Of a stretch of 64,000 nt of DNA, positions 1 to 64,000 are shown piece after piece; within the stretch, counting starts at the first letter, position 1, and each line of letters starts with the position of its first letter. Location of the stretch: assembly GCF_029891575.1 (NCBI RefSeq), contig NZ_JARZHF010000004.1:1-64000 (forward strand), written 5' to 3'. The stretch comes from Salipaludibacillus daqingensis. GTDB lineage: Bacteria; Bacillota; Bacilli; Bacillales; Salisediminibacteriaceae. Position numbers and translations under genes: made by a program. The notes beneath the pieces were generated by a model. The model made no database searches. It had not been told where the DNA came from and was given only the letters and a program-made list of their open reading frames with translations.

Positions 1-192
1 TTGAATGGAATCCAACACTTCGCTTTGAAGAGGTTGCAACTCCTTTTCTTGTGTTAAAGACGTATAAACTTGTCGGATATAAAAGTTGGTTGTGTTATGC
101 ATGTTCTTGGCACGTTGGCACATCTCTAGAAAATATTCGTGCATTCGGTGTCCTTTTTTGACACAAATTTGCATGGTTTTGTAGTTTGCCAT
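1..192 (-). CDS. tnpB: TnpB-like transposase (IS200/IS605 family), N-terminal part
   Basis: This is the first 64 codons of a gene that runs off the left edge. The product begins MANYKTMQICVKKGHRM and continues with NTTNFYIRQVYT. That is the usual N-terminus of TnpB/OrfB proteins of IS200/IS605-type elements, which are RNA-guided DNA nucleases associated with transposition. I chose the ATG at 192 because family members start at this point; an in-frame ATG at 213 lacks a ribosome binding site. The catalytic RuvC-like residues, the zinc finger and the omega-RNA region at the far end all lie outside the window. Whether the gene is intact therefore cannot be judged. Confidence 0.75.
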   Translation of the reverse strand, partial: MANYKTMQICVKKGHRMHEYFLEMCQRAKNMHNTTNFYIRQVYTSLTQEKELQPLQSEVLDSIQ

Positions 193-620
193 TTGATCTT
201 CAACCCCAAACATAAGTTCTAATACGTTTATATTACCCAAAAAAGTATAAAAATTCTAGTACCAAAACCGCCAATTCACCTCCCACCTAAATTTCTATCG
301 AATTTTTGAGGAAGGAGTCCTCTTGGCTTTCATGATAGAGGCTGTTTTCTAAGAGATTGTTGCTTATAAATGAGAACCAGTTGCTTTTCAGGATGTCGTT
401 CCCTTCTTCGAGCTGTGCACAACAAAGTTTGCGTAAACACCCTTAATAGAAGATTCTGCATTATAAAATCAGTCTCCTTGTTAAAGATACACCATAATAC
501 GGAAGAAACACAATTGAAATTATTAAATTTCATCTATGTTCCCACCTAATGAAATGGACATACAATTGGTCGAATACAAATAAGACGATTTCCCTTCATT
601 CAACCAAATAATCTATCACT
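193..620. other. Gene-poor stretch, probable left end of an IS element
   Basis: No convincing gene was seen. Reading away from tnpB, the stretch holds a small perfect hairpin at 308-322 (GAGGA, loop AGGAG, TCCTC) about 115 bp upstream of the tnpB start. Elements of the IS200/IS605 group carry subterminal hairpins at their ends, so this could be the left end. That is an inference, because the other end is outside the window and no target-site comparison is possible. Confidence 0.35.
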
Positions 621-2414
621 TTAATGGAGCACGGTCGTTGGTTCTATATCAGTTACAAATTTCATGACATGATCCGCAGGCAGAGCTTTGCTATATAAAA
701 AACCTTGCATTTCATCACATTGACGTTCATTCAGAAATAACACCATTTCCGTTGTTTCCACTCCTTCTGCTATAACACGCATGTTCATATTATGAGCAAG
801 TTGGATGATAGAAGTTACAATCGCCTGGTCATTTGTATTTTCAATCACTTCTTTTATAAATGATTGATCGATTTTCAACGTATCGATTGGAAACTGACGC
901 AAATAACTGAGTGAACTGTACCCTGTACCGAAATCATCAATCGAAATTGATATGCCTATATCTTTTAATCGCTCTAACGTTTTAAAACATTCCTCCCGAT
1001 TGTATAATAAATCATTTTCAGTTATTTCTAAATCTAATAATGACGGATCTAGCCCTGTTTTCCGAAGAATACGTTTAACTTTACTTACAAAATCCGGACG
1101 TTGAAACTGCTTTGGCGAGATGTTGATCCCCATTCTCATTTTGAATCCTTTGTCAGACCAACTTTTCGCTTGGAAACATGCCTGTTCTAACACCCAATCA
1201 CCGATTTGAAAAATAAGACCAGTATCCTCTGCAATTGGTATAAATTTGCTAGGAGACACGTTTCCTAGCTCTTCATCATTCCAACGAAGTAAAGCTTCAA
1301 GACCGACTACTTTGCTATCTTTTAAGTTAATCTGAGGCTGATAAAATAATTGAAATGATTTAGAGTCTTTAGCTAATCGTAACCTTTGCTCAATCATTAG
1401 TCTTTCATCGCGCTTCGTTTGCAGCGATGGATGATAAAGTTGATACTCACCTTTCCCTCTTTCCTTTGCATAGTGCATCGCCATTTCTGACTGTTGTACG
1501 AGGGTTGATGACGTATCTCCCGTTTCAGGGAACAACGAAACACCTATTGTGGCAGTAATAAATAACTCTTTTCCTCTTACAATAAATGATTTTTGAAATC
1601 GCTCCAATATATGATTTGCTGTTTTTTCAATCGTATCCATTTTCAATGAACTATTAATGATAATTGTAAACTCGTCCCCACCATATCGATAAACAGAAAC
1701 ATACTCATTTTCAAAAAGCATTAACTCTTTTGCAATCACTTCAATTAATTTATCTCCTGTGAAATGACCTAACGTATCATTATAATATTTAAAACGATCG
1801 AGATCGATAAATAATAGCGCTGTTAAACAATTTTTCAGTCGATCACTTTCAATCTTATTAACCAAATCTATGTCAAACTGTTTTCTATTTTTCAATCCTG
1901 TCTGGACATCTACTGTTACTAATTCTTTAATCGTTTCTTCTGCTTGCATCAAGGGGGTTACATCTTGATGTAAAATCAAGTTAGCAAATTTTTTATCTGA
2001 ATACATAAGTGGAAAAATAAAAGTATTAAAAACTACTCGCTCGTCATTGTTTCTATTATGAACGGAATCCACATTCACACCTGTACAATGCTTTATCGAA
2101 TTTTCAACCTTTGCGAAAACGTTTGCACTATTAGCCTTATGATTTAATAAATTTACATACATCGTCCCTACTATTTTGTCGTCATCATATCCGCTCATTT
2201 TAAGATAATCTTTACTAGCATAAACAATACGACCTTGTAAATCAGTAACTATTACTAATGAAACTTTTTCAATCACTTTTAGAAAATCATTAACCATTTC
2301 ATCTAAAAATAGTGTCTCATCCCTATCATTATTATTAATAGCAACGTTCCATAATTTTTTTAACCATAATGGAGTTAATCTAACAACTTCTTTGTTGTTT
2401 GATGATTCACTCAT
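621..2414 (-). CDS. PAS-GGDEF-EAL protein (c-di-GMP cyclase/phosphodiesterase)
   Basis: A 597-residue cytoplasmic protein with a PAS-like sensor domain (about residues 40-160), a GGDEF domain (about 170-330) and an EAL domain (about 345-590). The active-site GGDEF is intact near residue 242. The EAL domain keeps its key residues: EAL near 372, the Asn of NISPKQF, the Glu of LEITEN, DDFGTGYSSL, the Lys of KIDQSF, AEGVET and the Gln of QGFLYS. Both making and breaking c-di-GMP are possible, and the sequence cannot say which dominates. There is no RxxD inhibitory site just before GGDEF. The start at 2414 is set by AGGAGGGG five bases upstream; a longer frame from 2441 places that site inside the gene. 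It stands alone, with no transmembrane segment. Confidence 0.9.
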   Translation of the reverse strand: MSESSNNKEVVRLTPLWLKKLWNVAINNNDRDETLFLDEMVNDFLKVIEKVSLVIVTDLQGRIVYASKDYLKMSGYDDDKIVGTMYVNLLNHKANSANVFAKVENSIKHCTGVNVDSVHNRNNDERVVFNTFIFPLMYSDKKFANLILHQDVTPLMQAEETIKELVTVDVQTGLKNRKQFDIDLVNKIESDRLKNCLTALLFIDLDRFKYYNDTLGHFTGDKLIEVIAKELMLFENEYVSVYRYGGDEFTIIINSSLKMDTIEKTANHILERFQKSFIVRGKELFITATIGVSLFPETGDTSSTLVQQSEMAMHYAKERGKGEYQLYHPSLQTKRDERLMIEQRLRLAKDSKSFQLFYQPQINLKDSKVVGLEALLRWNDEELGNVSPSKFIPIAEDTGLIFQIGDWVLEQACFQAKSWSDKGFKMRMGINISPKQFQRPDFVSKVKRILRKTGLDPSLLDLEITENDLLYNREECFKTLERLKDIGISISIDDFGTGYSSLSYLRQFPIDTLKIDQSFIKEVIENTNDQAIVTSIIQLAHNMNMRVIAEGVETTEMVLFLNERQCDEMQGFLYSKALPADHVMKFVTDIEPTTVLH

Positions 2415-2836
2415 CTTTCCCCTCCTACGTATAGAAATCATATGAATTCAATTTAATCAATCTGAGTAAAAATCGTTTTTTTCCAATGACATTCGCTGTA
2501 GTCCCAAATATATATACACATGGTGAGAATAGTATTCAACATTAACGAAAGTAAAAAAATAACTTATCGATAAGCTGATAGTACTATTTTATGCTTAATA
2601 TTGTATTTGAGCAAGTATTTGTTCCATTCTAGGATCTCTAATTATTCGCAAAAGTTTAACAAATTTGCCATTCTATGTCCACAGTTCATTTCCTTCCGCT
2701 AGTTCATTTCGTACTATAATATAAATAACAAGTTCAATATTTCACTTACTTTCATTATAGTATATTTGGCTTGTTACTTTTGTTGTATCCACTCTTTTCT
2801 CATTTTTAATTCGACTATGTATATGAGGTGAGATCC
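2415..2836. other. Divergent intergenic region
   Basis: This stretch separates the minus-strand GGDEF-EAL gene from the plus-strand small gene at 2837. It is AT-rich. It holds a perfect 12-bp palindrome CTTATCGATAAG at 2563-2574 and a weak promoter-like pair facing right (TTCAAT at 2733-2738, 17 bp, TATAGT at 2756-2761). No further gene was seen. Confidence 0.4.
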
Positions 2837-3064
2837 ATGCAGGTAAAAATTTATATTACCTCTAATATTAAAGGTAAAATGTTTGAAAAAAGAGTTTCAG
2901 ATGTCCTAAACGATCTTGGCCTTGATGCAGAAGTCATTACTATAAATCGTTCTCCATCATCCTCTGAAAAAGCTTTCTATACTCCAGCTTTATTTGTTAA
3001 TAACGAACTCGTCTCCAGTGGAAGTCTCTTATCAAAAGAAGAAATAACCCACTTCTTCATGTGA
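2837..3064 (+). CDS. Small thioredoxin/glutaredoxin-fold-like protein without cysteines
   Basis: A 75-residue protein starting MQVKIYITSN. The pattern is a beta strand (VKIYIT), a helix with the conserved look of glutaredoxin-like proteins, and TPALFVNNELVSSG followed by LSKEEI. This resembles the cis-proline turn and C-terminal part of small thioredoxin-like proteins. There is no cysteine, so a redox role is unlikely and the fold assignment is an inference. The start is set by GAGGTGAG ending four bases before the ATG at 2837; an in-frame ATG at 2828 would sit inside that ribosome binding site. Function unknown. Confidence 0.7.
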   Translation: MQVKIYITSNIKGKMFEKRVSDVLNDLGLDAEVITINRSPSSSEKAFYTPALFVNNELVSSGSLLSKEEITHFFM

Positions 3065-3127
3065 CTCGTTTGAATATCTAATAATCTGGGTATATTATGG
3101 TAAAAAGAGTAAATGGGAGGGAACATT

Positions 3128-3343
3128 ATGGAAACTACAGATCTACAAGACGGTTTTTTTCAATCGATTAGCTATGATTCCACATTAAGACATCTTCATG
3201 TGAGGTTTGCAGATGGCAATTACTATTTATATTCGGAAGTAACTCAAATGGACTATCTTGGTTTAATGTCAAGTAAACAGATGAAAAGCTTCTTTGAAGA
3301 TAAAATTATACCTAGATTTCCTTCAAGAAAGATGAATGAATAA
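3128..3343 (+). CDS. KTSC-domain-like small protein
   Basis: A 71-residue protein. Its core is a repeated strand pattern: ISYDSTLRHLHVRFADGNYYLYSEV, then a helix with GLMSSKQMKSFF, and a basic end with IPRFPS. This matches the layout of KTSC domains (strand, strand, Y-x-Y, helix, S-x-G/S-x-x-F), a small fold of unclear role. GGGAGGG eight bases before the ATG at 3128 decides the start over an upstream in-frame ATG. It follows the thioredoxin-like gene by 63 bp and is closed by a strong terminator, so the two probably form one transcript. Confidence 0.65.
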   Translation: METTDLQDGFFQSISYDSTLRHLHVRFADGNYYLYSEVTQMDYLGLMSSKQMKSFFEDKIIPRFPSRKMNE

Positions 3344-3352
3344 CTACTCAAT

Positions 3353-3390
3353 GGAGAACAAAGCTAAACGAGCTTTGTTCTCCATTTTTA
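3353..3390 (+). terminator. Rho-independent terminator
   Basis: A 13-bp perfect stem (GGAGAACAAAGCT, loop AAACG, AGCTTTGTTCTCC) is followed by ATTTTTATT. It lies ten bases after the stop of the KTSC-like gene. Confidence 0.9.
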
Positions 3391-3580
3391 TTGTATAAAT
3401 TCACATCATCATTAAGCTAACATTTATTACTTTTTTCATACCATCTATTACATCGGAAGAAATTATTATCATACCCTTCTAGGTGTTCGAAACCATCATG
3501 GAAAAAAAAGGTGGTAGATCGTTTAGGAGTTCGTTACAATAGACTGTGGAAATACAATTACTAAAGTGGAGGGTGTTTAT

Positions 3581-4705
3581 ATGAGAATTGGCGTACCTAG
3601 AGAAATTAAAAATAATGAAAATAGAGTTGCACTAACTCCCGCTGGAGTACTTACTCTTAAGCAAGCAGGTCATGACGTAATCGTTGAAACAATAGCAGGA
3701 ATTGGAAGCGGTTTCACTGATGAAGATTATATCAATGCAGGTGCTGAAATTTATCCTGAAGCAAAATCGTTATGGGCTAACTCAGAAATGATAATGAAAG
3801 TTAAAGAACCTTTGGAATCTGAATACAAACACTTTAGAAAAGATCTCATTTTATTTACATATCTTCATTTAGCTGCTGTTCCTGAACTTGCGAAAGCACT
3901 AACTGATAAGGGGGTTACCTCTATTGCATATGAAACAGTCGAAGTAAATCACGCGCTTCCACTCCTCACTCCAATGAGTGAAGTTGCCGGTCGTATGGCT
4001 TCACAAATTGGTGCCCAATTCCTCGAAAAACAAAATGGTGGTAGTGGTGTCCTGCTTTCTGGTATACCAGGGGTAAAACGGGGAAAAGTCACCGTTATCG
4101 GTGGTGGAGTTGTTGGAACAAACGCTGCTAAAATCGCAATGGGGTTAGGCGCCGACGTAACCATTATGGACTTAAGTCCTGAAAGGCTCCGTCAACTTGA
4201 CGATATCTTTGGTACAGAAATTAATACATTAATGAGTAACCCTTTAAATATTGCCCTTGCTGTGAAAGAATCTGACCTTGTAATCGGGGCTGTGTTGATT
4301 CCTGGTGCGAAGGCTCCAAAATTAGTCACAGAAGAAATGGTTAAAGACATGAATCCTGGATCAGTCATCGTAGATGTGGCAATTGATCAGGGCGGTATTG
4401 TTGAAACAATAGACCACATTACGACTCATGACGATCCAACTTATATCAAACACGATGTTGTTCATTACGCTGTAGCCAACATGCCTGGAGCAGTCCCAAG
4501 AACCTCAACAATTGGATTAACAAACGTAACAGTTCCTTATGCACTTCAAATTGCTAATCTCGGTTTAAATGAAGCTATGGAGAAAAATCCTGCTTTAGTT
4601 AAAGGCATAAATACAGCTAATGGTTATATTACGTATAAAGCAGTTGCTCAAGACTTAGGATATGATTATGTATCTGTGGGAGAAGCCCTTAAACTCCACC
4701 AATAA
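3581..4705 (+). CDS. ald: Alanine dehydrogenase
   Basis: A 374-residue enzyme, essentially the family length. It catalyses NAD-dependent interconversion of L-alanine with pyruvate and ammonia, used for growth on alanine and in sporulation. The start [20 protein letters not shown] is the classic N-terminus of the alanine dehydrogenase/transhydrogenase family. The substrate-binding Lys and His regions (MKVKEP; YLHLA) are present. The NAD-binding Rossmann motif [12 protein letters not shown] lies near residue 170, followed by the acidic residue in [16 protein letters not shown] six bases before the ATG at 3581 sets the start. The gene is monocistronic, with its own terminator. I saw no clear sigma-A promoter in the 190 bp upstream, so an activator may be involved. 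Confidence 0.97.
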
Positions 4706-4708
4706 ATA

Positions 4709-4744
4709 GAAATGGACCTCCACTTCATTGTGGTGGTCCATTTC
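4709..4744. terminator. Terminator hairpin between ald and the convergent chemoreceptor gene
   Basis: Two 15-base arms (GAAATGGACC-TCCAC and its near-complement) pair with one mismatch around a short TTCATT loop. There is no long T run on either side. It sits between convergent genes and may serve both. Confidence 0.7.
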
Positions 4745-4784
4745 ATACTTATAATAGAGAAGGGAAATGCAAATCTTTCTTTGA

Positions 4785-6290
4785 TCACAAACTACTTCCC
4801 TTATCTTCCTTCGCTTTTTTAGATAAATCCCTTAATGTCCTAGTTAAAGATTCTAATTCTGAAAAACTCTCAACAATTGACTGGATACGATCATTTTGTT
4901 CTTCAACGGAAGCTTGCATTTCTTCTACAGAAGCACTTGATTGCTGTGTGAAGGAAGCGACTTGGTTGATTTCTTCCAAGACCTTCTCAGATGACAAATT
5001 CATTTCCAATACTTGTTTACTAACAAGCTCTGATTGATTTGCAGATGCTTTTGCTTGTTTTTCTATTTTAGAAAACTCTCCTTTCGTATCCGTTGTAACA
5101 TGAATACTCGTTTTTACTGATCGTTTACTTTCATCAACTTGATTTTTCACCAATTCAACTTTTTCATGAATATCTTTTAAAATTGAACTAATTTGTTGAG
5201 TAGAAGACTGAGAAGTTTCAGCCAATTTACGAACCTCGTCCGCGACAACTGCAAATCCTTTTCCATGCTCTCCTGCTCTTGCTGCTTCAATAGAAGCATT
5301 AAGAGCCAACAAATTTGTCTGTTCTGATATAGATGTGATCGTTGCCAAAATACTACTAATCTCTTCACTTTGCGAATAAAGGTCTGTTACTACCTTACTC
5401 TGGTGATCGATAATGCCTGCAACATGAGACATTTGCTCATTTAACTGAACGACACGTTTATCTCCTTCTTCTGTTGCCTTTACCGTTTCCGCTGAAATTC
5501 TACTCATTTCTTGGAAAGCTCGATCTACATTTTCAATCTCATTTGTTGTATTATAGACTGCATTGTGGATATTCGAGACACTTGCCGCTGATTCTTCTAC
5601 ACCTTTGGCCATTTTCACATAAGAGGTCGTTAATTCATTTGATATATGTTCCGTTGATGATAAATTCCCCTTAAGACTTTCACTAAACGATGTAATGACA
5701 CTAATAGAATCATTTACTTTTTCTAACAGCTCATCCGTTCTTTTTTTACCTAAAGATATTTCTTCATAGTGGGTATCCATATTCTCTTGCATTTTTTCAC
5801 CAATTCTAGCTTGAGTAATAAGCGCCGATGTTATCACAATAAACATGACATTTAAGGAAATGAGTATATCAAAACCTGCTCCATAAAACATTTCTTCTTG
5901 AAATGTGACAAAGAAATAATTAGATAATCCTAATCCCAATAAAGCAGATAGAGCGATAGATTTGCTATTATGGTATAGCGTGATAAACGCAATTGCAACA
6001 TAAATCATCATATAATTTGATAACTTTGGAGAGGTTGAGACCATAAAAAATATGAGGACAGTAAAATTTACTGCCACCACATATTGTACATAAGATGCCC
6101 ATTTTGGTTTCATAAAAGTTACATATGTAATAGACCCGACTGCAAATAAACCAACCAGTCCGTAAGCCAAAATTCCTTCCATAGGAACCCCCGCTAGAAA
6201 ATTACTTCCAAGCCCTAGAAAATATGCAAACCATAGTAACTTAGAAATTAATTTATTTCTACTCTTTAGTACTAATTCCTTTTGATCCAT
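4785..6290 (-). CDS. Methyl-accepting chemotaxis protein with polytopic membrane sensor
   Basis: A 501-residue chemoreceptor. The first 165 residues contain about five or six hydrophobic segments instead of the usual pair flanking an extracellular ligand domain, and there is no evident HAMP domain. The rest is a long coiled coil. Its conserved tip ([18 protein letters not shown], about residues 323-342, then [16 protein letters not shown]) contacts CheA and CheW. The C-terminus lacks a pentapeptide tether. The start follows GGGGGGAGA. It probably senses a membrane-related or intracellular cue, but the ligand cannot be read from sequence. Confidence 0.93.
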
Positions 6291-6501
6291 CTGAACTCTC
6301 CCCCCATTCTTGTGAATGATTATTCATTCATAAGAAAGCTTAATAAATTCTATTTTATCAAATATTAGGAATTAATTCACTTATATTTTAAAAAATATGT
6401 TATAAAGGGATGACAATATGCTACTTTAAGCCTACTCAATAAAAATAAACTAACGTTATTTACTAGGTGTGTTATCATGTAAGTCTAGTTTATTTGAATC
6501 T

Positions 6502-6545
6502 AAAAACGCACCTTTCATCAAAATATTGACGATCGGTGCGTTTTT
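6502..6545 (-). terminator. Terminator of the YisL-like gene
   Basis: An 11-bp stem AAAAACGCACC / GGTGCGTTTTT with a 22-base loop lies directly after the stop at 6547. The AAAAACG arm gives a U tract on the minus-strand transcript. The hairpin is symmetric enough to act on both strands. Confidence 0.75.
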
Positions 6546-6546
6546 A

Positions 6547-6906
6547 TTAAACAAGATATCCCATATAAAGGACAGCTGAGAAAGAAATGATCAACTGTAC
6601 CCAAAATAATAGCGCATCTTTTTTACTTAATAAATTTTTGGCCATTCGATTTGATATGAGCTCCATCATATAAATGAGCCAAAAAGATAACAAGCCTTTT
6701 AGTAGTGCCCCCCACCAGATATTCATTAAAACTAAGGCTCCACCTGTAACAAATAAGAGGATGTATAATATTCGTAAACTCATCTGGATCACCTTTGCTA
6801 ATTTAAGCTTCCCACTTTTCAGCAAGACGATCGTCAGTCCAAAAAGAATCATCGTGATAAACCAAAAAAGTCCGTGCGAGTGAATAAGTGTTTCGTATTC
6901 CCACAT
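6547..6906 (-). CDS. YisL-like (DUF1516/UPF0344) membrane protein
   Basis: A 119-residue protein with four predicted membrane helices. The family features visible are HSHGLFWFITMILF at the start, SLRILYILLFVTGGALV in the middle and LSFWLIYMMELISNRM near the end, as in B. subtilis YisL. Function unknown. The start MWEYET at 6906 is set by AGGAGGG eight bases upstream; a longer frame from 6954 has no ribosome binding site. It stands alone between terminators. Confidence 0.8.
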   Translation of the reverse strand: MWEYETLIHSHGLFWFITMILFGLTIVLLKSGKLKLAKVIQMSLRILYILLFVTGGALVLMNIWWGALLKGLLSFWLIYMMELISNRMAKNLLSKKDALLFWVQLIISFSAVLYMGYLV

Positions 6907-7076
6907 TGAATTCCCTCCTACAACGTTAATACTGTTTAGAAGTATAACGAACATAGATAGGTGAAGTAAACATTAATTTTTAATTTCTATAAAAGTTGAC
7001 CTTTTTTGAGTTGATTCGTATAACTAAATAAACGTTTTGTAGATATAAATATCGAAATCATTCTAAAGCAAAATGA

Positions 7077-7100
7077 AAACCGTCAACAAGTGGACGGTTT
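7077..7100 (-). terminator. Terminator of the pst-phoU-regulator operon
   Basis: An 8-bp stem AAACCGTC / GACGGTTT with an 8-base loop is followed on the minus strand by TTCATTTTGC. It lies 14 bp after the stop of the response-regulator gene. Confidence 0.75.
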
Positions 7101-7113
7101 CCAACAACACTTA

Positions 7114-7881
7114 TCAATTCTTTACATTCTCAGTCATAATAGGTATCTCTTTCATCACATATCCAACATTTCGAACAGTCTTAATATATTGTGGATTTCG
7201 GTTATTCGTTTCAATTTTTTGCCGGATACGACTGATGAATACATCTATAATCCTCTTATCTAAAATTGGATCGTCACCAGAAAGGACTTGAAGCAAGTGA
7301 CTTCGAGAGAAAGCTTTCCCTTTATTTTTCATTAAGTAATGAATCAATTCATATTCTTTTCGAGTAAGTTCAATTGATTCATTTTGCTTAAATACCGAAA
7401 AGTTTGCAGGGTCTAGAGTTAATAACCCGTTTTTTATCATATTTGTTGAATCAATACCGACAGAGTAACTCATTTTGGTTGATTCTATACAACATAAACG
7501 ACCTCTTCTAATCGCCGATTTAACTCTAGCAACTAATTCTTTTAACCTTAATGGTTTAATCATGTAATCATCTGCGCCTAATTCTAGACCTAATACAACA
7601 TCTAATTCATCTGCTTGATTCGAAATAAGGATAATCGGTATCCAAATAAGATATGTTTGCCTTAATTGTCTGCAAAAATCAATCCCAGTGTCGTTTCGAA
7701 AATCCAATCCTATTACGATAGCATCTGGTTTTAATGATAACGATATTCTTAGTGCATCATCGCTATGATGAGCAATCCATGTTTGAAAACCATGATATTG
7801 AAAAATTTTCTCCATTTCCTTACACAAATCAATATTTTTTTCTAATATTAATATGCTTTGAGTTAAATTTGTCGCAGTCAC
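7114..7881 (-). CDS. OmpR/PhoB-type response regulator with degenerate receiver
   Basis: A 255-residue protein with an N-terminal receiver (about 8-125) and a C-terminal winged helix (about 150-245; LTRKEYELIHYLMKNKGKAF, then YIKTVRNVGYVMK). The receiver resembles PhoP (VLGLELGADDYMIKP). However, the phosphoacceptor position holds Gly58 (KPDAIVIGLDF, where PhoP has VLD), and the acidic pair that binds magnesium is Glu14-Lys15. Lys109 and Ser87 of the switch are kept. It probably binds DNA without ordinary phosphorylation. The start is a GTG at 7881, with GGAGCGGGTGA upstream. It follows phoU by 29 bp as the last gene of the phosphate operon, and no histidine kinase is adjacent, so a role in phosphate control is inferred. 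Confidence 0.88.
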   Translation of the reverse strand: MTATNLTQSILILEKNIDLCKEMEKIFQYHGFQTWIAHHSDDALRISLSLKPDAIVIGLDFRNDTGIDFCRQLRQTYLIWIPIILISNQADELDVVLGLELGADDYMIKPLRLKELVARVKSAIRRGRLCCIESTKMSYSVGIDSTNMIKNGLLTLDPANFSVFKQNESIELTRKEYELIHYLMKNKGKAFSRSHLLQVLSGDDPILDKRIIDVFISRIRQKIETNNRNPQYIKTVRNVGYVMKEIPIMTENVKN

Positions 7882-7910
7882 CGAATCACCCGCTCCAGCT
7901 TCACAGTTTA

Positions 7911-8570
7911 TTAATTTAAATCAAAACGTTCCCCATTCACCTCATATATAATCCATTCTGCAATGTTCGTAGAGTAGTCTGCGATTCTCTCAATATATCG
8001 TGCAATAAATACAAGCTGAGTAATTAATTCCGTTGTTTCTTCATCTTTACTTTTTATTTTAAAAATAGATTGAACAAATGCTCCATAAGCTTCATCTATT
8101 TCATCATCGACGTTTGCAATGTATTGAGCGTCAATCACGTTCTCACTTTGATAAGCTCTAAGCACATCTCTCAACATCTTTTGGGTTTTATTTGCCATCA
8201 TTATTAAATCAGAATGATATGTCTCTAATTGCTTAGAACCATTTATTCTATTTGCCGCTTTTGCCATATCAACCGCTAAATCTCCTACTCGTTCTAAATC
8301 ACTTGATATTTTTAAAGCAACAATAATTTTCCTTAAGTCAGACGCTACAGGCTGTTGTTTTGCAATTAATAATGTTGCCTTCTCATTTATATCAAGTTCT
8401 AAAGAATTAACATGATGATCGTTTTCAATGACATCATCAAAAATTAATTGATTATTTTTTTCAATACCCGTAACAACATTCACAAAAGACTTCTCAACCA
8501 TTGAACCAAGTAACATAATTTCCTCTTTAAGTTCTGATAACTTTGTTAAAAAACCTTCACGCATCGGCAT
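7911..8570 (-). CDS. phoU: PhoU, phosphate transport regulator
   Basis: A 219-residue all-helical protein with the two three-helix repeats of PhoU. The family signatures DLRKIIVALKISSDLERVGDLA and QLVFIARYIERIADYSTNIAEW bind metal clusters through their Glu and Asp residues. PhoU dampens Pst transport and signals phosphate sufficiency. The start at 8570 (MPMREGF) is chosen because AAAGGAGG sits seven bases upstream; this overlaps the end of pstB by 14 bp, which is usual in this operon. The next ATG in frame (8564) is a possible alternative. Confidence 0.95.
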   Translation of the reverse strand: MPMREGFLTKLSELKEEIMLLGSMVEKSFVNVVTGIEKNNQLIFDDVIENDHHVNSLELDINEKATLLIAKQQPVASDLRKIIVALKISSDLERVGDLAVDMAKAANRINGSKQLETYHSDLIMMANKTQKMLRDVLRAYQSENVIDAQYIANVDDEIDEAYGAFVQSIFKIKSKDEETTELITQLVFIARYIERIADYSTNIAEWIIYEVNGERFDLN

Positions 8571-8583
8571 ACGTTTACCTCCT

Positions 8584-9399
8584 TTAACCAAATCGACCCG
8601 TTATATAGTCTTCCGTTCGTTTATCCACTGGATTAGAAAATATTTTATCTGTTTCATCATACTCAATCACTTCACCGTTAAGAAAAAATGCTGTTTTATC
8701 AGAAATTCTTGCTGCCTGTTGCATATTATGCGTAACAATGATTATAGAATAATTTTGTTTAAGTTCTTGAATCAGTTCTTCCACTTTTAACGTCGATTTC
8801 GGGTCAAGAGCTGATGTTGGCTCATCCATTAGAATCACGTCTGGTTCAACTGCTAAACAACGAGCAATACAAAGTCGCTGTTGTTGTCCCCCAGACAAAC
8901 TATAGGCATTTTCTTTTAAACGATCCTTTACTTCATCCCAAATAGCAGCTCCACGCAAACTTTTTTCAACAATTTTCTGGAGAATTTTTTTGTCTGTTAT
9001 GCCATGAATCTTCGGTCCATAAACAACGTTATCAAATATTGATTTTGGAAATGGATTAGGTTTTTGGAAGACCATTCCCACTCTTGTGCGAAGTTCTTCT
9101 GCAGGATAGGAAGAATCGAAAATGTTTCTCCCTCTGTAATGAACTTTTCCGGTAGTACGAACTTCTGGGTTCATTTCCACCATTCGATTTAATGTTTTAA
9201 TATACGTTGATTTACCGCAACCTGAAGGTCCAATGATAGCAGTTACAGACCGCTCTTGAACAGGTAGGTCAATATCTTTTAAAGCATGGGTATTCCCATA
9301 CCATAAATTTAGTTTTTTCGTATCATATACAATGGAAGATTCGTTCTTTCTGTTTTCTATTTCTTTTTGCTCCTTTTGCTTTAAAATCACTTGATTCAT
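8584..9399 (-). CDS. pstB: Phosphate ABC transporter ATP-binding protein
   Basis: A 271-residue ATPase that powers high-affinity phosphate import through PstC and PstA. Walker [10 protein letters not shown], the signature LSGGQQQRL and Walker [13 protein letters not shown] are all intact, and the H-loop histidine lies in IIVTHNMQQ. The first 25 residues (rich in Lys, Glu and Gln) are a short extension before [11 protein letters not shown]. The ribosome binding site is AAAGGGGAAAG. It is fourth in the pst operon, 30 bp after pstA. Confidence 0.97.
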
Positions 9400-9429
9400 T
9401 ATGTGCTTTCCCCTTTCAAATATAGTAAT

Positions 9430-10314
9430 CTAATATCTTCGGTCAAATTTATTTCGAATGATTATAGCTAATGAGTTTAACGTAAATAAGATAAGGAGTA
9501 ATATGACAATCGTTGCCGCTGCCAAATAAGCATATTCTGCGACCAGCACCGAATCGATCGTCCAATAATAAATTTGCATAGGCATAGCTGTAAATCTATC
9601 AAAAATACTAGTTGGGACTGGAATTAACAAAGCTGGTATTCCAATAACTACAAGTGGCGCTGTTTCCCCTATTGCTCTCGAAATAGCCAATATCAGACCA
9701 GTCAGAATACCTGGTAAAGCGACTGGTAAAACGACGTTTTTAATCGTTTGCCATTTTGTCGCACCCATACCATACGAGGCTTCACGTAAATAACTCGGTA
9801 CAGCACGTATGGCTTCTTGAGAGGCAACAACAACAATAGGAAGAACAAGTAATGACATCGTTAATCCACCTGCAAGGATGACAGAACCTATCCCAAAAAG
9901 ACGTACAAACACTGTAAGGCCTAAAAGTCCAAAAACGATCGAAGGAACACCTGCAAGATTAGAAATATTCGTTTGAATGAAAGACGTTAATTTTGACGGT
10001 CTAGCATATTCCTCAATATAAATGGCGGTGCTAACCCCGAGCGCCATTGTAACTGGCCCTACGATTATCATTAGCCATACGGTTCCGAGAATCGCGCCTT
10101 TAATTCCTGCAATTTCTGGTTTTGTTGAAAGAACACTAGTAAGAAAATCGATGTTGATCCAGCCGAGACTGTCAACAATCACTCGATAAAGTAATACGGC
10201 TAAGACAAGTAATCCAAATATGGCAGATGCGAGAAACAACCATTTCGTCATCTGATTTAATAAGAGTCGTTTAGACATTCTTGATTGTACAACTTTCATA
10301 TCCATAAATTGCAA
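9430..10314 (-). CDS. pstA: Phosphate ABC transporter permease PstA
   Basis: A 294-residue inner-membrane permease with about six helices. The EAA-like loop that contacts PstB is visible in EASYGMGATKWQTIKNVVLPVALPG. I place the start at a TTG (10314) because GGGAGGTG lies eight bases upstream; ATG codons at 10305 and 10299 are possible but further away. Only two bases separate it from pstC, so translation is probably coupled. Confidence 0.95.
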   Translation of the reverse strand: MQFMDMKVVQSRMSKRLLLNQMTKWLFLASAIFGLLVLAVLLYRVIVDSLGWINIDFLTSVLSTKPEIAGIKGAILGTVWLMIIVGPVTMALGVSTAIYIEEYARPSKLTSFIQTNISNLAGVPSIVFGLLGLTVFVRLFGIGSVILAGGLTMSLLVLPIVVVASQEAIRAVPSYLREASYGMGATKWQTIKNVVLPVALPGILTGLILAISRAIGETAPLVVIGIPALLIPVPTSIFDRFTAMPMQIYYWTIDSVLVAEYAYLAAATIVILLLILFTLNSLAIIIRNKFDRRY

Positions 10315-10316
10315 GA

Positions 10317-11249
10317 TTAATACACCTCCCGAAACTTTTTCGTCATATACCTAGCAAATAGATTCATAAGTAGAGTAAAAACAAATAGTGTCATAGCCAC
10401 AGCGTACAGACTGTAGTATGCTGTCGTTCCACTAGCAGCATCGCCACTAGTTACCTCGACAATATATGCGGTCATCGTTTGCATACTTTGGGTAACATCG
10501 AAGGTAAGGTTTTTATTGCTACCACTGGCTATAGTTACGATCATCGTTTCTCCGATCGCCCGAGAAATTCCTAACACAAATGATGCAATAATACCTGAAA
10601 TTGCAGCAGGAATCACAACACGAAATGCAACTTCAAACTTCGTTGCACCTAGAGCCATTGCTCCTTCTCGAATAGAATTAGGAACAGAACTCATCGCATC
10701 TTCCGATAATGAAGCAACAATTGGAATAATCATGATTCCCATAACAATACCAGGACTTAATATATTTGTTCGATCAAGCGCTGGAATTAATTCACGAAGA
10801 ACGGGAGTCACAAATGTAAAGGCAAAAAAACCGTATACGATTGTTGGGATTCCTGCTAAAACTTCGACAAGAGGTTTTAAAATCCGTCTTACACGCTCTG
10901 TTGCATACTCACTCAAATATACTGCTGTTGTCAAACCAATTGGAATAGCAACCATCATGGCAATAATAGAAGACAGCAAAGTACCGCCTAATAATGGTAA
11001 TATACTAAACTTTGGATCTGATGGATTTAGTGGTTTCAACTCAGGTTGTAAAAAGAATTCACGAAACGAAACATTTCGAAAAAATAAAATGCTTTCAACC
11101 GTTAAAGTAACCATAATACCAATTGTAGTTAAAACGGATAAAAACGCAGCGAAAAATAGAAGATATGGAATTGTTTTTTCAAACATCGCAAGTTTACTTT
11201 TTTTTCTACTTCCTTCAATCATATTTCGAATATTGATGGAATTTGACAT
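10317..11249 (-). CDS. pstC: Phosphate ABC transporter permease PstC
   Basis: A 310-residue permease partner of PstA with about six helices. The cytoplasmic coupling loop is EGAMALGATKFEVAFRVVIPAAISG, and the phosphate-family motif LSEDAMSSVPNSIREG precedes it. The start follows AAGGAGC with good spacing. A long plus-strand reading frame exists opposite this gene, but it has no features of its own. Confidence 0.95.
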   Translation of the reverse strand: MSNSINIRNMIEGSRKKSKLAMFEKTIPYLLFFAAFLSVLTTIGIMVTLTVESILFFRNVSFREFFLQPELKPLNPSDPKFSILPLLGGTLLSSIIAMMVAIPIGLTTAVYLSEYATERVRRILKPLVEVLAGIPTIVYGFFAFTFVTPVLRELIPALDRTNILSPGIVMGIMIIPIVASLSEDAMSSVPNSIREGAMALGATKFEVAFRVVIPAAISGIIASFVLGISRAIGETMIVTIASGSNKNLTFDVTQSMQTMTAYIVEVTSGDAASGTTAYYSLYAVAMTLFVFTLLMNLFARYMTKKFREVY

Positions 11250-11279
11250 GATATATTAGCTCCTTTCTTACAATAAGAC

Positions 11280-11307
11280 CACCAGAAGGATTTTCATCCC
11301 TCTGATG
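11280..11307 (-). promoter_or_regulatory. Intercistronic hairpin between pstS and pstC
   Basis: On the transcript this is a 12-bp stem (one G-U pair per arm region) capped by a GAAA tetraloop, beginning 20 bp after the pstS stop. The downstream sequence is only moderately U-rich. A hairpin here would stabilise or partly terminate the upstream message and so raise PstS relative to the membrane components. Processing of this kind is known for pst operons in Bacillus; its action here is inferred. Confidence 0.6.
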
Positions 11308-11327
11308 ATGACTTTAGCGCAACGTTT

Positions 11328-12326
11328 TTATTCTATTGCTTCGATAAATTCAATGTAACTATTCAATTCTTCCTCTGGTAAAGGAGCGAATCCTGTTTCA
11401 CCTGCAAGATCATCAGCTACTTCAAAAATGTATTTTGCAAAATCCTTCACTTCTGGTTTTTCTTTCGCAGAGTTAATGCTTAAATTTGTAAATACTGGAC
11501 GAGTAAATGGTGCATACTCACCGTCTTCTGCAATTGTGTCTAGAGAAGGTGCAACTGGCCCATCACCGAAATCAATCGATACGACACCCAATTTGTCATC
11601 ATTATTTGTATAGTAACCAAATCCAAAGAAACCAAGGGCATTTTCATCTTCTGATACTAATTCCACTAGAGTCGAGTATTCTTGTTGAAGATTAATTCCT
11701 TCTACAAGATCTTGCTCATCGATTAAAACTTCAACAAAGAACTCATAAGTACCATGGTTTTCGTTTGGTCCATAGAAATTAATTTCTTCGTCAGGCCACT
11801 CATCACGAACGTCTGACCAAAGTACAACATCATCATCAGCGTACTTTCCTGTTACAAAAACATCTGTTATTTCTTCTTCTGTCATTTCAGTAGCCCAATC
11901 ATTATCTGGATGAATAACCATTGTCATTCCGTCTAACGCTACTTTAAACTCTTCTGATTCAATTTCGTTCTCTTCAAGCTCTTGAAGTTCTTCTTCTTTT
12001 ATTGCTCTTGAAGCATTTGATAAATCCGTTTCCCCTTGAATAAATTTTTTCATACCTGCAGAAGTTCCTGCACGACTCACTTCAACACTTACATTTGATT
12101 GTTCGTTAACCATATATTCTTCAGCAATACGAGAGAGAAGAGGATAAACCGTTCCCGATCCATCAATTTGAACAGATCCTGATAATTCCTCAGTACTTGA
12201 GTTACTGTTATTATTAGAACTATCATTACTATTGTTACCAACAGCTTCACTTTCGCTGTTGTCACCACAAGCGACCGTAAATACCATTAAACCTACCATC
12301 ATCATAGATAATCCATACTTTTTCAC
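11328..12326 (-). CDS. pstS: Phosphate-binding lipoprotein PstS
   Basis: A 332-residue lipoprotein. The signal peptide ends in VFTVAC, with the lipidated Cys at residue 20. A low-complexity Asn/Ser/Glu linker (about 21-45) tethers the binding domain to the membrane. The phosphate-binding loops are recognisable: QIDGSGTVYPL, SRAGTSAGMKKFIQGETDLSNASR and NENHGTYEFF. The start is a GTG at 12326, with GAGGAGG nine bases upstream. It is the first gene of the pst operon and lies under the putative PhoP boxes at 12426-12453. The mature protein is very acidic. Confidence 0.96.
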   Translation of the reverse strand: MKKYGLSMMMVGLMVFTVACGDNSESEAVGNNSNDSSNNNSNSSTEELSGSVQIDGSGTVYPLLSRIAEEYMVNEQSNVSVEVSRAGTSAGMKKFIQGETDLSNASRAIKEEELQELEENEIESEEFKVALDGMTMVIHPDNDWATEMTEEEITDVFVTGKYADDDVVLWSDVRDEWPDEEINFYGPNENHGTYEFFVEVLIDEQDLVEGINLQQEYSTLVELVSEDENALGFFGFGYYTNNDDKLGVVSIDFGDGPVAPSLDTIAEDGEYAPFTRPVFTNLSINSAKEKPEVKDFAKYIFEVADDLAGETGFAPLPEEELNSYIEFIEAIE

Positions 12327-12425
12327 GTCTAAAATCCTCCTCTAAGTTCTCATGTTTTCTCTATAAGTGATCTCTTGACCACATTCAAAGTATAACGCTT
12401 GATTATTAAGCTAAAATAAACCTTC

Positions 12426-12453
12426 CGTAAATGATTTATTAATAGTTTGTAAA
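12426..12453 (-). promoter_or_regulatory. Putative PhoP boxes of the pst operon
   Basis: On the minus strand three hexamers follow at exact 11-bp steps: TTTACA, AACTA, TTAATA, AATCA, TTTACG. This fits the PhoP consensus TT(A/C/T)A(C/T)A with 5-bp spacers. They lie 100-127 bp upstream of the pstS start. A candidate -10 (TAATAA) follows 17 bp after the last box. The match is read directly; binding is inferred. Confidence 0.65.
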
Positions 12454-12507
12454 ATTCATATTTTCAAACTATTTATATTTAGTGAGGTTATGTATTTCTA
12501 GAAACAT

Positions 12508-12540
12508 AAAAAAGGACAGAAACTAAATTCTGTCCTTTTT
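12508..12540 (-). terminator. Terminator upstream of the pst operon
   Basis: A perfect stem AAAAAAGGACAGAA / TTCTGTCCTTTTT has a short loop and T runs on both strands. It insulates pstS from transcription coming from the MBL-fold gene. Confidence 0.85.
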
Positions 12541-12745
12541 CATAGATGTGTTGTTCGTACTCATAGTAGCGGATCGATGGCGAAATACAACAAATTACGA
12601 CAAAATTTATGAAGTAACACGACTAAAATTAAAGTGTAACGGTGATAATATTGGTCTCATTTTTATTGCTCAATATACGTACGCTTTTTTAGTTTATGCA
12701 CTCCAAAACTGAACCCGTTGATAAGTATTACTGTTTTTTCATATT
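12541..12745. other. Intergenic, nothing recognised
   Basis: Together with the terminator, PhoP boxes and pstS leader, this completes a 419-bp gene-free stretch (12327-12745). Between the terminator and the MBL-fold stop codon I see no gene, repeat or clear signal. Confidence 0.4.
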
Positions 12746-13486
12746 TTATAAATATATTTTATATCCTGTTTTTGCTAACGCTACATTTCCTGAAAACCTT
12801 GCTGATACTTCATCAACTAATTGTTGATGATTTCCAAAATGGGGAAGATGAGAAAGTAAAACTGAGGTTGCTTTGGTCTGTTTTGCCAAGTTTGCTACAT
12901 CTACACTATTCATATGACCAAAACTTTCGGCAGATTGATCTGCGTAAAAACTTGTTTCAGCTATTAATAAATTTGAATTCATTGCAAAAGGTATGAGTGT
13001 TTCGTTAAATGTTGTATCTGCGGTGTAAACCAATGTTTTGTCAGTTTCAGTTGAGGTAACTTTCATAGCAAAACATGGCACAGGATGAGTTGTTTTTTGA
13101 AAAGAAATTGTAATTGGACCTACATGTACTGACGACGTTGAATCATAAGGTAATACATTTGTGTAAGGAGGTTTTGCTAATTTGCTAAATGCGAGTTCAT
13201 CTTCGCGATGAGCATAAATATCAATCGCTTGTTCCGTTTTGTTTAAATTCATATCCACGACACGACTATATGTAAAAACCCCCATATCAGCGACATGATC
13301 ATGATGATAATGACTTAAAATAACCGCGTCAATATCCTTCAATTCAACATAATTTTGCAATTGAGAAACAGCTCCACTTCCACAATCCAGAATGATTTTT
13401 GTATTTTCTGCTTCTAATAAAAAGCAGCTCGTTGCTTCATTTTTTTCTGGGTAAGCTCCCCAAAATCCAATAACCGTTAGTTTCAT
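12746..13486 (-). CDS. YhfI-like MBL-fold metal-dependent hydrolase
   Basis: A 246-residue metallo-beta-lactamase-fold protein. The metal-binding motif LSHYHHDHVAD lies near residue 55, with further ligands in TTHPVPC, VYTADTT and LLSHLPHFG. Closest in layout is B. subtilis YhfI, from the RNase Z-like branch. Substrate unknown; it may be a phosphodiesterase. The start MKLTVIGFWG at 13486 follows AAGGAG and is preferred over a 15-codon extension that has no ribosome binding site. It stands alone between the rpmA terminator and the pst terminator. Confidence 0.88.
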   Translation of the reverse strand: MKLTVIGFWGAYPEKNEATSCFLLEAENTKIILDCGSGAVSQLQNYVELKDIDAVILSHYHHDHVADMGVFTYSRVVDMNLNKTEQAIDIYAHREDELAFSKLAKPPYTNVLPYDSTSSVHVGPITISFQKTTHPVPCFAMKVTSTETDKTLVYTADTTFNETLIPFAMNSNLLIAETSFYADQSAESFGHMNSVDVANLAKQTKATSVLLSHLPHFGNHQQLVDEVSARFSGNVALAKTGYKIYL

Positions 13487-13596
13487 GATTAGTTCACTCC
13501 TTGTTCTTCGTATGTTACAAAGTCTGCCCAAGAAATAAAAACACAGTAGAGATTGTCCGAATGAATGGAATAATACTGGTATTCTATATATCCTTA

Positions 13597-13636
13597 CAAA
13601 AAAAGACCTTAACGATTATTTCTAATCATTAAGATC
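13597..13636 (-). terminator. Terminator of the rplU-prp-rpmA operon
   Basis: On the minus strand a 15-bp stem with G-U pairs (AGATCTTAATGATTA and its partner) is followed by seven Ts. It lies 16 bp after the rpmA stop. Confidence 0.85.
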
Positions 13637-13651
13637 TCTCATAAAACTATT

Positions 13652-13945
13652 TTATGCTTCTTGTACTTCAGGATATACACTCACTTGTTTGCGGCTACGT
13701 CCAACACGTTCGAATTTAACAACTCCGTCAACTTTAGCAAAAAGTGTATCGTCTCCACCTTTACCAACGTTCACTCCTGGATAAATACGAGTTCCTCGTT
13801 GACGTACTAAAATGGATCCACCAGTAACTTCTTGTCCGTCCGCACGCTTTGTACCAAGACGTTTAGATTCTGAGTCACGGCCGTTTTTTGTACTACCTAC
13901 ACCCTTTTTCTGGGCGAAAAACTGAAGGTTTAATTTTAAAAACAT
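13652..13945 (-). CDS. rpmA: 50S ribosomal protein L27, precursor form
   Basis: A 97-residue protein of the large ribosomal subunit; its mature N-terminus reaches the peptidyl transferase centre. It begins [20 protein letters not shown]. The leading LNLQFFA segment is the Firmicutes-specific extension removed by the protease Prp before assembly, and prp is the gene directly upstream. GGGGGTGAAG before the ATG at 13945 sets the start. It is the last gene of rplU-prp-rpmA. Confidence 0.98.
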
Positions 13946-13964
13946 GGTCTTCACCCCCTGCATT

Positions 13965-14294
13965 TTACGATTCAATCCGTATAAATTGGCGATACTGTTC
14001 TTCCATCGTTTTCATGGAAACGAGCATGCCGTTTAATAATAATTGTACTTTCTCATAAGTAACCTTATCTAAATGCTTAGGAACACAACAGCGGAGAAAG
14101 CCTCCATCATCGTTCATTTCCACTTCAAGCTCTGTTTGGCAAATTTCTGCAATAGCATTAACCGTTCCAAAAGCAACAGCTGAAGCTCCAGCGCAGACAA
14201 GGTCATGTCCATAAGGACCTGATTCTGCATGGCCAGCCATGGTAAATGAATCAATAAAACCATTCGTATTCCGGTCAAACGTGATGTTAATCAT
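13965..14294 (-). CDS. prp: Ribosomal-processing cysteine protease Prp
   Basis: A 109-residue protease (YsxB family) that removes the N-terminal extension of L27. The catalytic His and Cys are in [18 protein letters not shown]: the His of the first GH and the Cys of VCAG, twelve residues apart. The ATG at 14294 is chosen because AAAGGTG lies eight bases upstream; a GTG three codons earlier would overlap that site. It sits between rplU and rpmA, as in other Firmicutes. Confidence 0.95.
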
Positions 14295-14307
14295 CGTCAG
14301 CACACCT

Positions 14308-14616
14308 TTAAGCGTTGATTTTAGAAATCGTCACTTTTGTATAAGGTTGACGGTGACCTTGCTTACGACGGTAGTTCTTTTTTGCTTTATACTTGAATAC
14401 AGTCAACTTTTTAGCTTTGCCTTGTTTCTCAACATTTGCTGTTACAGTTGCTCCTTCTAATAATGGAGATCCTACTTTTGTTTCGTCTCCTCCAACAAAA
14501 AGAACACGGTCAAAAGTTACTGTGTCACCTTCCGTTACGTCTAATTTTTCAACGTAAATTTCTTGTCCTTCAGTTACTTTCACTTGTTTTCCACCAGTTT
14601 CAATAATTGCGTACAT
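14308..14616 (-). CDS. rplU: 50S ribosomal protein L21
   Basis: A 102-residue protein starting [14 protein letters not shown], with the C-terminal signature [19 protein letters not shown]. It binds 23S rRNA early in 50S assembly. AAAGGAGGTG before the ATG at 14616 sets the start. It is the first gene of the operon and sits behind an L21 leader RNA and a strong promoter. Confidence 0.98.
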
Positions 14617-14733
14617 GTGCGCACCTCCTTTAATACTCAGACTCGCCATCTTAGGTGCAGAAATCTAAGGTTATCCTGCTTAAAACCTAGTCCGTGCGGT
14701 TGTAGCTCTTTGGGCGCATCCAAACAACTAACA
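14617..14733 (-). ncRNA. Ribosomal protein L21 leader
   Basis: The transcript between the promoter and rplU carries conserved-looking segments CCGCACGGACTAGGTTTT and GGATAACCTTAGATTTCTGC in the position of the Bacillus L21 leader, which is thought to mediate autoregulation by L21. Exact ends were judged by eye; an Rfam search would settle the match. Confidence 0.7.
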
Positions 14734-14739
14734 AAGGAC

Positions 14740-14769
14740 ATCATACCATATATGAAAATCGTATGTCAA
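14740..14769 (-). promoter_or_regulatory. Sigma-A promoter of rplU-prp-rpmA
   Basis: On the minus strand TTGACA (14764-14769) is followed after 18 bp by TATGAT (14740-14745), just before the L21 leader. The -35 is a full consensus match and the -10 matches in five of six positions. Confidence 0.85.
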
Positions 14770-14788
14770 CGGAATGTTGACCAATCTC

Positions 14789-16276
14789 TCATTTCACTTC
14801 CAATCTTGCTTCCCAACGCTTCCGCACTTCTTCTCGACTACCCATGAAACGAATGGCATACTGCTGTTCTTGCACGGATATAAGGTAAATATCTTTCCCT
14901 ATCGATTTTTCTAACATGGATAAACGCTGTTTATAATGACCAGAAAATAATTTATGTACTCTTTGCTCCACTTCCACAAGAAACGCTTCTTCCTCTCGAT
15001 ACCTTAAGGTAAAAAGCATCTCTTCTATTTCTCGGGCGATCTCCTCATCTCGTTTCACTTCTCCCATCCCATTACAAAGAGGACAAGAGGTATGTGTCAT
15101 CTCTAAAAGAGGTTTTCTTGTTTTTTTCCTTGTCATTTCTAGCAAACCTAATTGCGTAAAACCTAACACGTTCGTCATCGTTCGATCTTTTTGCAAGGCG
15201 GATTTCAATTGTTCAACCACTTCCATTCGATCCTTATCTGCATGCATATCAATAAAGTCAATCACAATGATTCCACCTATATCTCGAAGGCGAAGCTGTT
15301 CAGCAATAGTTTTAGCTGCTTGTAAATTAATAGTCAGTGCTGTTTCTCTAAGCCCTTGTTTTCCAGTAAACTTCGATGAATTTACATCAATAACTGTCAT
15401 TGCTTCAGTGTGATCAATATGAAGAGATCCTCCATTTTTCAACCAAACAAATGGGTTAAGTGATTTTTCTAACGCTTTATCTAAATCATAAAAAGAAAAA
15501 ACATTTTCTTTCTCTTGATGAAGTTGTACTTTTGCTGAGTGATCATCTGACAGTTGTTGATTTATGTACTGATAGTCTTTCAAGTCATCTACTACAATAA
15601 CGTTTTCTTCGTCACTTAAAAAATCTCTCGTTACTCTCGCTAAAATAGAGGATTCATTATATAAAGTGGAAACTTTATTATCCGTTGCTTTCGATACTAA
15701 CGCCTTATATTGCTCTCTCAGGCGTTTAAATTCAAAATGGACTTTTTCTGGGTCTACATCCTCCGCTAATGTTCTGAGAATAATACCTTCTTTTTCTTGA
15801 AGCCAATGACGTACTCTTTCTCGCCAGTTATCACGAATGTCTTCGGAACTCATTTTTTTAGAAACTGCCACGTAATTTCCTTCAGGTAAGTAAACGATGT
15901 ATTTCCCAGGGAATGATAATAATTCTGTCAGTTTAGCTCCCTTTGTCCCTACTTCTTCTTTTTTAACTTGAACATTGAGCCACTGCCCTTTTGTCACCAA
16001 CGACCTAATCGACGGTACTTTGGTAGTAACGTTATTTTCTATCATTGCCTGATATTCGACGAGTTCTTTCTTATATAAAAAACCATTTTTATCTGAACCA
16101 ATATCAACAAATGCCGCATCCATCCCTGGGAGAATATCCGTTACTTTTCCTCTTATCACCGTTCCAGGTTCTGGACCTTCAAAAGGAGAATCAAATAACC
16201 ATTCCACCACTTTATCATTTTCAATAATAGCTCCTCTTATGTCATCCATCCATCTATGAAGAATTATTGTTCGCAT
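14789..16276 (-). CDS. rng: Ribonuclease E/G family protein (RNase G-like)
   Basis: A 495-residue endoribonuclease of the RNase E/G family. It carries an S1-like RNA-binding domain (about 35-125, EPGTVIRGKVTDILPGMDAAFVDIG), catalytic metal-binding aspartates in VIDVNSSKFTG and IVIDFIDMHADKDR, and a zinc-link motif CPLCNGMGE near residue 400. The length suits RNase G rather than the long RNase E. B. subtilis lacks this family, while many related Bacilli have it. AGGAGAG lies eleven bases before the ATG. It sits between spoIVFB and rplU. Confidence 0.93.
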   Translation of the reverse strand: MRTIILHRWMDDIRGAIIENDKVVEWLFDSPFEGPEPGTVIRGKVTDILPGMDAAFVDIGSDKNGFLYKKELVEYQAMIENNVTTKVPSIRSLVTKGQWLNVQVKKEEVGTKGAKLTELLSFPGKYIVYLPEGNYVAVSKKMSSEDIRDNWRERVRHWLQEKEGIILRTLAEDVDPEKVHFEFKRLREQYKALVSKATDNKVSTLYNESSILARVTRDFLSDEENVIVVDDLKDYQYINQQLSDDHSAKVQLHQEKENVFSFYDLDKALEKSLNPFVWLKNGGSLHIDHTEAMTVIDVNSSKFTGKQGLRETALTINLQAAKTIAEQLRLRDIGGIIVIDFIDMHADKDRMEVVEQLKSALQKDRTMTNVLGFTQLGLLEMTRKKTRKPLLEMTHTSCPLCNGMGEVKRDEEIAREIEEMLFTLRYREEEAFLVEVEQRVHKLFSGHYKQRLSMLEKSIGKDIYLISVQEQQYAIRFMGSREEVRKRWEARLEVK

Positions 16277-16404
16277 GATTTAATTATCTCTCCTAAGTGC
16301 TATTTCATTACTAAAGACAAATTTTTACCCTAGCTATTAAAAAAAGTTAAAACCAGCGTATAAAAATGTTTCACTTTTCAAGTTTAGCAACCTCATCCTA
16401 GTTT

Positions 16405-17247
16405 TCATGAAATCAACTTGTGAAGTGGTGCATTTTTGTTCTCACTTTCAAAAAAAGCTTTTAGAAGCTTCTCTTCTTTGATTTCAATTTTTTTAGAATC
16501 AATAGTAAATAAAAAGACCATTTCTTTCTCTCTATAAATCCTTTTCATTGCTTCAGCTACAGTAACCATTGGGTCAATAGAAGTATACCTTTTTTCTCTG
16601 AAGCTGTTCAACCGTTTTCGTTCCATTAAAAAACGTAAAAAATGATAATGACGTTGTTTCCATTCTAAATACAAATGAGTCCATAAAAATAGTAACACTG
16701 CCACTAAGTTTAAATGAAAAGGAAAAACAAATAAACTTACATAAGTTAGTCCTAATAATATCATAAAGGATAATCTAAAGCTAAGCTGATATGATTTTTG
16801 AAATGGTAAAAAAAGAGTGTTCAAGGAGAAAAGAAACTTCCCACCATCTAATGGCATAATCGGTAGCAAATTAAATAATAAAATCGTTAAATTATGAAAG
16901 AGAAACATATGATGATCTGCCTCAGACCAAACAGAAGTCGTTACTAAGAGGTAGCTACCCGCTATCATCCAAACATGTTGCAGCGGCCCTGATAATGTCA
17001 CAAGGATTTCCTCTTTCACACGTTTATTACCATGCTCTTCCATTTCGGCCATCCCACCAAAAGGAAGAAGAATAATCCGCTTAATTCTCCACCCTAAATG
17101 GTAGGCCATGAGAGCGTGTCCTATTTCATGAACGAACACAATCATAAATAGTATTATTATTTCTTTGAATAGACCAGTAATTCCACCTATACTTAAGATC
17201 AGCCAAAAAAGAGGATGTATTTTTATTTTTTTAATTAGTTCAATCAA
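16405..17247 (-). CDS. spoIVFB: SpoIVFB, intramembrane metalloprotease
   Basis: A 280-residue site-2-type protease. During sporulation it cuts pro-sigma-K in the outer forespore membrane. The zinc motif HEIGH is near residue 40 in VFVHEIGHALMAYHLGW, and the second active-site motif NLLPIMPLDGGK supplies the metal-binding Asp. About six hydrophobic segments are followed by a soluble C-terminal domain (about 200-280), CBS-like in position. It overlaps spoIVFA by 8 bp, so the two are translationally coupled. Confidence 0.94.
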   Translation of the reverse strand: MIELIKKIKIHPLFWLILSIGGITGLFKEIIILFMIVFVHEIGHALMAYHLGWRIKRIILLPFGGMAEMEEHGNKRVKEEILVTLSGPLQHVWMIAGSYLLVTTSVWSEADHHMFLFHNLTILLFNLLPIMPLDGGKFLFSLNTLFLPFQKSYQLSFRLSFMILLGLTYVSLFVFPFHLNLVAVLLFLWTHLYLEWKQRHYHFLRFLMERKRLNSFREKRYTSIDPMVTVAEAMKRIYREKEMVFLFTIDSKKIEIKEEKLLKAFFESENKNAPLHKLIS

Positions 17248-18070
17248 CGGAAATCACTTCAATAGGATCAACAAAAGAGTCACCTTCTTTTAAGGCAAAA
17301 TAATAAATGCCAACTGTTGAGTTCTCATCATTTGAAGATACTTTAGCTAACAGTTCCCCTTCATCCACATGATCGTATAGATTCACTTTAATATCATCCA
17401 ACATTCCATACCATGATTCTCCACCGTCATAATGTCGAACGACTACTACTTTACCTAAGTCATTTTGTTCCACTTCTCCAATGAAACGAACAATCCCACT
17501 CTTAACTGCTCCTACAGATTCATTCGCTTCTGTTTCAACAAAGATTCCTGTCCCATTCTCGTGAAACGTCTCCCTCACTTTCCCAGTTGCTGGAAGTGCA
17601 TATTCATCAGTGATATTTTCATCCATATCTCCTGGTGCAACAGATTCCATATCGACGGGCATTAATGCGAGCGGACGACCAAAAAGATCTTCATACCATA
17701 ACGCGACACGATCAAATTCAAACTCTGTTTGAAAAGATGATCGAATTAAATTTCGTGGTTCCTCTAATACAGGGGTAGTTGTTTGTAACAGAATACCAAT
17801 CGACAAAAACAAACAAATACTAGCAAGAACTTGCATCATAAATGCATCTTTTCGAAAAAAAGTCTCAGACTTCTGTTTAGATCCTGAAAAGTCTTTTGAT
17901 GGATCAAAGGAATAAAACGTTTCTTCTCGTTCTTCATCGTGTTTCATTGTCCACATCGGATAATCATTACTTCTAACCCTTGCTTTTGATTTCACTGGAT
18001 TTTTTTGAATGTTTCTTGTGCGTCTCTTTGCAGCCATTTCCTTTTTTAATTTTGATAGTTTATCAGCCAT
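17240..18070 (-). CDS. spoIVFA: SpoIVFA, inhibitor/anchor of SpoIVFB
   Basis: A 276-residue protein with a basic cytoplasmic N-terminus, one membrane helix (about 90-110, MMQVLASICLFLSIGILLQ) and an extracytoplasmic LytM/M23-like domain (about 190-276). Peptidase catalytic residues are not kept, as expected for this regulator. It holds SpoIVFB inactive until SpoIVB cuts it, and recruits it to BofA. AAGGATGG precedes the ATG. It leads a two-gene operon with spoIVFB. Confidence 0.92.
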   Translation of the reverse strand: MADKLSKLKKEMAAKRRTRNIQKNPVKSKARVRSNDYPMWTMKHDEEREETFYSFDPSKDFSGSKQKSETFFRKDAFMMQVLASICLFLSIGILLQTTTPVLEEPRNLIRSSFQTEFEFDRVALWYEDLFGRPLALMPVDMESVAPGDMDENITDEYALPATGKVRETFHENGTGIFVETEANESVGAVKSGIVRFIGEVEQNDLGKVVVVRHYDGGESWYGMLDDIKVNLYDHVDEGELLAKVSSNDENSTVGIYYFALKEGDSFVDPIEVISVD

Positions 18071-18157
18071 ATTTCAACCATCCTTGTCCATAGTTTCGTC
18101 ATAGTAATTTATATGCCTTGTCCGATTCCACTAGAACAAATGGAGACAATCAAAATC

Positions 18158-18190
18158 AAAAAAAGTCCCCTCTTCTCAAAAGAAGAGGGG
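18158..18190 (-). terminator. Terminator after the sugar permease genes
   Basis: A perfect 10-bp stem CCCCTCTTCT / AGAAGAGGGG with a CAAA loop is followed on the minus strand by ACTTTTTTT. It lies about 110 bp after the last permease gene. Confidence 0.88.
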
Positions 18191-18298
18191 CAAAATATAT
18201 ATCAATATAAGGGGGTATTGATATGATATGCACACCACGCCAAGGCGTGATGAATTTCTAACAATTTCTTATTAATTCTTGAGTTAAATTAGAATTTT

Positions 18299-19120
18299 CT
18301 ATTCTTTTACTGCTCCAGATGTTAATCCTGCGACAATACGGCGCTGGAATATTAGAACAACAACTACAATAGGGATGGTTACAAGAACTGTCGCAGCCGT
18401 TATATCTCCCCATGGAAGCGTATACTGCGATTGATACATTGATAAACCTACAGGAACTGTTCGCCAGCTATCATCTGAATTGATTGTTAAAGCGAAAAGA
18501 TATTCGTTCCACGCAGCGATAAAGACGAGAATTCCAGTTGTAAATACACCTGGTGCCGCTAATGGGAAAATAATTTTTGTGAAAGTCTGAAATGGTGATG
18601 CACCATCCAGTTTCGCAGACTCTTCTAACTCAAAAGGAATCTTTTTGAAAAATGTCGCTAGAATCCAAATGGCTAAAGGTAAACTGATCGTAATGTAGGG
18701 AATAACAAGCCCCATATAACTATTTCGAAGTCCTAAGTTTTGAATGAGATTAAAGATTGGAGAAATGATGGCGATTTGTGGGAACATCGCAGCAGCTAAT
18801 ACAATCCCTAATATTGTTCCTTTGAATTTAATTGGTAATCGTGTGACTGAATAAGCAGCTAAAGAAGCAACTGAAATGGCAATCACTGTTGTTAATGTGG
18901 AGACCGCAATACTATTCCAAATATATAAAAATAGTGGTCTTGTATTAATCGCACTAACATAGGAATTCAACGATGGATTCGTTGTAAACCAATTAAATCC
19001 AGCAAAAATTTCAATAGGCGGCTTGATCGATGTAAGAAATACCCATAGGAAAGGGAACATGATCACAAAGATAAACAAGCTCAAAAAGATATAAAATGGA
19101 GCACCTGCCCGTTTTCGCAT
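18299..19120 (-). CDS. Sugar ABC transporter permease (MalG-like, CUT1)
   Basis: A 273-residue inner-membrane permease with six helices. The EAA coupling loop is EESAKLDGASPFQTFTKIIFPLAAPG (about residues 180-205). It pairs with the larger permease upstream (18-bp gap) to form the channel of an oligosaccharide importer in the maltose/trehalose subgroup. No ATPase gene is nearby, so energy probably comes from a shared MsmX-type ATPase encoded elsewhere (inference from Bacillus CUT1 systems). Confidence 0.93.
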   Translation of the reverse strand: MRKRAGAPFYIFLSLFIFVIMFPFLWVFLTSIKPPIEIFAGFNWFTTNPSLNSYVSAINTRPLFLYIWNSIAVSTLTTVIAISVASLAAYSVTRLPIKFKGTILGIVLAAAMFPQIAIISPIFNLIQNLGLRNSYMGLVIPYITISLPLAIWILATFFKKIPFELEESAKLDGASPFQTFTKIIFPLAAPGVFTTGILVFIAAWNEYLFALTINSDDSWRTVPVGLSMYQSQYTLPWGDITAATVLVTIPIVVVVLIFQRRIVAGLTSGAVKE

Positions 19121-19137
19121 GTTTTAAACCTCCTTTA

Positions 19138-20463
19138 TTATTTGCCTGTTTTACTCTCAAATAGGTCTGATCCTATTAACTTGATGAAAAGAATACTAAT
19201 GAGCGCAACAGATAAGAATACAATCACGGAAAGAACAGAACCTTCACCGAAGTTCGACTGAGCAAATAGAACTTGGTACGCATAAACAGAGATGGACTCT
19301 GTACTATTTGCTGGTCCTCCACCTGTTAATACATAGATTAAGTCAAATACCCTGAAAGCATCTAATGTTCTAAATAATAGAGCAACGAGAATAGCAGATT
19401 TCAACATAGGTAGTGTAATATTCATAAATCGCTGCCACTTATTCGCTCCATCCACTTCTGCAGCTTCGTATAGTGCGTCTGGAATCGTCTGTAAGCCTGC
19501 GAGTAATAACAAAGCCATATAAGGCATCGTTTTCCATACATCGGCTAAAATAATCGAGAACATAGCTCCTGAACCAGTACTTAACAAAGTCGATGCATCG
19601 GAAATTAAGCCGATTTGACTAAAGTAATGGGCTATAACACCTGATTGACCGTCATATAAATAACTCCACATCATAGCACTTACAGCTGTTGGAATGGCCC
19701 ACGGAATTAACACTGCCGCTCGAACCGCTCCACGTCCAATAAAAGCACGGTTTATTACGAGCGCTACTGCGAGACCAATTGTCAATTCAAAAAACACGGA
19801 AACAACGGTGAAGAAAACAGTATTGCCCATCGCTGACCACATCCGAGCATCAGAAAAATATTTCCCGTAATTTTTAAGACCGATAAAGTTTGGCTTTATA
19901 ATGCTTCGATCAACGGAAGAAAGAGCAGATGACGCTTGTGTAAGTGAAGATTCCAACCCCTCATCGTCAACTTCTGCCAGCGTTTCTGTAAACGTATCTT
20001 GAGCAGATTGCAGTGTTCCACTATAATCTTGAGCAAAATCACTATCCAAATCTCCATAACGTAAATCTCGATCATTAACAGGTTCAAAGTTCATAACCAT
20101 TTCATCAACAATTTCATATTGTTCCTGTAAATCTGGATTTTCAATTATTTCGGTGTGAAAAGAATCAATGTCTTCACGAAGTTCACTTACAACGAGTTGA
20201 AGGTCTGTTCCCTCTGCATCATTCTCCAGTGCCTCTAGATCCCTATCGATATAAAAGTAATTATTAGCGTAAGTTTCCATATCAATTTGATAACTCAATG
20301 TTGTTTGATTTCTTGTAGGGTCATTTAATCGATAATCAAACATACTGTTCCAAAAAGATTGAGCAACTGGCCAAAGTGTAATTGCCGCGATAAGGATTAG
20401 TGCTGGCATGACCATTAAATATCCCAATTGCTTCTCATTTAATTGAAATTTCTTCTTTCTCAT
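19138..20463 (-). CDS. Sugar ABC transporter permease (MalF-like) with large periplasm-side insertion
   Basis: A 441-residue permease, about 140 residues longer than the common CUT1 partner. The extra length lies between membrane helix 1 (about 15-38) and helix 2 (after about 200). It is an acidic, mostly helical insertion facing outside, comparable in position to the P2 loop of E. coli MalF. The EAA loop is EAAEVDGANKWQRFMNITLPMLKS. The start at 20463 (MRKKKFQ) is set by AAAGGAGG six bases upstream; an ATG two codons earlier touches that site. The palindromic operator at 20561-20578 lies in front of it. Confidence 0.92.
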   Translation of the reverse strand: MRKKKFQLNEKQLGYLMVMPALILIAAITLWPVAQSFWNSMFDYRLNDPTRNQTTLSYQIDMETYANNYFYIDRDLEALENDAEGTDLQLVVSELREDIDSFHTEIIENPDLQEQYEIVDEMVMNFEPVNDRDLRYGDLDSDFAQDYSGTLQSAQDTFTETLAEVDDEGLESSLTQASSALSSVDRSIIKPNFIGLKNYGKYFSDARMWSAMGNTVFFTVVSVFFELTIGLAVALVINRAFIGRGAVRAAVLIPWAIPTAVSAMMWSYLYDGQSGVIAHYFSQIGLISDASTLLSTGSGAMFSIILADVWKTMPYMALLLLAGLQTIPDALYEAAEVDGANKWQRFMNITLPMLKSAILVALLFRTLDAFRVFDLIYVLTGGGPANSTESISVYAYQVLFAQSNFGEGSVLSVIVFLSVALISILFIKLIGSDLFESKTGK

Positions 20464-20560
20464 ATTCATCCTCCTTTACAGGATTCTATTCATCTTTTAT
20501 GTTTCAAAAATAAGACCAATTTCAATGTTTAATGAATAATGTAATAAGTCATTCAAATTA

Positions 20561-20578
20561 TCTGAAATCGATTTCAGA
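20561..20578. promoter_or_regulatory. Palindromic LacI-type operator before the permease genes
   Basis: An 18-bp perfect palindrome TCTGAAATCGATTTCAGA with a central CG, as LacI-family operators have. It lies between the stop of the LacI gene and the first permease gene. Its core, TGNNATCGATNNCA, is shared with the site overlapping the binding-protein promoter at 23333-23346. Confidence 0.75.
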
Positions 20579-20606
20579 ATCAAAGATAGTGATATGCAAC
20601 GGCACA

Positions 20607-21596
20607 TTAAGTTGATTGGCGTATAACTAGTTGCAACGGTAGTATTTCTTTTTTATAGACAACTTTTCGCTTATGCTTAATCATGTCTACCATCATTTCC
20701 ATTGCCCTTGTCCCCATGAGCTTCATTGGTTGTTCTATCGTAGTTATTCCTGGGTCAATTAAATCTGCAATCGGCTGATTATCATAGCCTACTACAGCTA
20801 AGTCATCAGGCACACGGCAATGAAACCGTTTTGCTTCTTGAATAATCCCTGCGGCTACTTCATCGCCACCTGCAAAAATGGCCGTCGGACGATCTTCCAT
20901 CGCGTACATTCGTTGAAAAATATTCTTACCATCTTCAATACCGTAATAACTTGGGAACATCCATTCATCTTTTACAGACAGTCCATGCTCATTCATCGCT
21001 TTAAGGAAACCCATTCTGCGATCAAGTGTTAACTGAATCCGATCCGCTCCACCTGAGTATGCTATTTTTGTGTGACCCTTTTCGATCAAATGTTTTGTTC
21101 CGATATACCCTCCGTATTGTTGATCACAGCGTATAACTGGCATTTGAGCATTTTTATCATACTCATTACAGCAGATAATCGGTCCGTATTTTGTAAATGG
21201 CTCAATATCTTTCCACTCATTTTGTAACGAAGCTAAAATAATTCCATCCACTTGTTTCGTTTTCAGTAATTCTAAATGGGCTAATTCACGTTCTTTATTT
21301 AACCTTGAATCACATAAAATAAGTTGATATCCTTTTTCTCCTGCGATCAATTCCATGGCATCAACGAGGTGACTAAAAAACGGATTTACGATACGAGAAA
21401 TGATCACGGCAATCGTATTCGTTTTTTGACCTCGAAGCCTTCTAGCAGAAGAGTTTGGTACATACCCTAGTTCTTCCATAGCCTTCAATACTTTCTTTCT
21501 TTTCGTATCATCCACATAAGGATGATTGTTAATCACTCTCGAAACGGTTGTTGGTGACAAACCAGTTCTTGCTGCGACTTCTTTAATGGTTGCCAT
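20607..21596 (-). CDS. LacI-family transcriptional regulator
   Basis: A 329-residue regulator. The N-terminal helix-turn-helix and hinge read ATIKEVAARTGLSPTTVSRVIN and SSARRLRGQKTNTIAVI, followed by a periplasmic-binding-like sugar-sensing domain (FAGGDEVAAGII, VVGYDNQPIADLIDPGITT). It sits inside the transporter locus, after the binding-protein gene and before the two permease genes, so it most likely senses the imported sugar and binds the ATCGAT-centred operators. GAGGGGATAACG before the ATG at 21596 sets the start. A 5' leader with three stem-loops precedes it. Confidence 0.94.
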   Translation of the reverse strand: MATIKEVAARTGLSPTTVSRVINNHPYVDDTKRKKVLKAMEELGYVPNSSARRLRGQKTNTIAVIISRIVNPFFSHLVDAMELIAGEKGYQLILCDSRLNKERELAHLELLKTKQVDGIILASLQNEWKDIEPFTKYGPIICCNEYDKNAQMPVIRCDQQYGGYIGTKHLIEKGHTKIAYSGGADRIQLTLDRRMGFLKAMNEHGLSVKDEWMFPSYYGIEDGKNIFQRMYAMEDRPTAIFAGGDEVAAGIIQEAKRFHCRVPDDLAVVGYDNQPIADLIDPGITTIEQPMKLMGTRAMEMMVDMIKHKRKVVYKKEILPLQLVIRQST

Positions 21597-21621
21597 CGTT
21601 ATCCCCTCGCCTGCGTTTGGT

Positions 21622-21704
21622 TTTGGCTCCAAGCCAAATCATTCATGTAGGACCTTCGGCTAAGTCCTCTGATATATTGTGAGGATGCCAGTATCGCTAC
21701 ATCC
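21622..21704 (-). other. Three consecutive stem-loops in the lacI leader
   Basis: Inverted repeats follow one another: TTTGGCT/AGCCAAA (21622-21638), AGGAC/GTCCT (21649-21668) and GGATG/CATCC (21683-21704). The stem nearest the regulator gene ends 26 bp before its ATG. They could shape translation or stability of the regulator message, or be one copy of a dispersed palindromic repeat. The stems are seen directly; their role is unknown. Confidence 0.45.
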
Positions 21705-21741
21705 CTGCGCAAGTCAGTCTACTTTTTCAGTCTATTTTTTG

Positions 21742-21781
21742 AAAAAAAAAGAGGAGAGTGAACAGTGCATCCTCTCTCCTC
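21742..21781 (-). terminator. Terminator after the sugar-binding protein gene
   Basis: An 8-bp stem GAGGAGAG / CTCTCCTC with a 15-base loop is followed on the minus strand by nine Ts. It separates the binding-protein message from lacI and the permeases, which probably favours extra binding protein. Confidence 0.85.
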
Positions 21782-21803
21782 ACATCTGTTAATTAATTAA
21801 TCA

Positions 21804-23177
21804 TTATTCTGCTAACGCTGATTCAATTGCACTTTCCATGTTTTCAGCTGCTTCTTCTGCAGTAATATCTCCTGCTAGAGCACGTGAAAGTTCAATTTGC
21901 ATTAAGTCAGAAATCTGTGGGTAAATTGGTGATACTGGTCTCGGAACTGCATTTTCCAATGTGTTTACAAACTCTTCATCTGCAAACAATGGTGCAGCTT
22001 CACGAACTTCTTCATCATCATATAGGGCACGAAGCGTAGGAGCAGATCCACCTTCGATAGCTGTGATCTTTTGTCCTTCAGCACCAGTCATAAACTTCAG
22101 TAATTCCCAAGCTTCTTCTGGATGCTCACTGTTACGGTTAATCATGGACATCCAGCCACCAAGACCAGACGCACTTCCAGCGTCACCAGCTGGTAACAAT
22201 GCGAATTCTACTTTTCCTTGAACTTGAGATTGATCCTCATCTTCCGTCATTGCTTGCATGTAAGGCCAGTTTCTTGCAAATACTGATTGCCCTTCAAGGA
22301 ATGCTGTATGAGTAGCAGGCTCATCAAAGTTTAATATATCTCCTGGTACAAAGTCAGATTCTACAATTTCAATCATTTTTTCAATAGCTGCAATCGTTTC
22401 AGGAGAGTTTACTGTTACATTTTGATCTTCATCTAAAACACTTCCGCCGTATGCTGCAATAAATTCAACTGCATTAACTACTAAACCTTCATATTGGTTT
22501 GCTTGCATCAAGTAACCAAAGTCCGTTCCTTCTTCACCTTGGTATTCTGTAGCCATTTCAATTAGGTCATCCCAAGTTTCTGGAGCTTCATCAACGATGT
22601 CTGAACGGTAGTATAGTAATCCAGCATCTGTAAATTTAGGCATTGCCCATTGACGACCATCAAAGTTACCAGAATCTACAGTTCCTTCGAAGTACTCATC
22701 CATGTCGATTCCATCTCTCTCGATGAAACGATCTAATTCAAGAACATAACCACCTTGTGCAAATTCTGCTGGCCAAATGACGTCAGCATCGAAAACATCA
22801 ATTGTAGCATCTCCAGCACTGAATTCTGTTACGTACTGGTCATGTGATTGTCCTGTATCAGCAGGCATTTCACGGAATTCAACTGTGATGTGAGGATTTT
22901 CTTCCATGAATGCATCAATTAGAACATTCGTAGCTCCTGTTGCATCGTTACCTCGTGCATAAGTCAACGTTACTTCTTCTTGATCTTCTGAAGCTTCCGC
23001 ATCGTTTTCTTCGTCATTATTATTAGCGGTGTCGTTATTCACATTCTCTTCGGTGTCATTTCCTGCATCATCATTCTCTGGCTCGTTATTCACTTCGTTG
23101 TTGTCTCCACAAGCTGCGATGATACCTACCATTGATAAAGCAACAGCACCTGAAATTACTTTTTTCCAAATCTTCAT
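21804..23177 (-). CDS. Sugar-binding lipoprotein of a CUT1 ABC transporter
   Basis: A 457-residue extracellular solute-binding lipoprotein. The signal peptide ends GIIAAC, with the lipidated Cys near residue 23. A long acidic Asn/Asp/Glu linker follows (about 24-70). The fold is the MalE/family-1 type, with features resembling trehalose/maltose-binding proteins (DVFDADVIWPAEFAQGG, DAGLLYYRSDI, GLGGWMSMINRNSEHPEEAW). The ligand is not certain. GGGGGAAAC before the ATG at 23177 sets the start; a longer frame from 23279 lacks a signal-peptide layout. It is first in the transporter locus and has its own promoter, operator and cre-like site. Confidence 0.93.
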   Translation of the reverse strand: MKIWKKVISGAVALSMVGIIAACGDNNEVNNEPENDDAGNDTEENVNNDTANNNDEENDAEASEDQEEVTLTYARGNDATGATNVLIDAFMEENPHITVEFREMPADTGQSHDQYVTEFSAGDATIDVFDADVIWPAEFAQGGYVLELDRFIERDGIDMDEYFEGTVDSGNFDGRQWAMPKFTDAGLLYYRSDIVDEAPETWDDLIEMATEYQGEEGTDFGYLMQANQYEGLVVNAVEFIAAYGGSVLDEDQNVTVNSPETIAAIEKMIEIVESDFVPGDILNFDEPATHTAFLEGQSVFARNWPYMQAMTEDEDQSQVQGKVEFALLPAGDAGSASGLGGWMSMINRNSEHPEEAWELLKFMTGAEGQKITAIEGGSAPTLRALYDDEEVREAAPLFADEEFVNTLENAVPRPVSPIYPQISDLMQIELSRALAGDITAEEAAENMESAIESALAE

Positions 23178-23297
23178 TTCTTTGTTTCCCCCTTTAAGGT
23201 GTTTTTCTGATAACGATTTCACACATGTTCTAAAAAAAAGTCTAGAAAATAGCTTTATAAAATGAAAATGACATTGCATAGACTTTTTCTAAGGGCA

Positions 23298-23311
23298 TGT
23301 AATCGTTTTCA
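23298..23311 (-). promoter_or_regulatory. cre-like site (CcpA)
   Basis: On the minus strand TGAAAACGATTACA, inside CATGAAAACGATTACATG, matches the cre consensus TGWAARCGYTWNCW in all but one position. It lies about 10 bp downstream of the -10 element, where CcpA binding would block transcription when glucose is available. Confidence 0.65.
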
Positions 23312-23318
23312 TGTTTTT

Positions 23319-23347
23319 ATTATAATTCGATATGGTATCGATATCAA
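23319..23347 (-). promoter_or_regulatory. Sigma-A promoter of the sugar-binding protein gene, with operator
   Basis: On the minus strand TTGATA (23342-23347), 17 bp and a perfect TATAAT (23319-23324) form a strong promoter. A LacI-type near-palindrome TGGTATCGATATCA (23333-23346) covers the -35 region and shares its ATCGAT centre with the operator at 20561-20578. Confidence 0.82.
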
Positions 23348-23471
23348 GTCTTTTTTCAGAAAATTTCATAGTTTTTTTAGATTTTTATAGAATCCTATTA
23401 TAGCAAGGATTTAAAGCTATATACTTCCGGACTGAAATAAACAATTAACACTTTCTTAGTTCTTTTATGCA

Positions 23472-23502
23472 AAAAAAAAACAACGACATGATGTCGTTGT
23501 TC
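23472..23502 (-). terminator. Terminator after minD
   Basis: A perfect 11-bp stem AACAACGACAT / ATGTCGTTGTT around a single G (effectively a small loop within the stem) is followed by nine Ts on the minus strand, right after the minD stop. Confidence 0.88.
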
Positions 23503-23504
23503 CA

Positions 23505-24305
23505 TTAACCTCGAATTCCAAGAAACTTTTTCATTTTTTTAAATACACCCGTTTGATCTTCTAAAGACATAAGCGGAACGGTTTCCCCATTTATTCTTCG
23601 TGCAATATTTCGATAAGCAATAGAAGCTTTACATTTTGGATCAAGTGCTACTGGCTCACCATTATTAGAAGATTTAATGACATCATCATCATCAACAACT
23701 ATTCCTAATAAATCAATCGCTAAAATAGAAACTATTTCTTCTACATCCATTGATTCACCATTTACCATCATATGATTTCTAATTCGGTTAATGACTAATT
23801 TCGGTGAAGCGACATTCTCTTCTTTCTCTAATAAGCCTATAATCCGATCGGCATCACGAACAGATGAGATTTCAGGAGTCGTTACAACAATGGCTTGATC
23901 AGCACCTGCAACAGCATTTTTATATCCTTGCTCTATTCCGGCAGGACAATCAATTAAAATATAATCAAAGTCTTGCTTTAGTTCATGAATAAGTTTCTTT
24001 ACCTGTTCAGGTTCAACTGCAGACTTGTCCTTTGTTTGGGCAGCAGGTAGAAGGTATAAACAATCAAATCGTTTATCTTTAATTAGCGCCTGTTGAAGTC
24101 GACAGTTCTCTTCAACAACATCTACAAGATCATAAATAATACGGTTTTCCAACCCCATTACGACATCAAGATTCCGTAATCCAATATCCGTATCTACTAA
24201 ACAAACTTTTTTCCCAGTTAGTGCAAGTGCCGTTCCGATATTGGCTGTCGTCGTCGTTTTGCCGACGCCACCTTTCCCAGATGTTACAACAATCGCTTCT
24301 CCCAC
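23505..24305 (-). CDS. minD: Septum site-determining ATPase MinD
   Basis: A 266-residue membrane-associated ATPase that recruits MinC to block division away from midcell. The deviant Walker A KGGVGKTTTTANIG is at residues 10-23, with switch motifs DTDIGLRNLD and DYILIDCPAG. The C-terminal amphipathic membrane-targeting helix is GVFKKMKKFLGIRG. It lies 71 bp after minC and ends the mreBCD-minCD cluster. Confidence 0.97.
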   Translation of the reverse strand: MGEAIVVTSGKGGVGKTTTTANIGTALALTGKKVCLVDTDIGLRNLDVVMGLENRIIYDLVDVVEENCRLQQALIKDKRFDCLYLLPAAQTKDKSAVEPEQVKKLIHELKQDFDYILIDCPAGIEQGYKNAVAGADQAIVVTTPEISSVRDADRIIGLLEKEENVASPKLVINRIRNHMMVNGESMDVEEIVSILAIDLLGIVVDDDDVIKSSNNGEPVALDPKCKASIAYRNIARRINGETVPLMSLEDQTGVFKKMKKFLGIRG

Positions 24306-24376
24306 ATCATTCTCCCCCTTCTATCAATTCTATTTTAACATGATTCATATAAATAGTTTCTGTGCTTTAGATCTGA

Positions 24377-25072
24377 TTATAAATCTATGTCCATTGTAAG
24401 GTTTGGACGAATAGATGAAAGTTTTTGTAATTTATCAATGAGCATTTCGTTTTCCTCATTTAAATAAGCACATTCCATCTCTTGTCCAGTTGTTTCATTT
24501 TCTTTATTCTCCGGCGGTCGTCGAATAATCGAGGCAATCCTTAATTGAGACGGTGTCATAGATGACGCACAAATAACTGCCTCTTCATTACCTGTGAAAC
24601 CGGCATGGGCCACGCCTCTTAATCTACCTAATATGTAAATGTTCCCTGTTGCCTTAACAGTAGCCCCAGGATTAACATCTCCAATGAGTATAATATCACC
24701 TTTAACTTCCAACACTTGACCTGATCGGATGAATTTGACGATTCTCGTCATTTGATTATTTTGCTTCATTTCTTCTGCATCCGCTTTTGTCATCACTTCA
24801 GAATCAACTTCATCAATGATGACATTCATTTCCTTCGAGAAAGTATTTTCAAGTTCTTTGATTTGAATATCATCTAAATACCTTTTCCCAATGACCAATT
24901 TGACCTTCACAGGACCATGAACATTAGAGGTTGTATCAGGATGCTCTGAAAGCTTGTCTTGTAACTCATGAATCAATGCATCTAAAGAACATTGGTCATC
25001 TAATAACAATGTCAGACCATCTTTTGTACCCTTTATGATTACATGTTGTGCTTTCCTTTGTTTACTCGTCAT
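24377..25072 (-). CDS. minC: Septum inhibitor MinC
   Basis: A 231-residue FtsZ inhibitor. The N-terminal domain (about 1-105) acts on FtsZ. The C-terminal beta-helix (about 110-210: GQVLEVKGDIILIGDVNPGA, GNIYILGRLRGVAHAG) dimerises and binds MinD. AGGTG before the ATG sets the start. It lies between mreD and minD, as in B. subtilis. Confidence 0.95.
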   Translation of the reverse strand: MTSKQRKAQHVIIKGTKDGLTLLLDDQCSLDALIHELQDKLSEHPDTTSNVHGPVKVKLVIGKRYLDDIQIKELENTFSKEMNVIIDEVDSEVMTKADAEEMKQNNQMTRIVKFIRSGQVLEVKGDIILIGDVNPGATVKATGNIYILGRLRGVAHAGFTGNEEAVICASSMTPSQLRIASIIRRPPENKENETTGQEMECAYLNEENEMLIDKLQKLSSIRPNLTMDIDL

Positions 25073-25197
25073 AGAACTTCACACCTCACAATACTTTTCT
25101 TCTAAACTTTAGGTAACCTTCCATGTTACTAAACGACCGACACTATCACTTCTAACTATAATGCAATGGTGTAAACAGAGTTTCATTTAATTTCGTA

Positions 25198-25722
25198 CTA
25201 GTTGAAATCTTGCATTTTTCGGTCAAAATACTGAAACCATCGACGCAAAGGAAAGGCAAGTATAGCTAAGATGATAAAGTTCATGATCATTGTTGGAAAA
25301 AATCTTTTAGAAAGGAATATCTCATGTGAGAGTTCAGTTTTTCCAAGAAGTGTCATCATCCCATACACATAATACTCAAGCAGCACAACACCTAAAGTTA
25401 CCGAGAGGATTATTAATGATAGATTTTTTTTTACAATAGGAATAGAGTTACACAAAAGGTAAGCAAGTAAACCCATTCCAAATGTATAGACACCTAATAC
25501 TTGTGAGTAAATAATATCATAGAAAACACCAAAAATAATCCCATAAAAAAGCCCGTATCCTCTACCACGATAAATTCCTGCTATCAATAGAAGCATAAAC
25601 ATCCACCGTGGGATCAACAGATAAGGAAATCCGTGAAAATCAGGTGCAAAAACTTGATAAACTGTTCCTTCTAAAATAAACAAGATAAACAGGGCAATGA
25701 ACGTGGAATATCGAATGATCAT
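25198..25722 (-). CDS. mreD: Rod shape-determining protein MreD
   Basis: A 174-residue polytopic protein with about five helices. Family segments PRWMFMLLLIAGIYRGRGYGLFYGIIFGVFYDI and GVYTFGMGLLAYL are present. It is part of the elongasome with MreC and MreB. Its start overlaps the mreC stop by 4 bp, so the two are translationally coupled. Confidence 0.92.
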   Translation of the reverse strand: MIIRYSTFIALFILFILEGTVYQVFAPDFHGFPYLLIPRWMFMLLLIAGIYRGRGYGLFYGIIFGVFYDIIYSQVLGVYTFGMGLLAYLLCNSIPIVKKNLSLIILSVTLGVVLLEYYVYGMMTLLGKTELSHEIFLSKRFFPTMIMNFIILAILAFPLRRWFQYFDRKMQDFN

Positions 25723-26606
25723 GATTCATCGTCCCCTGAATCATCATTAATGTCATCATCGATTGTAGGAGCACTTCGTTCAATGACCATCACATAATCC
25801 AAATGGTAAAAATCAGCTGATGGTTCGACATATGCCGTTTGTGTTAAACCAAATTCATCATACTCATAATCAACTATTTCGCCGATCGTTAGATTTTTAG
25901 GGAAAACTCCACCAAGACCAGATGTTGATACCGTTTGACCATCTTCTAGTTCTGCTTCGATATCAATTTTAGTAAATTGTAAATAGCCAGTTTCATGGTC
26001 GATTCCTTCAATAAATCCGTAAACAGAGTCATCTCCGTCCACCATCGCTGAAATTCGATTCGTTACATCTTGATCACTTAATAATTGAATGGAAGAAGAA
26101 AATTGAGAAACCTGGTCAATTTTTCCTATTAATCCACCTGAAGTCATCACTGCCATGTTTTCTTCAATGCCATCTTGGGCCCCTTTATTTATCCCAACTT
26201 GTTCATTCCATCGATCTGGAGAACGATGGATTACAAGAGCTGATCTTACAGTGTAATCCATTAATTCAAAATCGTCTTGCAAATCTACTGCCCCTTCTAA
26301 CTCATCATTTCGTCGACGTAAATCGTTCAATTCCACTTGAAGGGAAGCATATTCATCTAAATGGGATTTCAATATTTTGTTCTCTTCATATAGATTTCTC
26401 ATATCACTAATGTTGTCAAAGAAACCCGCTACGAAATGAGCGGGTCTTGAAAAGGCTGACTGAACCGAACCAACTGTGTCAGTAACAAACTGCTCAGGCC
26501 ATGAAAGAGCCCTGCGATCACTCATGGAATAACCAATTAACGCCACAAGTATAATCATACAAACGAGCAATACGATCAGTCGCTTGTTAGAAAAAAATGG
26601 AGACAT
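25719..26606 (-). CDS. mreC: Rod shape-determining protein MreC
   Basis: A 295-residue protein with one N-terminal membrane helix (about 9-25), a coiled coil (about 60-95) and the extracytoplasmic MreC beta-domain (about 110-270: RSPDRWNEQVGINKGAQDGI, GLGGVFPKNLTIGEI). It ends in an acidic Asp-rich tail. I prefer the ATG at 26606, behind AGGTG; a GTG at 26615 is a fair alternative, with AAGGG upstream. It follows mreB closely. Confidence 0.93.
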   Translation of the reverse strand: MSPFFSNKRLIVLLVCMIILVALIGYSMSDRRALSWPEQFVTDTVGSVQSAFSRPAHFVAGFFDNISDMRNLYEENKILKSHLDEYASLQVELNDLRRRNDELEGAVDLQDDFELMDYTVRSALVIHRSPDRWNEQVGINKGAQDGIEENMAVMTSGGLIGKIDQVSQFSSSIQLLSDQDVTNRISAMVDGDDSVYGFIEGIDHETGYLQFTKIDIEAELEDGQTVSTSGLGGVFPKNLTIGEIVDYEYDEFGLTQTAYVEPSADFYHLDYVMVIERSAPTIDDDINDDSGDDES

Positions 26607-26619
26607 ATGCGACACCTAC

Positions 26620-27660
26620 TTACCCTTTTCTATTTGACCGTACTGTAATTCCTGCTTTTGAGCGGAATAAATGAAGGTTTTCCAAAGCACGTCCTGTTCC
26701 AATAGCAACGCAATCCAATGGGTCTTCTGATACAAGTACAGGCATATTCGTTTCTTCACTTAACACTTTATCAAGGTTTCGAAGCAGTGCTCCACCACCA
26801 GTTAAAACAATTCCTCGATCCATAATATCAGCTGCAAGTTCAGGAGGAGATTGCTCTAATGTATCTTTCACTGCTTGCACGATTTGTGTCACAGTATCAG
26901 CTAAAGCACCTGTGATTTCCTCTGAATGGATCTCAATCGTCTTCGGTAAACCTGAAACAAGATCTCGACCTCGAATATCCATCACTTCTGTTGGGTCCGG
27001 ATTTCCAGCACTTCCAATTTCAAACTTAATTGCTTCAGCTGTTCTTTCACCAATCATTAGGCTGTACGTTTTCTTTACATATTGAATAATCGCGTCATCC
27101 ATTTCATCCCCAGCAACGCGAACGGATTCACTTGTTACAATTCCTCCTAGAGAAATAATGGCAACTTCTGTCGTTCCTCCACCAATATCTACGATCATAC
27201 TACCCGTTGGTTCCCATACTGGTAAGTTTGCTCCAATGGCTGCTGCAAATGGCTCTTCAATCGTATAGGCCTCTTTTGCACCTGCTTGCTTTGTCGCATC
27301 TTCTACAGCTCTCTTTTCAACTGCCGTAATGCCCGAGGGCACACAAACCATGACGTTTGGCTTTCGTGTGAAAATAGACCGGTTACGTAATGCTTGTTGG
27401 ATAAAATGTTTCATCATTGTTGCTGTTGTATCAAAATCTGCAATAACACCGTCTTTCATCGGGCGAATCGCAACGATATTACCAGGAGTACGACCAATCA
27501 TATTTTTAGCGTCGTTACCTACAGCTTCAATCGTTCCTAAATCAGAACGGATTGCAACGACGGAAGGTTCTCGAAGAATAACCCCTTTTCCTTTCACGTA
27601 AACGAGTGTATTAGCTGTACCTAAATCAATTCCTAAATCTTTCGAAAAACCTGCAAACAT
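26620..27660 (-). CDS. mreB: Rod shape-determining actin homologue MreB
   Basis: A 346-residue cytoskeletal ATPase. Phosphate-binding loops [16 protein letters not shown] and [17 protein letters not shown], and the adenine-binding [13 protein letters not shown], are intact. It begins [17 protein letters not shown], as in Bacillus MreB. It leads mreBCD and sits behind a 477-bp spacer after radC. Confidence 0.97.
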
Positions 27661-28137
27661 CTATGTAATCTCCCTTCGCTCATTCAAACTTTTCATCTGT
27701 CTTATTGGTTAGGATACTATACCCTTTCTCCTGACAAACTCCATAAAGACAATTATACTCAATCTTTTCACATATGAGTAGCTTTTTCACAGATACTCAT
27801 AAAAATCCTTATTTTATCCTAACACAACCGTGAAATCATGTACATATTGGAATTGTTGGAATTAACTACGAGCAAAGGTTATTTCATGACTTCGGTTTAA
27901 CAATTCAATTTGCGTTATGAGATGCTGATAACTCTCAGCTATAAGAAAAGATTATACTATGTTTTCACAAAGAAATAGGATGCCGCTTCCTTGGCTTAGC
28001 TTTTACCCAAACAAGTGCGACATCCTTACCCGCTTCATTCCGTCCCTTCAATGTGTTTTGTTTGAAGCGAAGGTATCTTTCCTATTCAATAGAATTTTCA
28101 TAAGTCTCTTTCTTTGATTATGAATTAGTCACGTCTT
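27661..28137. other. Spacer between radC and mreB
   Basis: There is no gene in these 477 bp. On the mreB side is a 7-bp inverted repeat ATGAGTA / TACTCAT (27774-27800). On the radC side is the long hairpin listed separately (27977-28026). No confident mreB promoter was found by eye. Confidence 0.5.
27977..28026 (-). terminator. Long hairpin downstream of radC
   Basis: A 10-bp stem with one mismatch (AGGATG-CCGC with GCG-ACATCCT) encloses a smaller TTGG/CCAA stem. On the minus strand it is followed by ATTTCTTTG. It may terminate radC, but it also resembles the stem-loops before the lacI gene and could be a repeat element. Confidence 0.5.
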
Positions 28138-28824
28138 TTATACATACCCTTTTTCTTTCAATGAGCAAAATCGCTGATCACCGATAATGACATGATCAAG
28201 CATTTCAACACCTAACATTTTTCCAGATTCGGTCAACCGCTTTGTCACATCTATATCTTCTTGACTTGGCGCAGGGTCTCCTGAAGGATGGTTATGTAGA
28301 CAAACAATCGAGGCGGCCGAGTATCGAAACGCTACTTTGAAAATTTCTCTAGGATGGCAAATAGAAGCATTCAAGCTTCCTATAAAAATCGTTTGTTTAT
28401 GAATCACTTGGTTTTTGGTGTTTAAGTAAAGAACAACAAAATGTTCTTGATTGAGGTGACGCATCTCATCCATCATAAATTGAGACACATCTTCAGGGGA
28501 ACGAATCACGTAGCGATCTTCAACGGGTTGTTGCTTAATTCTTTTGCCTAATTCAATCGCCGCTTGGAGTTGCACGGCTTTGGCTTCTCCGATTCCTCTA
28601 ATATCCATTAACTCTTTAGTCGATGCTTCTTTAAGTAATTTCAATCCATCAAAATGCTGAATCACCCTTGCTGCGAGTTGGAGTACGGATTCTGACTTGG
28701 TTCCTGAACCAAGCAGTAAGGCAATTAACTCTTGATTTGATAATGCTTCCGGTCCTTCTCTTACTAATCGCTCTCGCGGGCGCTCACTTTTTGGAACATC
28801 TCTAATCATCATCGTCATACTCAT
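28138..28824 (-). CDS. radC: RadC family JAB1/MPN protein
   Basis: A 228-residue protein. An N-terminal helix-hairpin-helix region (MDIRGIGEAKAVQLQAAIELG, about 70-90) is followed by the JAMM metalloprotease-like motif HNHPSGDPAPSQED near residue 175. Despite the name, a repair role is not established. AAGGAGG precedes the ATG. It sits between maf and mreB, as in B. subtilis. Confidence 0.94.
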   Translation of the reverse strand: MSMTMMIRDVPKSERPRERLVREGPEALSNQELIALLLGSGTKSESVLQLAARVIQHFDGLKLLKEASTKELMDIRGIGEAKAVQLQAAIELGKRIKQQPVEDRYVIRSPEDVSQFMMDEMRHLNQEHFVVLYLNTKNQVIHKQTIFIGSLNASICHPREIFKVAFRYSAASIVCLHNHPSGDPAPSQEDIDVTKRLTESGKMLGVEMLDHVIIGDQRFCSLKEKGYV

Positions 28825-28860
28825 ACTAAAAAACCTCCTTTTTGATCCCTTTCGTTAAAA

Positions 28861-29430
28861 TCAAAGGGAATCGCTATGAAATTGTTTTAAAGCACGAACA
28901 ACCTTAGCAATAGGAAGCCCTACAACCGTAAAGTAATCTCCATTTATTTTTTCTACCAGCGTCGATCCAAGGCCTTGAATTCCATAACCTCCAGCTTTAT
29001 CAAACGGTTCACCACTGTTGATATATGATGTGATCTCTTCAGAAGTTAGCGGGAAAAAGTGAACGTGCGTTTTTTCCACAAAGGTCATTTCCTTTTCTTG
29101 CGATAGGATCGTAACCCCTGTCAACACGTGATGATCTCTGCCAGAGAGTTGTTGAAGCATTTCATAGGCTTGATGCGCATCTGCCGGTTTTCCGAGAATC
29201 TTGTCATCGATCACGACGATGGTGTCTGCCGCAAGGATGAGTTTATCAGGATTTCGTGAAAAAACATCTGTCGCTTTCTGGTGGGCTAGTGATGCAACCG
29301 TTTCTTTTGGAGTGTATGATTCTGGTACAATTTCTTCAACATCACTAGGGATTATTGTAAACGAAAGTCCTGCTTGTTCAAGCAGTTGCTTTCTTCGAGG
29401 CGATTGAGAGGCTAATACAAAAGGTTTCAT
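28861..29430 (-). CDS. maf: Maf-type nucleotide pyrophosphatase
   Basis: A 189-residue house-cleaning dTTP/UTP pyrophosphatase. The N-terminal LASQSPRRKQLLEQAG carries the phosphate-binding SxR motif; LAADTIVVIDDKILGKP, SGRDHHVLTG and DKAGGYGIQG complete the active site. In Bacillus, Maf also affects septum formation when overproduced. It lies 36 bp upstream of radC. Confidence 0.95.
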   Translation of the reverse strand: MKPFVLASQSPRRKQLLEQAGLSFTIIPSDVEEIVPESYTPKETVASLAHQKATDVFSRNPDKLILAADTIVVIDDKILGKPADAHQAYEMLQQLSGRDHHVLTGVTILSQEKEMTFVEKTHVHFFPLTSEEITSYINSGEPFDKAGGYGIQGLGSTLVEKINGDYFTVVGLPIAKVVRALKQFHSDSL

Positions 29431-29471
29431 GCAAGTCCCATCCTTTGACTATGATTGTATTGGTAAATTAT

Positions 29472-29509
29472 GAGGAAGAGACTAAGCTTATTTTACTAGA
29501 ATCTTCCTC
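29472..29509 (-). terminator. Probable terminator after the aspartase gene
   Basis: An 8-bp perfect stem GAGGAAGA / TCTTCCTC with a 22-base loop lies between the aspartase stop (29531) and maf. The T run is weak, so read-through into maf is possible. Confidence 0.55.
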
Positions 29510-29530
29510 TTCATTCAAGTTCTTTTCAGA

Positions 29531-30967
29531 CTATTCTTCTCCAAAAATGAGTTCTTTTGCTGCAATACCAGGGTTTGTCATTTCTTTCGGGTCAAGAATG
29601 CGGTCTAACTCTTCTTCAGACAATATCCCTCGTTCGATACAGATTTCCCGAACAGGCCGATTTGATGTAATCGCTTCCTTTGCAATTCTTGCAGCTACCT
29701 CATAGCCAACATGAGGATTAATTGCTGTAATAATTCCTACACTATTTTCAACTAACGATTTGCAATGGTCAATATTTGCTTCAATTCCTTCTACCGCAAA
29801 ATCTCTAAACACATTGATTCCGTTTTGCAATATTGTAAAGGATTGTAAAAGATTAAACACTAGTACAGGTTCCATCACGTTTAACTCTAATTGTCCTGCT
29901 TCCGAAGCCAAACTAATTGTTTGATCATTGCCGATGACTTGGAAAGAAACTTGGTTAATGACTTCACACATTACTGGGTTTACTTTACCAGGCATAATCG
30001 AAGATCCTGCTTGTCTAGGTGGTAAATTAATTTCATTTATTCCTGTTCTAGGTCCAGAGCTCATTAGCCTTAAATCATTGGCGATTTTTGATAAATTGAT
30101 TGCTAATATTTTCATGGCACTTGATAACTGCGTGTAAGCATCTGTGTTTTGTGTTGCATCCACTAAGTCTTCGGCACGATGAAACGGCATACCAGTCATT
30201 TCAGCCAAGTTTTTCGTTACTTGATCTATGTATTCTGGCATTGCATTTAACCCTGTGCCAACTGCGGTAGCTCCCATATTGACTTCATAAAGGTGATCAA
30301 CGGACTGTTTGATGCGGCCTAAATCTCTAGATAACAATCGACGATAAGAACCAAATTCTTGTCCTAATCGAATAGGTACTGCATCTTGAAGATGCGTTCT
30401 CCCCATTTTTATCACATCGTCAAATTCGTCTTCCTTCTTTTTCATCGTCACTACTAAATCATTTAGCGCTTTAATTAATCCGTTCGATAAATAAAGGCAA
30501 GCGACATGAATTGCTGTTGGAAAAGCATCGTTGGTAGATTGTGCCATATTTACATGAGTCGTTGGACTCACCTTCATATACTCTCCTTTTTTGCCTCCCA
30601 TAATCTCAATTGCACGATTAGCGATAACCTCGTTAGCATTCATATTAAAAGATGTTCCTGCTCCACCTTGGATGCTGTCTACAATAAACTCATCATTAAG
30701 TTTACCCTCAATCACATCATCAGATGCTTCCATGATTGCTTCTGCGATCCCTTTGTTTAATACGCCAACTTTGGCATTCGCCTTTGCTGCCGCCTTTTTC
30801 ACATAACCAAACGCCTTAATTAATTCCCCGTGCGGAGGATAACCCGTAATCGGGAAATTTTCTTTTGCACGCATCGTTTGAATTCCGTAATAAGCTTGTG
30901 CTGGAATTTCTTTTTCTCCCATTAAATCACGTTCGATTCTAACCTGCGTAGATAGTTTTGTATCCAT
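29531..30967 (-). CDS. aspA: Aspartate ammonia-lyase
   Basis: A 478-residue fumarase/aspartase superfamily enzyme that converts L-aspartate to fumarate and ammonia. The signature GSSIMPGKVNPV is near residue 325 and carries the catalytic serine loop; GRTHLQDAVPIRLGQEF and STNDAFPTAI complete the active site. The N-terminus RIERDLMGEKEIPAQAYYG is typical of aspartase rather than fumarase. The start at 30967 is set by AAGGGG; a longer frame from 31009 has none. In B. subtilis the gene (ansB) lies elsewhere, so its place between spoIIB and maf is an insertion into the conserved order. Confidence 0.94.
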   Translation of the reverse strand: MDTKLSTQVRIERDLMGEKEIPAQAYYGIQTMRAKENFPITGYPPHGELIKAFGYVKKAAAKANAKVGVLNKGIAEAIMEASDDVIEGKLNDEFIVDSIQGGAGTSFNMNANEVIANRAIEIMGGKKGEYMKVSPTTHVNMAQSTNDAFPTAIHVACLYLSNGLIKALNDLVVTMKKKEDEFDDVIKMGRTHLQDAVPIRLGQEFGSYRRLLSRDLGRIKQSVDHLYEVNMGATAVGTGLNAMPEYIDQVTKNLAEMTGMPFHRAEDLVDATQNTDAYTQLSSAMKILAINLSKIANDLRLMSSGPRTGINEINLPPRQAGSSIMPGKVNPVMCEVINQVSFQVIGNDQTISLASEAGQLELNVMEPVLVFNLLQSFTILQNGINVFRDFAVEGIEANIDHCKSLVENSVGIITAINPHVGYEVAARIAKEAITSNRPVREICIERGILSEEELDRILDPKEMTNPGIAAKELIFGEE

Positions 30968-31059
30968 TCCTAACCCCTTTCTAGAATCATAAATCGATAT
31001 TGATATCAACTATATATTATCACAGTTTAAGAGAGCTTAGAGTACCAGTTTCACAGTAG

Positions 31060-32124
31060 TTAAGTATTTTTTAAAGCTTGAATGAGATCTTTGTAAATGA
31101 GCATCCCATTCATTAACGATTCTTGTGTTTCTAACCCTATACCTGAGGAAGACGAATCCGATGAATATTCATCAATGATCTCTTTGTTCTCTTCTACCCA
31201 TTCCTTTGATAAGCCCTCCACCTCTTCATTTGAAAAGGACAGTTCTTCGTAAGAATCTTCCCAAGCTTGTCCTATATCAATAAGGTTCTTCACTTGTTCA
31301 TTAGAAGGAGATGTACCTCTAATATCGTTAATAGCCATAATAGATGTATATTCAATCCATTCCCTGCCTTTTGTTAAAAACGTATGAAAGTCTTCTTCCA
31401 ACTCCAAGTTGTCTGTAGAAACAGCAAAAGATTTTACATATGTTTCTTGTCCTTCCTCTTCAATATAGTTCGCTAAGATGTCGGCCCCTTTCCGATCCAT
31501 GGCCATTCCAGTAAATAAATAATGAATATCACCATCTTCTAGTAACGTTGCAGGTAACCCCTCACTTTTTAATAAACTTGCTACTTCGTTCCCTTTTTCA
31601 ATCGTAGAAAAAGCACCTACTTGAACGAAGTGTAATTCAAGAGATGGTATCGTCAATCTAGTATTTTCTTCTGTATCTATATCTGTCGCAACATCCACTA
31701 TACTAGGTCCATCAGAGAACCCTGCTTGATTTTGACTTGACGTTGCTTCTTGACCGGTAAATAAAGATAGTAACATCATCCCGAATGCTCCCCCTACAAG
31801 AATCGCTGCTACACAAGATAAGAACACCTTATTTTTAAAAAACTGTAACGAAAACTTATCCAATGAAGGCTTTTTCTTTTTCCGATTTGATGGAGGTAAT
31901 TTGGGACTGTGTTCCCTTATCCCATCGTCCCAAAAAGGTGCTCGAGTTTCTTCCATCGCACGTCGACGCTTGTTAAAGTCGACAATTTTTTGTTTATCAT
32001 TATTTAACGGTTCCTCATCCTCTTTAAACGCCTGGCTTGCTGCAATTTCGTCTGTTTTCAATCCTCTTTCTACTTTTTGATATTTTCCATCTATTCGAAC
32101 GAGGACATCATTCTCTTTTTTCAC
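31060..32124 (-). CDS. spoIIB: SpoIIB-like sporulation protein with SPOR domain
   Basis: A 354-residue protein with a charged cytoplasmic N-terminus, a single membrane helix (about 103-123, VFLSCVAAILVGGAFGMMLL) and a SPOR-like domain (about 165-240, LHFVQVGAFSTIEKGNEVASLL). SPOR domains bind denuded peptidoglycan; SpoIIB helps septal wall thinning at the start of engulfment. The start is a GTG behind GGAGCGG. Position next to comC/pilD and maf fits spoIIB of B. subtilis, although overall similarity is low. Confidence 0.82.
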   Translation of the reverse strand: MKKENDVLVRIDGKYQKVERGLKTDEIAASQAFKEDEEPLNNDKQKIVDFNKRRRAMEETRAPFWDDGIREHSPKLPPSNRKKKKPSLDKFSLQFFKNKVFLSCVAAILVGGAFGMMLLSLFTGQEATSSQNQAGFSDGPSIVDVATDIDTEENTRLTIPSLELHFVQVGAFSTIEKGNEVASLLKSEGLPATLLEDGDIHYLFTGMAMDRKGADILANYIEEEGQETYVKSFAVSTDNLELEEDFHTFLTKGREWIEYTSIMAINDIRGTSPSNEQVKNLIDIGQAWEDSYEELSFSNEEVEGLSKEWVEENKEIIDEYSSDSSSSGIGLETQESLMNGMLIYKDLIQALKNT

Positions 32125-32332
32125 AATACGCCGCTCCTTTCTTTTCTGTTTAAGGTAGTGTAGACGACGATGTTCTGATACGAGTGTTCATAGAAGATCT
32201 GGCACGGAAAATCACAAACAAACGCCAAAACATAAGCGGAGTAAAATAAACAGTACCTATATGGTAAGTCTATTAACTAACAGAAAATGATAGAACTGAT
32301 TCCCTATAAAAATCTTTCATATCCATACAAAT

Positions 32333-32363
32333 AAAAATCCGCACTCACTAAGAGTGCGGATTT
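32333..32363 (-). terminator. Terminator of the pilus operon
   Basis: A perfect 12-bp stem AAATCCGCACTC / GAGTGCGGATTT is followed on the minus strand by TTTAT. It lies 5 bp after the pilO-like stop and separates the pilus genes from spoIIB. Confidence 0.88.
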
Positions 32364-32368
32364 AAACG

Positions 32369-33181
32369 TTATGGTTGTCGAAAAATAGGGCTGTCTTTCT
32401 TCTCAGGGCTAACAAATGGTCGTGAAAATTCATAGTCGCTAAACGTTTCTAGTAAGTCTTCTATATAGTACGTACTTACATTCACGTCAAACGTCAACTC
32501 TTCCATTTCTTCCTCTGATTCTTGCATGATCACTGATGATTCAGCTGGTGCTGCAAATGTTAATCCATATATTTCTGTGAATCTGTCTAACTGTTCTATT
32601 TCATAAAGAAATTGAAATAATTGATCATATGAATCTGCATTTACTGTTAGACTTGCCGTTACTTGGTTCACCTCTTCGCCGTCAGCTAGTACAAGTGACC
32701 GCTCTTCGAACTCCCCCTCATCATTTCCTTCATCCCTTATTACCTCAACTTCAGATTCGTCCTCGTTTTCAACGACAATCTCTTCCTCATCTATGCTAAT
32801 TTCTTCTCTCTCATCATCTAAATCTTCTTCGGCAAAACTCGTACTTTGAAGAAATCCTTTAGAAAATGTATAGCGGTTTATTTCCGTATCAGAAACGAGC
32901 TCCGCTTTTTCTAAATCTAACATCCAATGATCGATCCAAGGTTGAACAGGAACCTTGCGGAGTAATGATTGAATTTCATGCTCTTCATATATTTTCGCCA
33001 CTTCGTCCGTACTTTGCATTGATGACAATATTTCTTCTTCCAAAGCTAACTCACTTCTTGTATTAGAAACATCCTGCTGCAATGGCTGCAATACAAAAAA
33101 GATATAACTAAGAAGACCAATGAATAACAATGACAAAAAAACGATCATTGCCGTTTGAATTTTTTTAAATTCGACATTCAT
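32369..33181 (-). CDS. pilO: PilO-like type IV pilus alignment protein
   Basis: A 270-residue bitopic protein: a short cytoplasmic start, one helix (about 9-32), a coiled coil and a ferredoxin-like extracytoplasmic domain (about 165-255, NQVTASLTVNADSYDQLFQFLYEIEQL). Between them lies a very acidic insertion (about 120-165) with runs of Glu and Asp. PilO pairs with PilN to connect PilM to the pilus. It overlaps pilN by one base. Assignment rests on topology and position more than on sequence similarity. Confidence 0.75.
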   Translation of the reverse strand: MNVEFKKIQTAMIVFLSLLFIGLLSYIFFVLQPLQQDVSNTRSELALEEEILSSMQSTDEVAKIYEEHEIQSLLRKVPVQPWIDHWMLDLEKAELVSDTEINRYTFSKGFLQSTSFAEEDLDDEREEISIDEEEIVVENEDESEVEVIRDEGNDEGEFEERSLVLADGEEVNQVTASLTVNADSYDQLFQFLYEIEQLDRFTEIYGLTFAAPAESSVIMQESEEEMEELTFDVNVSTYYIEDLLETFSDYEFSRPFVSPEKKDSPIFRQP

Positions 33182-33906
33182 TATTGTCCCCCCTCTTCTA
33201 TTTCGTCATCAGAAAAGAGATTACGATTTTCTTCCTGTTCATTATCACTTAAATCACCATCGTCGCTTTCTTGTTCTGGATCATCCAGTTCCTCTTCTAC
33301 TAAGTTTGATCGTTCTTGTTCCAAGTCATCCCAACGTTCCACACTCGAGAATATCGGCATATAAATAGAAATTGTATAAGACGCATTGTATCTAGGCAAA
33401 ACCGATTGATTTTGTTCGTCTTCGTTTAAGATTAACTCTTCTGTCGTCACGTCATTAATCATTGCTTCCTCAACTATGAAGTGATCATTTAAAGCATGCA
33501 AGTAACTTGCAGCTTCTCTTTGCGTTTCAAACTGCACGTCTAGGTTCACCGTTCCTGGTTCTTGAAATTCAAACCGTGTGAAAAAACCACGTTCCGGAAG
33601 TTTTTTTACCAATAAGTCTAATAAACGTGTCGTTGATCTACGCTGAGATTCTAATACATCAACCGTTTTTTCTAATCGCTGTTCTTCAGAAGCAGAACTT
33701 TGCTCTTGCCCTCTCTCGGCTTCTTGTAAAAGAAGAATTGTCTCTATATCCGCGTCTAACTGACGTTCCTCTCGTTCTAGATTTTGCTGATATACAAAGG
33801 CCATGGTAAATCCAATCAAAAGCATGATCAAAAGACTAATGACTATGTAAAAAAACAGACGTTTTTTTTCTGGTTTTTTTGGAAGTAAATTTATTTCTAC
33901 ATTCAT
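33181..33906 (-). CDS. pilN: PilN-like type IV pilus assembly protein
   Basis: A 241-residue bitopic protein. It begins MNVEINLLPKKPEKKR, the conserved PilM-binding motif (NLLP) of PilN. One membrane helix (about 19-38), a coiled coil and a small alpha/beta domain follow, then a strongly acidic Glu/Asp tail (about 200-241). It sits between pilM and pilO in the usual order. The acidic tail is unusual for PilN. Confidence 0.85.
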   Translation of the reverse strand: MNVEINLLPKKPEKKRLFFYIVISLLIMLLIGFTMAFVYQQNLEREERQLDADIETILLLQEAERGQEQSSASEEQRLEKTVDVLESQRRSTTRLLDLLVKKLPERGFFTRFEFQEPGTVNLDVQFETQREAASYLHALNDHFIVEEAMINDVTTEELILNEDEQNQSVLPRYNASYTISIYMPIFSSVERWDDLEQERSNLVEEELDDPEQESDDGDLSDNEQEENRNLFSDDEIEEGGQ

Positions 33907-33909
33907 GGA

Positions 33910-34902
33910 TTACACCTCTTTAAGACAAAGGCTAAGTGGGAGGATAAAACGATGCGGCACATCCATGTTCACCTTTGATAAAATATCTAGTGATTTTTCA
34001 GTTTCTACCAAAACTCCAAGGGAATCTTCTAACCATTTTTGCATGAGCATTAATTTTGGATGATCTCCTGTTAAGAAGATTTTCGTTACTTCTTTTTCTC
34101 CCTTGTTCATCGTATATTTATAAAAATCAATCACTCTCTCCACTTCTATGAGAGAATCTTGCAGTTCTCCTTCCACCTTTTCGTCTTGTTTACAAACCCA
34201 TTCTACGAGATTATCATGCTGAGTGAGCTCCCAATCTTCTCTACTGAAGTATTGCGTAATGTTTCGCATAAAAACAGGCTTATGCTCATGAAATATACTG
34301 ATATTAATCGAACTAAGATCCCACTCTAGTTGCATCACCTGCTCATTCATATCATCCAGATGATCTTGCATATATAATCTATATAGCGAAAGTGGGGCCA
34401 CATCTGCAACGACAGGCGTCATTTTTTCTTCTTCAAAACGAGCAACATAGTCTTGGATCACTTTTTCTGGAACAGCAAATAAAAGAATTTGTTGCTTTTC
34501 ATCTTCCAGTTCATCGTCTAATAAGTGAAAATCAAAGTAAACCTCTTCAAACGGAACATGAATGGTTGAGCCAATTTCAAAGTTTATGTATCCCCGAATT
34601 TCTTCTTTTGATAAATCTTTAGGAACATCTAGTTGGCGAAAGAATATCGTAGAGTCTGGCACTAAAAACTTCATATCTTTTCTTTTTAACTTCCACTCTG
34701 TCACACAATCAGATAAAAACATCTCGAAACTCTCTGAATCTATGATTTTACCTTTTTCCAAAATCCCTTCTGGTATGACTCTTTCATAATAGTGAATGAT
34801 CGAATCAATCGACGCATGTTTCGTTACAACACAGCGAAAGATATGATCCTTTATTTGAAAACTAACGTGTTCTTTTTTTCCAACTTTTATGATAGACCCC
34901 AT
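33910..34902 (-). CDS. pilM: PilM-like actin-fold pilus assembly protein
   Basis: A 330-residue protein of the PilM/FtsA-like actin fold. Segments MKFLVPDSTIFFRQLDVPKDLSKEEI, INFEIGSTIHVPFEEVYFDF and KIFLTGDHPKLMLMQKWL match the PilM layout. It binds the N-terminus of PilN on the inner face of the membrane. It overlaps the end of the prepilin peptidase gene by 16 bp. The ATP-binding loop is weak, so nucleotide binding is uncertain. Confidence 0.8.
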   Translation of the reverse strand: MGSIIKVGKKEHVSFQIKDHIFRCVVTKHASIDSIIHYYERVIPEGILEKGKIIDSESFEMFLSDCVTEWKLKRKDMKFLVPDSTIFFRQLDVPKDLSKEEIRGYINFEIGSTIHVPFEEVYFDFHLLDDELEDEKQQILLFAVPEKVIQDYVARFEEEKMTPVVADVAPLSLYRLYMQDHLDDMNEQVMQLEWDLSSINISIFHEHKPVFMRNITQYFSREDWELTQHDNLVEWVCKQDEKVEGELQDSLIEVERVIDFYKYTMNKGEKEVTKIFLTGDHPKLMLMQKWLEDSLGVLVETEKSLDILSKVNMDVPHRFILPLSLCLKEV

Positions 34903-35669
34903 ATAACCCCTCCAAACATAAATACGTTGATATACCAGTCAAACATCGCTTCATGGTAAAAATAACTGAGTATTGCTCCGATCGCTAAAAATGGTCCAAA
35001 TGGAATCGGGTTTTTCCGCTTCGCTTTTTTCATCACTACTGCTGCTATTCCAAAAACAGCTCCGATAAATGAAGAAAGAAAAATCGTTAAAATTGTCCCT
35101 TGAAAACCTAACACGAAACCGATCACACCCATGAGTTTAATATCTCCTCCACCCATGCCACCTTTGGAAACGATTGCTAGTGCTAGAAATAATATAAACC
35201 CAAACCCAGCGCCAACCAAACTATCCCACCAAGGGGTCAAAGGTTCGATAAACCTTAAGATCACTAATAGAACAAGAAAAAACAACAAAATTTTATCTGG
35301 AATTAACATTGTCTCTAGATCAGACACAGTAATGATCACTAATAAAGAGAGAAACACTAACGCTACGAGCAATTCTTTTGACCATCCCACCATCAGTGGT
35401 GATATCGTGAAAAGACATGCCGTCGCTAGTTCAAACAAAGGGTATTTTGGAGAGACAGACTTCCTACAATGTCGGCAGCGTCCTTTTAGAAAAAGATAGG
35501 AAAGGACGGGAAACAATTCTTTCCACGTCAACGTCTGCCCGCAATTCGTACAATGGGAACGCGGTTTCACAATCGACATCCCTTTTGCCACGCGAAGACC
35601 GACGACATTATAAAAGGAGCCGAGCACTGCCCCTACTAGAAACAAGTATACATGAAGGAATAGTTCCAT
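34887..35669 (-). CDS. pilD: Prepilin peptidase (ComC/PilD family)
   Basis: A 260-residue membrane aspartyl protease that cleaves and N-methylates prepilins. The cytoplasmic zinc-binding CxxC pairs are present (HCTNCGQ and RCRHCRK), as are the two active-site aspartates, in VSDLETMLIPD and GGGDIKLMG. Eight hydrophobic segments are evident. It occupies the place of comC in B. subtilis, near folC and spoIIB. It probably serves both this pilus and any competence pseudopilus encoded elsewhere. Confidence 0.93.
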   Translation of the reverse strand: MELFLHVYLFLVGAVLGSFYNVVGLRVAKGMSIVKPRSHCTNCGQTLTWKELFPVLSYLFLKGRCRHCRKSVSPKYPLFELATACLFTISPLMVGWSKELLVALVFLSLLVIITVSDLETMLIPDKILLFFLVLLVILRFIEPLTPWWDSLVGAGFGFILFLALAIVSKGGMGGGDIKLMGVIGFVLGFQGTILTIFLSSFIGAVFGIAAVVMKKAKRKNPIPFGPFLAIGAILSYFYHEAMFDWYINVFMFGGVIWGLS

Positions 35670-35739
35670 GAATAGACGCCCTTTCCGGATATTTGGAAGA
35701 TTGATAGATATTGGTAAGTAATTATCTCTTAATGTAATT

Positions 35740-35765
35740 AAATCCCTCCTCAGTGGGAGGGATTT
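35740..35765 (-). terminator. Hairpin between pilA and pilD
   Basis: A perfect 10-bp stem AAATCCCTCC / GGAGGGATTT with a 6-base loop lies 38 bp after the pilin stop. Without a clear T run it is more likely a partial terminator or message stabiliser that raises pilin over the downstream genes. Confidence 0.6.
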
Positions 35766-35803
35766 ATATCTGTTTTGGTATTTTAAATAGTTATATTAAC
35801 TTA

Positions 35804-36208
35804 TTAATTAATTGGAAGAGCATCTCTGCTCAAATCACTGGAAAGTGCATTTGTAATTTCATACTCATCATCACCTGTAGACAAACTAACTCTAAAATCA
35901 TCTCCATCTTTATCAACTTGTCCAGATTCATAATCCCCACCCCACGGGCTTTCAAGTGGCTCGATGTAGTTTTCTTCCACTAAGTCATCAAGTGTAATAC
36001 TATCAAAGTCTGATTCTCCGGCAGCTGCTAATCTAGCTGAGCTTATCATTTGTTGTGCATTTCCGATATGTGCATCTTTTCGTGAATTATCAATCAGTCC
36101 ACCTACACTCGGCACAGCAATAGCTGCAATAATTCCTAGAATGACTACAACGACCAATAACTCAATGAGGGTGAGACCTTTTTGATTCTTTAACATTTTC
36201 TTAAACAT
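35804..36208 (-). CDS. pilA: Type IV major pilin precursor
   Basis: A 134-residue prepilin. The class III leader reads MFKKMLKNQKG, then LTLIELLVVVVILGIIAAIA: cleavage after Gly11, Leu instead of the usual Phe at +1, and the conserved Glu at +5. The head domain is short and acidic. AAGGAGAGG before the ATG at 36208 sets the start; a GTG-started extension from 36340 would bury the leader and is rejected. It is the only pilin gene in this cluster; no minor pilins are visible. A 198-bp leader separates it from pilC. Confidence 0.93.
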   Translation of the reverse strand: MFKKMLKNQKGLTLIELLVVVVILGIIAAIAVPSVGGLIDNSRKDAHIGNAQQMISSARLAAAGESDFDSITLDDLVEENYIEPLESPWGGDYESGQVDKDGDDFRVSLSTGDDEYEITNALSSDLSRDALPIN

Positions 36209-36406
36209 GTAAATCCTCTCCTTATCGCGGTTTATTTTTTGGCTACTACTCCGATAGATCAAAACATTTCCATGATGTCTGTCATTAAAGATTCGTCTTG
36301 ATAAACATCGAGAGAGCCTATATTTGTTGGCCGGTTGCACTACTCGCTCTTGCTGACCTAAGTGCCCAAGTAAAGATCAACATTCATCGCTCCATTGAAA
36401 CCTGTT
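36209..36406 (-). other. Unexplained leader between pilC and pilA
   Basis: In an otherwise tightly packed operon these 198 bp hold no gene. On the transcript a GCACT/AGTGC stem (36337-36365) is followed by a short GCC/GGC stem (36316-36331). I could not match it to a known riboswitch; the core of the GEMM c-di-GMP motif was looked for and not found. It may hold a separate pilin promoter or a structured leader. Confidence 0.45.
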
Positions 36407-37612
36407 TTATATTTCTGAATAAATTTGAAACATTGGCACGATTATCGAAATAACGATCGTACCAACGATAACGGCAAGCAAAACGATCATTATTGGTTCA
36501 ATCAACGACTTCAGTTTGTCTGTGGCGTATTCTACTTCTTTTTCATAAAATTGAGCCACTTTCGTCAACATTTCATCTAGGGAACCAGTTTCTTCACCAA
36601 TCGAAATCATCTGCACGACAAGCGGTGGATATACCCAATGTTTTTTCATCGGTTCCGTCAGACGTTGCCCACTTTCCAATGCTTCTCGTGATTTTTTTAA
36701 TGATCGAGCGATAACTTCATTTTGAACAATTTTTTCGACCATTTGTAACGACTGTAAAATCGGAACAGAACTAGAAAAAAGGGAACTTAGTGTTCGTGTC
36801 ATTCTAGCCAAAGCAGCTTTTTGTAGTAGTGGTCCAAAGATCGGCATCTTAAGTAAGGCATAATCTACATAGTACTTCGTGTCAGGCTTTTGCATCACAC
36901 CCCAAATGATCAGAGCTACCAATACGAATATAAGTACTATGAGCCACCATAAGTTCGCTACAACATTACTTGCGCCTAGAACAAACAGCGTAATAGCCGG
37001 CAATTCTCCTCCTACATCAGAGAGCATCGACGCAAATGTTGGGACGACAGATGACAGTAAAAAAATAACAACTGCAATAGCGACTAAACCGACGATCATC
37101 GGATAAGCCATCGCTGCTTTTACTTTTTGTCTTGTTTCATGCTGTTTCTCAAATTGAAGAGCTAATTGATCCAACGTCTCATCTAATGATCCACTTGCTT
37201 CCCCTGCGCGAACCATATGGATAAATATCATTGGGAAAACTTTTCGGTGTTGAGCAGCCGCTTCTGAAAAAGGTCTTCCTTCCACTAGCTCCTCTTCCAC
37301 TTGTTCAAGGGCACGACCAAGTGCTTTACTAGACGTTTGTTTTGCTAAAATAGCCGTTGCATCTCTTAGGGACACTCCAGAGTTTAACAGCGTAGAAAAT
37401 TGTCGTAAAAATAAGACAAAATCTTGTAACCTTACAGGATTACCGAAAGTAATTTCTTTGTTAAAAAACGTCGATTCCATTTGATCCACTGATGCTAGCG
37501 CTACACCTTGAGACCTGAGCTTTTCGATGACATGTTTTTTCGTTTGTCCGGTTATCGTGCCTTCTTTTTTCAAGCCATTTTTGAGCTTTCCTTTATATTT
37601 ATATTGAGGCAT
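36407..37612 (-). CDS. pilC: Type IV pilus inner-membrane platform protein PilC
   Basis: A 401-residue protein with two GspF/PilC domains (about 70-190 and 270-395), each with conserved FLRQFSTLLNSGVSL / MTRTLSSLFSSSVPI starts, and three long hydrophobic helices. It begins MPQYKYKGKLKNG, as PilC/GspF proteins do. It couples the PilB and PilT motors to the growing pilus. Its start overlaps the pilT stop. Confidence 0.95.
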   Translation of the reverse strand: MPQYKYKGKLKNGLKKEGTITGQTKKHVIEKLRSQGVALASVDQMESTFFNKEITFGNPVRLQDFVLFLRQFSTLLNSGVSLRDATAILAKQTSSKALGRALEQVEEELVEGRPFSEAAAQHRKVFPMIFIHMVRAGEASGSLDETLDQLALQFEKQHETRQKVKAAMAYPMIVGLVAIAVVIFLLSSVVPTFASMLSDVGGELPAITLFVLGASNVVANLWWLIVLIFVLVALIIWGVMQKPDTKYYVDYALLKMPIFGPLLQKAALARMTRTLSSLFSSSVPILQSLQMVEKIVQNEVIARSLKKSREALESGQRLTEPMKKHWVYPPLVVQMISIGEETGSLDEMLTKVAQFYEKEVEYATDKLKSLIEPIMIVLLAVIVGTIVISIIVPMFQIYSEI

Positions 37613-38652
37613 TAGGCATTCCTCTCTTGCAAATAAGGATATACTTCTTCATGACTTACTTCTTTACGATTCAATAGTTCTTGAATCGACATCGCTAATG
37701 TATTCATGCCTTCTTTTCGACTCGTTTGCATCACATTATGAATTTGATGAACCTTTTCGTTACGGATCATATTTGCAATCGCCGGGTTATTAATCAGAAT
37801 TTCTGTCGCTGCTCTTCTACCTTGCCGATTCACTGTAGGAAACAACCGCTGCGATACGATCGCTGTCAGTACGCTAGCAAGTTGGATTCGAATTTGCGCT
37901 TGCTGACCTGGTGGAAAAACGTCAATAATTCGATCAATTGTGGCAGGTGCGTTTGATGTATGCAACGTTGCAAATACTAAATGCCCCGTTTCCGCTGCCG
38001 TTATTGCTGTTGCAATCGTTTCAAGATCTCTCATTTCTCCTACTAAAATAACGTCAGGATCTTGACGAAGGGACGCTCTCAATCCATTTGCAAAGGATTT
38101 TGTGTCACTGCCCACTTCCCGTTGGTCAATGATGCTATTCCTGTGTTTATGCAAGTATTCAATCGGATCTTCCAACGTAATAATATGCTTTTTTTGCGTC
38201 TCATTAATATGTTTTAACATAGATGCTAGAGTCGTAGACTTCCCACTTCCTGTCGGTCCAGTAACTAATACGAGTCCTTGTTTTCGTTCCGCTATCTTTG
38301 AGAGAATTTGTGGCATCCTTAACTCTTCGAGAGAAGGGATGCTTGTAGAAAGGACTCGGATCGCCATGCTAATGTGTGACCGTTGATGGTAAGCGTTAAT
38401 CCGAAAGCGCGATACTTGTGGAATACCGTAAGAAAAATCTACTTCCCCCTTTTCGCGAAGGATTTGTAAATAGTTAGCAGGCAAGATAGACTCTGCCATC
38501 GCTGTCATCACATCAGGGGAAATCGTTTCGGTATCCATTTTGACTAACTCTCCGTTAATGCGAAACATCGGCGGCATACCAATCGTTAAGTGAAGATCAG
38601 ATGCTTGAATGGTCACTGCTTTTTTTAATAAATGGGTGATTTTTTCTTCCAT
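37612..38652 (-). CDS. pilT: Pilus retraction ATPase PilT
   Basis: A 346-residue hexameric ATPase that depolymerises the pilus and drives twitching. Walker A GPTGSGKSTT is near residue 134; LEDPIEY, the Walker B region DVILVGEMRD and the His box GHLVFATLHTSNA follow. The N-terminal ASDLHLTIGMPPMFRINGEL is diagnostic of PilT. Presence of a retraction motor points to a dynamic pilus, not merely an assembly system for competence. Confidence 0.95.
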   Translation of the reverse strand: MEEKITHLLKKAVTIQASDLHLTIGMPPMFRINGELVKMDTETISPDVMTAMAESILPANYLQILREKGEVDFSYGIPQVSRFRINAYHQRSHISMAIRVLSTSIPSLEELRMPQILSKIAERKQGLVLVTGPTGSGKSTTLASMLKHINETQKKHIITLEDPIEYLHKHRNSIIDQREVGSDTKSFANGLRASLRQDPDVILVGEMRDLETIATAITAAETGHLVFATLHTSNAPATIDRIIDVFPPGQQAQIRIQLASVLTAIVSQRLFPTVNRQGRRAATEILINNPAIANMIRNEKVHQIHNVMQTSRKEGMNTLAMSIQELLNRKEVSHEEVYPYLQERNA

Positions 38653-38662
38653 CTCATTTCAC

Positions 38663-40327
38663 CTACTTTTCTGTCGCTACTCTTAGCACTTCTTCTGTTG
38701 TCGTCCATCCATCGATGACTTTTTGCAACCCATCATCGACGAGAAATGTCATGCCATTTTCTAGTACGTAATCCCGTATGTCTTGACTTGATTTTTCATT
38801 CATTATCATCGATTTTATTTCATCATCCATCACGAGCATTTCATGAATAGCTAATCGTCCTCGATATCCAGTCATATTGCATGTCGGACATCCTTCTCCA
38901 TAGTGAACTTCCGAAACATTTAAACCTCTACGTGAAAAGATGCGGTCTTCTCTAATCGATACGTCTCGAGATGTTTTGCAGTCTCGACAAATCCGTCGGA
39001 CTAAACGTTGCGACACGATTCCTGACAAAGAAGAAGCCAACAAAAATGGCTCAATTTTCATATCCATAAGTCGATTAATTGTACTAATCGCATCGTTTGT
39101 ATGGATTGTGCTTAATACGAGGTGACCCGTTAAGGAAGCTCTAACAGCGATTTCGGCCGTTTCAGAATCACGGATTTCGCCAACCATGATGACGTCTGGA
39201 TCTTGTCGCAAAATGGCTCTTAGTCCGTTGGCAAATGACATGCCCACTTTGTTATTAACTTGAATTTGATTAATCCCTTCCAGTTGATATTCAACTGGAT
39301 CTTCTACCGTAATAATGTTGACTCTTTCACTATTCAGCCGATTAAGTCCAGCATATAATGTGGATGACTTCCCCGAACCCGTTGGTCCAGTTATCAAAAT
39401 GATTCCATTCGGCTTGGCTAAAAGACTTTTGAATTTTTCCAAGTGCTGATTACTAAATCCTAGTTTTTCCATATCATTTAAGGAGTTTCCTAAATCTAGA
39501 ATTCTCATCACAACTTTTTCCCCATATACCGTCGGCAATGTGGAAATACGCAAATCGACCGGGTGAAAGTCTACATTAACCTTAATACGACCATCTTGTG
39601 GCACTCGTGCTTCTGTTATATCAAGATTAGCCATGATCTTCACTCGCGCAATCAACATGTTTTGCATATGTTTTGGTAAGCTTCTCTCGGGTCTTAAAAC
39701 ACCATCGATTCGGTACCTAATTATGACTTTATTTTCTTGTGGATCAATATGTATATCACTTGCTCTTTCCTGAACCGCTCTTAATAAAAGTTGGTTAACT
39801 AGTTTAACCATTGGTGATTCTTCTTCACTAGCAACGTTTATTTCTGTTGAATTTGATTGAAATTCTTCCTCATCTATCATTTCTTCCAATGATTCATCTA
39901 AATCGTAATATTTGTGAATCGTTCGAACGATATCATCTTTTGTTGCAATGGCTACTTCCACTTGAAATCCAGAAGATAAGCGTATGTCATCAATTGTAAA
40001 ATAGTCCATAGGATCAGCCATGGCAATGTATAACTTATCTCCTTCACGTTTTAACGGCATAACAAAATTTCTGATTGCCACTTCTTTTGCGATCATGCTA
40101 GTGACTTTAGGGTCAATCGGGTATCGATACAAACTCACATGAGGAATACCTAGTTGGAATTCCAACACTTCGATTAACTGTTGTTCCGTTATATATCCTT
40201 GTTGTAATAAGGAGTCTCCTAATTTTTGTTTGTCAGTTTTATGTTTCAGCGCATCAGACAGCTGATCCGAAGTAATTAAACCTGTATCAACGAGAAGGTC
40301 TCCTAAACGTTTTCGTGACTTTTTCAT
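38663..40327 (-). CDS. pilB: Pilus extension ATPase PilB with MshEN-type domain
   Basis: A 554-residue GspE/PilB ATPase. The N-terminus (about 1-60) carries two copies of the MshEN motif (RLGDLLVDTGLITSDQL and KLGDSLLQQGYITEQQL, each ending in a leucine/glutamine helix), which bind c-di-GMP in MshE. Walker A GPTGSGKSSTLY is near residue 315; PDVIMVGEIRDSETA and GHLVLSTIHTNDA follow. A zinc-binding pair of CxxC motifs is also present (CRDC and CPTC). GGTGGTG before the ATG at 40327 sets the start over an upstream frame. It is the first pilus gene. c-di-GMP control is an inference. Confidence 0.93.
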   Translation of the reverse strand: MKKSRKRLGDLLVDTGLITSDQLSDALKHKTDKQKLGDSLLQQGYITEQQLIEVLEFQLGIPHVSLYRYPIDPKVTSMIAKEVAIRNFVMPLKREGDKLYIAMADPMDYFTIDDIRLSSGFQVEVAIATKDDIVRTIHKYYDLDESLEEMIDEEEFQSNSTEINVASEEESPMVKLVNQLLLRAVQERASDIHIDPQENKVIIRYRIDGVLRPERSLPKHMQNMLIARVKIMANLDITEARVPQDGRIKVNVDFHPVDLRISTLPTVYGEKVVMRILDLGNSLNDMEKLGFSNQHLEKFKSLLAKPNGIILITGPTGSGKSSTLYAGLNRLNSERVNIITVEDPVEYQLEGINQIQVNNKVGMSFANGLRAILRQDPDVIMVGEIRDSETAEIAVRASLTGHLVLSTIHTNDAISTINRLMDMKIEPFLLASSLSGIVSQRLVRRICRDCKTSRDVSIREDRIFSRRGLNVSEVHYGEGCPTCNMTGYRGRLAIHEMLVMDDEIKSMIMNEKSSQDIRDYVLENGMTFLVDDGLQKVIDGWTTTEEVLRVATEK

Positions 40328-40665
40328 CGTTTCACCACCTATGATTTTCAAGCTTAGAATAAAGACAATTGTTCTCTATTTTGAATATTAATAGGTCATT
40401 AAGCACATATATCATGAATCAAGTCCTAGGTTATCTATATCTATTATAATGTATTAATGATTATTTTACAGTGAAATTTGGAAATTTCAACATATATTCA
40501 TTCCATAAACTTCATATTTATATGCCAAAAAGCTCATGAATGACCATCTTAACATGACAAGCAATGTCTTTTTCTGTCAAATATAGATGATGATTAAGGG
40601 ATTATAAACCTATATTTTTTTGACTAAAAAAGGTGACCCTGATGGTCACCTTAATAAAATTAGAA
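40328..40665. other. Promoter region of the pilus operon
   Basis: There is no gene here. On the minus strand a perfect -10-like TATAAT (40443-40448) lies about 115 bp before pilB, but no good -35 accompanies it. A TTGACA (near 40580) has no matching -10 at normal spacing. A weak or activated promoter is likely. The terminator at 40625-40652 closes the upstream gene. Confidence 0.45.
40625..40652 (-). terminator. Terminator after the G5-domain gene
   Basis: A 9-bp perfect stem AAGGTGACC / GGTCACCTT is followed on the minus strand by TTTTT. It lies 14 bp after the stop and insulates the pilus operon. Confidence 0.85.
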
Positions 40666-42204
40666 TTAATTTTTAATCAAATGTCCGTCTTCATCGTATT
40701 TTGGAAAAACAGGAACGCGACCTTCCTCATCACCTGGAGTGAAGTCATCTTCTCTATTACTTTCCCACTCCTCTTGATTCGATCCTGGGCTTCCTAGAGA
40801 TCCTCTTTGATCAGCATCAGGAACTGCACTACCATCTCCTTGATCACCCCCACCTTGAAAGAAATCTCCTTCTAAACCAGAGTTTCCTCCAGGAAAGTTA
40901 TCTCTATCCGAAGCAGGCTGCTCATCGTTATATGATTCACCATCTTGAGGGGGAGCACCTCCACGGTCACCTTCTTCATTATTATCATCAAACTCGTTGA
41001 AAAATTCGTCCTCACTTTGGTCAAATGGATCTTCGTCTTCTTCGATTAAATCTACTTTGCTTCTTTTCTCCATTCGATGTTCAGGTGGATAGTAATCTTT
41101 CGCTATTTGTTCCGTTCTCATTTCATCAGTAAGTGGATAAACGATCGTTCGTATTAACTCATAGCTCAATCCATTTTTTCCAGAATCGACGGTTTGTGTC
41201 TGTCCTTCTCGAAGGTCATTCGAATATTGAACAATTGTTCTAGGACTAATCGTTTCTTGATTAACGACATCAACGTTGATTAAATAAGGAAATTCTTCCC
41301 CAATGAAATCAACAGACAATTGATTATTTGTCCACTCAAACTCAAGTTTGTAATCTATTGGGTTAGGATTCTCAAATACTAAATCATCCTGTTCTGGATT
41401 CATTTTTACGTCAAAACCTACATTTATTTCTTCTCTAAGAGCGTCATTTTGAACTCTTTCTATGAGATGAAAGTTACTCGGAAGAACAGCTTCATAAATT
41501 GCTGAAGCTAGTTTAGACAAAGACTCATCATCCAATGGACTGATTGCTGCACTTTCCATTGACTCCATGAACGAAAATTGACTATCTGCCTCTAGCGTGA
41601 TAGTTGGTAAATCTTGCATCCACTCTTCAACTAAGGAAGAATCTATTGCTCTAGAAGCCGTCATTAGCGTCTTTTCAACATCTACTTGATCTTCAAAAAC
41701 ATAATCATGGACATTAATCACCACATCACTATTCGGCAACGACGATAATTCCTCTTCGATATCATTTAATAGTCCTTCGAGATGAACAACATTGGGTACA
41801 TCTGAATAATATTCAAAATTCTCTAGAACGTTTAATAATTGTTGTTCCGAACCTAATACAACTAAACTATCATTCTGTTCCTCTGATATCATCAATTCTT
41901 CTATTGATTCATCTACAAGGAAATTAAAACTATCTAAAGAGTATTCTTGCTTTTCATCAAACCAACGAAGTTCTAACGTATGATTAGCTTTCCATTGATC
42001 CACCTCTTCTTTTAATTGTAGAGACGCTTCTTCTTGATTCAATTCACTAATATCCATATTAGATATGACAGTTTCTGATTCAAACCGCTCTTCTTCAAAC
42101 CATGTTGAATAAACAAGTTCACCGGAATATGTAAACAAGGTTAAGAAAAAGATGCTTCCTACCATAATTATTAAAGAAGATACAAACCATTGCCATTTAT
42201 ACAT
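40666..42204 (-). CDS. Membrane-anchored protein with G5-like domain and acidic tail
   Basis: A 512-residue protein with one N-terminal membrane helix (about 8-30) and a large extracytoplasmic part. Around residues 340-400 lies a G5-like domain (VQYSNDLREGQTQ, then VDSGKNGLSYELIRTIVY). The last 120 residues are low-complexity, rich in Asp, Glu, Gly, Gln and Asn. G5 domains occur in cell-surface and wall-binding proteins; the tail may be disordered and surface-exposed. The start MYKWQW at 42204 is set by AGAAGGAA. It follows a small membrane protein gene and precedes the pilus operon, separated by a terminator. Function unknown. Confidence 0.8.
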   Translation of the reverse strand: MYKWQWFVSSLIIMVGSIFFLTLFTYSGELVYSTWFEEERFESETVISNMDISELNQEEASLQLKEEVDQWKANHTLELRWFDEKQEYSLDSFNFLVDESIEELMISEEQNDSLVVLGSEQQLLNVLENFEYYSDVPNVVHLEGLLNDIEEELSSLPNSDVVINVHDYVFEDQVDVEKTLMTASRAIDSSLVEEWMQDLPTITLEADSQFSFMESMESAAISPLDDESLSKLASAIYEAVLPSNFHLIERVQNDALREEINVGFDVKMNPEQDDLVFENPNPIDYKLEFEWTNNQLSVDFIGEEFPYLINVDVVNQETISPRTIVQYSNDLREGQTQTVDSGKNGLSYELIRTIVYPLTDEMRTEQIAKDYYPPEHRMEKRSKVDLIEEDEDPFDQSEDEFFNEFDDNNEEGDRGGAPPQDGESYNDEQPASDRDNFPGGNSGLEGDFFQGGGDQGDGSAVPDADQRGSLGSPGSNQEEWESNREDDFTPGDEEGRVPVFPKYDEDGHLIKN

Positions 42205-42232
42205 ATATGTATTCCTTCTTTCAGCTGGATAA

Positions 42233-42493
42233 TTAAGCGAGTTCATCCGTTTCTAATTTCAATGAATCTGCTCGTTGAGAAAGGAGAAAAGCCGTCACCA
42301 TAATAAGAAAGAAAATAACGACACCTACGATACTCCAGTGGATAAATTCCAATAAAAATAACCCTAATATAAAGTAAAAAGACGACATGATAATATGAAT
42401 GAACGTTCCTAGTTTAGTAAAAACGGACGGTAATACTAATAAAATAGGAATAAGAATGACCATTCCTATAAGCGCAATTATCATTTGTGTCAT
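42233..42493 (-). CDS. Small membrane protein of unknown function
   Basis: An 86-residue protein with three hydrophobic segments and a polar C-terminus. I do not recognise the family. AAAGGA lies eleven bases before the ATG at 42493; a TTG six bases earlier is an alternative start. It lies 28 bp upstream of the G5-domain gene and is probably cotranscribed with it. Confidence 0.65.
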   Translation of the reverse strand: MTQMIIALIGMVILIPILLVLPSVFTKLGTFIHIIMSSFYFILGLFLLEFIHWSIVGVVIFFLIMVTAFLLSQRADSLKLETDELA

Positions 42494-42671
42494 TAGCAAC
42501 CAGGTCCTTTCTACCACTAATTAGAAAAATATTCTTACTTTCATTAAACCATTGTAAGAAGTAGGAAGCAATAAATAATCTAAACATAATAAAATATCAT
42601 TCCTAAAAAGCAACACGGAGGATGAATTCCGTGTTGCTTTGCGAAAAAATAGTCCATAAGAATAATAAATA

Positions 42672-44369
42672 TTAAATCAACTGTGCTACCTTGTTTCTTC
42701 CTTTTTGCTTTGCTCCGGTGTACATGGCTCGATCAGCATTTCTCAATACAGATATAGGTGATTCATCTTCTTCTAATTTCATCGCAACACCGATACTCGC
42801 CGTAATTTGAACTATTTTCTTTTCTCCATTATTCAAATCATTATTAACAACAAACTCTTGTTTTTCAATAGCATATCTTAATTTTTCTGCCATTTCATAT
42901 GCTTCGCTCATTGTGGTTTCTCTGAGTAACACTACAAATTCCTCTCCACCGTAACGAGCAGTTACTCCTGTAGATCCTACATTATCATTTAAAACAGCGG
43001 CTACTTGAATAAGGACGTCATTTCCACTTTGATGACCATATGTATCATTAATTTTTTTAAAGTGGTCTAAATCAAGCAAAATGATCGCAAATTTATCATA
43101 ACGAGTGGGTGGATCAAAGTCTTCCAATAATATATTCTCAAAATATTTAAAGTTATACAAGTTCGTTAAGGCACACCGCTCACTTTTTTCTTTTGTTTTT
43201 TCCAAGTACCTCGCATTTTGTAAAGCAACTGTTAAATAGTTTGTCATGATTTCCAATAATATTTGGTGACTTTTTTCAAACGCATATTTTCGTTCAGAAG
43301 TGATTGTTACGACAGCCATAACTTTGTTATTTCGAATGTATGGAGCAGAAATAATGGAATGAACATTATCATAAATTTTATCAACATCAAGATGTCTCCA
43401 TTGTTTTTGTGAATGATAAACTACAGATTCCTTATTTTTGAGAACAAAGTTACTAATACCGTCTCCCTGATAAACCTTCCAATCGGTCACTCCGGATTCA
43501 TCGAAAGTATAGATAGGTTTCAGTGACTCTTCTCCTGTTCGTTCAAAGAGATAAAACCCACGGGCTGGAAAAACATCTTTACACTTATGAACAAATAATT
43601 CTATTATCTCATCTACATTTAAACGGTCGTTCACTTCATAACCAAATTTACTGGCTAGTTTTAATAACCCCGTTGTTTTTTTCGCATCATTATTAAGTCT
43701 TAAGATGAGAGAAACGGCAATGATTGGAATCCCGGCAAGTAAAATAGATGTATACCCTACTTCTTCGACTAAAACAGCTAGAGATAATCCAAGTGGTAAT
43801 ACTACGATTCCCATCACAAGTTGCCACATTAACGCCTCATCAAAATAGTTAATATTTCTTATTTTTAAAACCAACGCTCTTAATATATATATCAAACCAC
43901 TATTTAATATGATAAATGTACAGAAATAGATTAATATTGGTAGCCATAAGTCAAAAAGTCGATCAATAGTGACGTCCCCAACTTGTCCACCAAATACAAA
44001 AAACATTGCTCCAGCGCCAAACGAAGTTAAAAGGAAAATAAGTGAGTTTAATGGGAACCGATAACTCTCCTGTTTTGATAGCTTTAAGCTTGAGAGTGTT
44101 GCTGCAATCGCTACTTGACTCAATACAGCTTCTATTAATAAACCAAAATGCAAAAAAATTGCAAGAGAAATACCGTGTAATGGAATCAATGACGTTTGTT
44201 TGATTTGAATAGGAAATAACGACGCAACAACAATTAAAATCATAAATGAAATGATCGTTGGCCATGACGTTTCCCAAATCAAATATGTACGTTCAAAAAT
44301 AAAATAAAGAATAGGTGGAAATGTCACAATCCACAGAACCCAGGTCAGCTGTTTTTGTCCATCAGACAA
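42672..44369 (-). CDS. Membrane GAF-GGDEF diguanylate cyclase
   Basis: A 565-residue protein. About seven membrane helices (1-225) form an unrecognised integral sensor, then come a GAF-like domain (about 240-390) and a GGDEF domain (about 405-565). The active site reads RYGGEEFVVLL, an accepted GGDEF variant, and LLDLDHFKKINDTYGHQSGNDVL is intact, so cyclase activity is likely. There is no EAL domain. The start is a TTG at 44369 with AAAGGATG upstream. It lies two genes upstream of the pilus operon, which suggests, but does not prove, that it feeds the MshEN-bearing PilB. Confidence 0.9.
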   Translation of the reverse strand: MSDGQKQLTWVLWIVTFPPILYFIFERTYLIWETSWPTIISFMILIVVASLFPIQIKQTSLIPLHGISLAIFLHFGLLIEAVLSQVAIAATLSSLKLSKQESYRFPLNSLIFLLTSFGAGAMFFVFGGQVGDVTIDRLFDLWLPILIYFCTFIILNSGLIYILRALVLKIRNINYFDEALMWQLVMGIVVLPLGLSLAVLVEEVGYTSILLAGIPIIAVSLILRLNNDAKKTTGLLKLASKFGYEVNDRLNVDEIIELFVHKCKDVFPARGFYLFERTGEESLKPIYTFDESGVTDWKVYQGDGISNFVLKNKESVVYHSQKQWRHLDVDKIYDNVHSIISAPYIRNNKVMAVVTITSERKYAFEKSHQILLEIMTNYLTVALQNARYLEKTKEKSERCALTNLYNFKYFENILLEDFDPPTRYDKFAIILLDLDHFKKINDTYGHQSGNDVLIQVAAVLNDNVGSTGVTARYGGEEFVVLLRETTMSEAYEMAEKLRYAIEKQEFVVNNDLNNGEKKIVQITASIGVAMKLEEDESPISVLRNADRAMYTGAKQKGRNKVAQLI

Positions 44370-44650
44370 TTCCTCACATCCTTTAATTATTCTTAGTTCA
44401 TTCGACTCACATTGAGAAAGTCGCTATCTATGTCAGAAAACAAATATGTATGATTAAAGAATAGCCTACATCCAACTATTGGTCTATTATTCGGAATTTT
44501 CCAACTGATGGCTCATTTATAGTACCATAATTTAATTATTCTGTTAAGTCTGATGCATCAATTGACATATTATTTTCGAAACGGTGTAATGACCAATGAA
44601 CCAGTTCTTTATAATCTATTTCAACATTCTTAATGATCACCATTTTACCA

Positions 44651-45940
44651 TTATATTAAATATGAACGACATTCTCCTATGAAATAATGGGAACCAGTAA
44701 TAATTAATACATTATTTTGATTTGCTAGTTCTCGCCAACTTTGAATCCATTTTGGTACATCTTTCACCCATTTTTTGTTCAGCTCATTTTTAGGTAACAT
44801 TTCTTCATAATCACGAATTGTCATCGCTCTCGGTGAAGAAAAACTAGCAAGATAAAGAGAAGCATCTACAGATGAGAGTTTCTCGACCATTTTTTGAATA
44901 GGTTTGTCTTTCATTGCCGCAAATAATAGTGTCACATCAGAATTCACATACGTGTTCTCGATTAGTTTGCACACTGTGTCTATCGCCTCTACGTTGTGTG
45001 CCGTATCAAGAATGATTGTTGGGTTATTAGCGATTCGTTCCCACCGACCTGGAACAAATGCTTGGCGTAACCCATGAACTTTGTGACCTTCAGAGACAGG
45101 TAAAATATCTATTATCCCTTCAACAATAGCAAGAGCTAAAGAAGCGTTAATAGTCTGGTGATCACCTACTAACTGCATTGTATAAGATGTAGCTTCTTCA
45201 TCCGCTTTTTTATATGTAAAAATTTGATTGTCGGAAAATTGCATCGTCTCAATCTTTATTTCATCGAATACAGAAAATACTGTAGTCTCATTTTCTTTTG
45301 CCGTTTGCTTCATTATTTCCAATGCTTCCCCTTTACAAGCGGTGAAATGAGGCACCCCTTTTTTGATGACTCCCGCTTTTTCTTTTGCTATTTCTCGTAA
45401 TGTTTCTCCGAGAAATTGTTGGTGATCCAATCCAACATTTGAAACGGCAGTTGCTATCGGAAAAGGAAGTATATTTGTTGCATCCAATCTCCCACCCATT
45501 CCTGCTTCTATTAAAACAACATCAACAGGACGAACATATGCAAAATAATAATAAGTAATTGCAACCATGCACTCGAACTCACTAATCTTTTCATCTCTTC
45601 TTTTTTCAACCCCTTTAACTAATGGTTCTACCTTTTGGCAAACCATAACAAAATCTTCAGTTACTATCGGGTTTTCATTCCTTGTAATCTGGTCTTTTTC
45701 TGCTCCAAAAACGGGCGTATTAAATGCACCAACCTCATACCCTGCTTCTCTATAGATAGATGATATAAATGCACACGTCGAACCCTTCCCATTTGTTCCT
45801 GCAACATGAATTGCCTTTATTTTTTCCTCAGGATGATCAAGAGCTTCCATTAACGCTTCTATTCTATCTAACGAATAAACAATTCCAGCATCACGCTTGG
45901 ACTGAATAAAGTTTCTTGCTTGTCGTTCATTTGTAATCAT
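44651..45940 (-). CDS. folC: Folylpolyglutamate synthase / dihydrofolate synthase
   Basis: A 429-residue Mur-ligase-family enzyme that adds glutamate to folates. The P-loop HVAGTNGKGSTCAFIS is near residue 45, with AGMGGRLDATN, VGLDHQQFLG and ILDTAHNVEA. AAAGGAG before the ATG sets the start. Its place downstream of valS matches B. subtilis, although six lia/dat genes and an ATP-grasp pair have entered between. Confidence 0.95.
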   Translation of the reverse strand: MITNERQARNFIQSKRDAGIVYSLDRIEALMEALDHPEEKIKAIHVAGTNGKGSTCAFISSIYREAGYEVGAFNTPVFGAEKDQITRNENPIVTEDFVMVCQKVEPLVKGVEKRRDEKISEFECMVAITYYYFAYVRPVDVVLIEAGMGGRLDATNILPFPIATAVSNVGLDHQQFLGETLREIAKEKAGVIKKGVPHFTACKGEALEIMKQTAKENETTVFSVFDEIKIETMQFSDNQIFTYKKADEEATSYTMQLVGDHQTINASLALAIVEGIIDILPVSEGHKVHGLRQAFVPGRWERIANNPTIILDTAHNVEAIDTVCKLIENTYVNSDVTLLFAAMKDKPIQKMVEKLSSVDASLYLASFSSPRAMTIRDYEEMLPKNELNKKWVKDVPKWIQSWRELANQNNVLIITGSHYFIGECRSYLI

Positions 45941-46061
45941 AACTATTCTCCTTTACTGATTTCTGTTGATTTTCAACAGGAAACGTGACATGATTCAAGT
46001 AGAATCTATGCGAATATTATGCTTTATTAGAGCTATTTTCCCTTTGAAAGGACGTAAAACC

Positions 46062-46985
46062 TTGACTAATCATACTGGCTGGATTATATACAATGGTCAT
46101 TTAATGACAACGAAATTTACCGATTACGTACAATGGTTTAGAGAAGTTGCAGAGCAACATGGCATCGCTATGGAAGTAAAAACAAATGATCAGCTCATTG
46201 TGACTAATGATCCTACAACTCCTATTTTTGACGTGGTTGAAAAAGGACCAGCCCAACTTCCTGATTTTATTCATTTTGCTGATAAAGATCTACATTTAGC
46301 CCGTCAGTTAAATAGACGAGGCGTTCCTATATTCAATGCGCCAGATGCGATTGCCATTTGTGATAACAAATCACTGATGCATGAACACCTTTTCGATCAC
46401 AACATCCCAACGCCTAAAACGATGCTTGCTCCAATGATATACTCTGGCATGCCGCTTAAAAACGAGCAATACATTAATGCTATCATAAGTGAACTTGGAC
46501 TCCCTCTCATTATAAAGGAAGCTTATGGTTCGTTTGGACAACAAGTATATTGGGTGAATACAAAAGAAGAATTACTTGATACAGCTAAAAAATTAGTAGG
46601 TGTCGACCACTTATATCAACGACCTGTCATGACAAGTATTGGCGTCGACCTTCGTTTAAACGTCATTGGCGGTGAAGTCGTCGCTGCCATGAAGCGAACT
46701 TCAGCCACAGATTTTCGTGCCAACGTTACAGCGGGTGGTACGACAGAGATATACCACCCTTCCGCTGAAGAAAAGCGAATTGCAATGATGGCTACAAAAG
46801 CCGTCGGAGCTGATTTTGCAGGGGTTGACTTATTAGTCGGAAAAGAAGGTCCGATTGTTTGTGAAGTGAACTCGAACCCTCACATTCGAAGTATTTATGA
46901 ATGTACAGGTATTGATGTCGCTGTACCTATGATCGATTTTATCATTAAAAAGGTTTCCCATATTCCAGACAGGAGGGGCGTATGA
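46062..46985 (+). CDS. RimK-type ATP-grasp ligase, first of a tandem pair
   Basis: A 307-residue ATP-grasp protein of the RimK/LysX class. These enzymes join an amino acid or amine to a carboxylate through an acylphosphate. Nucleotide-binding Lys and loop KEAYGSFGQQ, the motif DFRANVTAGGTTEIY, and the metal ligands in FAGVDLL and CEVNSNPHI are complete. The start is a TTG at 46062, with AAAGGACG upstream. It places HTGWIIY where the partner has LSGWLVY. A longer frame from 45966 is rejected. Divergent from folC and overlapping the next gene by 4 bp. Substrate unknown. Confidence 0.82.
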   Translation: MTNHTGWIIYNGHLMTTKFTDYVQWFREVAEQHGIAMEVKTNDQLIVTNDPTTPIFDVVEKGPAQLPDFIHFADKDLHLARQLNRRGVPIFNAPDAIAICDNKSLMHEHLFDHNIPTPKTMLAPMIYSGMPLKNEQYINAIISELGLPLIIKEAYGSFGQQVYWVNTKEELLDTAKKLVGVDHLYQRPVMTSIGVDLRLNVIGGEVVAAMKRTSATDFRANVTAGGTTEIYHPSAEEKRIAMMATKAVGADFAGVDLLVGKEGPIVCEVNSNPHIRSIYECTGIDVAVPMIDFIIKKVSHIPDRRGV

Positions 46986-47833
46986 CTTCACTATCCGGAT
47001 GGTTAGTTTACCGTAAAACGGACATCATTCGTAACCAATCATTTATTGACATGTTAAAAAAATCAGCAATTTCTAAAAACATCACATTAGAAGTCGTCCC
47101 ATACGAACATATCTATTTTGGTGTATCTTCTCACGAACCGGCATTCCCCTTCCGTGATGCTCCTGATTTTATCATCAATCGATCTGTATCTCCATGGCTG
47201 AATGAAGTTGCAGAGTTAAGAGGGATACGCTGCTTTAACCGGGCGTATGTATCTCGAGTTGCCAATGATAAAAGACTAGCGCATGCCGTCTTATCAAATA
47301 TGGACATTCCTATGTTACAAAGTACGGCTGTTCATCGCAACCAGTTTGTTTCATCTAGTATGGTTTTTCATTCTCCGTTTATTTTAAAAGACCCTCTTGG
47401 ACGAGGTGGAACGGGCATTGAATTAATTGACCCGTCCAAAGATATCAAAAATATTGCTGCTACTCTTCCAGAAGAACTTTTGCACCAACCAGTTGGAGGT
47501 CAAAAAGGCAAAGATTTACGAATTTATATTATTGGTAATAAAATCGTCGGTGCTGTCCTCCGCGAGTCAGCAACTGATTTTAGAGCTAATCTCTCTGCTG
47601 GAGGAAATTCTAGCTTCTACGAACTCGGGGAAAAAGAAGTTACAACGATTAAAAAAATAACAAACGCAATGCAAATGGACTTTGTAGGACTTGATTTTCT
47701 CATTGCAGAAGACGGTTCTCTTCTATTCAATGAAATGGAAGATGCTGTTGGTTGTCGAAGTTTATACATGAACAGTTCCATTAATATTGCTGAGCTTTTT
47801 ATTGATTACATCGGTAAAGAGATGTCTCTATAA
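46982..47833 (+). CDS. RimK-type ATP-grasp ligase, second of a tandem pair
   Basis: A 283-residue paralogue of the preceding gene, coupled to it by an ATGA overlap, with AGGAGG before the ATG. ATP-binding features FILKDPLGRGGTGIEL, KDLRIYIIGNKIVGAV and DFRANLSAGGN are kept. The last metal-binding motif reads FNEMEDAVG where the partner has EVNSNP, so the Asn ligand is replaced by Glu. It could be a second ligase with altered metal use, or a non-catalytic partner of a heteromer. Ends before a strong terminator. Confidence 0.82.
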   Translation: MTSLSGWLVYRKTDIIRNQSFIDMLKKSAISKNITLEVVPYEHIYFGVSSHEPAFPFRDAPDFIINRSVSPWLNEVAELRGIRCFNRAYVSRVANDKRLAHAVLSNMDIPMLQSTAVHRNQFVSSSMVFHSPFILKDPLGRGGTGIELIDPSKDIKNIAATLPEELLHQPVGGQKGKDLRIYIIGNKIVGAVLRESATDFRANLSAGGNSSFYELGEKEVTTIKKITNAMQMDFVGLDFLIAEDGSLLFNEMEDAVGCRSLYMNSSINIAELFIDYIGKEMSL

Positions 47834-47859
47834 GAAATATAATTCAAAAAGAAAAAATT

Positions 47860-47896
47860 AATCTCTCCTTGCTCAAACTAAGCAGGAGAGATTTTT
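47860..47896. terminator. Terminator between the ATP-grasp pair and the lia operon
   Basis: A 12-bp stem with one bulge (ATCTCTCCTTGCT with AGCAGGAGAGAT) is followed by TTTTT on the plus strand, and by TTAATTTTT on the minus strand. It lies between convergent operons and probably works in both directions. Confidence 0.85.
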
Positions 47897-47903
47897 CACT
47901 TCT

Positions 47904-48533
47904 CTAATATAGCTTTTCATTAAATGCATAAATTACCGCTTGAGTACGATCATGAACTTCTAGCTTACTTAATATATTGCTAACATGTACTTTCACCGTT
48001 TTTAACGCAATGAAAAGCTCTGAAGCAATTTCTTGGTTAGTTTTTCCTTCTGTCATCAAACGTAGCACTTCTATTTCTCGTTCTGTTAATTGTTCATGTA
48101 ATGCGGGAGTTTTACCACTTCGCATCTTCGACATGATCTTCCCTGTTACTTCTGGCTCTAGAATCGATTGCCCATTATATGTAGCTCGAATTGCTTTTGC
48201 TATTTCACTTGCTTTGGATGTTTTCAACATGTAGCTTGTTGCCCCTGCCTCTAAAGCTGGATACACTTTCTCATCATCTAAAAAACTCGTCACGATGATC
48301 ACTTTCGCCTCTGGCCATTTTTCTACGATTCGGCGTGTCGCTTCAATGCCATCCATTCTTTTCATAACCAAATCCATCAAGATGATATCTGGCTTTAGTT
48401 CAAGAGCTAAGTCTACAGCATCTGTTCCGTCATCTGCTTCTGCGATCACATCAATATCTGGTTGAGCAGATAAATAGGCAGAAACACCAATTCGAACCAT
48501 TTCATGATCATCTGCAAATAACACACTAATCAC
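47904..48533 (-). CDS. liaR: LiaR-like NarL-family response regulator
   Basis: A 209-residue regulator. The receiver keeps ADDHEMVRIG, phosphoacceptor Asp54 (ILMDLVM) and the Lys of MLKTSK. The LuxR-type helix-turn-helix is LTEREIEVLRLMTEGKTNQE, followed by IALKTVKVHVSNIL. It is the last gene of the lia operon and overlaps liaS by 8 bp. The start is a GTG at 48533 behind AAGGGGGAG. It responds to cell-wall stress through LiaS and activates its own operon in relatives. Confidence 0.93.
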   Translation of the reverse strand: MISVLFADDHEMVRIGVSAYLSAQPDIDVIAEADDGTDAVDLALELKPDIILMDLVMKRMDGIEATRRIVEKWPEAKVIIVTSFLDDEKVYPALEAGATSYMLKTSKASEIAKAIRATYNGQSILEPEVTGKIMSKMRSGKTPALHEQLTEREIEVLRLMTEGKTNQEIASELFIALKTVKVHVSNILSKLEVHDRTQAVIYAFNEKLY

Positions 48534-49575
48534 GTTGTTCTCCCCCTTTCCTTATATCAGGTACTTTCACTTCTAGTTGAGTCCCTTCCCCTTTTACGCT
48601 CACTACTTTAAGCGTTCCACCTACTTCCACAGCTCGTTCATGCATATTCGTTAGCCCGTATGAACCGTGACTTTGAACTTCTTGCACGTCAAATCCTTCT
48701 CCATCATCCAAAATCCGCATGATGACATTCTGATCGCGCTCTATTAAGATCACTTGAAGTTGCGTGGCTTTTGCATGACGAAGTGTATTCGAAATTGATT
48801 CTTGTAGAATACGAAAAAGGTGATCTTCAACTCCTTTATCAAGCTGTAAATCTTCCATTTTTGTTTCGATCGTTAACGGGACTTTTTGCTTTAATTCGGC
48901 AAGAAGTTCATTTATTCCTTCTGTAAGAGATTTTCCTTTTAATGCGACTGGTCTAAGGTGTAGTAATAACGCTCTCATTTCCAACTGTGACTGGTCAATC
49001 ATCTTTTCAACCATAAAAAGCTGCTTCTTCATCGTTGGATCATCTGGTGGATTCATTTCATTAATCGTTGCCATCATCATAGATGCTGCAAATAACTGTT
49101 GACTAACGGAATCATGCAATTCACGAGCAAGACGATTACGCTCTTGAACAACAACTTCTTGTAAACTAGTTTCTCTTTCCGTTGCTCGTTCCGTAGCTAG
49201 CTTCTGTGATAATTCCGTCTGTTTCGACATTTTTTCCTCGATGTCGTTCAGCTGAAGTTGAATTTGTGTTAGCTCTGTAACAGATTCATCTAAATGTGCG
49301 GATCGCTTTTGACCTTTCAACAAATCGTCTAGTTGTTTGCTAAGCACTTTTAGTTTTTTACGCCAATAGGAACCGTGAAACATACCAAACAATAGTCCAG
49401 CCGATCCAATTAAAGCAAATACGAAATAAATATATGATACGTCATAAATCGTTTGTTGCCGTAAAAGAGACCAATTATCTAGTGGAAAAGTAGAAAATGT
49501 CAACCAAAGAAGAAAAAAGGCAAATAGAAAAAAGAACAATACGGCCAGGACCATTTGTCGAACGATTGTACTCAT
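48526..49575 (-). CDS. liaS: LiaS-like intramembrane-sensing histidine kinase
   Basis: A 349-residue kinase with two N-terminal helices (about 8-28 and 45-65) joined by a short loop, so it has almost no extracellular domain. A coiled coil (about 75-140) leads to the HisKA_3 phosphorylation site RNRLARELHDSVSQQL (His near residue 154) and an ATPase domain (DGEGFD, SYGLTNMHERA). LiaF normally keeps it silent. It overlaps liaF by 4 bp and liaR by 8 bp. Confidence 0.93.
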   Translation of the reverse strand: MSTIVRQMVLAVLFFFLFAFFLLWLTFSTFPLDNWSLLRQQTIYDVSYIYFVFALIGSAGLLFGMFHGSYWRKKLKVLSKQLDDLLKGQKRSAHLDESVTELTQIQLQLNDIEEKMSKQTELSQKLATERATERETSLQEVVVQERNRLARELHDSVSQQLFAASMMMATINEMNPPDDPTMKKQLFMVEKMIDQSQLEMRALLLHLRPVALKGKSLTEGINELLAELKQKVPLTIETKMEDLQLDKGVEDHLFRILQESISNTLRHAKATQLQVILIERDQNVIMRILDDGEGFDVQEVQSHGSYGLTNMHERAVEVGGTLKVVSVKGEGTQLEVKVPDIRKGGEQRD

Positions 49576-50309
49576 ATTCTTTTCACCTCTATGTCTCCGG
49601 AAAAAATAGAGGTGACGATTTTCACTCTTGGTTTTCCTTGTTGAAAGTTTTCTGTACGGTATACGACAGACTGATTCATGAGCTTCATTTCATGTTGTTG
49701 AAAAATCGATAGTCGTCCAAACACGGAGCTGTGGTGAACCGATACTTCCACTTCATATGGAACATATATGATAATATTTCCTATAAAATGCCGGATCGAA
49801 ATAACCGCTTCTTCTGGAATAACTGTGTTACTTAAATCTATGACTCGATCACCGAAAGCCCCGTGTATGTTCACGTCTCGCCATTGATAGGGCACATCTT
49901 CTGTTTCTAAGTCACCGAAAAAGCGATGTTGAAATAGTGGCTTTATCTCCGTTAATGTTTCTACTTGTTCGTTTGTATTTAAACCTGACTCTGTAAATCG
50001 TGGTTTGATGTAATCCGGCTCTTTTCGTGAGCGTCTGTATTGAAGAAAAAATAAAACTATAAGAGCAATAAATAAAAATCGGACGGCGACCATGCTCAAT
50101 ACATTTAATGCAAGGCTAACCGCACCGACCCAAAACAATACTTTCCCAACAACCGATTCGTAGTTTTTCCAACCTAAATACATTAGAAAACCTAAAAATA
50201 AAGCCGTGAAAATAATGCCCCCGCCAGAAAACATTAATTCAAACAAAAGGATCACCATCGTGATCATTAAAATCAAATTAAAAGTGCGTGTTGGAATTCT
50301 TTTAAACAT
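49572..50309 (-). CDS. liaF: LiaF-like inhibitor of the LiaS kinase
   Basis: A 245-residue protein with about four membrane segments in the first 90 residues and a beta-rich C-terminal domain (about 140-245: GDLETEDVPYQWRDVNIHGAFGD, VSIRHFIGNIIIYVP). This is the LiaF/VraT-type arrangement. AAAGGAGG lies eight bases before the ATG at 50309; a GTG one codon earlier is possible. It follows liaH after an attenuator-like hairpin. Confidence 0.9.
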   Translation of the reverse strand: MFKRIPTRTFNLILMITMVILLFELMFSGGGIIFTALFLGFLMYLGWKNYESVVGKVLFWVGAVSLALNVLSMVAVRFLFIALIVLFFLQYRRSRKEPDYIKPRFTESGLNTNEQVETLTEIKPLFQHRFFGDLETEDVPYQWRDVNIHGAFGDRVIDLSNTVIPEEAVISIRHFIGNIIIYVPYEVEVSVHHSSVFGRLSIFQQHEMKLMNQSVVYRTENFQQGKPRVKIVTSIFSGDIEVKRI

Positions 50310-50356
50310 CACGATAGCCTCCTTTATATGTCGATTACTCCGAGTTAATAAATGTA

Positions 50357-50376
50357 AGGGTGCTCTAAAGCACCCT
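50357..50376 (-). terminator. Attenuator hairpin between liaH and liaF
   Basis: A perfect 8-bp stem AGGGTGCT / AGCACCCT with a 4-base loop is followed on the minus strand by TACATTTATT. Partial termination here would keep the abundant LiaI and LiaH separate from the low-level LiaFSR genes (inference). Confidence 0.65.
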
Positions 50377-50381
50377 ATCTA

Positions 50382-51035
50382 TCATATCATTTTTTCGCTG
50401 TTGTCGGATGGCTTTTCTTCTCTTGCATCTTTTTCTAACATAGCTATTTTGCTATCTAACGTATGATGATAATAGTCGCTGTTTACTTTGTACTCTAATT
50501 CTTCAATGTAGCGTTCCATCTCCTCAAACCGAGAAATTGGCTTTTCAATTGATTCGTCTGTTAATAGGCTCATTTGATGACGCGCTCTCGCTACGTTTTC
50601 TCGTCCCATTAATTCCATTCGCTTCAATCGCATATCTTTCAATTTGTGGTTCATCTCTTCATATTTTTTCTCTAACGATTCCAACTGTCTCATTGCTTCT
50701 ACTTGGCTATAAGTTAGACGTTCCGCTCGTTGAATATATTCTTGATACTCTTTTTCTGCATAGTTTGCTAGTTCTGTTTCCCCTGCTTGTTTTGCGATCT
50801 CTACCTGACGTTTCCTTTTCTCTGCCATCTCATCAGCAAGCAATCTCTCTCGAGTAAATTCTTCTTTTAGCTTATGCTGACGCTCTACTAACTTCCGTAC
50901 TTTTTCTGCTTCCTTCTCACTTTGACGCAAGTACAGATTTAATGCTTGAATGGGGTTCTTTTCGTCTTTTTTATCCATGAGATTGTGTAAATCACTTTCA
51001 ATACTTTCAATCATTCTTGTAAATAAGTTTGCCAT
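50382..51035 (-). CDS. liaH: LiaH-like PspA/IM30 family phage-shock protein
   Basis: A 217-residue protein that is almost entirely coiled coil, as PspA/IM30 members are. It begins MANLFTRMIESIESDLHNLM and keeps NPIQALNLYLRQSEKEAEKV. Such proteins assemble into large rings that support a damaged membrane. It lies 21 bp after the LiaI-like gene and behind a good ribosome binding site (GGAGAGAGTG). Confidence 0.92.
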   Translation of the reverse strand: MANLFTRMIESIESDLHNLMDKKDEKNPIQALNLYLRQSEKEAEKVRKLVERQHKLKEEFTRERLLADEMAEKRKRQVEIAKQAGETELANYAEKEYQEYIQRAERLTYSQVEAMRQLESLEKKYEEMNHKLKDMRLKRMELMGRENVARARHQMSLLTDESIEKPISRFEEMERYIEELEYKVNSDYYHHTLDSKIAMLEKDAREEKPSDNSEKMI

Positions 51036-51056
51036 GTCACTCTCTCCTTTATAATT

Positions 51057-51419
51057 TTATTTATTTAAGTCTGCCCACTGCCGCTCGAAGTTTGTAAATG
51101 GATCACTAGACTCATTAGCTGATGAACGTGATGTATTATAACCTGAATCATCGCTTTTCTCTTTTTTAAACAAGAGATATAGGATGTATAGTGCTAATAG
51201 CCCTACAATGGCAAAAACATTCGATACGGTCATACTCAAAACGATTAGTCCGAGGATCACCCACATCACCTTTGCACCTGTTGATTCCGCTTTTGAAAAC
51301 TGTTTAAAAATCACGTATAGCAAAAATACGCCTACTGCTAATAAAATAAGGGGACCTAAATTCGCTAAAAAGATAAACAATGCAACAATCGCTAGTAGAA
51401 ACAATAAAAATGTTTTCAT
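51057..51419 (-). CDS. liaI: LiaI-like membrane protein
   Basis: A 120-residue protein with four short hydrophobic segments in the first 85 residues and a polar, Ser/Asp-rich tail. LiaI anchors LiaH to the membrane in B. subtilis. Sequence similarity to LiaI cannot be confirmed by eye, but the position as first gene directly before liaH supports it. AGGAGG lies eight bases upstream. Confidence 0.7.
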   Translation of the reverse strand: MKTFLLFLLAIVALFIFLANLGPLILLAVGVFLLYVIFKQFSKAESTGAKVMWVILGLIVLSMTVSNVFAIVGLLALYILYLLFKKEKSDDSGYNTSRSSANESSDPFTNFERQWADLNK

Positions 51420-51451
51420 CGTTATTTCCTCCTCTCATATTTCTTATCTTT

Positions 51452-51483
51452 AGTTTATCGGGAAAATTGTCGTTACATAACGA
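51452..51483 (-). promoter_or_regulatory. Candidate lia promoter with inverted-repeat operator
   Basis: On the minus strand a poor -35 (TTATGT) is followed after 17 bp by TAAACT (51452-51457), placed about 30 bp before liaI. An inverted repeat TCGTTA-TG-TAACGA (51470-51483) overlaps the -35. A weak -35 with an overlapping palindrome suits a promoter that needs an activator such as LiaR. Inference. Confidence 0.45.
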
Positions 51484-51563
51484 TCCTAAGAGTTATCTTG
51501 TCTAAGCCTGGAGGCGTATTTCGTTATAGGTATATTAGAGATTCCAAGGTAGCGAAGAGAAAA

Positions 51564-51689
51564 GTGCATTATAGAATTGAGAATGTGCATTATAGATTCG
51601 GGGAAGTGCATTATAAAGAAGTGAAAGTGCATTATAGATGATAGAAAGTGCATTATAACGAAAAGAAAGTGCATTATGTCACGATTTGA
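51564..51689. repeat. Six direct repeats with exact 21-bp period
   Basis: On the plus strand the core GTGCATTATA begins at 51564, 51585, 51606, 51627, 51648 and 51669. Five copies are identical over ten bases and the sixth (GTGCATTATG) differs at the last base. The 11-base spacers vary but are purine-rich, mostly ending in GAAA or similar. The array lies about 150 bp upstream of liaI and after the dat terminator. Confidence 0.9.
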
Positions 51690-51746
51690 CAATTTTCGCA
51701 CAAAACCATTGACCGACGAGACATCGATGCAAACATATCTCACAAC

Positions 51747-51774
51747 TAAAAATCCCCCTCAGCGGAGGGGGATT
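51747..51774 (-). terminator. Terminator after dat
   Basis: A perfect 10-bp stem AATCCCCCTC / GAGGGGGATT with an AGCG loop is followed by TTTTT on the minus strand, directly after the dat stop. Confidence 0.9.
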
Positions 51775-51779
51775 AACTA

Positions 51780-52610
51780 TTACATAAGTTTGTGAAATTG
51801 CTCTATTAATTTCGCTGTATACGGCCTTTCGGACTCTAAAACTGTGTCATCGACTTGACGAACTGGCATGATATCCATGCTCGTGCTCGTGATAAACACT
51901 TCATCTGCATTTTTTAAAAAATCTAGTGTGAATGGTGCCTCTTCCACAGACATAGGTAGCTTTTTAGCCAAGTCAAGAACAACCCTTCTCGTAATGCCAT
52001 GTAGAATGCCTTTTAAAGCTGGATAAGTATAAAGGGTCCCGTTTTTAACCGCAAATAAATTACTAGATGAACCTTCTTTCACTTTGCCTTCTTCTACAAA
52101 AATAGCCTCTTCACAGCGATTCCTTTTTGCTTTTTGTTTTGCCATGACGTTAGGCAATAAATTAAGTGACTTAATATAGCAGTTTTTCCAACGTTCATCT
52201 TCCAACGTCATCACATTCACGCCATTCTGTCTCTTTTCCTCTGGAATAATCTTCGCTTGTTTGACAGTCATAGCAAAGACTGCGCAAGGGGAATCTGGAT
52301 AAAAATGTTGACGGGCATGAATCCCTCGACTTATTTGTAAATAAATTTCTGCTTCAAGAAGTTCAGATTTTTCTAAACCATCCAAACAAATATCTTTGAT
52401 TTCTTCCGTCGTATAAGGAAGGTCAAGTTCTATCGCATCTGCACTCATTTCTAACCGTTGTAAATGTTCGTCAAGCATAAAAGGACGTCCGTCATAGACA
52501 CGAATAACTTCATAGATCCCATCACCAAACTGATGAGCTCGCTCTTGAATCGGCACAACCTTCGCATCTAAATCAACAAATGTATCTTGATAATAAGCGA
52601 TTTCAGCCAT
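51780..52610 (-). CDS. dat: D-amino acid aminotransferase
   Basis: A 276-residue fold-type IV PLP enzyme. The catalytic Lys is in NCYIKSLNLLPNVMAKQ (near residue 145). The D-amino-acid-specific arginine/histidine region is ISRGIHARQHFYP, and the PLP-phosphate site is KEGSSSNLF. It interconverts D-alanine and D-glutamate, precursors of peptidoglycan. A branched-chain transaminase is less likely given this loop. GAGGTGAG before the ATG at 52610 sets the start. It lies 63 bp after valS, outside the usual B. subtilis order. Confidence 0.9.
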   Translation of the reverse strand: MAEIAYYQDTFVDLDAKVVPIQERAHQFGDGIYEVIRVYDGRPFMLDEHLQRLEMSADAIELDLPYTTEEIKDICLDGLEKSELLEAEIYLQISRGIHARQHFYPDSPCAVFAMTVKQAKIIPEEKRQNGVNVMTLEDERWKNCYIKSLNLLPNVMAKQKAKRNRCEEAIFVEEGKVKEGSSSNLFAVKNGTLYTYPALKGILHGITRRVVLDLAKKLPMSVEEAPFTLDFLKNADEVFITSTSMDIMPVRQVDDTVLESERPYTAKLIEQFHKLM

Positions 52611-52673
52611 TATTCTCACCTCTTGAATTCGTCTTAAAACAGAGGAGTTCTGCACCCTCCTCTGCTCCAAACT

Positions 52674-55319
52674 CTACTGCTTTAATTCTTTAATACGTGC
52701 TTTCACTTTTTCTTGTTGCTCGAGATAATCTTTTTCTTTTGCTCGTTCTTCTGCGATTACTTTTTCAGGGGCTTTTTTGACAAAACCTTCATTGGAAAGC
52801 TTTTTCTGAACGCGAGTCACTTCCCCATCTAACCTTTTTAATTCTCCTTCAAGACGTTTCACTTCAGCATCTAAATCTAATAAACCAGCTAATGGCATAT
52901 AGAGTTCTACTCCTGATAATACTTGACTCATTGATTTTTCAGGCGCTTCAAAATCGGTACCAACTGTTAATTCACTTGGATTACAGAATTTTTCTAAATA
53001 AGCTCTTCCACGCTCTAACTGATTTAGAACTTCTACTGAATTTGCTTTGACGTAAAGAGTGATTTGTTTGCTCATCGGTACGTTTAATTCTGATCGTGTG
53101 TTTCGAACAGAACGAATGATCTCTTGCAATAGTTGCATATCTTTTACAGACTGGTCATTCGTTAATTCTTGTTTTTTCACAGGCCATGATGCAACCGTAA
53201 TTGATTCACCTTTATGTGGAAGGTGTTGCCAAACCTCTTCGGTAATGAAAGGCATAAACGGATGCAACAAACGCATCGTTTCGTCCAATACATAAGCTAA
53301 AATCGAGCGAGTCGTATGTTTTGCCTCTGCATCTTCTCCATTTAATGGTAGTTTCGCCATTTCAATGTACCAGTCGCAGAAATCATCCCATATAAAGTTA
53401 TATAATGATCGTCCCACTTCACCAAATTCATAGACATCAATAAATTTCGTCACGTGTTCAATCGTGTCTTGCAAACGAGTTAAAATCCACTCATCAGCAA
53501 TGGACTTTTTCCCTGTTACATCTATCTCTTCCACTTTGAGTCCATCCATGTTCATTAGTGCAAAACGAGATGCATTCCATATTTTATTTCCGAAGTTCCA
53601 GTTTGCTTCAACCTTTTCCCAATAGAAACGAAGATCATTTCCTGGTGAACTACCTGTACTCAAGAAGAATCGAAGGGCATCAGCACCATACTTATCAATC
53701 ACATCCATAGGGTCGACACCGTTGCCTAATGATTTACTCATTTTACGTCCTTCTCCATCTCGAACAAGGCCGTGAATTAATACATCTTTGAACGGTCGTT
53801 TACCCGTGAAATGTTGTCCTTGAAAAATCATCCGAGCAACCCAGAAATAAATAATGTCATAGCCTGTTACTAGAGCATCGGTTGAGTAATAACGCTTGAA
53901 ATCATCTGCTTCTTCGTTCGGCCATCCCATCGTAGAAAAAGGCCATAATGCGGAACTAAACCACGTATCTAATACATCTTCATCTTGTTCCCAGTTATCT
54001 ATATCCTCAGGTGCTGTTCTACCAACGTAAATTTCTCCTGTTTGTTTATGGAACCAAGCTGGGATACGATGTCCCCACCAAAGTTGTCTGGAAATACACC
54101 AGTCACGAATGTTTTCTATCCAATGCATATAAGTTTTTTCGAAACGATCAGGTACAAAGTTTACTTTCCCATCCCCTTTTTGCAGTTCAATTGCTTGTTC
54201 TGCAAGAGGTCCCATTTTCACGAACCACTGCGTAGATAAATACGGTTCTACAACGGCACCGCTGCGCTCGGAATGTCCAACGCTGTGAGGATGTTCTTCT
54301 ATCTTAAACAGTACGCCTTCTTCTTGGAGATCTTTTACAATTTGTTTACGACATTCAAACCGATCCATTCCCTGATATTTACCGGCGTTCTCATTCATTT
54401 TTCCGCCTTCATCCATCACAAGAACTCGTTCTAGGTCATGCCTATTTCCAATTTCAAAGTCATTAGGGTCATGTGCTGGAGTAATCTTCACTGCCCCAGA
54501 ACCAAATTCCATATCTACATAATCATCTGCGACAATTTCAAATTCACGGCCGATAATTGGTAACGTTACTTTTTGGCCAACAAGGTGCTTATAGCGCTCA
54601 TCATCCGGATGTACCGCTACCGCTGTATCCCCTAACATCGTCTCCGGTCTCGTTGTCGCCACTTCAATATGACCTGAACCATCTGCTAATGGGTACTTCA
54701 TATGATAGAAGCCGCCTTGCACATCTTTGTAGATTACTTCAATATCAGATAACGCTGTTTTTGTTTCAGGATCCCAGTTAATAATATATTCTCCGCGGTA
54801 AATTAAACCTTCCTCGTACAATCGAACGAACACTTCACGAACAGCATCAGATAACCCTTCATCCAATGTAAATCTTTCGCGAGAATAATCCAATGAAAGT
54901 CCCATTTTTGCCCACTGCTCACGGATAAATTCTGCATATTCTTCTTTCCATTCCCATGACTTTTCTAAAAACTTTTCTCTACCTAAATCATATCGAGACG
55001 TTCCTTGTTCCTTCAGTTTTCCTTCCACTTTTGCCTGTGTAGCAATTCCAGCATGGTCCATACCGGGTAGCCATAATGCATCATACCCTTGCATACGTTT
55101 TACTCTTACAAGAATATCTTGAAGTGTTGTATCCCATGCGTGACCTAAATGAAGTTTCCCTGTCACGTTCGGCGGTGGAATCACAATCGTATAAGGTTCT
55201 TTGTTTGGATCTCCTGATGCTTCAAAAAATTTCCCATTGACCCAATAAGGATACCACTTTGCTTCTGTAGCTTGTGGATCATACTTCGGGGGCATTGACA
55301 CTTGCTGTTCTTCTGACAT
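52674..55319 (-). CDS. valS: Valyl-tRNA synthetase
   Basis: An 881-residue class Ia synthetase, the usual length. The HIGH motif appears as [19 protein letters not shown] (near 45), the KMSKS loop as [14 protein letters not shown] (near 525). The editing domain and C-terminal coiled coil ([20 protein letters not shown]) are complete. AAGGAGGAG before the ATG at 55319 sets the start. It is controlled by the T-box leader upstream. Confidence 0.98.
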
Positions 55320-55361
55320 TTGAAACTCCTCCTTCATACCATTTCCTGATTTTGAGCATAC

Positions 55362-55655
55362 AAAAAGCTCCCTCTCGTCAAAGGACGAAGGGAGCTGAAT
55401 CCTCGCGGTACCACCTTTGTTTACAGCTCATCTTTAAAACACCTAAAAAGAATCTTATTGAACTGCACACTCAAAGCGTTAACGGGGCTGATCCGGTGAT
55501 CACTAATGTATGAACCATCCACACTTGTTCATGATCACGACTCCAGGGCGACCTTCCATCTTTACATCCAAGAAAACCTTTCAGCAAGTGATCATCACTG
55601 GTTTTCCTCTCTAGTGGGTTCGAGATGTACTCCTCCCTTTCAACATCATTTATAT
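55362..55655 (-). ncRNA. T-box riboswitch of valS
   Basis: On the transcript, GGGAGGAGTACATC near the 5' end is typical of stem I. The T-box sequence AAAGGTGGTACCGCG (complement of 55401-55417) pairs with uncharged tRNA. A strong terminator AGCTCCCTTCG / CGAGAGGGAGCT plus TTTTT (55362-55396) follows, 40 bp before valS. Valine specificity is inferred from the gene; I could not place the specifier codon with confidence. Confidence 0.93.
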
Positions 55656-55743
55656 CCTCATAAAGACTTTATTTAACTTAGAATTTCTGTTAAAACCTAA
55701 CATCGCACGATAAAAATAGCTACTATCGTTCATATTACTTCAT

Positions 55744-55772
55744 AGTTTACCTTTTCTTTTAACGAGAATCAA
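55744..55772 (-). promoter_or_regulatory. Promoter of the valS T-box leader
   Basis: On the minus strand TTGATT (55767-55772) is followed after 17 bp by TAAACT (55744-55749), about 95 bp upstream of the stem I sequence. Both elements match the sigma-A consensus in four of six positions. Confidence 0.55.
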
Positions 55773-55959
55773 TAGTCAGTTACCTCGCTTCATCTGCTTT
55801 TGTTCAGAAGTTTCTCCAACTTTTCCAGAAATCATACAATGATTCACTAATTTCCCCTTACTTAGGACTGGTATTTCATTTGCGTAGTTTTCTACTAATG
55901 AGTCGTGGCTTGTTTTTTCTATTTTCATGTTTAGATGTGCACCTTTGTCGTATTCTTAT

Positions 55960-55989
55960 ACACTTTTCACTAATGAGGCGCATAAATTA
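55960..55989 (+). promoter_or_regulatory. Candidate sporulation (sigma-K-type) promoter
   Basis: ACAC (55960-55963), a 17-bp spacer and CATAAATTA (55981-55989) fit the sigma-K pattern AC-N16/17-CATANNNTA. It lies about 30 bp before the small gene at 56020. With only a short pattern to match this could be chance. The rest of 55773-56019 shows only a degenerate direct repeat ACTAATGAG (55894 and 55969). Confidence 0.35.
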
Positions 55990-56019
55990 CTATAACTCTT
56001 CTGAAAGGGGCGTAGACAA

Positions 56020-56241
56020 ATGAAGAAATTTCCACGCCATACTTTTCGCCGTTCGATGAGAAATAGATTTCCTAAAGCAAATATTCATTGGCGAATGCGA
56101 AAAATGATTGATATTTTCTATCAGTTGTTGCTTCCTTTAATTATTTTTCAATTAATTCGTACACTGCTTATTCCAACGACATTCGATGTCATTTTGCTTA
56201 CTTTTTTTGTGGTACTTTACGTGCTTTATTGGAAGTCATGA
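56020..56241 (+). CDS. Small basic membrane protein of unknown function
   Basis: A 73-residue protein. The first 30 residues are very basic (KKFPRHTFRRSMRNRF and onwards), followed by two hydrophobic helices (about 33-50 and 53-71). GAAAGGGGCG precedes the ATG. I do not recognise the family. It lies alone on the plus strand between the divergent valS leader and a terminator. A sporulation-type promoter may precede it, which would fit the spore genes next door. Confidence 0.7.
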   Translation: MKKFPRHTFRRSMRNRFPKANIHWRMRKMIDIFYQLLLPLIIFQLIRTLLIPTTFDVILLTFFVVLYVLYWKS

Positions 56242-56255
56242 AGAAGATAGTCAAT

Positions 56256-56287
56256 AAAAAACGGATCACCTTTTGTGAACCGTTTTC
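56256..56287. terminator. Terminator between convergent genes
   Basis: AAAACGG(A)TCAC and GTGA(A)CCGTTTT pair around a CTTTT loop. T runs lie on both sides, so it can close both the small gene and the YsxE-like operon. Confidence 0.8.
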
Positions 56288-56293
56288 TAACTC

Positions 56294-57304
56294 TTATGGA
56301 TGATTAGGGAATAGAGCATTCATTAACCGCTGAATACGATTCATTGTTAAAACTCTTCTCTCTAACTGCATCACCATATGAATCTCTGACTTTGTTCGTT
56401 GAGGGTCGGTATAATGATCTATCATTTGATAAATATTTTCAGGAAAAGCTAAATAGCTGATAAATAAATGCTTTTCTTCATCAAAAAATGCAAAGTTCTT
56501 CTCGTAAATAGTAAGCCAGTGCTGTCCTTCCAATTCATCCCAAGGCCGAACTTGGAAAAAATGTCGGAATAGTAATGCTAAATCTCTGGCAGGCGTATCA
56601 AGCACAGCCTTTTCAAAATTAAGAAAATAAGCCGTACCATTTTCATCAAACCGGGTATGATTTCTTATAGGTTTTCCGTGACATAAAACACGACGGATTT
56701 TCTTTTTTTCTTTTGATTTTTCCAACCATTTCTGTAAATGCCTTTCAGCTTGTTGAGCCATAAACGACGTTCGTTCAAAATGAGTTAATAATGTTAATTC
56801 AAAGGGAGAGTAATAAGTATGTTGCTCGATTGTATCTACATACTTTTCAATTTCTAGTTTTCTTCGATCCCACCTGTTTTTCAAATTTTGATAAGAATCA
56901 TCTAACGAATCCCTATCTCCGTTCTGTGTTTTTTCTGTTAAGCCATGTAATTTTGCCAATTCTTCAACCATTGTTTCTTCAGGTTGAAGTTGGGAATTTA
57001 CCTGTTGACGATCTTCATACCAAGGCATGAGATAATGCGTATACTCCCCATCACTTACCACATAATCTCCGTACTTCGTCTGTAAAACTGGAACGACAAA
57101 CGGAAATCCATCGCGGTCCAATTTTCGAAGCACATAAATAAACCAATCGGCTTCCCCTCTAGTCATCTTCGTTCGCTTAAGAGCAAACGTTCCGTGATTC
57201 GTTTCAACTTTGAACACTTTTCCATGTGTTTCAATATGATTTGGATAAAGATCATATTGAAATAGAATCGCTCCAATCGATTGTTGTCTCGTTATATCGT
57301 TCAT
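56294..57304 (-). CDS. ysxE: YsxE-like spore coat-associated kinase-fold protein
   Basis: A 336-residue protein of the CotS/YsxE family with the aminoglycoside-phosphotransferase fold. The ATP-binding lobe shows GKVFKVETNHGTFALKRTK and the hinge HYLMPWYEDR. The catalytic motif reads LCHGKPIRNHTRF, where an active kinase has H-x-D-x-x-x-x-N, and the DFG-like position is FLNFEKA. Both aspartates are therefore missing and it looks like a pseudokinase. Position after spoVID matches B. subtilis ysxE. It overlaps the upstream gene by 4 bp. Confidence 0.85.
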   Translation of the reverse strand: MNDITRQQSIGAILFQYDLYPNHIETHGKVFKVETNHGTFALKRTKMTRGEADWFIYVLRKLDRDGFPFVVPVLQTKYGDYVVSDGEYTHYLMPWYEDRQQVNSQLQPEETMVEELAKLHGLTEKTQNGDRDSLDDSYQNLKNRWDRRKLEIEKYVDTIEQHTYYSPFELTLLTHFERTSFMAQQAERHLQKWLEKSKEKKKIRRVLCHGKPIRNHTRFDENGTAYFLNFEKAVLDTPARDLALLFRHFFQVRPWDELEGQHWLTIYEKNFAFFDEEKHLFISYLAFPENIYQMIDHYTDPQRTKSEIHMVMQLERRVLTMNRIQRLMNALFPNHP

Positions 57305-58191
57305 GAAACCTGCTCCTTTATATCAATTACACGATCCGCAATGTGTTCAACAATCTTTTTTGAAATATCCCATTGTCGACAGAGTTCATCTAATTTTATA
57401 TCAACTTCTTCGGCACTTCTGTTTTCATGGTACCATTCACCAAATGATATAAATTCATTTGGATAAACAAAATAGGCTAGTATCAACTTTCCTTTATCAT
57501 TTTCAAAAGAATACGTCTCATTTAAACCATCTAATAACGTATCTAGTTTACTTTCACCGTATTCTGAAACCCACTCCCTTAAACAAGAACAGAGCATATC
57601 GACGGAACTATCTATCTCTCTTTCGTTATTTTGCCAAAATAATTGACCTTGAACACTTCTAGCTTGGTTTAATGATCCTACTTTAGCAACTTTATTAACA
57701 TTAACAGGGCAACCTTTCAATATTTGCTGCGCTTTTCTTTCACGACGGATCGCTTCCTTTTCCATCTTTTGAACGATTGGTCTTGATAAGGGTAAGGAAG
57801 CAGGAACAGCATTCATTCTCCCGACTGTCTCGTCTTCAGAAGGTCGATGACATTCCATATCAATATTGGCATAAGTTCCTAAGAATCGTCCCATTTCGAA
57901 AGGATGATCTGAAACCGGAAATAAAGATTCTATCACATCGTGGACTGTGATCCAGCCAATATCGGTAGCTAAAGCTTGCTCCCCATTGTTTGTTCGAATA
58001 ACCCGATCAGTAAGCACTCCTGCCTCTTTTGAAAGCTTTTCCCTCCAGTGGATGTGCCAGTTTAGATCATTCTCATCCTTCCATAATGCGACTGCTTTTT
58101 TCCCTTTATCGGTTTGTATAACTTTGTTTTTTTCGTGCCATGATATTTCCTGAAATGGGTAATTATTTTCAATGTGATAGAGCTGGATCAT
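57301..58191 (-). CDS. Kinase-fold-like spore protein of unclear family
   Basis: A 296-residue protein lying between spoVID and ysxE and overlapping ysxE by 4 bp. Its N-terminal part (AVALWKDENDLNWHIHWREK, then ATDIGWITVHDVIESLFPV and FEMGRFLGTYANIDM) resembles the small lobe and hinge of CotS-type proteins, but no catalytic motif is visible. It may be a diverged paralogue of YsxE. AGGGGAGGGG precedes the ATG. Function unknown; a spore-envelope role is inferred from its neighbours. Confidence 0.7.
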   Translation of the reverse strand: MIQLYHIENNYPFQEISWHEKNKVIQTDKGKKAVALWKDENDLNWHIHWREKLSKEAGVLTDRVIRTNNGEQALATDIGWITVHDVIESLFPVSDHPFEMGRFLGTYANIDMECHRPSEDETVGRMNAVPASLPLSRPIVQKMEKEAIRRERKAQQILKGCPVNVNKVAKVGSLNQARSVQGQLFWQNNEREIDSSVDMLCSCLREWVSEYGESKLDTLLDGLNETYSFENDKGKLILAYFVYPNEFISFGEWYHENRSAEEVDIKLDELCRQWDISKKIVEHIADRVIDIKEQVS

Positions 58192-58206
58192 GCCATACCC
58201 CTCCCC

Positions 58207-59682
58207 TTAATCGGATGAGGACGATTTCCGCACAGGAATATATAGGATCTGTCCTTCAGAGACTTGCTCATCCTTCAACCTATTCATCCTTTTTATTTGA
58301 GTCACTTCCAGTTTGTAACGATTAGCTATCACATCGAGGGACTCTCCATCTTGCACAATACACATCCGAAGCTTAGAATAGGCTTCTTCTTCTTCATTAT
58401 TTGCAAGCATTTTCGTTAAATAAAGGGCATTTTCACTTTCAGATTCCGTTTTCTCTTCTACTTGTTTATCATCTAAGTCTGTATCAAGCTCTTCTTCGAC
58501 TACTTCGGCTCTCTCTGCCTCCTGCTCTTCTTCAGGAACTCGATTAGCTAACTTTTTCAAAGTTTCGTTAGATTTAGCTTCCTCTGTTTTTGTTTCTTCC
58601 TTTTGATCTAGTCTATAGCTCGCTTCAGAGTCAGAAGTAACAGGTACATCATTCTGTTTCTCACGTTCGGATTCAAGCTCCTCTAAATTTTCGCTTTCTA
58701 TATCTAGACCAACTCTTTTAAGCGGTTCTGCAGCTTCAGAAGGTATGGAGTCAACGCTTTCTCGTAAGCTAGTTTCCGTACTCTCTCCTTGATGCACAAC
58801 GTTTGTTTCCGTATTTGAATCATCTGTAGTACTTCCCTCTTCTTCTATTTCCCCATATACTTCTTGACTATTTTCAACGTATCGATCACTATATGAACCT
58901 CCGCTATCATCATTAGAAACATTAGAAAGATCTTCATTCTCCCACTTCGGGCCATCTTCTGATTTACTCGCTTTAAAAACGACCTGAGGTTGACGTTTCA
59001 CATCTTCTTTATACGTTTCCTCTTCCACTTCAGGTATAAATGATTCTTCTTGCTCATCGTCAAACTGGTCTTCCGAGAACTCTTGATTTGGGTCAAACGG
59101 TGGTGTTTCTGTCTGGGTATCAAATGTTTCTGAATCCAGCTCCGATATGTCATTCCTACGCTGTTCAAATGAGAAAGACCTCTCCCCCTCAAATTCATAG
59201 CCGTCTGCTTGTTCCTGATTAACACTCGATTCTTCGGAACGTACACCATGGATGGCAAGTTCAGCAATGATCTCCAAACAATTCTTATCTGGAAAGTTGT
59301 AATCAAAGTCCTGAACAATCACATCAATGTCTTCTAACCGATCAATTCTTTCTTTAGGAATAGTGACATCGATCGGAAATTGATGACTGATTTCACCGAT
59401 CCCTTCTTCAGATAACGATACTTCTTCAACGGACTTGAAAAATGCGCGGCTAGATAATGATTCTCCACTGTTTTCGTCCTCTTGTTCCTCTTCCTGCTCT
59501 GTTGGACGATACTCACCATGGAGATGAAGCATTCCCCTAAGACAAACTTCCCCATCCGATTCATCAATGGTAATATCTGGTTCTAATGATAATGACATTA
59601 GCTCATCCACTCTTTTTCCTCGATCAAGTAAGATGGATTCTTTCATAGAAAAAGATAATGACGAAAATCCTTCTTGTGCCAA
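58207..59682 (-). CDS. spoVID: SpoVID, spore coat morphogenetic protein
   Basis: A 491-residue protein. The N-terminal region (about 1-60, SFSMKESILLDRGKRVDELM and DGEVCLRGMLHLHGEY) and following segment to about 180 match the conserved SpoVID domain. A long acidic, low-complexity middle (about 180-430) follows, then a C-terminal LysM domain (about 440-487, VQDGESLDVIANRYKLEVTQ). It directs encasement of the spore by coat proteins. The start is a TTG at 59682 behind GGAGG. First gene of the spoVID-ysxE group. Confidence 0.92.
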   Translation of the reverse strand: MAQEGFSSLSFSMKESILLDRGKRVDELMSLSLEPDITIDESDGEVCLRGMLHLHGEYRPTEQEEEQEDENSGESLSSRAFFKSVEEVSLSEEGIGEISHQFPIDVTIPKERIDRLEDIDVIVQDFDYNFPDKNCLEIIAELAIHGVRSEESSVNQEQADGYEFEGERSFSFEQRRNDISELDSETFDTQTETPPFDPNQEFSEDQFDDEQEESFIPEVEEETYKEDVKRQPQVVFKASKSEDGPKWENEDLSNVSNDDSGGSYSDRYVENSQEVYGEIEEEGSTTDDSNTETNVVHQGESTETSLRESVDSIPSEAAEPLKRVGLDIESENLEELESEREKQNDVPVTSDSEASYRLDQKEETKTEEAKSNETLKKLANRVPEEEQEAERAEVVEEELDTDLDDKQVEEKTESESENALYLTKMLANNEEEEAYSKLRMCIVQDGESLDVIANRYKLEVTQIKRMNRLKDEQVSEGQILYIPVRKSSSSD

Positions 59683-59933
59683 TGTTATTCCTCCTCTTCT
59701 GGACGATCTAAATTCAACCCGTTTTCAGGGGCAATTTCTCGCTGTCCTACAGTTTTACATACATAGACTCATACGATACAGTTCTATGAGAAAAACAGCT
59801 TGATTATGCCTATGATTAGATTTTTTATCCAAAGAGAAGTGTCATTGCACATGAAGGATATGGAGTATTTACTGTAATATTTTTAGTTTTATACGATTAT
59901 TTCCCATGGATACCCGTCTTGCTCATAGCTAGA

Positions 59934-60386
59934 CTAACGAGTTCGGTCGGTAAATAGCTTTATGAAATATGCATGCGAAGAACGAATTTTTTCTGGTAAA
60001 TAATCCATGTGAAAGAATTTTAAATCTAACGTTTCATCTAAATCTATCGTTAATTCCCCAGAAAATCGGTCTGTATAATACAATACAGTTACGGCATAAT
60101 ATGGATCACCGTTTGGTGCAACAACATAATACTTTTCTCCTGAGAAAACATCAAATTTATGTAAATGATCCGTTTCCAGAGTTAAGCCTGTTTCCTCCTT
60201 GACTTCTCTCATCACTGTTTCTTCAAAACTTTCACCAACTTCCATTAACCCACCCGGTAACCCCCAGTCTCCGTCATTTCTTTTTTGCAATAATACATTA
60301 TCCTTTTCATAAATGATCGCCGCTGCCCCAGGAAGAATTAGCGTTTCATTTCCTACCTTTTTTCTTAATTTTTGGTAATAACTCAC
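59934..60386 (-). CDS. Nudix hydrolase
   Basis: A 150-residue protein with a complete Nudix box GGLMEVGESFEETVMREVKEETGL (positions 62-85 approximately; the catalytic Glu residues lie in REVKEE). It hydrolyses a nucleoside diphosphate linked to another group; the substrate is unknown. I chose the GTG at 60386 (SYYQKLRKKVGN) since AAAAGGAGAG lies seven bases upstream; an ATG at 60416 is upstream of that site. Confidence 0.92.
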   Translation of the reverse strand: MSYYQKLRKKVGNETLILPGAAAIIYEKDNVLLQKRNDGDWGLPGGLMEVGESFEETVMREVKEETGLTLETDHLHKFDVFSGEKYYVVAPNGDPYYAVTVLYYTDRFSGELTIDLDETLDLKFFHMDYLPEKIRSSHAYFIKLFTDRTR

Positions 60387-60510
60387 TTCTAAACTCTCCT
60401 TTTGGCACTGATTCATTTCTATAAGAACCCTTTACAGCGCCTAAAATTTTTACTCTTCTTCTATTTTAATATGTTTTGATACCTTTTTGGTTATCTTAAG
60501 GAATTAACTG

Positions 60511-60542
60511 AAAAAAACCACGAAATCTCTTTCGTGGTTTTT
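60511..60542 (-). terminator. Terminator after the OsmC-like gene
   Basis: A perfect stem AAAACCACGAAA / TTTCGTGGTTTT with a 3-4 base loop and T runs on both sides lies 12 bp after the stop. Confidence 0.9.
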
Positions 60543-60553
60543 AAAAATATACT

Positions 60554-61009
60554 TTATTTATTTACAGGTGGGGTTAAAATGACATTGTTTAATTTAACGT
60601 TTACGTGGTCACCTATCGTATCACCAACTGGACATTTGCTTTCAACAAATTTAATGAATTCGTCCACTTTTTCCCTGGAAGCATCGGTAACAATATGAAT
60701 ATTGTAACGAATATCAGAGTACCCTGGTCTAACATCGGACACATTCATAAACCCATCCGTATCAAGATCACCTTCTAGTTCTACCCAAAACTCTTCAAGC
60801 TGTACATCGAACTTTTTTGCATATACTCGTGCAACAATCGACTGACATGCACCTAGTGCAGCAAGAAGAACCTCAACAGGGTTCATTCCTGTATCTGTTC
60901 CACCTAAACTTTCTGGTTCATCAATTGTCAACTCAAAATTTCTTGATTTTGCAATCACCTTTGTCCCTTCCTGTAAGTGGGCTGAGGCTTGAAATGTGGC
61001 TTTTGGCAT
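60554..61009 (-). CDS. OsmC/Ohr family protein
   Basis: A 151-residue protein of the OsmC superfamily. GGTDTGMNPVEVLLAALGACQSIVARVYAKK carries the first redox Cys, and ESKCPVGDTI carries the second, so a thiol peroxidase acting on organic peroxides is likely. The subfamily (YhfA-like) is not certain. AGGAGGAG precedes the ATG. Stands alone. Confidence 0.9.
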   Translation of the reverse strand: MPKATFQASAHLQEGTKVIAKSRNFELTIDEPESLGGTDTGMNPVEVLLAALGACQSIVARVYAKKFDVQLEEFWVELEGDLDTDGFMNVSDVRPGYSDIRYNIHIVTDASREKVDEFIKFVESKCPVGDTIGDHVNVKLNNVILTPPVNK

Positions 61010-61389
61010 AAAATACTCCTCCTCAAATTGATGTCTTCATACTTTCATTTTAGACTTCTTTCAACAAATAATCTGTGTATTTATTGTGAAATATTGAGCA
61101 TTATGTTACTTTTGCACAAATAATTCTTTTGCCTCAGCAATAAACATTATTTCTTTTTGCAAATGAGCGGATGCTAGAATGTCGTTTTAGTCATATGATT
61201 TTCTTCCTTCAAACATTAATCAAATACAAATTTACTTTTCACTAAAAAAACATTCCGTATACACATTGAAAAAATGAAGATTCTTTGTGTTTCATTCATT
61301 TATTACTCAATTTCTTGAATATCTGTTAAAGTCTTATCAACTATTGTATAATTTCTGGAAACGCTAGTTTCATAGATTGGAGGATTTTT
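61010..61389. other. Divergent intergenic region upstream of the sigma factor gene
   Basis: There is no gene here. A perfect TATAAT (61347-61352) lies 38 bp before the sigma factor start, but the region 16-18 bp upstream (TGTTAA) is a poor -35. I see no ECF-type GGAAC/CGTC pair at proper spacing. Confidence 0.4.
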
Positions 61390-61860
61390 GTGATTCAACT
61401 TGGAAGAAAAAACAACGTATCTTATATTATTCGAGCTTTGAGAAGTAACAATGTTCTTCCGCTACTTGAATGGTTAAAAAAGAATACTACAACCTTTTAT
61501 AAAATCGGTTGGGCTTACTTCAATAATGATGACGAAATAGAACTAGTATTTTTAAAAACGACACTCCATGCTTGTGAAAATGTCGATCAACTAGCCGATT
61601 CGTCACATTTTGAACGCTGGCTTATCAACATTTATCTCGAGATTTCTGAAAAAGATCAAACAGTGGATCGAAAAAGTGATTCAAATCTAAAAATGAAAGA
61701 GTTGTTAACCGTTCTTGATTCAACAACAAGAAAAATGATCGTTCTTCGTGAATATGGCAATTATTCTTTCCAACATATTGCAAACATTTTAGACGTTTCT
61801 GAATTCAAGGTTAAATCAAACATCTACAAAGGATTGAAATACATAAACACTTGTTATTAA
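61390..61860 (+). CDS. ECF-like RNA polymerase sigma factor
   Basis: A 156-residue protein. The C-terminal part is a sigma region 4 (about 108-152, VLDSTTRKMIVLREYGNYSF and HIANILDVSEFKVKSNIYKG), which contacts the -35 element. The N-terminal half only loosely resembles region 2: helices are present (EIELVFLKTTLHACENV) but the usual AF-RA-N motif is not. The start is a GTG behind GGAGG. It is followed by an anti-sigma gene, which supports the assignment. Confidence 0.8.
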   Translation: MIQLGRKNNVSYIIRALRSNNVLPLLEWLKKNTTTFYKIGWAYFNNDDEIELVFLKTTLHACENVDQLADSSHFERWLINIYLEISEKDQTVDRKSDSNLKMKELLTVLDSTTRKMIVLREYGNYSFQHIANILDVSEFKVKSNIYKGLKYINTCY

Positions 61861-61875
61861 TGTGAGGTGACAACA

Positions 61876-63489
61876 ATGAATTGTGAACAATGTAGAAACT
61901 ACTTGCTTGATTATCTCGATAAAGAGTTAATAAAGAAAGAGTATCATCAAGTGACAATGCATTTAAATCAGTGCACTACTTGCCAAGAAGAATTGGATGA
62001 ACTATCAAATACAGTCAATGATTTTCGGAGCGAATCAAAGCTCGTTGAAGTTTCGGATAATATTATTTCTCGAGTCGAAACACAAATACCAAAAGAAAAA
62101 CAATTAGTAAAACAAACGTTAAGTCTCAAGCACACGCTTGGAATATCTAGCTTAGCTGTCATATCATCGTTTATTATCGCTCTGTTTACGTCTCCAGGCT
62201 TTTACTATTGGTTCGTAGACATTACCCCTATGAGTTATGATCATGTAGAAAGAGCGATTGCTGAAGGCTATGGTGAGGAACTTCACCTCGTAGAAGAAGA
62301 CAATGATATTCGGATATCTTTTACAAAGGTTATTGCAGATGAGTTAGCTACCCACTTATATTATGAAATTGAAGATTTATCAAAAGAACAGTTATATACG
62401 TTTCAAAATATATATCATATAAATGTTACAAATGGAGAAGACGTATGGCCTGACTCCCTATCTGGAAATCAACAACAATATGTTAGTCAATCTCACGATT
62501 ATTTACCTAGTGATGAAGAATACATACAAAAGGGAAGAATTGAATTTATGCCTATCGAAGATTCACAAGCCGAATTAGAGCTAATGTTTGATTCACTCAT
62601 AGAACTTCCTGATGATAATGAGTTAAACGAGGTCGATCCCTCTCAAGGATATAGTTTTGAACAAACCGCAGGGAATTGGTCCTTTAAAATTCCTGTAGCA
62701 AAATCTCCGATTAAAGAATATGATTTATTTGATCAAACGGAAGAAATAGAAGGAAATGATTTTACTTTCCGAAAGTTATCCGTCGGTCCAACGAAAACGG
62801 TGTTAGCGTTTCGACAAAATATGATTAAAACAAGTGATTCTATGCACTATCATGGACTAGCCCCTACTGCTCTCTACATCGATGATAAACGTTTTGATTA
62901 TCCGAATCCAAATAGCAGATACGGTTACCTCCATGCTCAGTTCCAAGACTCTTTCGAAAGGATCGCATTTGAATCCGTATATTTCGAAAATCTTAATGAC
63001 CTCTCTTTCCAATTTGATTTTGCTTCTCGAAGCGCGAACAAAAGAACGGAAATTGATTTGGATGTTGATCAAAGCTATCCTTACGAGGTCGACTATTTAG
63101 ATTTATCATTTACGATTGAAGAACTTTCGATAGAGGATGAAAGTATGACAGTTATTATAGAAGATAAGTACTATCCTGAAAGAACTCATGAATCAATCCA
63201 TTTTTCTACACTTATTGAGTACCGAAATATTGAGACTTCTCACCATCAAGAAACGGTTATCATGGATGAACATGGGAATGAGCATGAATTTATACACGAA
63301 TATCATATGAACATGATAGATAATCCAAGGTTTTTCACAACGAAATATGAAATGCTTTTGGAAGCAAACGATGGTGAAAAAATTGAGGACTCTCAGCTTA
63401 TTATTGATGGATACAATGAGACAATTCCCTTAGATTATCAAATTGCAATCGAACGAATAGAAGAAATTTCTCATGAACGAGATGATTGA
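61876..63489 (+). CDS. Membrane anti-sigma factor with zinc finger and large outer domain
   Basis: A 537-residue protein. The cytoplasmic N-terminus (about 1-85) has the zinc-binding anti-sigma motif (MHLNQCTTCQEEL, His-x3-Cys-x2-Cys, with further Cys in NCEQCRNYL). One membrane helix (about 88-110) and a 420-residue extracytoplasmic beta-rich domain, DUF4179-like in outline, follow. It would hold the sigma factor until an outer signal releases it. GAGGTGA before the ATG at 61876 sets the start. It lies 15 bp after the sigma gene. Confidence 0.85.
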   Translation: MNCEQCRNYLLDYLDKELIKKEYHQVTMHLNQCTTCQEELDELSNTVNDFRSESKLVEVSDNIISRVETQIPKEKQLVKQTLSLKHTLGISSLAVISSFIIALFTSPGFYYWFVDITPMSYDHVERAIAEGYGEELHLVEEDNDIRISFTKVIADELATHLYYEIEDLSKEQLYTFQNIYHINVTNGEDVWPDSLSGNQQQYVSQSHDYLPSDEEYIQKGRIEFMPIEDSQAELELMFDSLIELPDDNELNEVDPSQGYSFEQTAGNWSFKIPVAKSPIKEYDLFDQTEEIEGNDFTFRKLSVGPTKTVLAFRQNMIKTSDSMHYHGLAPTALYIDDKRFDYPNPNSRYGYLHAQFQDSFERIAFESVYFENLNDLSFQFDFASRSANKRTEIDLDVDQSYPYEVDYLDLSFTIEELSIEDESMTVIIEDKYYPERTHESIHFSTLIEYRNIETSHHQETVIMDEHGNEHEFIHEYHMNMIDNPRFFTTKYEMLLEANDGEKIEDSQLIIDGYNETIPLDYQIAIERIEEISHERDD

Positions 63490-63507
63490 AAAGACGCTCT
63501 TAATAAC

Positions 63508-63537
63508 GAAAAGGCTCCGCATAAATGCGGAGCCTTT
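63508..63537. terminator. Bidirectional terminator between anti-sigma and hemL
   Basis: A perfect 13-bp stem AAAGGCTCCGCAT / ATGCGGAGCCTTT with an AA loop lies between convergent genes, with a short T-rich tail on both strands. Confidence 0.88.
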
Positions 63538-63554
63538 CTCGTTTCATTTTTGAC

Positions 63555-64000
63555 TTAACCTCTAATAGTAGCAAATGCTTTCTCTGCTGCTTCAATCGTG
63601 CGGTCAATATCTTCTTCTGTATGTTTCGTTGATAAGAACATTCCTTCAAACTGAGAAGGCGGTAAAGACACACCGTTTTCAAGCATTAGTCGGAAATACT
63701 GTTTGAACATATTAAGATCTGAACTAGAAGCCGTTTCAAAGTTAACAACTTTCTCGTTCGTTAAGAAAAAGCCAACCATCGATCCTGCTCTCGTCACATA
63801 ATGAGGAATATCATGCTTTTTCGCTGCTGCTGCTAACCCTTCAGCAAGGCGATCACCGATACGGTCAAAATGCTTGTAACTCTCTGGAGTTAGTTGGCTA
63901 ATCGTTTCATACCCTGCAGACATCGCTAACGGATTACCGGAAAGTGTCCCTGCTTGATAAATATTTCCTGCCGGTGCGATACGTTCCATAATTTCTCGTT
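63555..64000 (-). CDS. hemL: Glutamate-1-semialdehyde 2,1-aminomutase, C-terminal part
   Basis: The last 148 codons of a gene entering from the right edge. [22 protein letters not shown] and [24 protein letters not shown] match the C-terminal third of HemL, which makes 5-aminolevulinate for haem. The PLP-binding Lys lies upstream, outside the window. An in-frame ATG at 63989 is internal. Position next to the spoVID group matches B. subtilis. Confidence 0.95.

Follow-up and report, generated by a model that had tools for sequence, protein, structure and literature searches.

A phased array of direct repeats between dat and liaI

The 64-kb window (the whole stretch of DNA analysed, part of a 4.58 Mb assembly of 27 contigs, here G000) contains an array of short direct repeats in the gap between a dat-like and a liaI-like gene (Table 1). 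The latter is followed by genes with Pfam matches to PspA/IM30, LiaF, a histidine kinase and a response regulator. The six cores start at positions 51564, 51585, 51606, 51627, 51648 and 51669, exactly where the first-pass annotation had placed them and always 21 bp apart, and its description of the spacers as free is borne out, the 11-bp spacers varying along the array. On the reverse strand, i.e., reading toward liaI, the core is TATAATGCAC. When the window was searched for runs of identical 10-mers at a single step (15-60 bp tried), the longest run comprised five copies at 21 bp, as compared with two copies in each of 100 dinucleotide shuffles and two in the window after excision of the array.

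The array lies 145 bp from the start of liaI (51419), in line with the ~150 bp given previously, and 102 bp from the dat stop codon. Because it is located beyond the terminator-like hairpin of dat, it occupies the gap between two transcription units. The block closest to liaI is probably the lia promoter region. An alignment with a second array (L014, at C5:186383) indicated an edge resembling the far edge of the window array and a common next-to-last spacer; with much of both edges shared, the two look like copies. On the opposite side, the sequence next to the window array resembles ACAATTTTCGCAC, which follows an array near purE (L016; compared by eye).

Table 1 Features in and around the dat-liaI gap (positions in the window)
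Feature	Position	Strand	Remarks
liaI-like gene, neighbour	51057..51419	-	without a Pfam match of its own
lia-proximal block TACGCCTC..CTTAG..CGTTAT	51440..51521	-	common to genus relatives with or without array (by eye)
mechanical ORF with IMHF heptads	51486..51743	-	across the array; judged spurious
far array edge, GGTAGCGAAGAGAAAA	51548..51563	+	alignment with L014 (G000:C5:186383)
six 10-bp cores, 21-bp steps	51564..51678	+	GTGCATTATA five times (exact), sixth core GTGCATTATG
non-canonical terminus side	51679..51705	+	TCACGATTTGACAATTTTCGCACAAAA in place of ACAAWWTTCGACA (by eye)
intrinsic-terminator-like hairpin after dat	51751..51774	-	between dat stop codon and array
dat-like gene, aminotransferase class IV, neighbour	51780..52670	-	Pfam

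The core is essentially confined to intergenic arrays dispersed over the genome

The exact core GTGCATTATA occurs 75 times in G000, compared with five occurrences of the reversed control. According to a manual tally, 67 copies reside within 12 intergenic arrays and eight are isolated; the core is therefore essentially confined to arrays. There is also a thirteenth array, degenerate and situated 1.2 kb from one of the others. Core-to-core steps measure 21 bp in 62 of 67 cases, 19 bp in three (steps of this length occur in C11) and 42 bp in two, and one array consists of 19 cores with repeated spacers. Arrays elsewhere in the genome thus keep the same fixed period, as opposed to the variable period at random places that the first-pass annotation had named as grounds against its reading. 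With twelve other arrays beside other genes, a special link to lia is not supported.

The arrays have polarity. In eight of the 13, one side is closed by a terminus with at most three mismatches to GTGCATTATA-ACAATTTTCGACA (control, 0), the canonical form being close to TATA-ACAAWWTTCGACA plus a C-rich tail. A ninth array (L015) carries a looser form, and the terminus is absent from the window array, L014 and both L018 arrays. Within 150 bp of the G000 arrays, traces of the cores of other species were not above the level in shuffles.

Relatives retain the layout with other core words

The exact two-core pattern was absent from the 34 other genomes of the family, and a three-core pattern with two mismatches allowed yielded two chance-like matches only among the other 298 genomes of the order. 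The terminus, by comparison, led to arrays in related species: the family genome search returned 19 matches each in G025 and G028, ten in G026 and nine in G000, with zero to three in each of the other 31 genomes and seven in all for the reversed control. Of the 48 matches found in G025, G028 and G026, 45 were examined, and all 45 close a 21-bp array of two to eight units whose end is TATA or close to it, with L172 being the most degenerate. The core of G025 and G028 is ACTCTACC(G/T)TATA (core word also given as ACTCTACCGTATA), and that of G026 is AGTTCGTTCGTATA-like and less uniform. Four of the eight genus genomes are devoid of the terminus family (0-1 matches), and so this family is dispensable.

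G028 and G025 additionally hold arrays of a second core, TTTCGCTGAT, with 20- and 21-bp steps. Its two-core pattern was detected in seven of 397 order genomes (control, 0), and of 66 steps in arrays of the form TTTCGC[CT]GAT, 30 measure 20 bp and 30 measure 21 bp. Other families of the order contain 20/21-bp arrays with further cores: ATATCAGG(G/A)CTCAC-type units in G081 and G035, GATATGCGTG in G167 and ATATCGGTC(A/G)TCAGC in G104, each at two to seven listed places. One mosaic array in G167 (L229:1384-1782) has 13 GATATGCGTG-type units followed by six with TATCCGCT, roughly in register, and is a core switch within one array. When 159 order genomes were searched, irrespective of core, for five TATA words spaced 21 bp apart, G000, G103, G104, G131 and G148 matched, the last with a perfect tandem repeat; the reversed control of this search, which matched 13 genomes, does not provide a true null, since ATAT-bearing cores occur in other species.

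Two further repeats were noted. In G131, about 75 ACTTCCGAAGT-type 21-bp units (L214:1371-3051) are spanned by a 558-aa mechanical ORF and may be an array or a true repeat protein. In the Campylobacteraceae MAG BB28 (JADGEE010000044.1; L026:2603-2711), five GTGCATTATA cores spaced 21-22 bp apart lie upstream of a 537-aa ORF without a Pfam match; this was the only three-core match in a genome collection from which records near the genome of the window were possibly left out. We rejected it as a relative of the G000 arrays, given that the whole unit is conserved and the host distant; the likeness is likely coincidental, and the repeat possibly represents iterons.

Some sites are shared between species with different cores

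Ten G000 sites were checked in relatives. For four of them the corresponding gap of a relative also houses an array, built from a different core: the two gaps flanking a uvrA-linked gene for a NERD-domain protein, the purE gap and that between dat and liaI. In the uvrA/NERD gaps, the G025 and G028 arrays match those of G000 in orientation and terminus; the purE gap likewise holds an array with another core in G025 and G028. The neighbour genes at purE and uvrA were confirmed to be the same in the relatives. In the dat-liaI gap, a phased array (five units, another core) was present in G028 alone among seven genus relatives, G025 keeping two units (by eye) and the other five none. The first-pass annotation had regarded absence upstream of lia in close relatives, together with random placement at a variable period, as evidence against its proposal. 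The outcome is divided: the array is absent there in most of these relatives but recurs elsewhere with an unchanged period.

A chain detector with one false match in 81 shuffled loci revealed no clear array at the abgT, secY2, fliD, mgtE, msrA and amylase-like sites in the relatives checked, nor any chain in G027 at the four of these loci that were examined.

Several observations were made alongside. The NERD gene beside uvrA (L011:4785-5789; L103-L105) has an array on either side in G000, G025 and G028, both oriented alike; G026 showed one on the far side only, and in G027 the stretch examined downstream of uvrA gave no NERD-gene match. A purine riboswitch precedes purE (L016:5584-5684), with the array located further upstream. 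The secY2 gap of G026 (L099:466-515), where G000 has its array, contains a weak three-copy 21-bp chain of GC.CAAA type. A dispersed hairpin repeat, CTGGGGGG..CCCCCCAG, is present in gaps that hold a phased array in G000, at secY2 in G025 and G028 (L100/L101) and at fliD in G028 (L108). Finally, the dat-liaI gap of G026 (L060:2230-2496) carries two copies of a different repeat of about 66 bp (by eye).

Core and terminus change slowly in one species pair

Rates of change were obtained for the ACTCTACC and TTTCGCTGAT arrays of G025 and G028. Ten orthologous arrays with both flanks matched were compared, and units were paired by spacer, which placed 33 of 55 and 62 units. In the ACTCTACC arrays, 27 of 429 core positions had changed vs 384 of 2917 in the flank (p 1.9e-5), and four of 130 terminus positions vs 197 of 1492 in the 3' flank (p 2.4e-4). 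Core and terminus are slower than the flank in this pair, and units are gained and lost quickly. We prefer the paired-unit comparison because counts over all columns (core 48/910, spacer 173/549, terminus 4/169, near flank 567/3290) mix in non-orthologous units. Gene conversion between copies could account for part of the slow-core signal. The TTTCGCTGAT arrays displayed no clear core constraint, with about 7/145 changes in the core and about 16/135 in the spacer in a hand count, and about 5-7% in the flanks.

Arrays are rare in divergent gaps and are flanked by a switch in GC skew

Placement was analysed for 58 arrays, which are not independent, many being orthologous between G025 and G028. 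The neighbour on the terminus side presents its 3' end in 36 of the 58, and the far-side neighbour in 34 of 53. Relative to the majority coding strand, 27 arrays have the same and 31 the opposite orientation, i.e., there is no bias. Gaps with an array were tandem in 34, convergent in 16 and divergent in three cases (n = 53), as compared with 42, 17 and 23 among 82 control gaps of at least 100 bp at the same loci, so that divergent gaps are rarer with an array (3/53 vs 23/82, p 0.0014; controls based on mechanical ORFs). Of 63 array-facing 3' ends, 32 had a terminator-like hairpin separating the stop codon from the array, vs 69 of 291 other ORF ends (p 4e-5; a loose control, again using mechanical ORFs). 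No gene theme emerged, with no Pfam family in more than three of the 103 proteins flanking 53 arrays (judged from the 25 most frequent of 129 families). A candidate cognate protein for the core was not found.

GC skew switches across the arrays. Averaged over the 58, it is +0.29 (G-rich) at -60..-30 before the array and -0.43 and -0.40 (C-rich) at 13-40 and 40-70 bp after it, fading within about 150 bp. For 17 TTTCGCTGAT arrays, skew was -0.38 and -0.44 after the array, and +0.24 in the last 30 bp before it but -0.05 at -60..-30. Seventeen further arrays of six other species, whose assigned edges swallow some flank, agree in sign immediately beside the array: skew was +0.20 (sem 0.07) on the left and -0.28 (sem 0.08, n 16) on the right, with weaker values further out. 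The left-side skew may in part reflect decayed units and the right-side skew the conserved tail. The Chi sequence AGCGG occurs 18 times forward and five times reverse in the left flank and eight vs five times in the right (background, 5.3), counts that are confounded by the G-richness of the flank.

Competing explanations of the arrays

Judging from sequence features, we read the window array as a member of a genome-wide set of intergenic arrays where a putative protein would bind along one helical face, its recognition word depending on the species; we give this an even chance of being correct. The first-pass annotation had likewise proposed sites for a one-face binder, and the conserved cores, free spacers and step of two helical turns support that part of its claim, as opposed to a role specific to lia. 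Further support comes from the persistence of two-turn phasing in other species with unrelated cores and from the slower evolution of core and terminus than of flank in G025/G028. That relatives keep the layout with a different core suggests docking sites for a putative DNA-binding protein, not a lia switch.

The main and serious rival is that the arrays are selfish or neutral satellite-like repeats, which we regard as a distinct possibility, if short of probable. Such repeats would grow and shrink by unequal exchange, recombination or a lost mobile element would spread copies of them to further intergenic sites, and the likeness of cores within a genome would stem from recent common descent and conversion rather than protein binding. 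Indeed, two G025 arrays about 10.7 kb apart (L165/L166) are a copied segment of roughly 270-310 bp. The shared stretch takes in the array, approximately 100 bp of preceding sequence and 17 bp following the 13-bp terminus; outside it the two loci are unrelated. Whole units are gained and lost between sister species, the spacers of the 19-core array are repeated, the TTTCGCTGAT core changes at near the flank rate, and rarity in divergent gaps would also fit tolerated insertions. Against this stand the slow core and terminus of G025/G028, the terminus being slow although it is not tandem; the retention of the two-turn period across families despite unrelated cores; the recurrence of the GC-skew switch across families; and the lack of any mobile-element family among the 25 commonest of the 129 Pfam families of flanking proteins.

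That the array is a lia operator, bound by a regulator of liaIH, is very unlikely in our estimation. Its proximity to liaI and the array with another core in the same gap of G028 would suit such a role. We rejected it as the main reading on the grounds that twelve arrays adjoin other genes and that six of seven relatives are without a phased array of at least three units in the dat-liaI gap; the 58 arrays, moreover, lack a coding-strand bias, and the adjacent genes, on either side, more often present a 3' than a 5' end.

We consider it highly improbable that the arrays are solo ends of a Tn7/Tn5053-like transposon, with TGTCGAAWWTTGT as the terminus and the repeats, at a spacing of about 21 bp, as transposase-binding sites. 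The ends of Tn7, Tn5053 and CAST elements consist of a TGT.. terminus and then repeats of element-specific sequence at ~20-bp spacing, and the arrays resemble this layout. The transposase family PF09299 (TnsB/TniA/MuA) had one match each in G025, G028 and G027 and none in G000, G024, G026, G029, G030 or 14 control genomes; two array-bearing genomes, G000 and G026, thus gave no match, whereas G027, without any terminus match, has one. Furthermore, the conserved stretch runs past TGTCG into a GGGGCG-like tail, no inverted pairing is apparent from the positions and strands of the G000 arrays, and the one clear copy pair, L165/L166, has neither inverted ends nor a target duplication (by eye).

Least credible are the readings as a heptad protein that is translated or as a structured RNA. 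The minus-strand IMHF frame that the first-pass annotation had reported does exist mechanically, being open because 21 is a multiple of three, but we judge it spurious as a protein, its frame being broken in sister arrays by 19-bp or mixed 20/21-bp steps. Mean folding z for 52 arrays was -0.42 and -0.72 in the two orientations, a minority of the folds being stable (seven and nine with z below -2); the window array scored +0.86. The folded set was 52 of 53 arrays, one exceeding the length limit and five arrays of L103-L105 being left out. At gathering score, Rfam identified in six loci only the purine riboswitch, outside the array, and its three weak matches in window positions 50900-52500 were all far below that score. 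Whether or not a protein binds the arrays, heptad-repeat proteins called across them (IMHF, VHY) are doubtful. We also discarded an array of minus-strand promoters, as TATAAT is given by the G000 core alone among four genus species; a promoter scan found one promoter-like site vs 1.7 expected. TGTCGAA in the reversed terminus is a possible Spo0A box.

Relation to known repeat systems

Plasmid iterons are Rep-binding direct repeats of about 17-22 bp. The arrays are similar in their direct repeats about two helical turns apart, their number of about six and an adjoining AT-rich stretch, yet G000-type arrays have free spacers and occupy many chromosomal sites. No initiator (Rep) was among the 25 commonest of the 129 Pfam families of the 103 flanking proteins. 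Five array queries against a plasmid collection returned no match except one of 32 bp in Prevotella (E 0.04), and one array query against a phage collection returned none. On these results a plasmid or phage origin was rejected. In IMG/VR, the two-core pattern had three matches of two cores each with mechanical ORFs across them, which we attribute to chance, and the TTTCGCTGAT triple pattern had zero.

REP/BIME elements are dispersed intergenic repeats that form hairpins, in many cases next to the 3' end of a gene and seldom in divergent gaps. The phased arrays are likewise dispersed, intergenic, found mainly at gene 3' ends and few in divergent gaps; they differ in having direct, helically phased units with a species-specific core and, on average, no hairpin above shuffles. 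Among Bacilli, the bcr repeats of the Bacillus cereus group are also dispersed and intergenic, but by description these are longer, MITE-like or structured, and not phased at 21 bp. LytTR direct repeats (9 bp plus a 12-bp gap) occur as pairs at promoters and are bound on one face; core plus gap equals 21 bp, as in the arrays, for which one-face binding is proposed, but the latter are six-copy arrays outside transcription units. CRISPR repeats measure about 23-47 bp and are separated by unique spacers of comparable length, and we rejected this assignment for arrays with a 10-13 bp core and spacers of 8-11 bp that recur within and between arrays. By analogy, the arrays may function like iterons or cooperative direct-repeat sites and be distributed like REP/BIME, albeit not on the plasmids searched and with no REP hairpin. 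In the literature as represented by titles and abstract openings, mostly outside subscription journals, we found no published description of such arrays.

A model of species-dependent docking arrays

Under the binding-array reading, a candidate sequence-specific DNA-binding protein would dock on each 10-13 bp core. With cores two helical turns apart, about six molecules could line up on one face and possibly bind cooperatively, and the terminal sequence ACAAWWTTCGACA with its C-rich tail would mark one end of most arrays. Since many arrays have a terminator between them and the neighbouring gene and few occupy divergent promoter gaps, their action would probably be on the chromosome, as bridges, insulators or anchors between transcription units, and not as a single-operon switch. 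Phasing, polarity, constraint and the position between units fit a protein aligned along one DNA face and acting between operons, its binding, cooperativity and chromosome-level action being inferred. The recognition word would vary by species, with period, TATA, terminus and some sites staying; since the word differs between species, protein and cores would have to change together.

A bolder extension, which we offer as tentative and on the whole doubtful, is a species "code" across the order, in which a DNA-binding protein and all dispersed two-turn-phased arrays would change word together, array by array or in blocks (the G167 mosaic being caught in such a change), and what would persist is the period, some of the sites and, in the genus, the terminus. 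The arrays would then serve as insulators or bridges between transcription units, in a network spanning the chromosome, with a turnover like that of PRDM9 hotspots or centromere satellites, and their G-rich left and C-rich right flanks would be the footprint of events at the bound array.

If a protein does read the arrays, their recognition word has been rewritten between related species and the spacing, terminus and some sites kept. This would constitute a natural experiment in protein-DNA co-evolution and possibly a new class of sites that organise the chromosome in Gram-positive bacteria. Should no protein read them, the arrays would be helically phased satellites of lineage-specific sequence, which would be unusual in bacteria.
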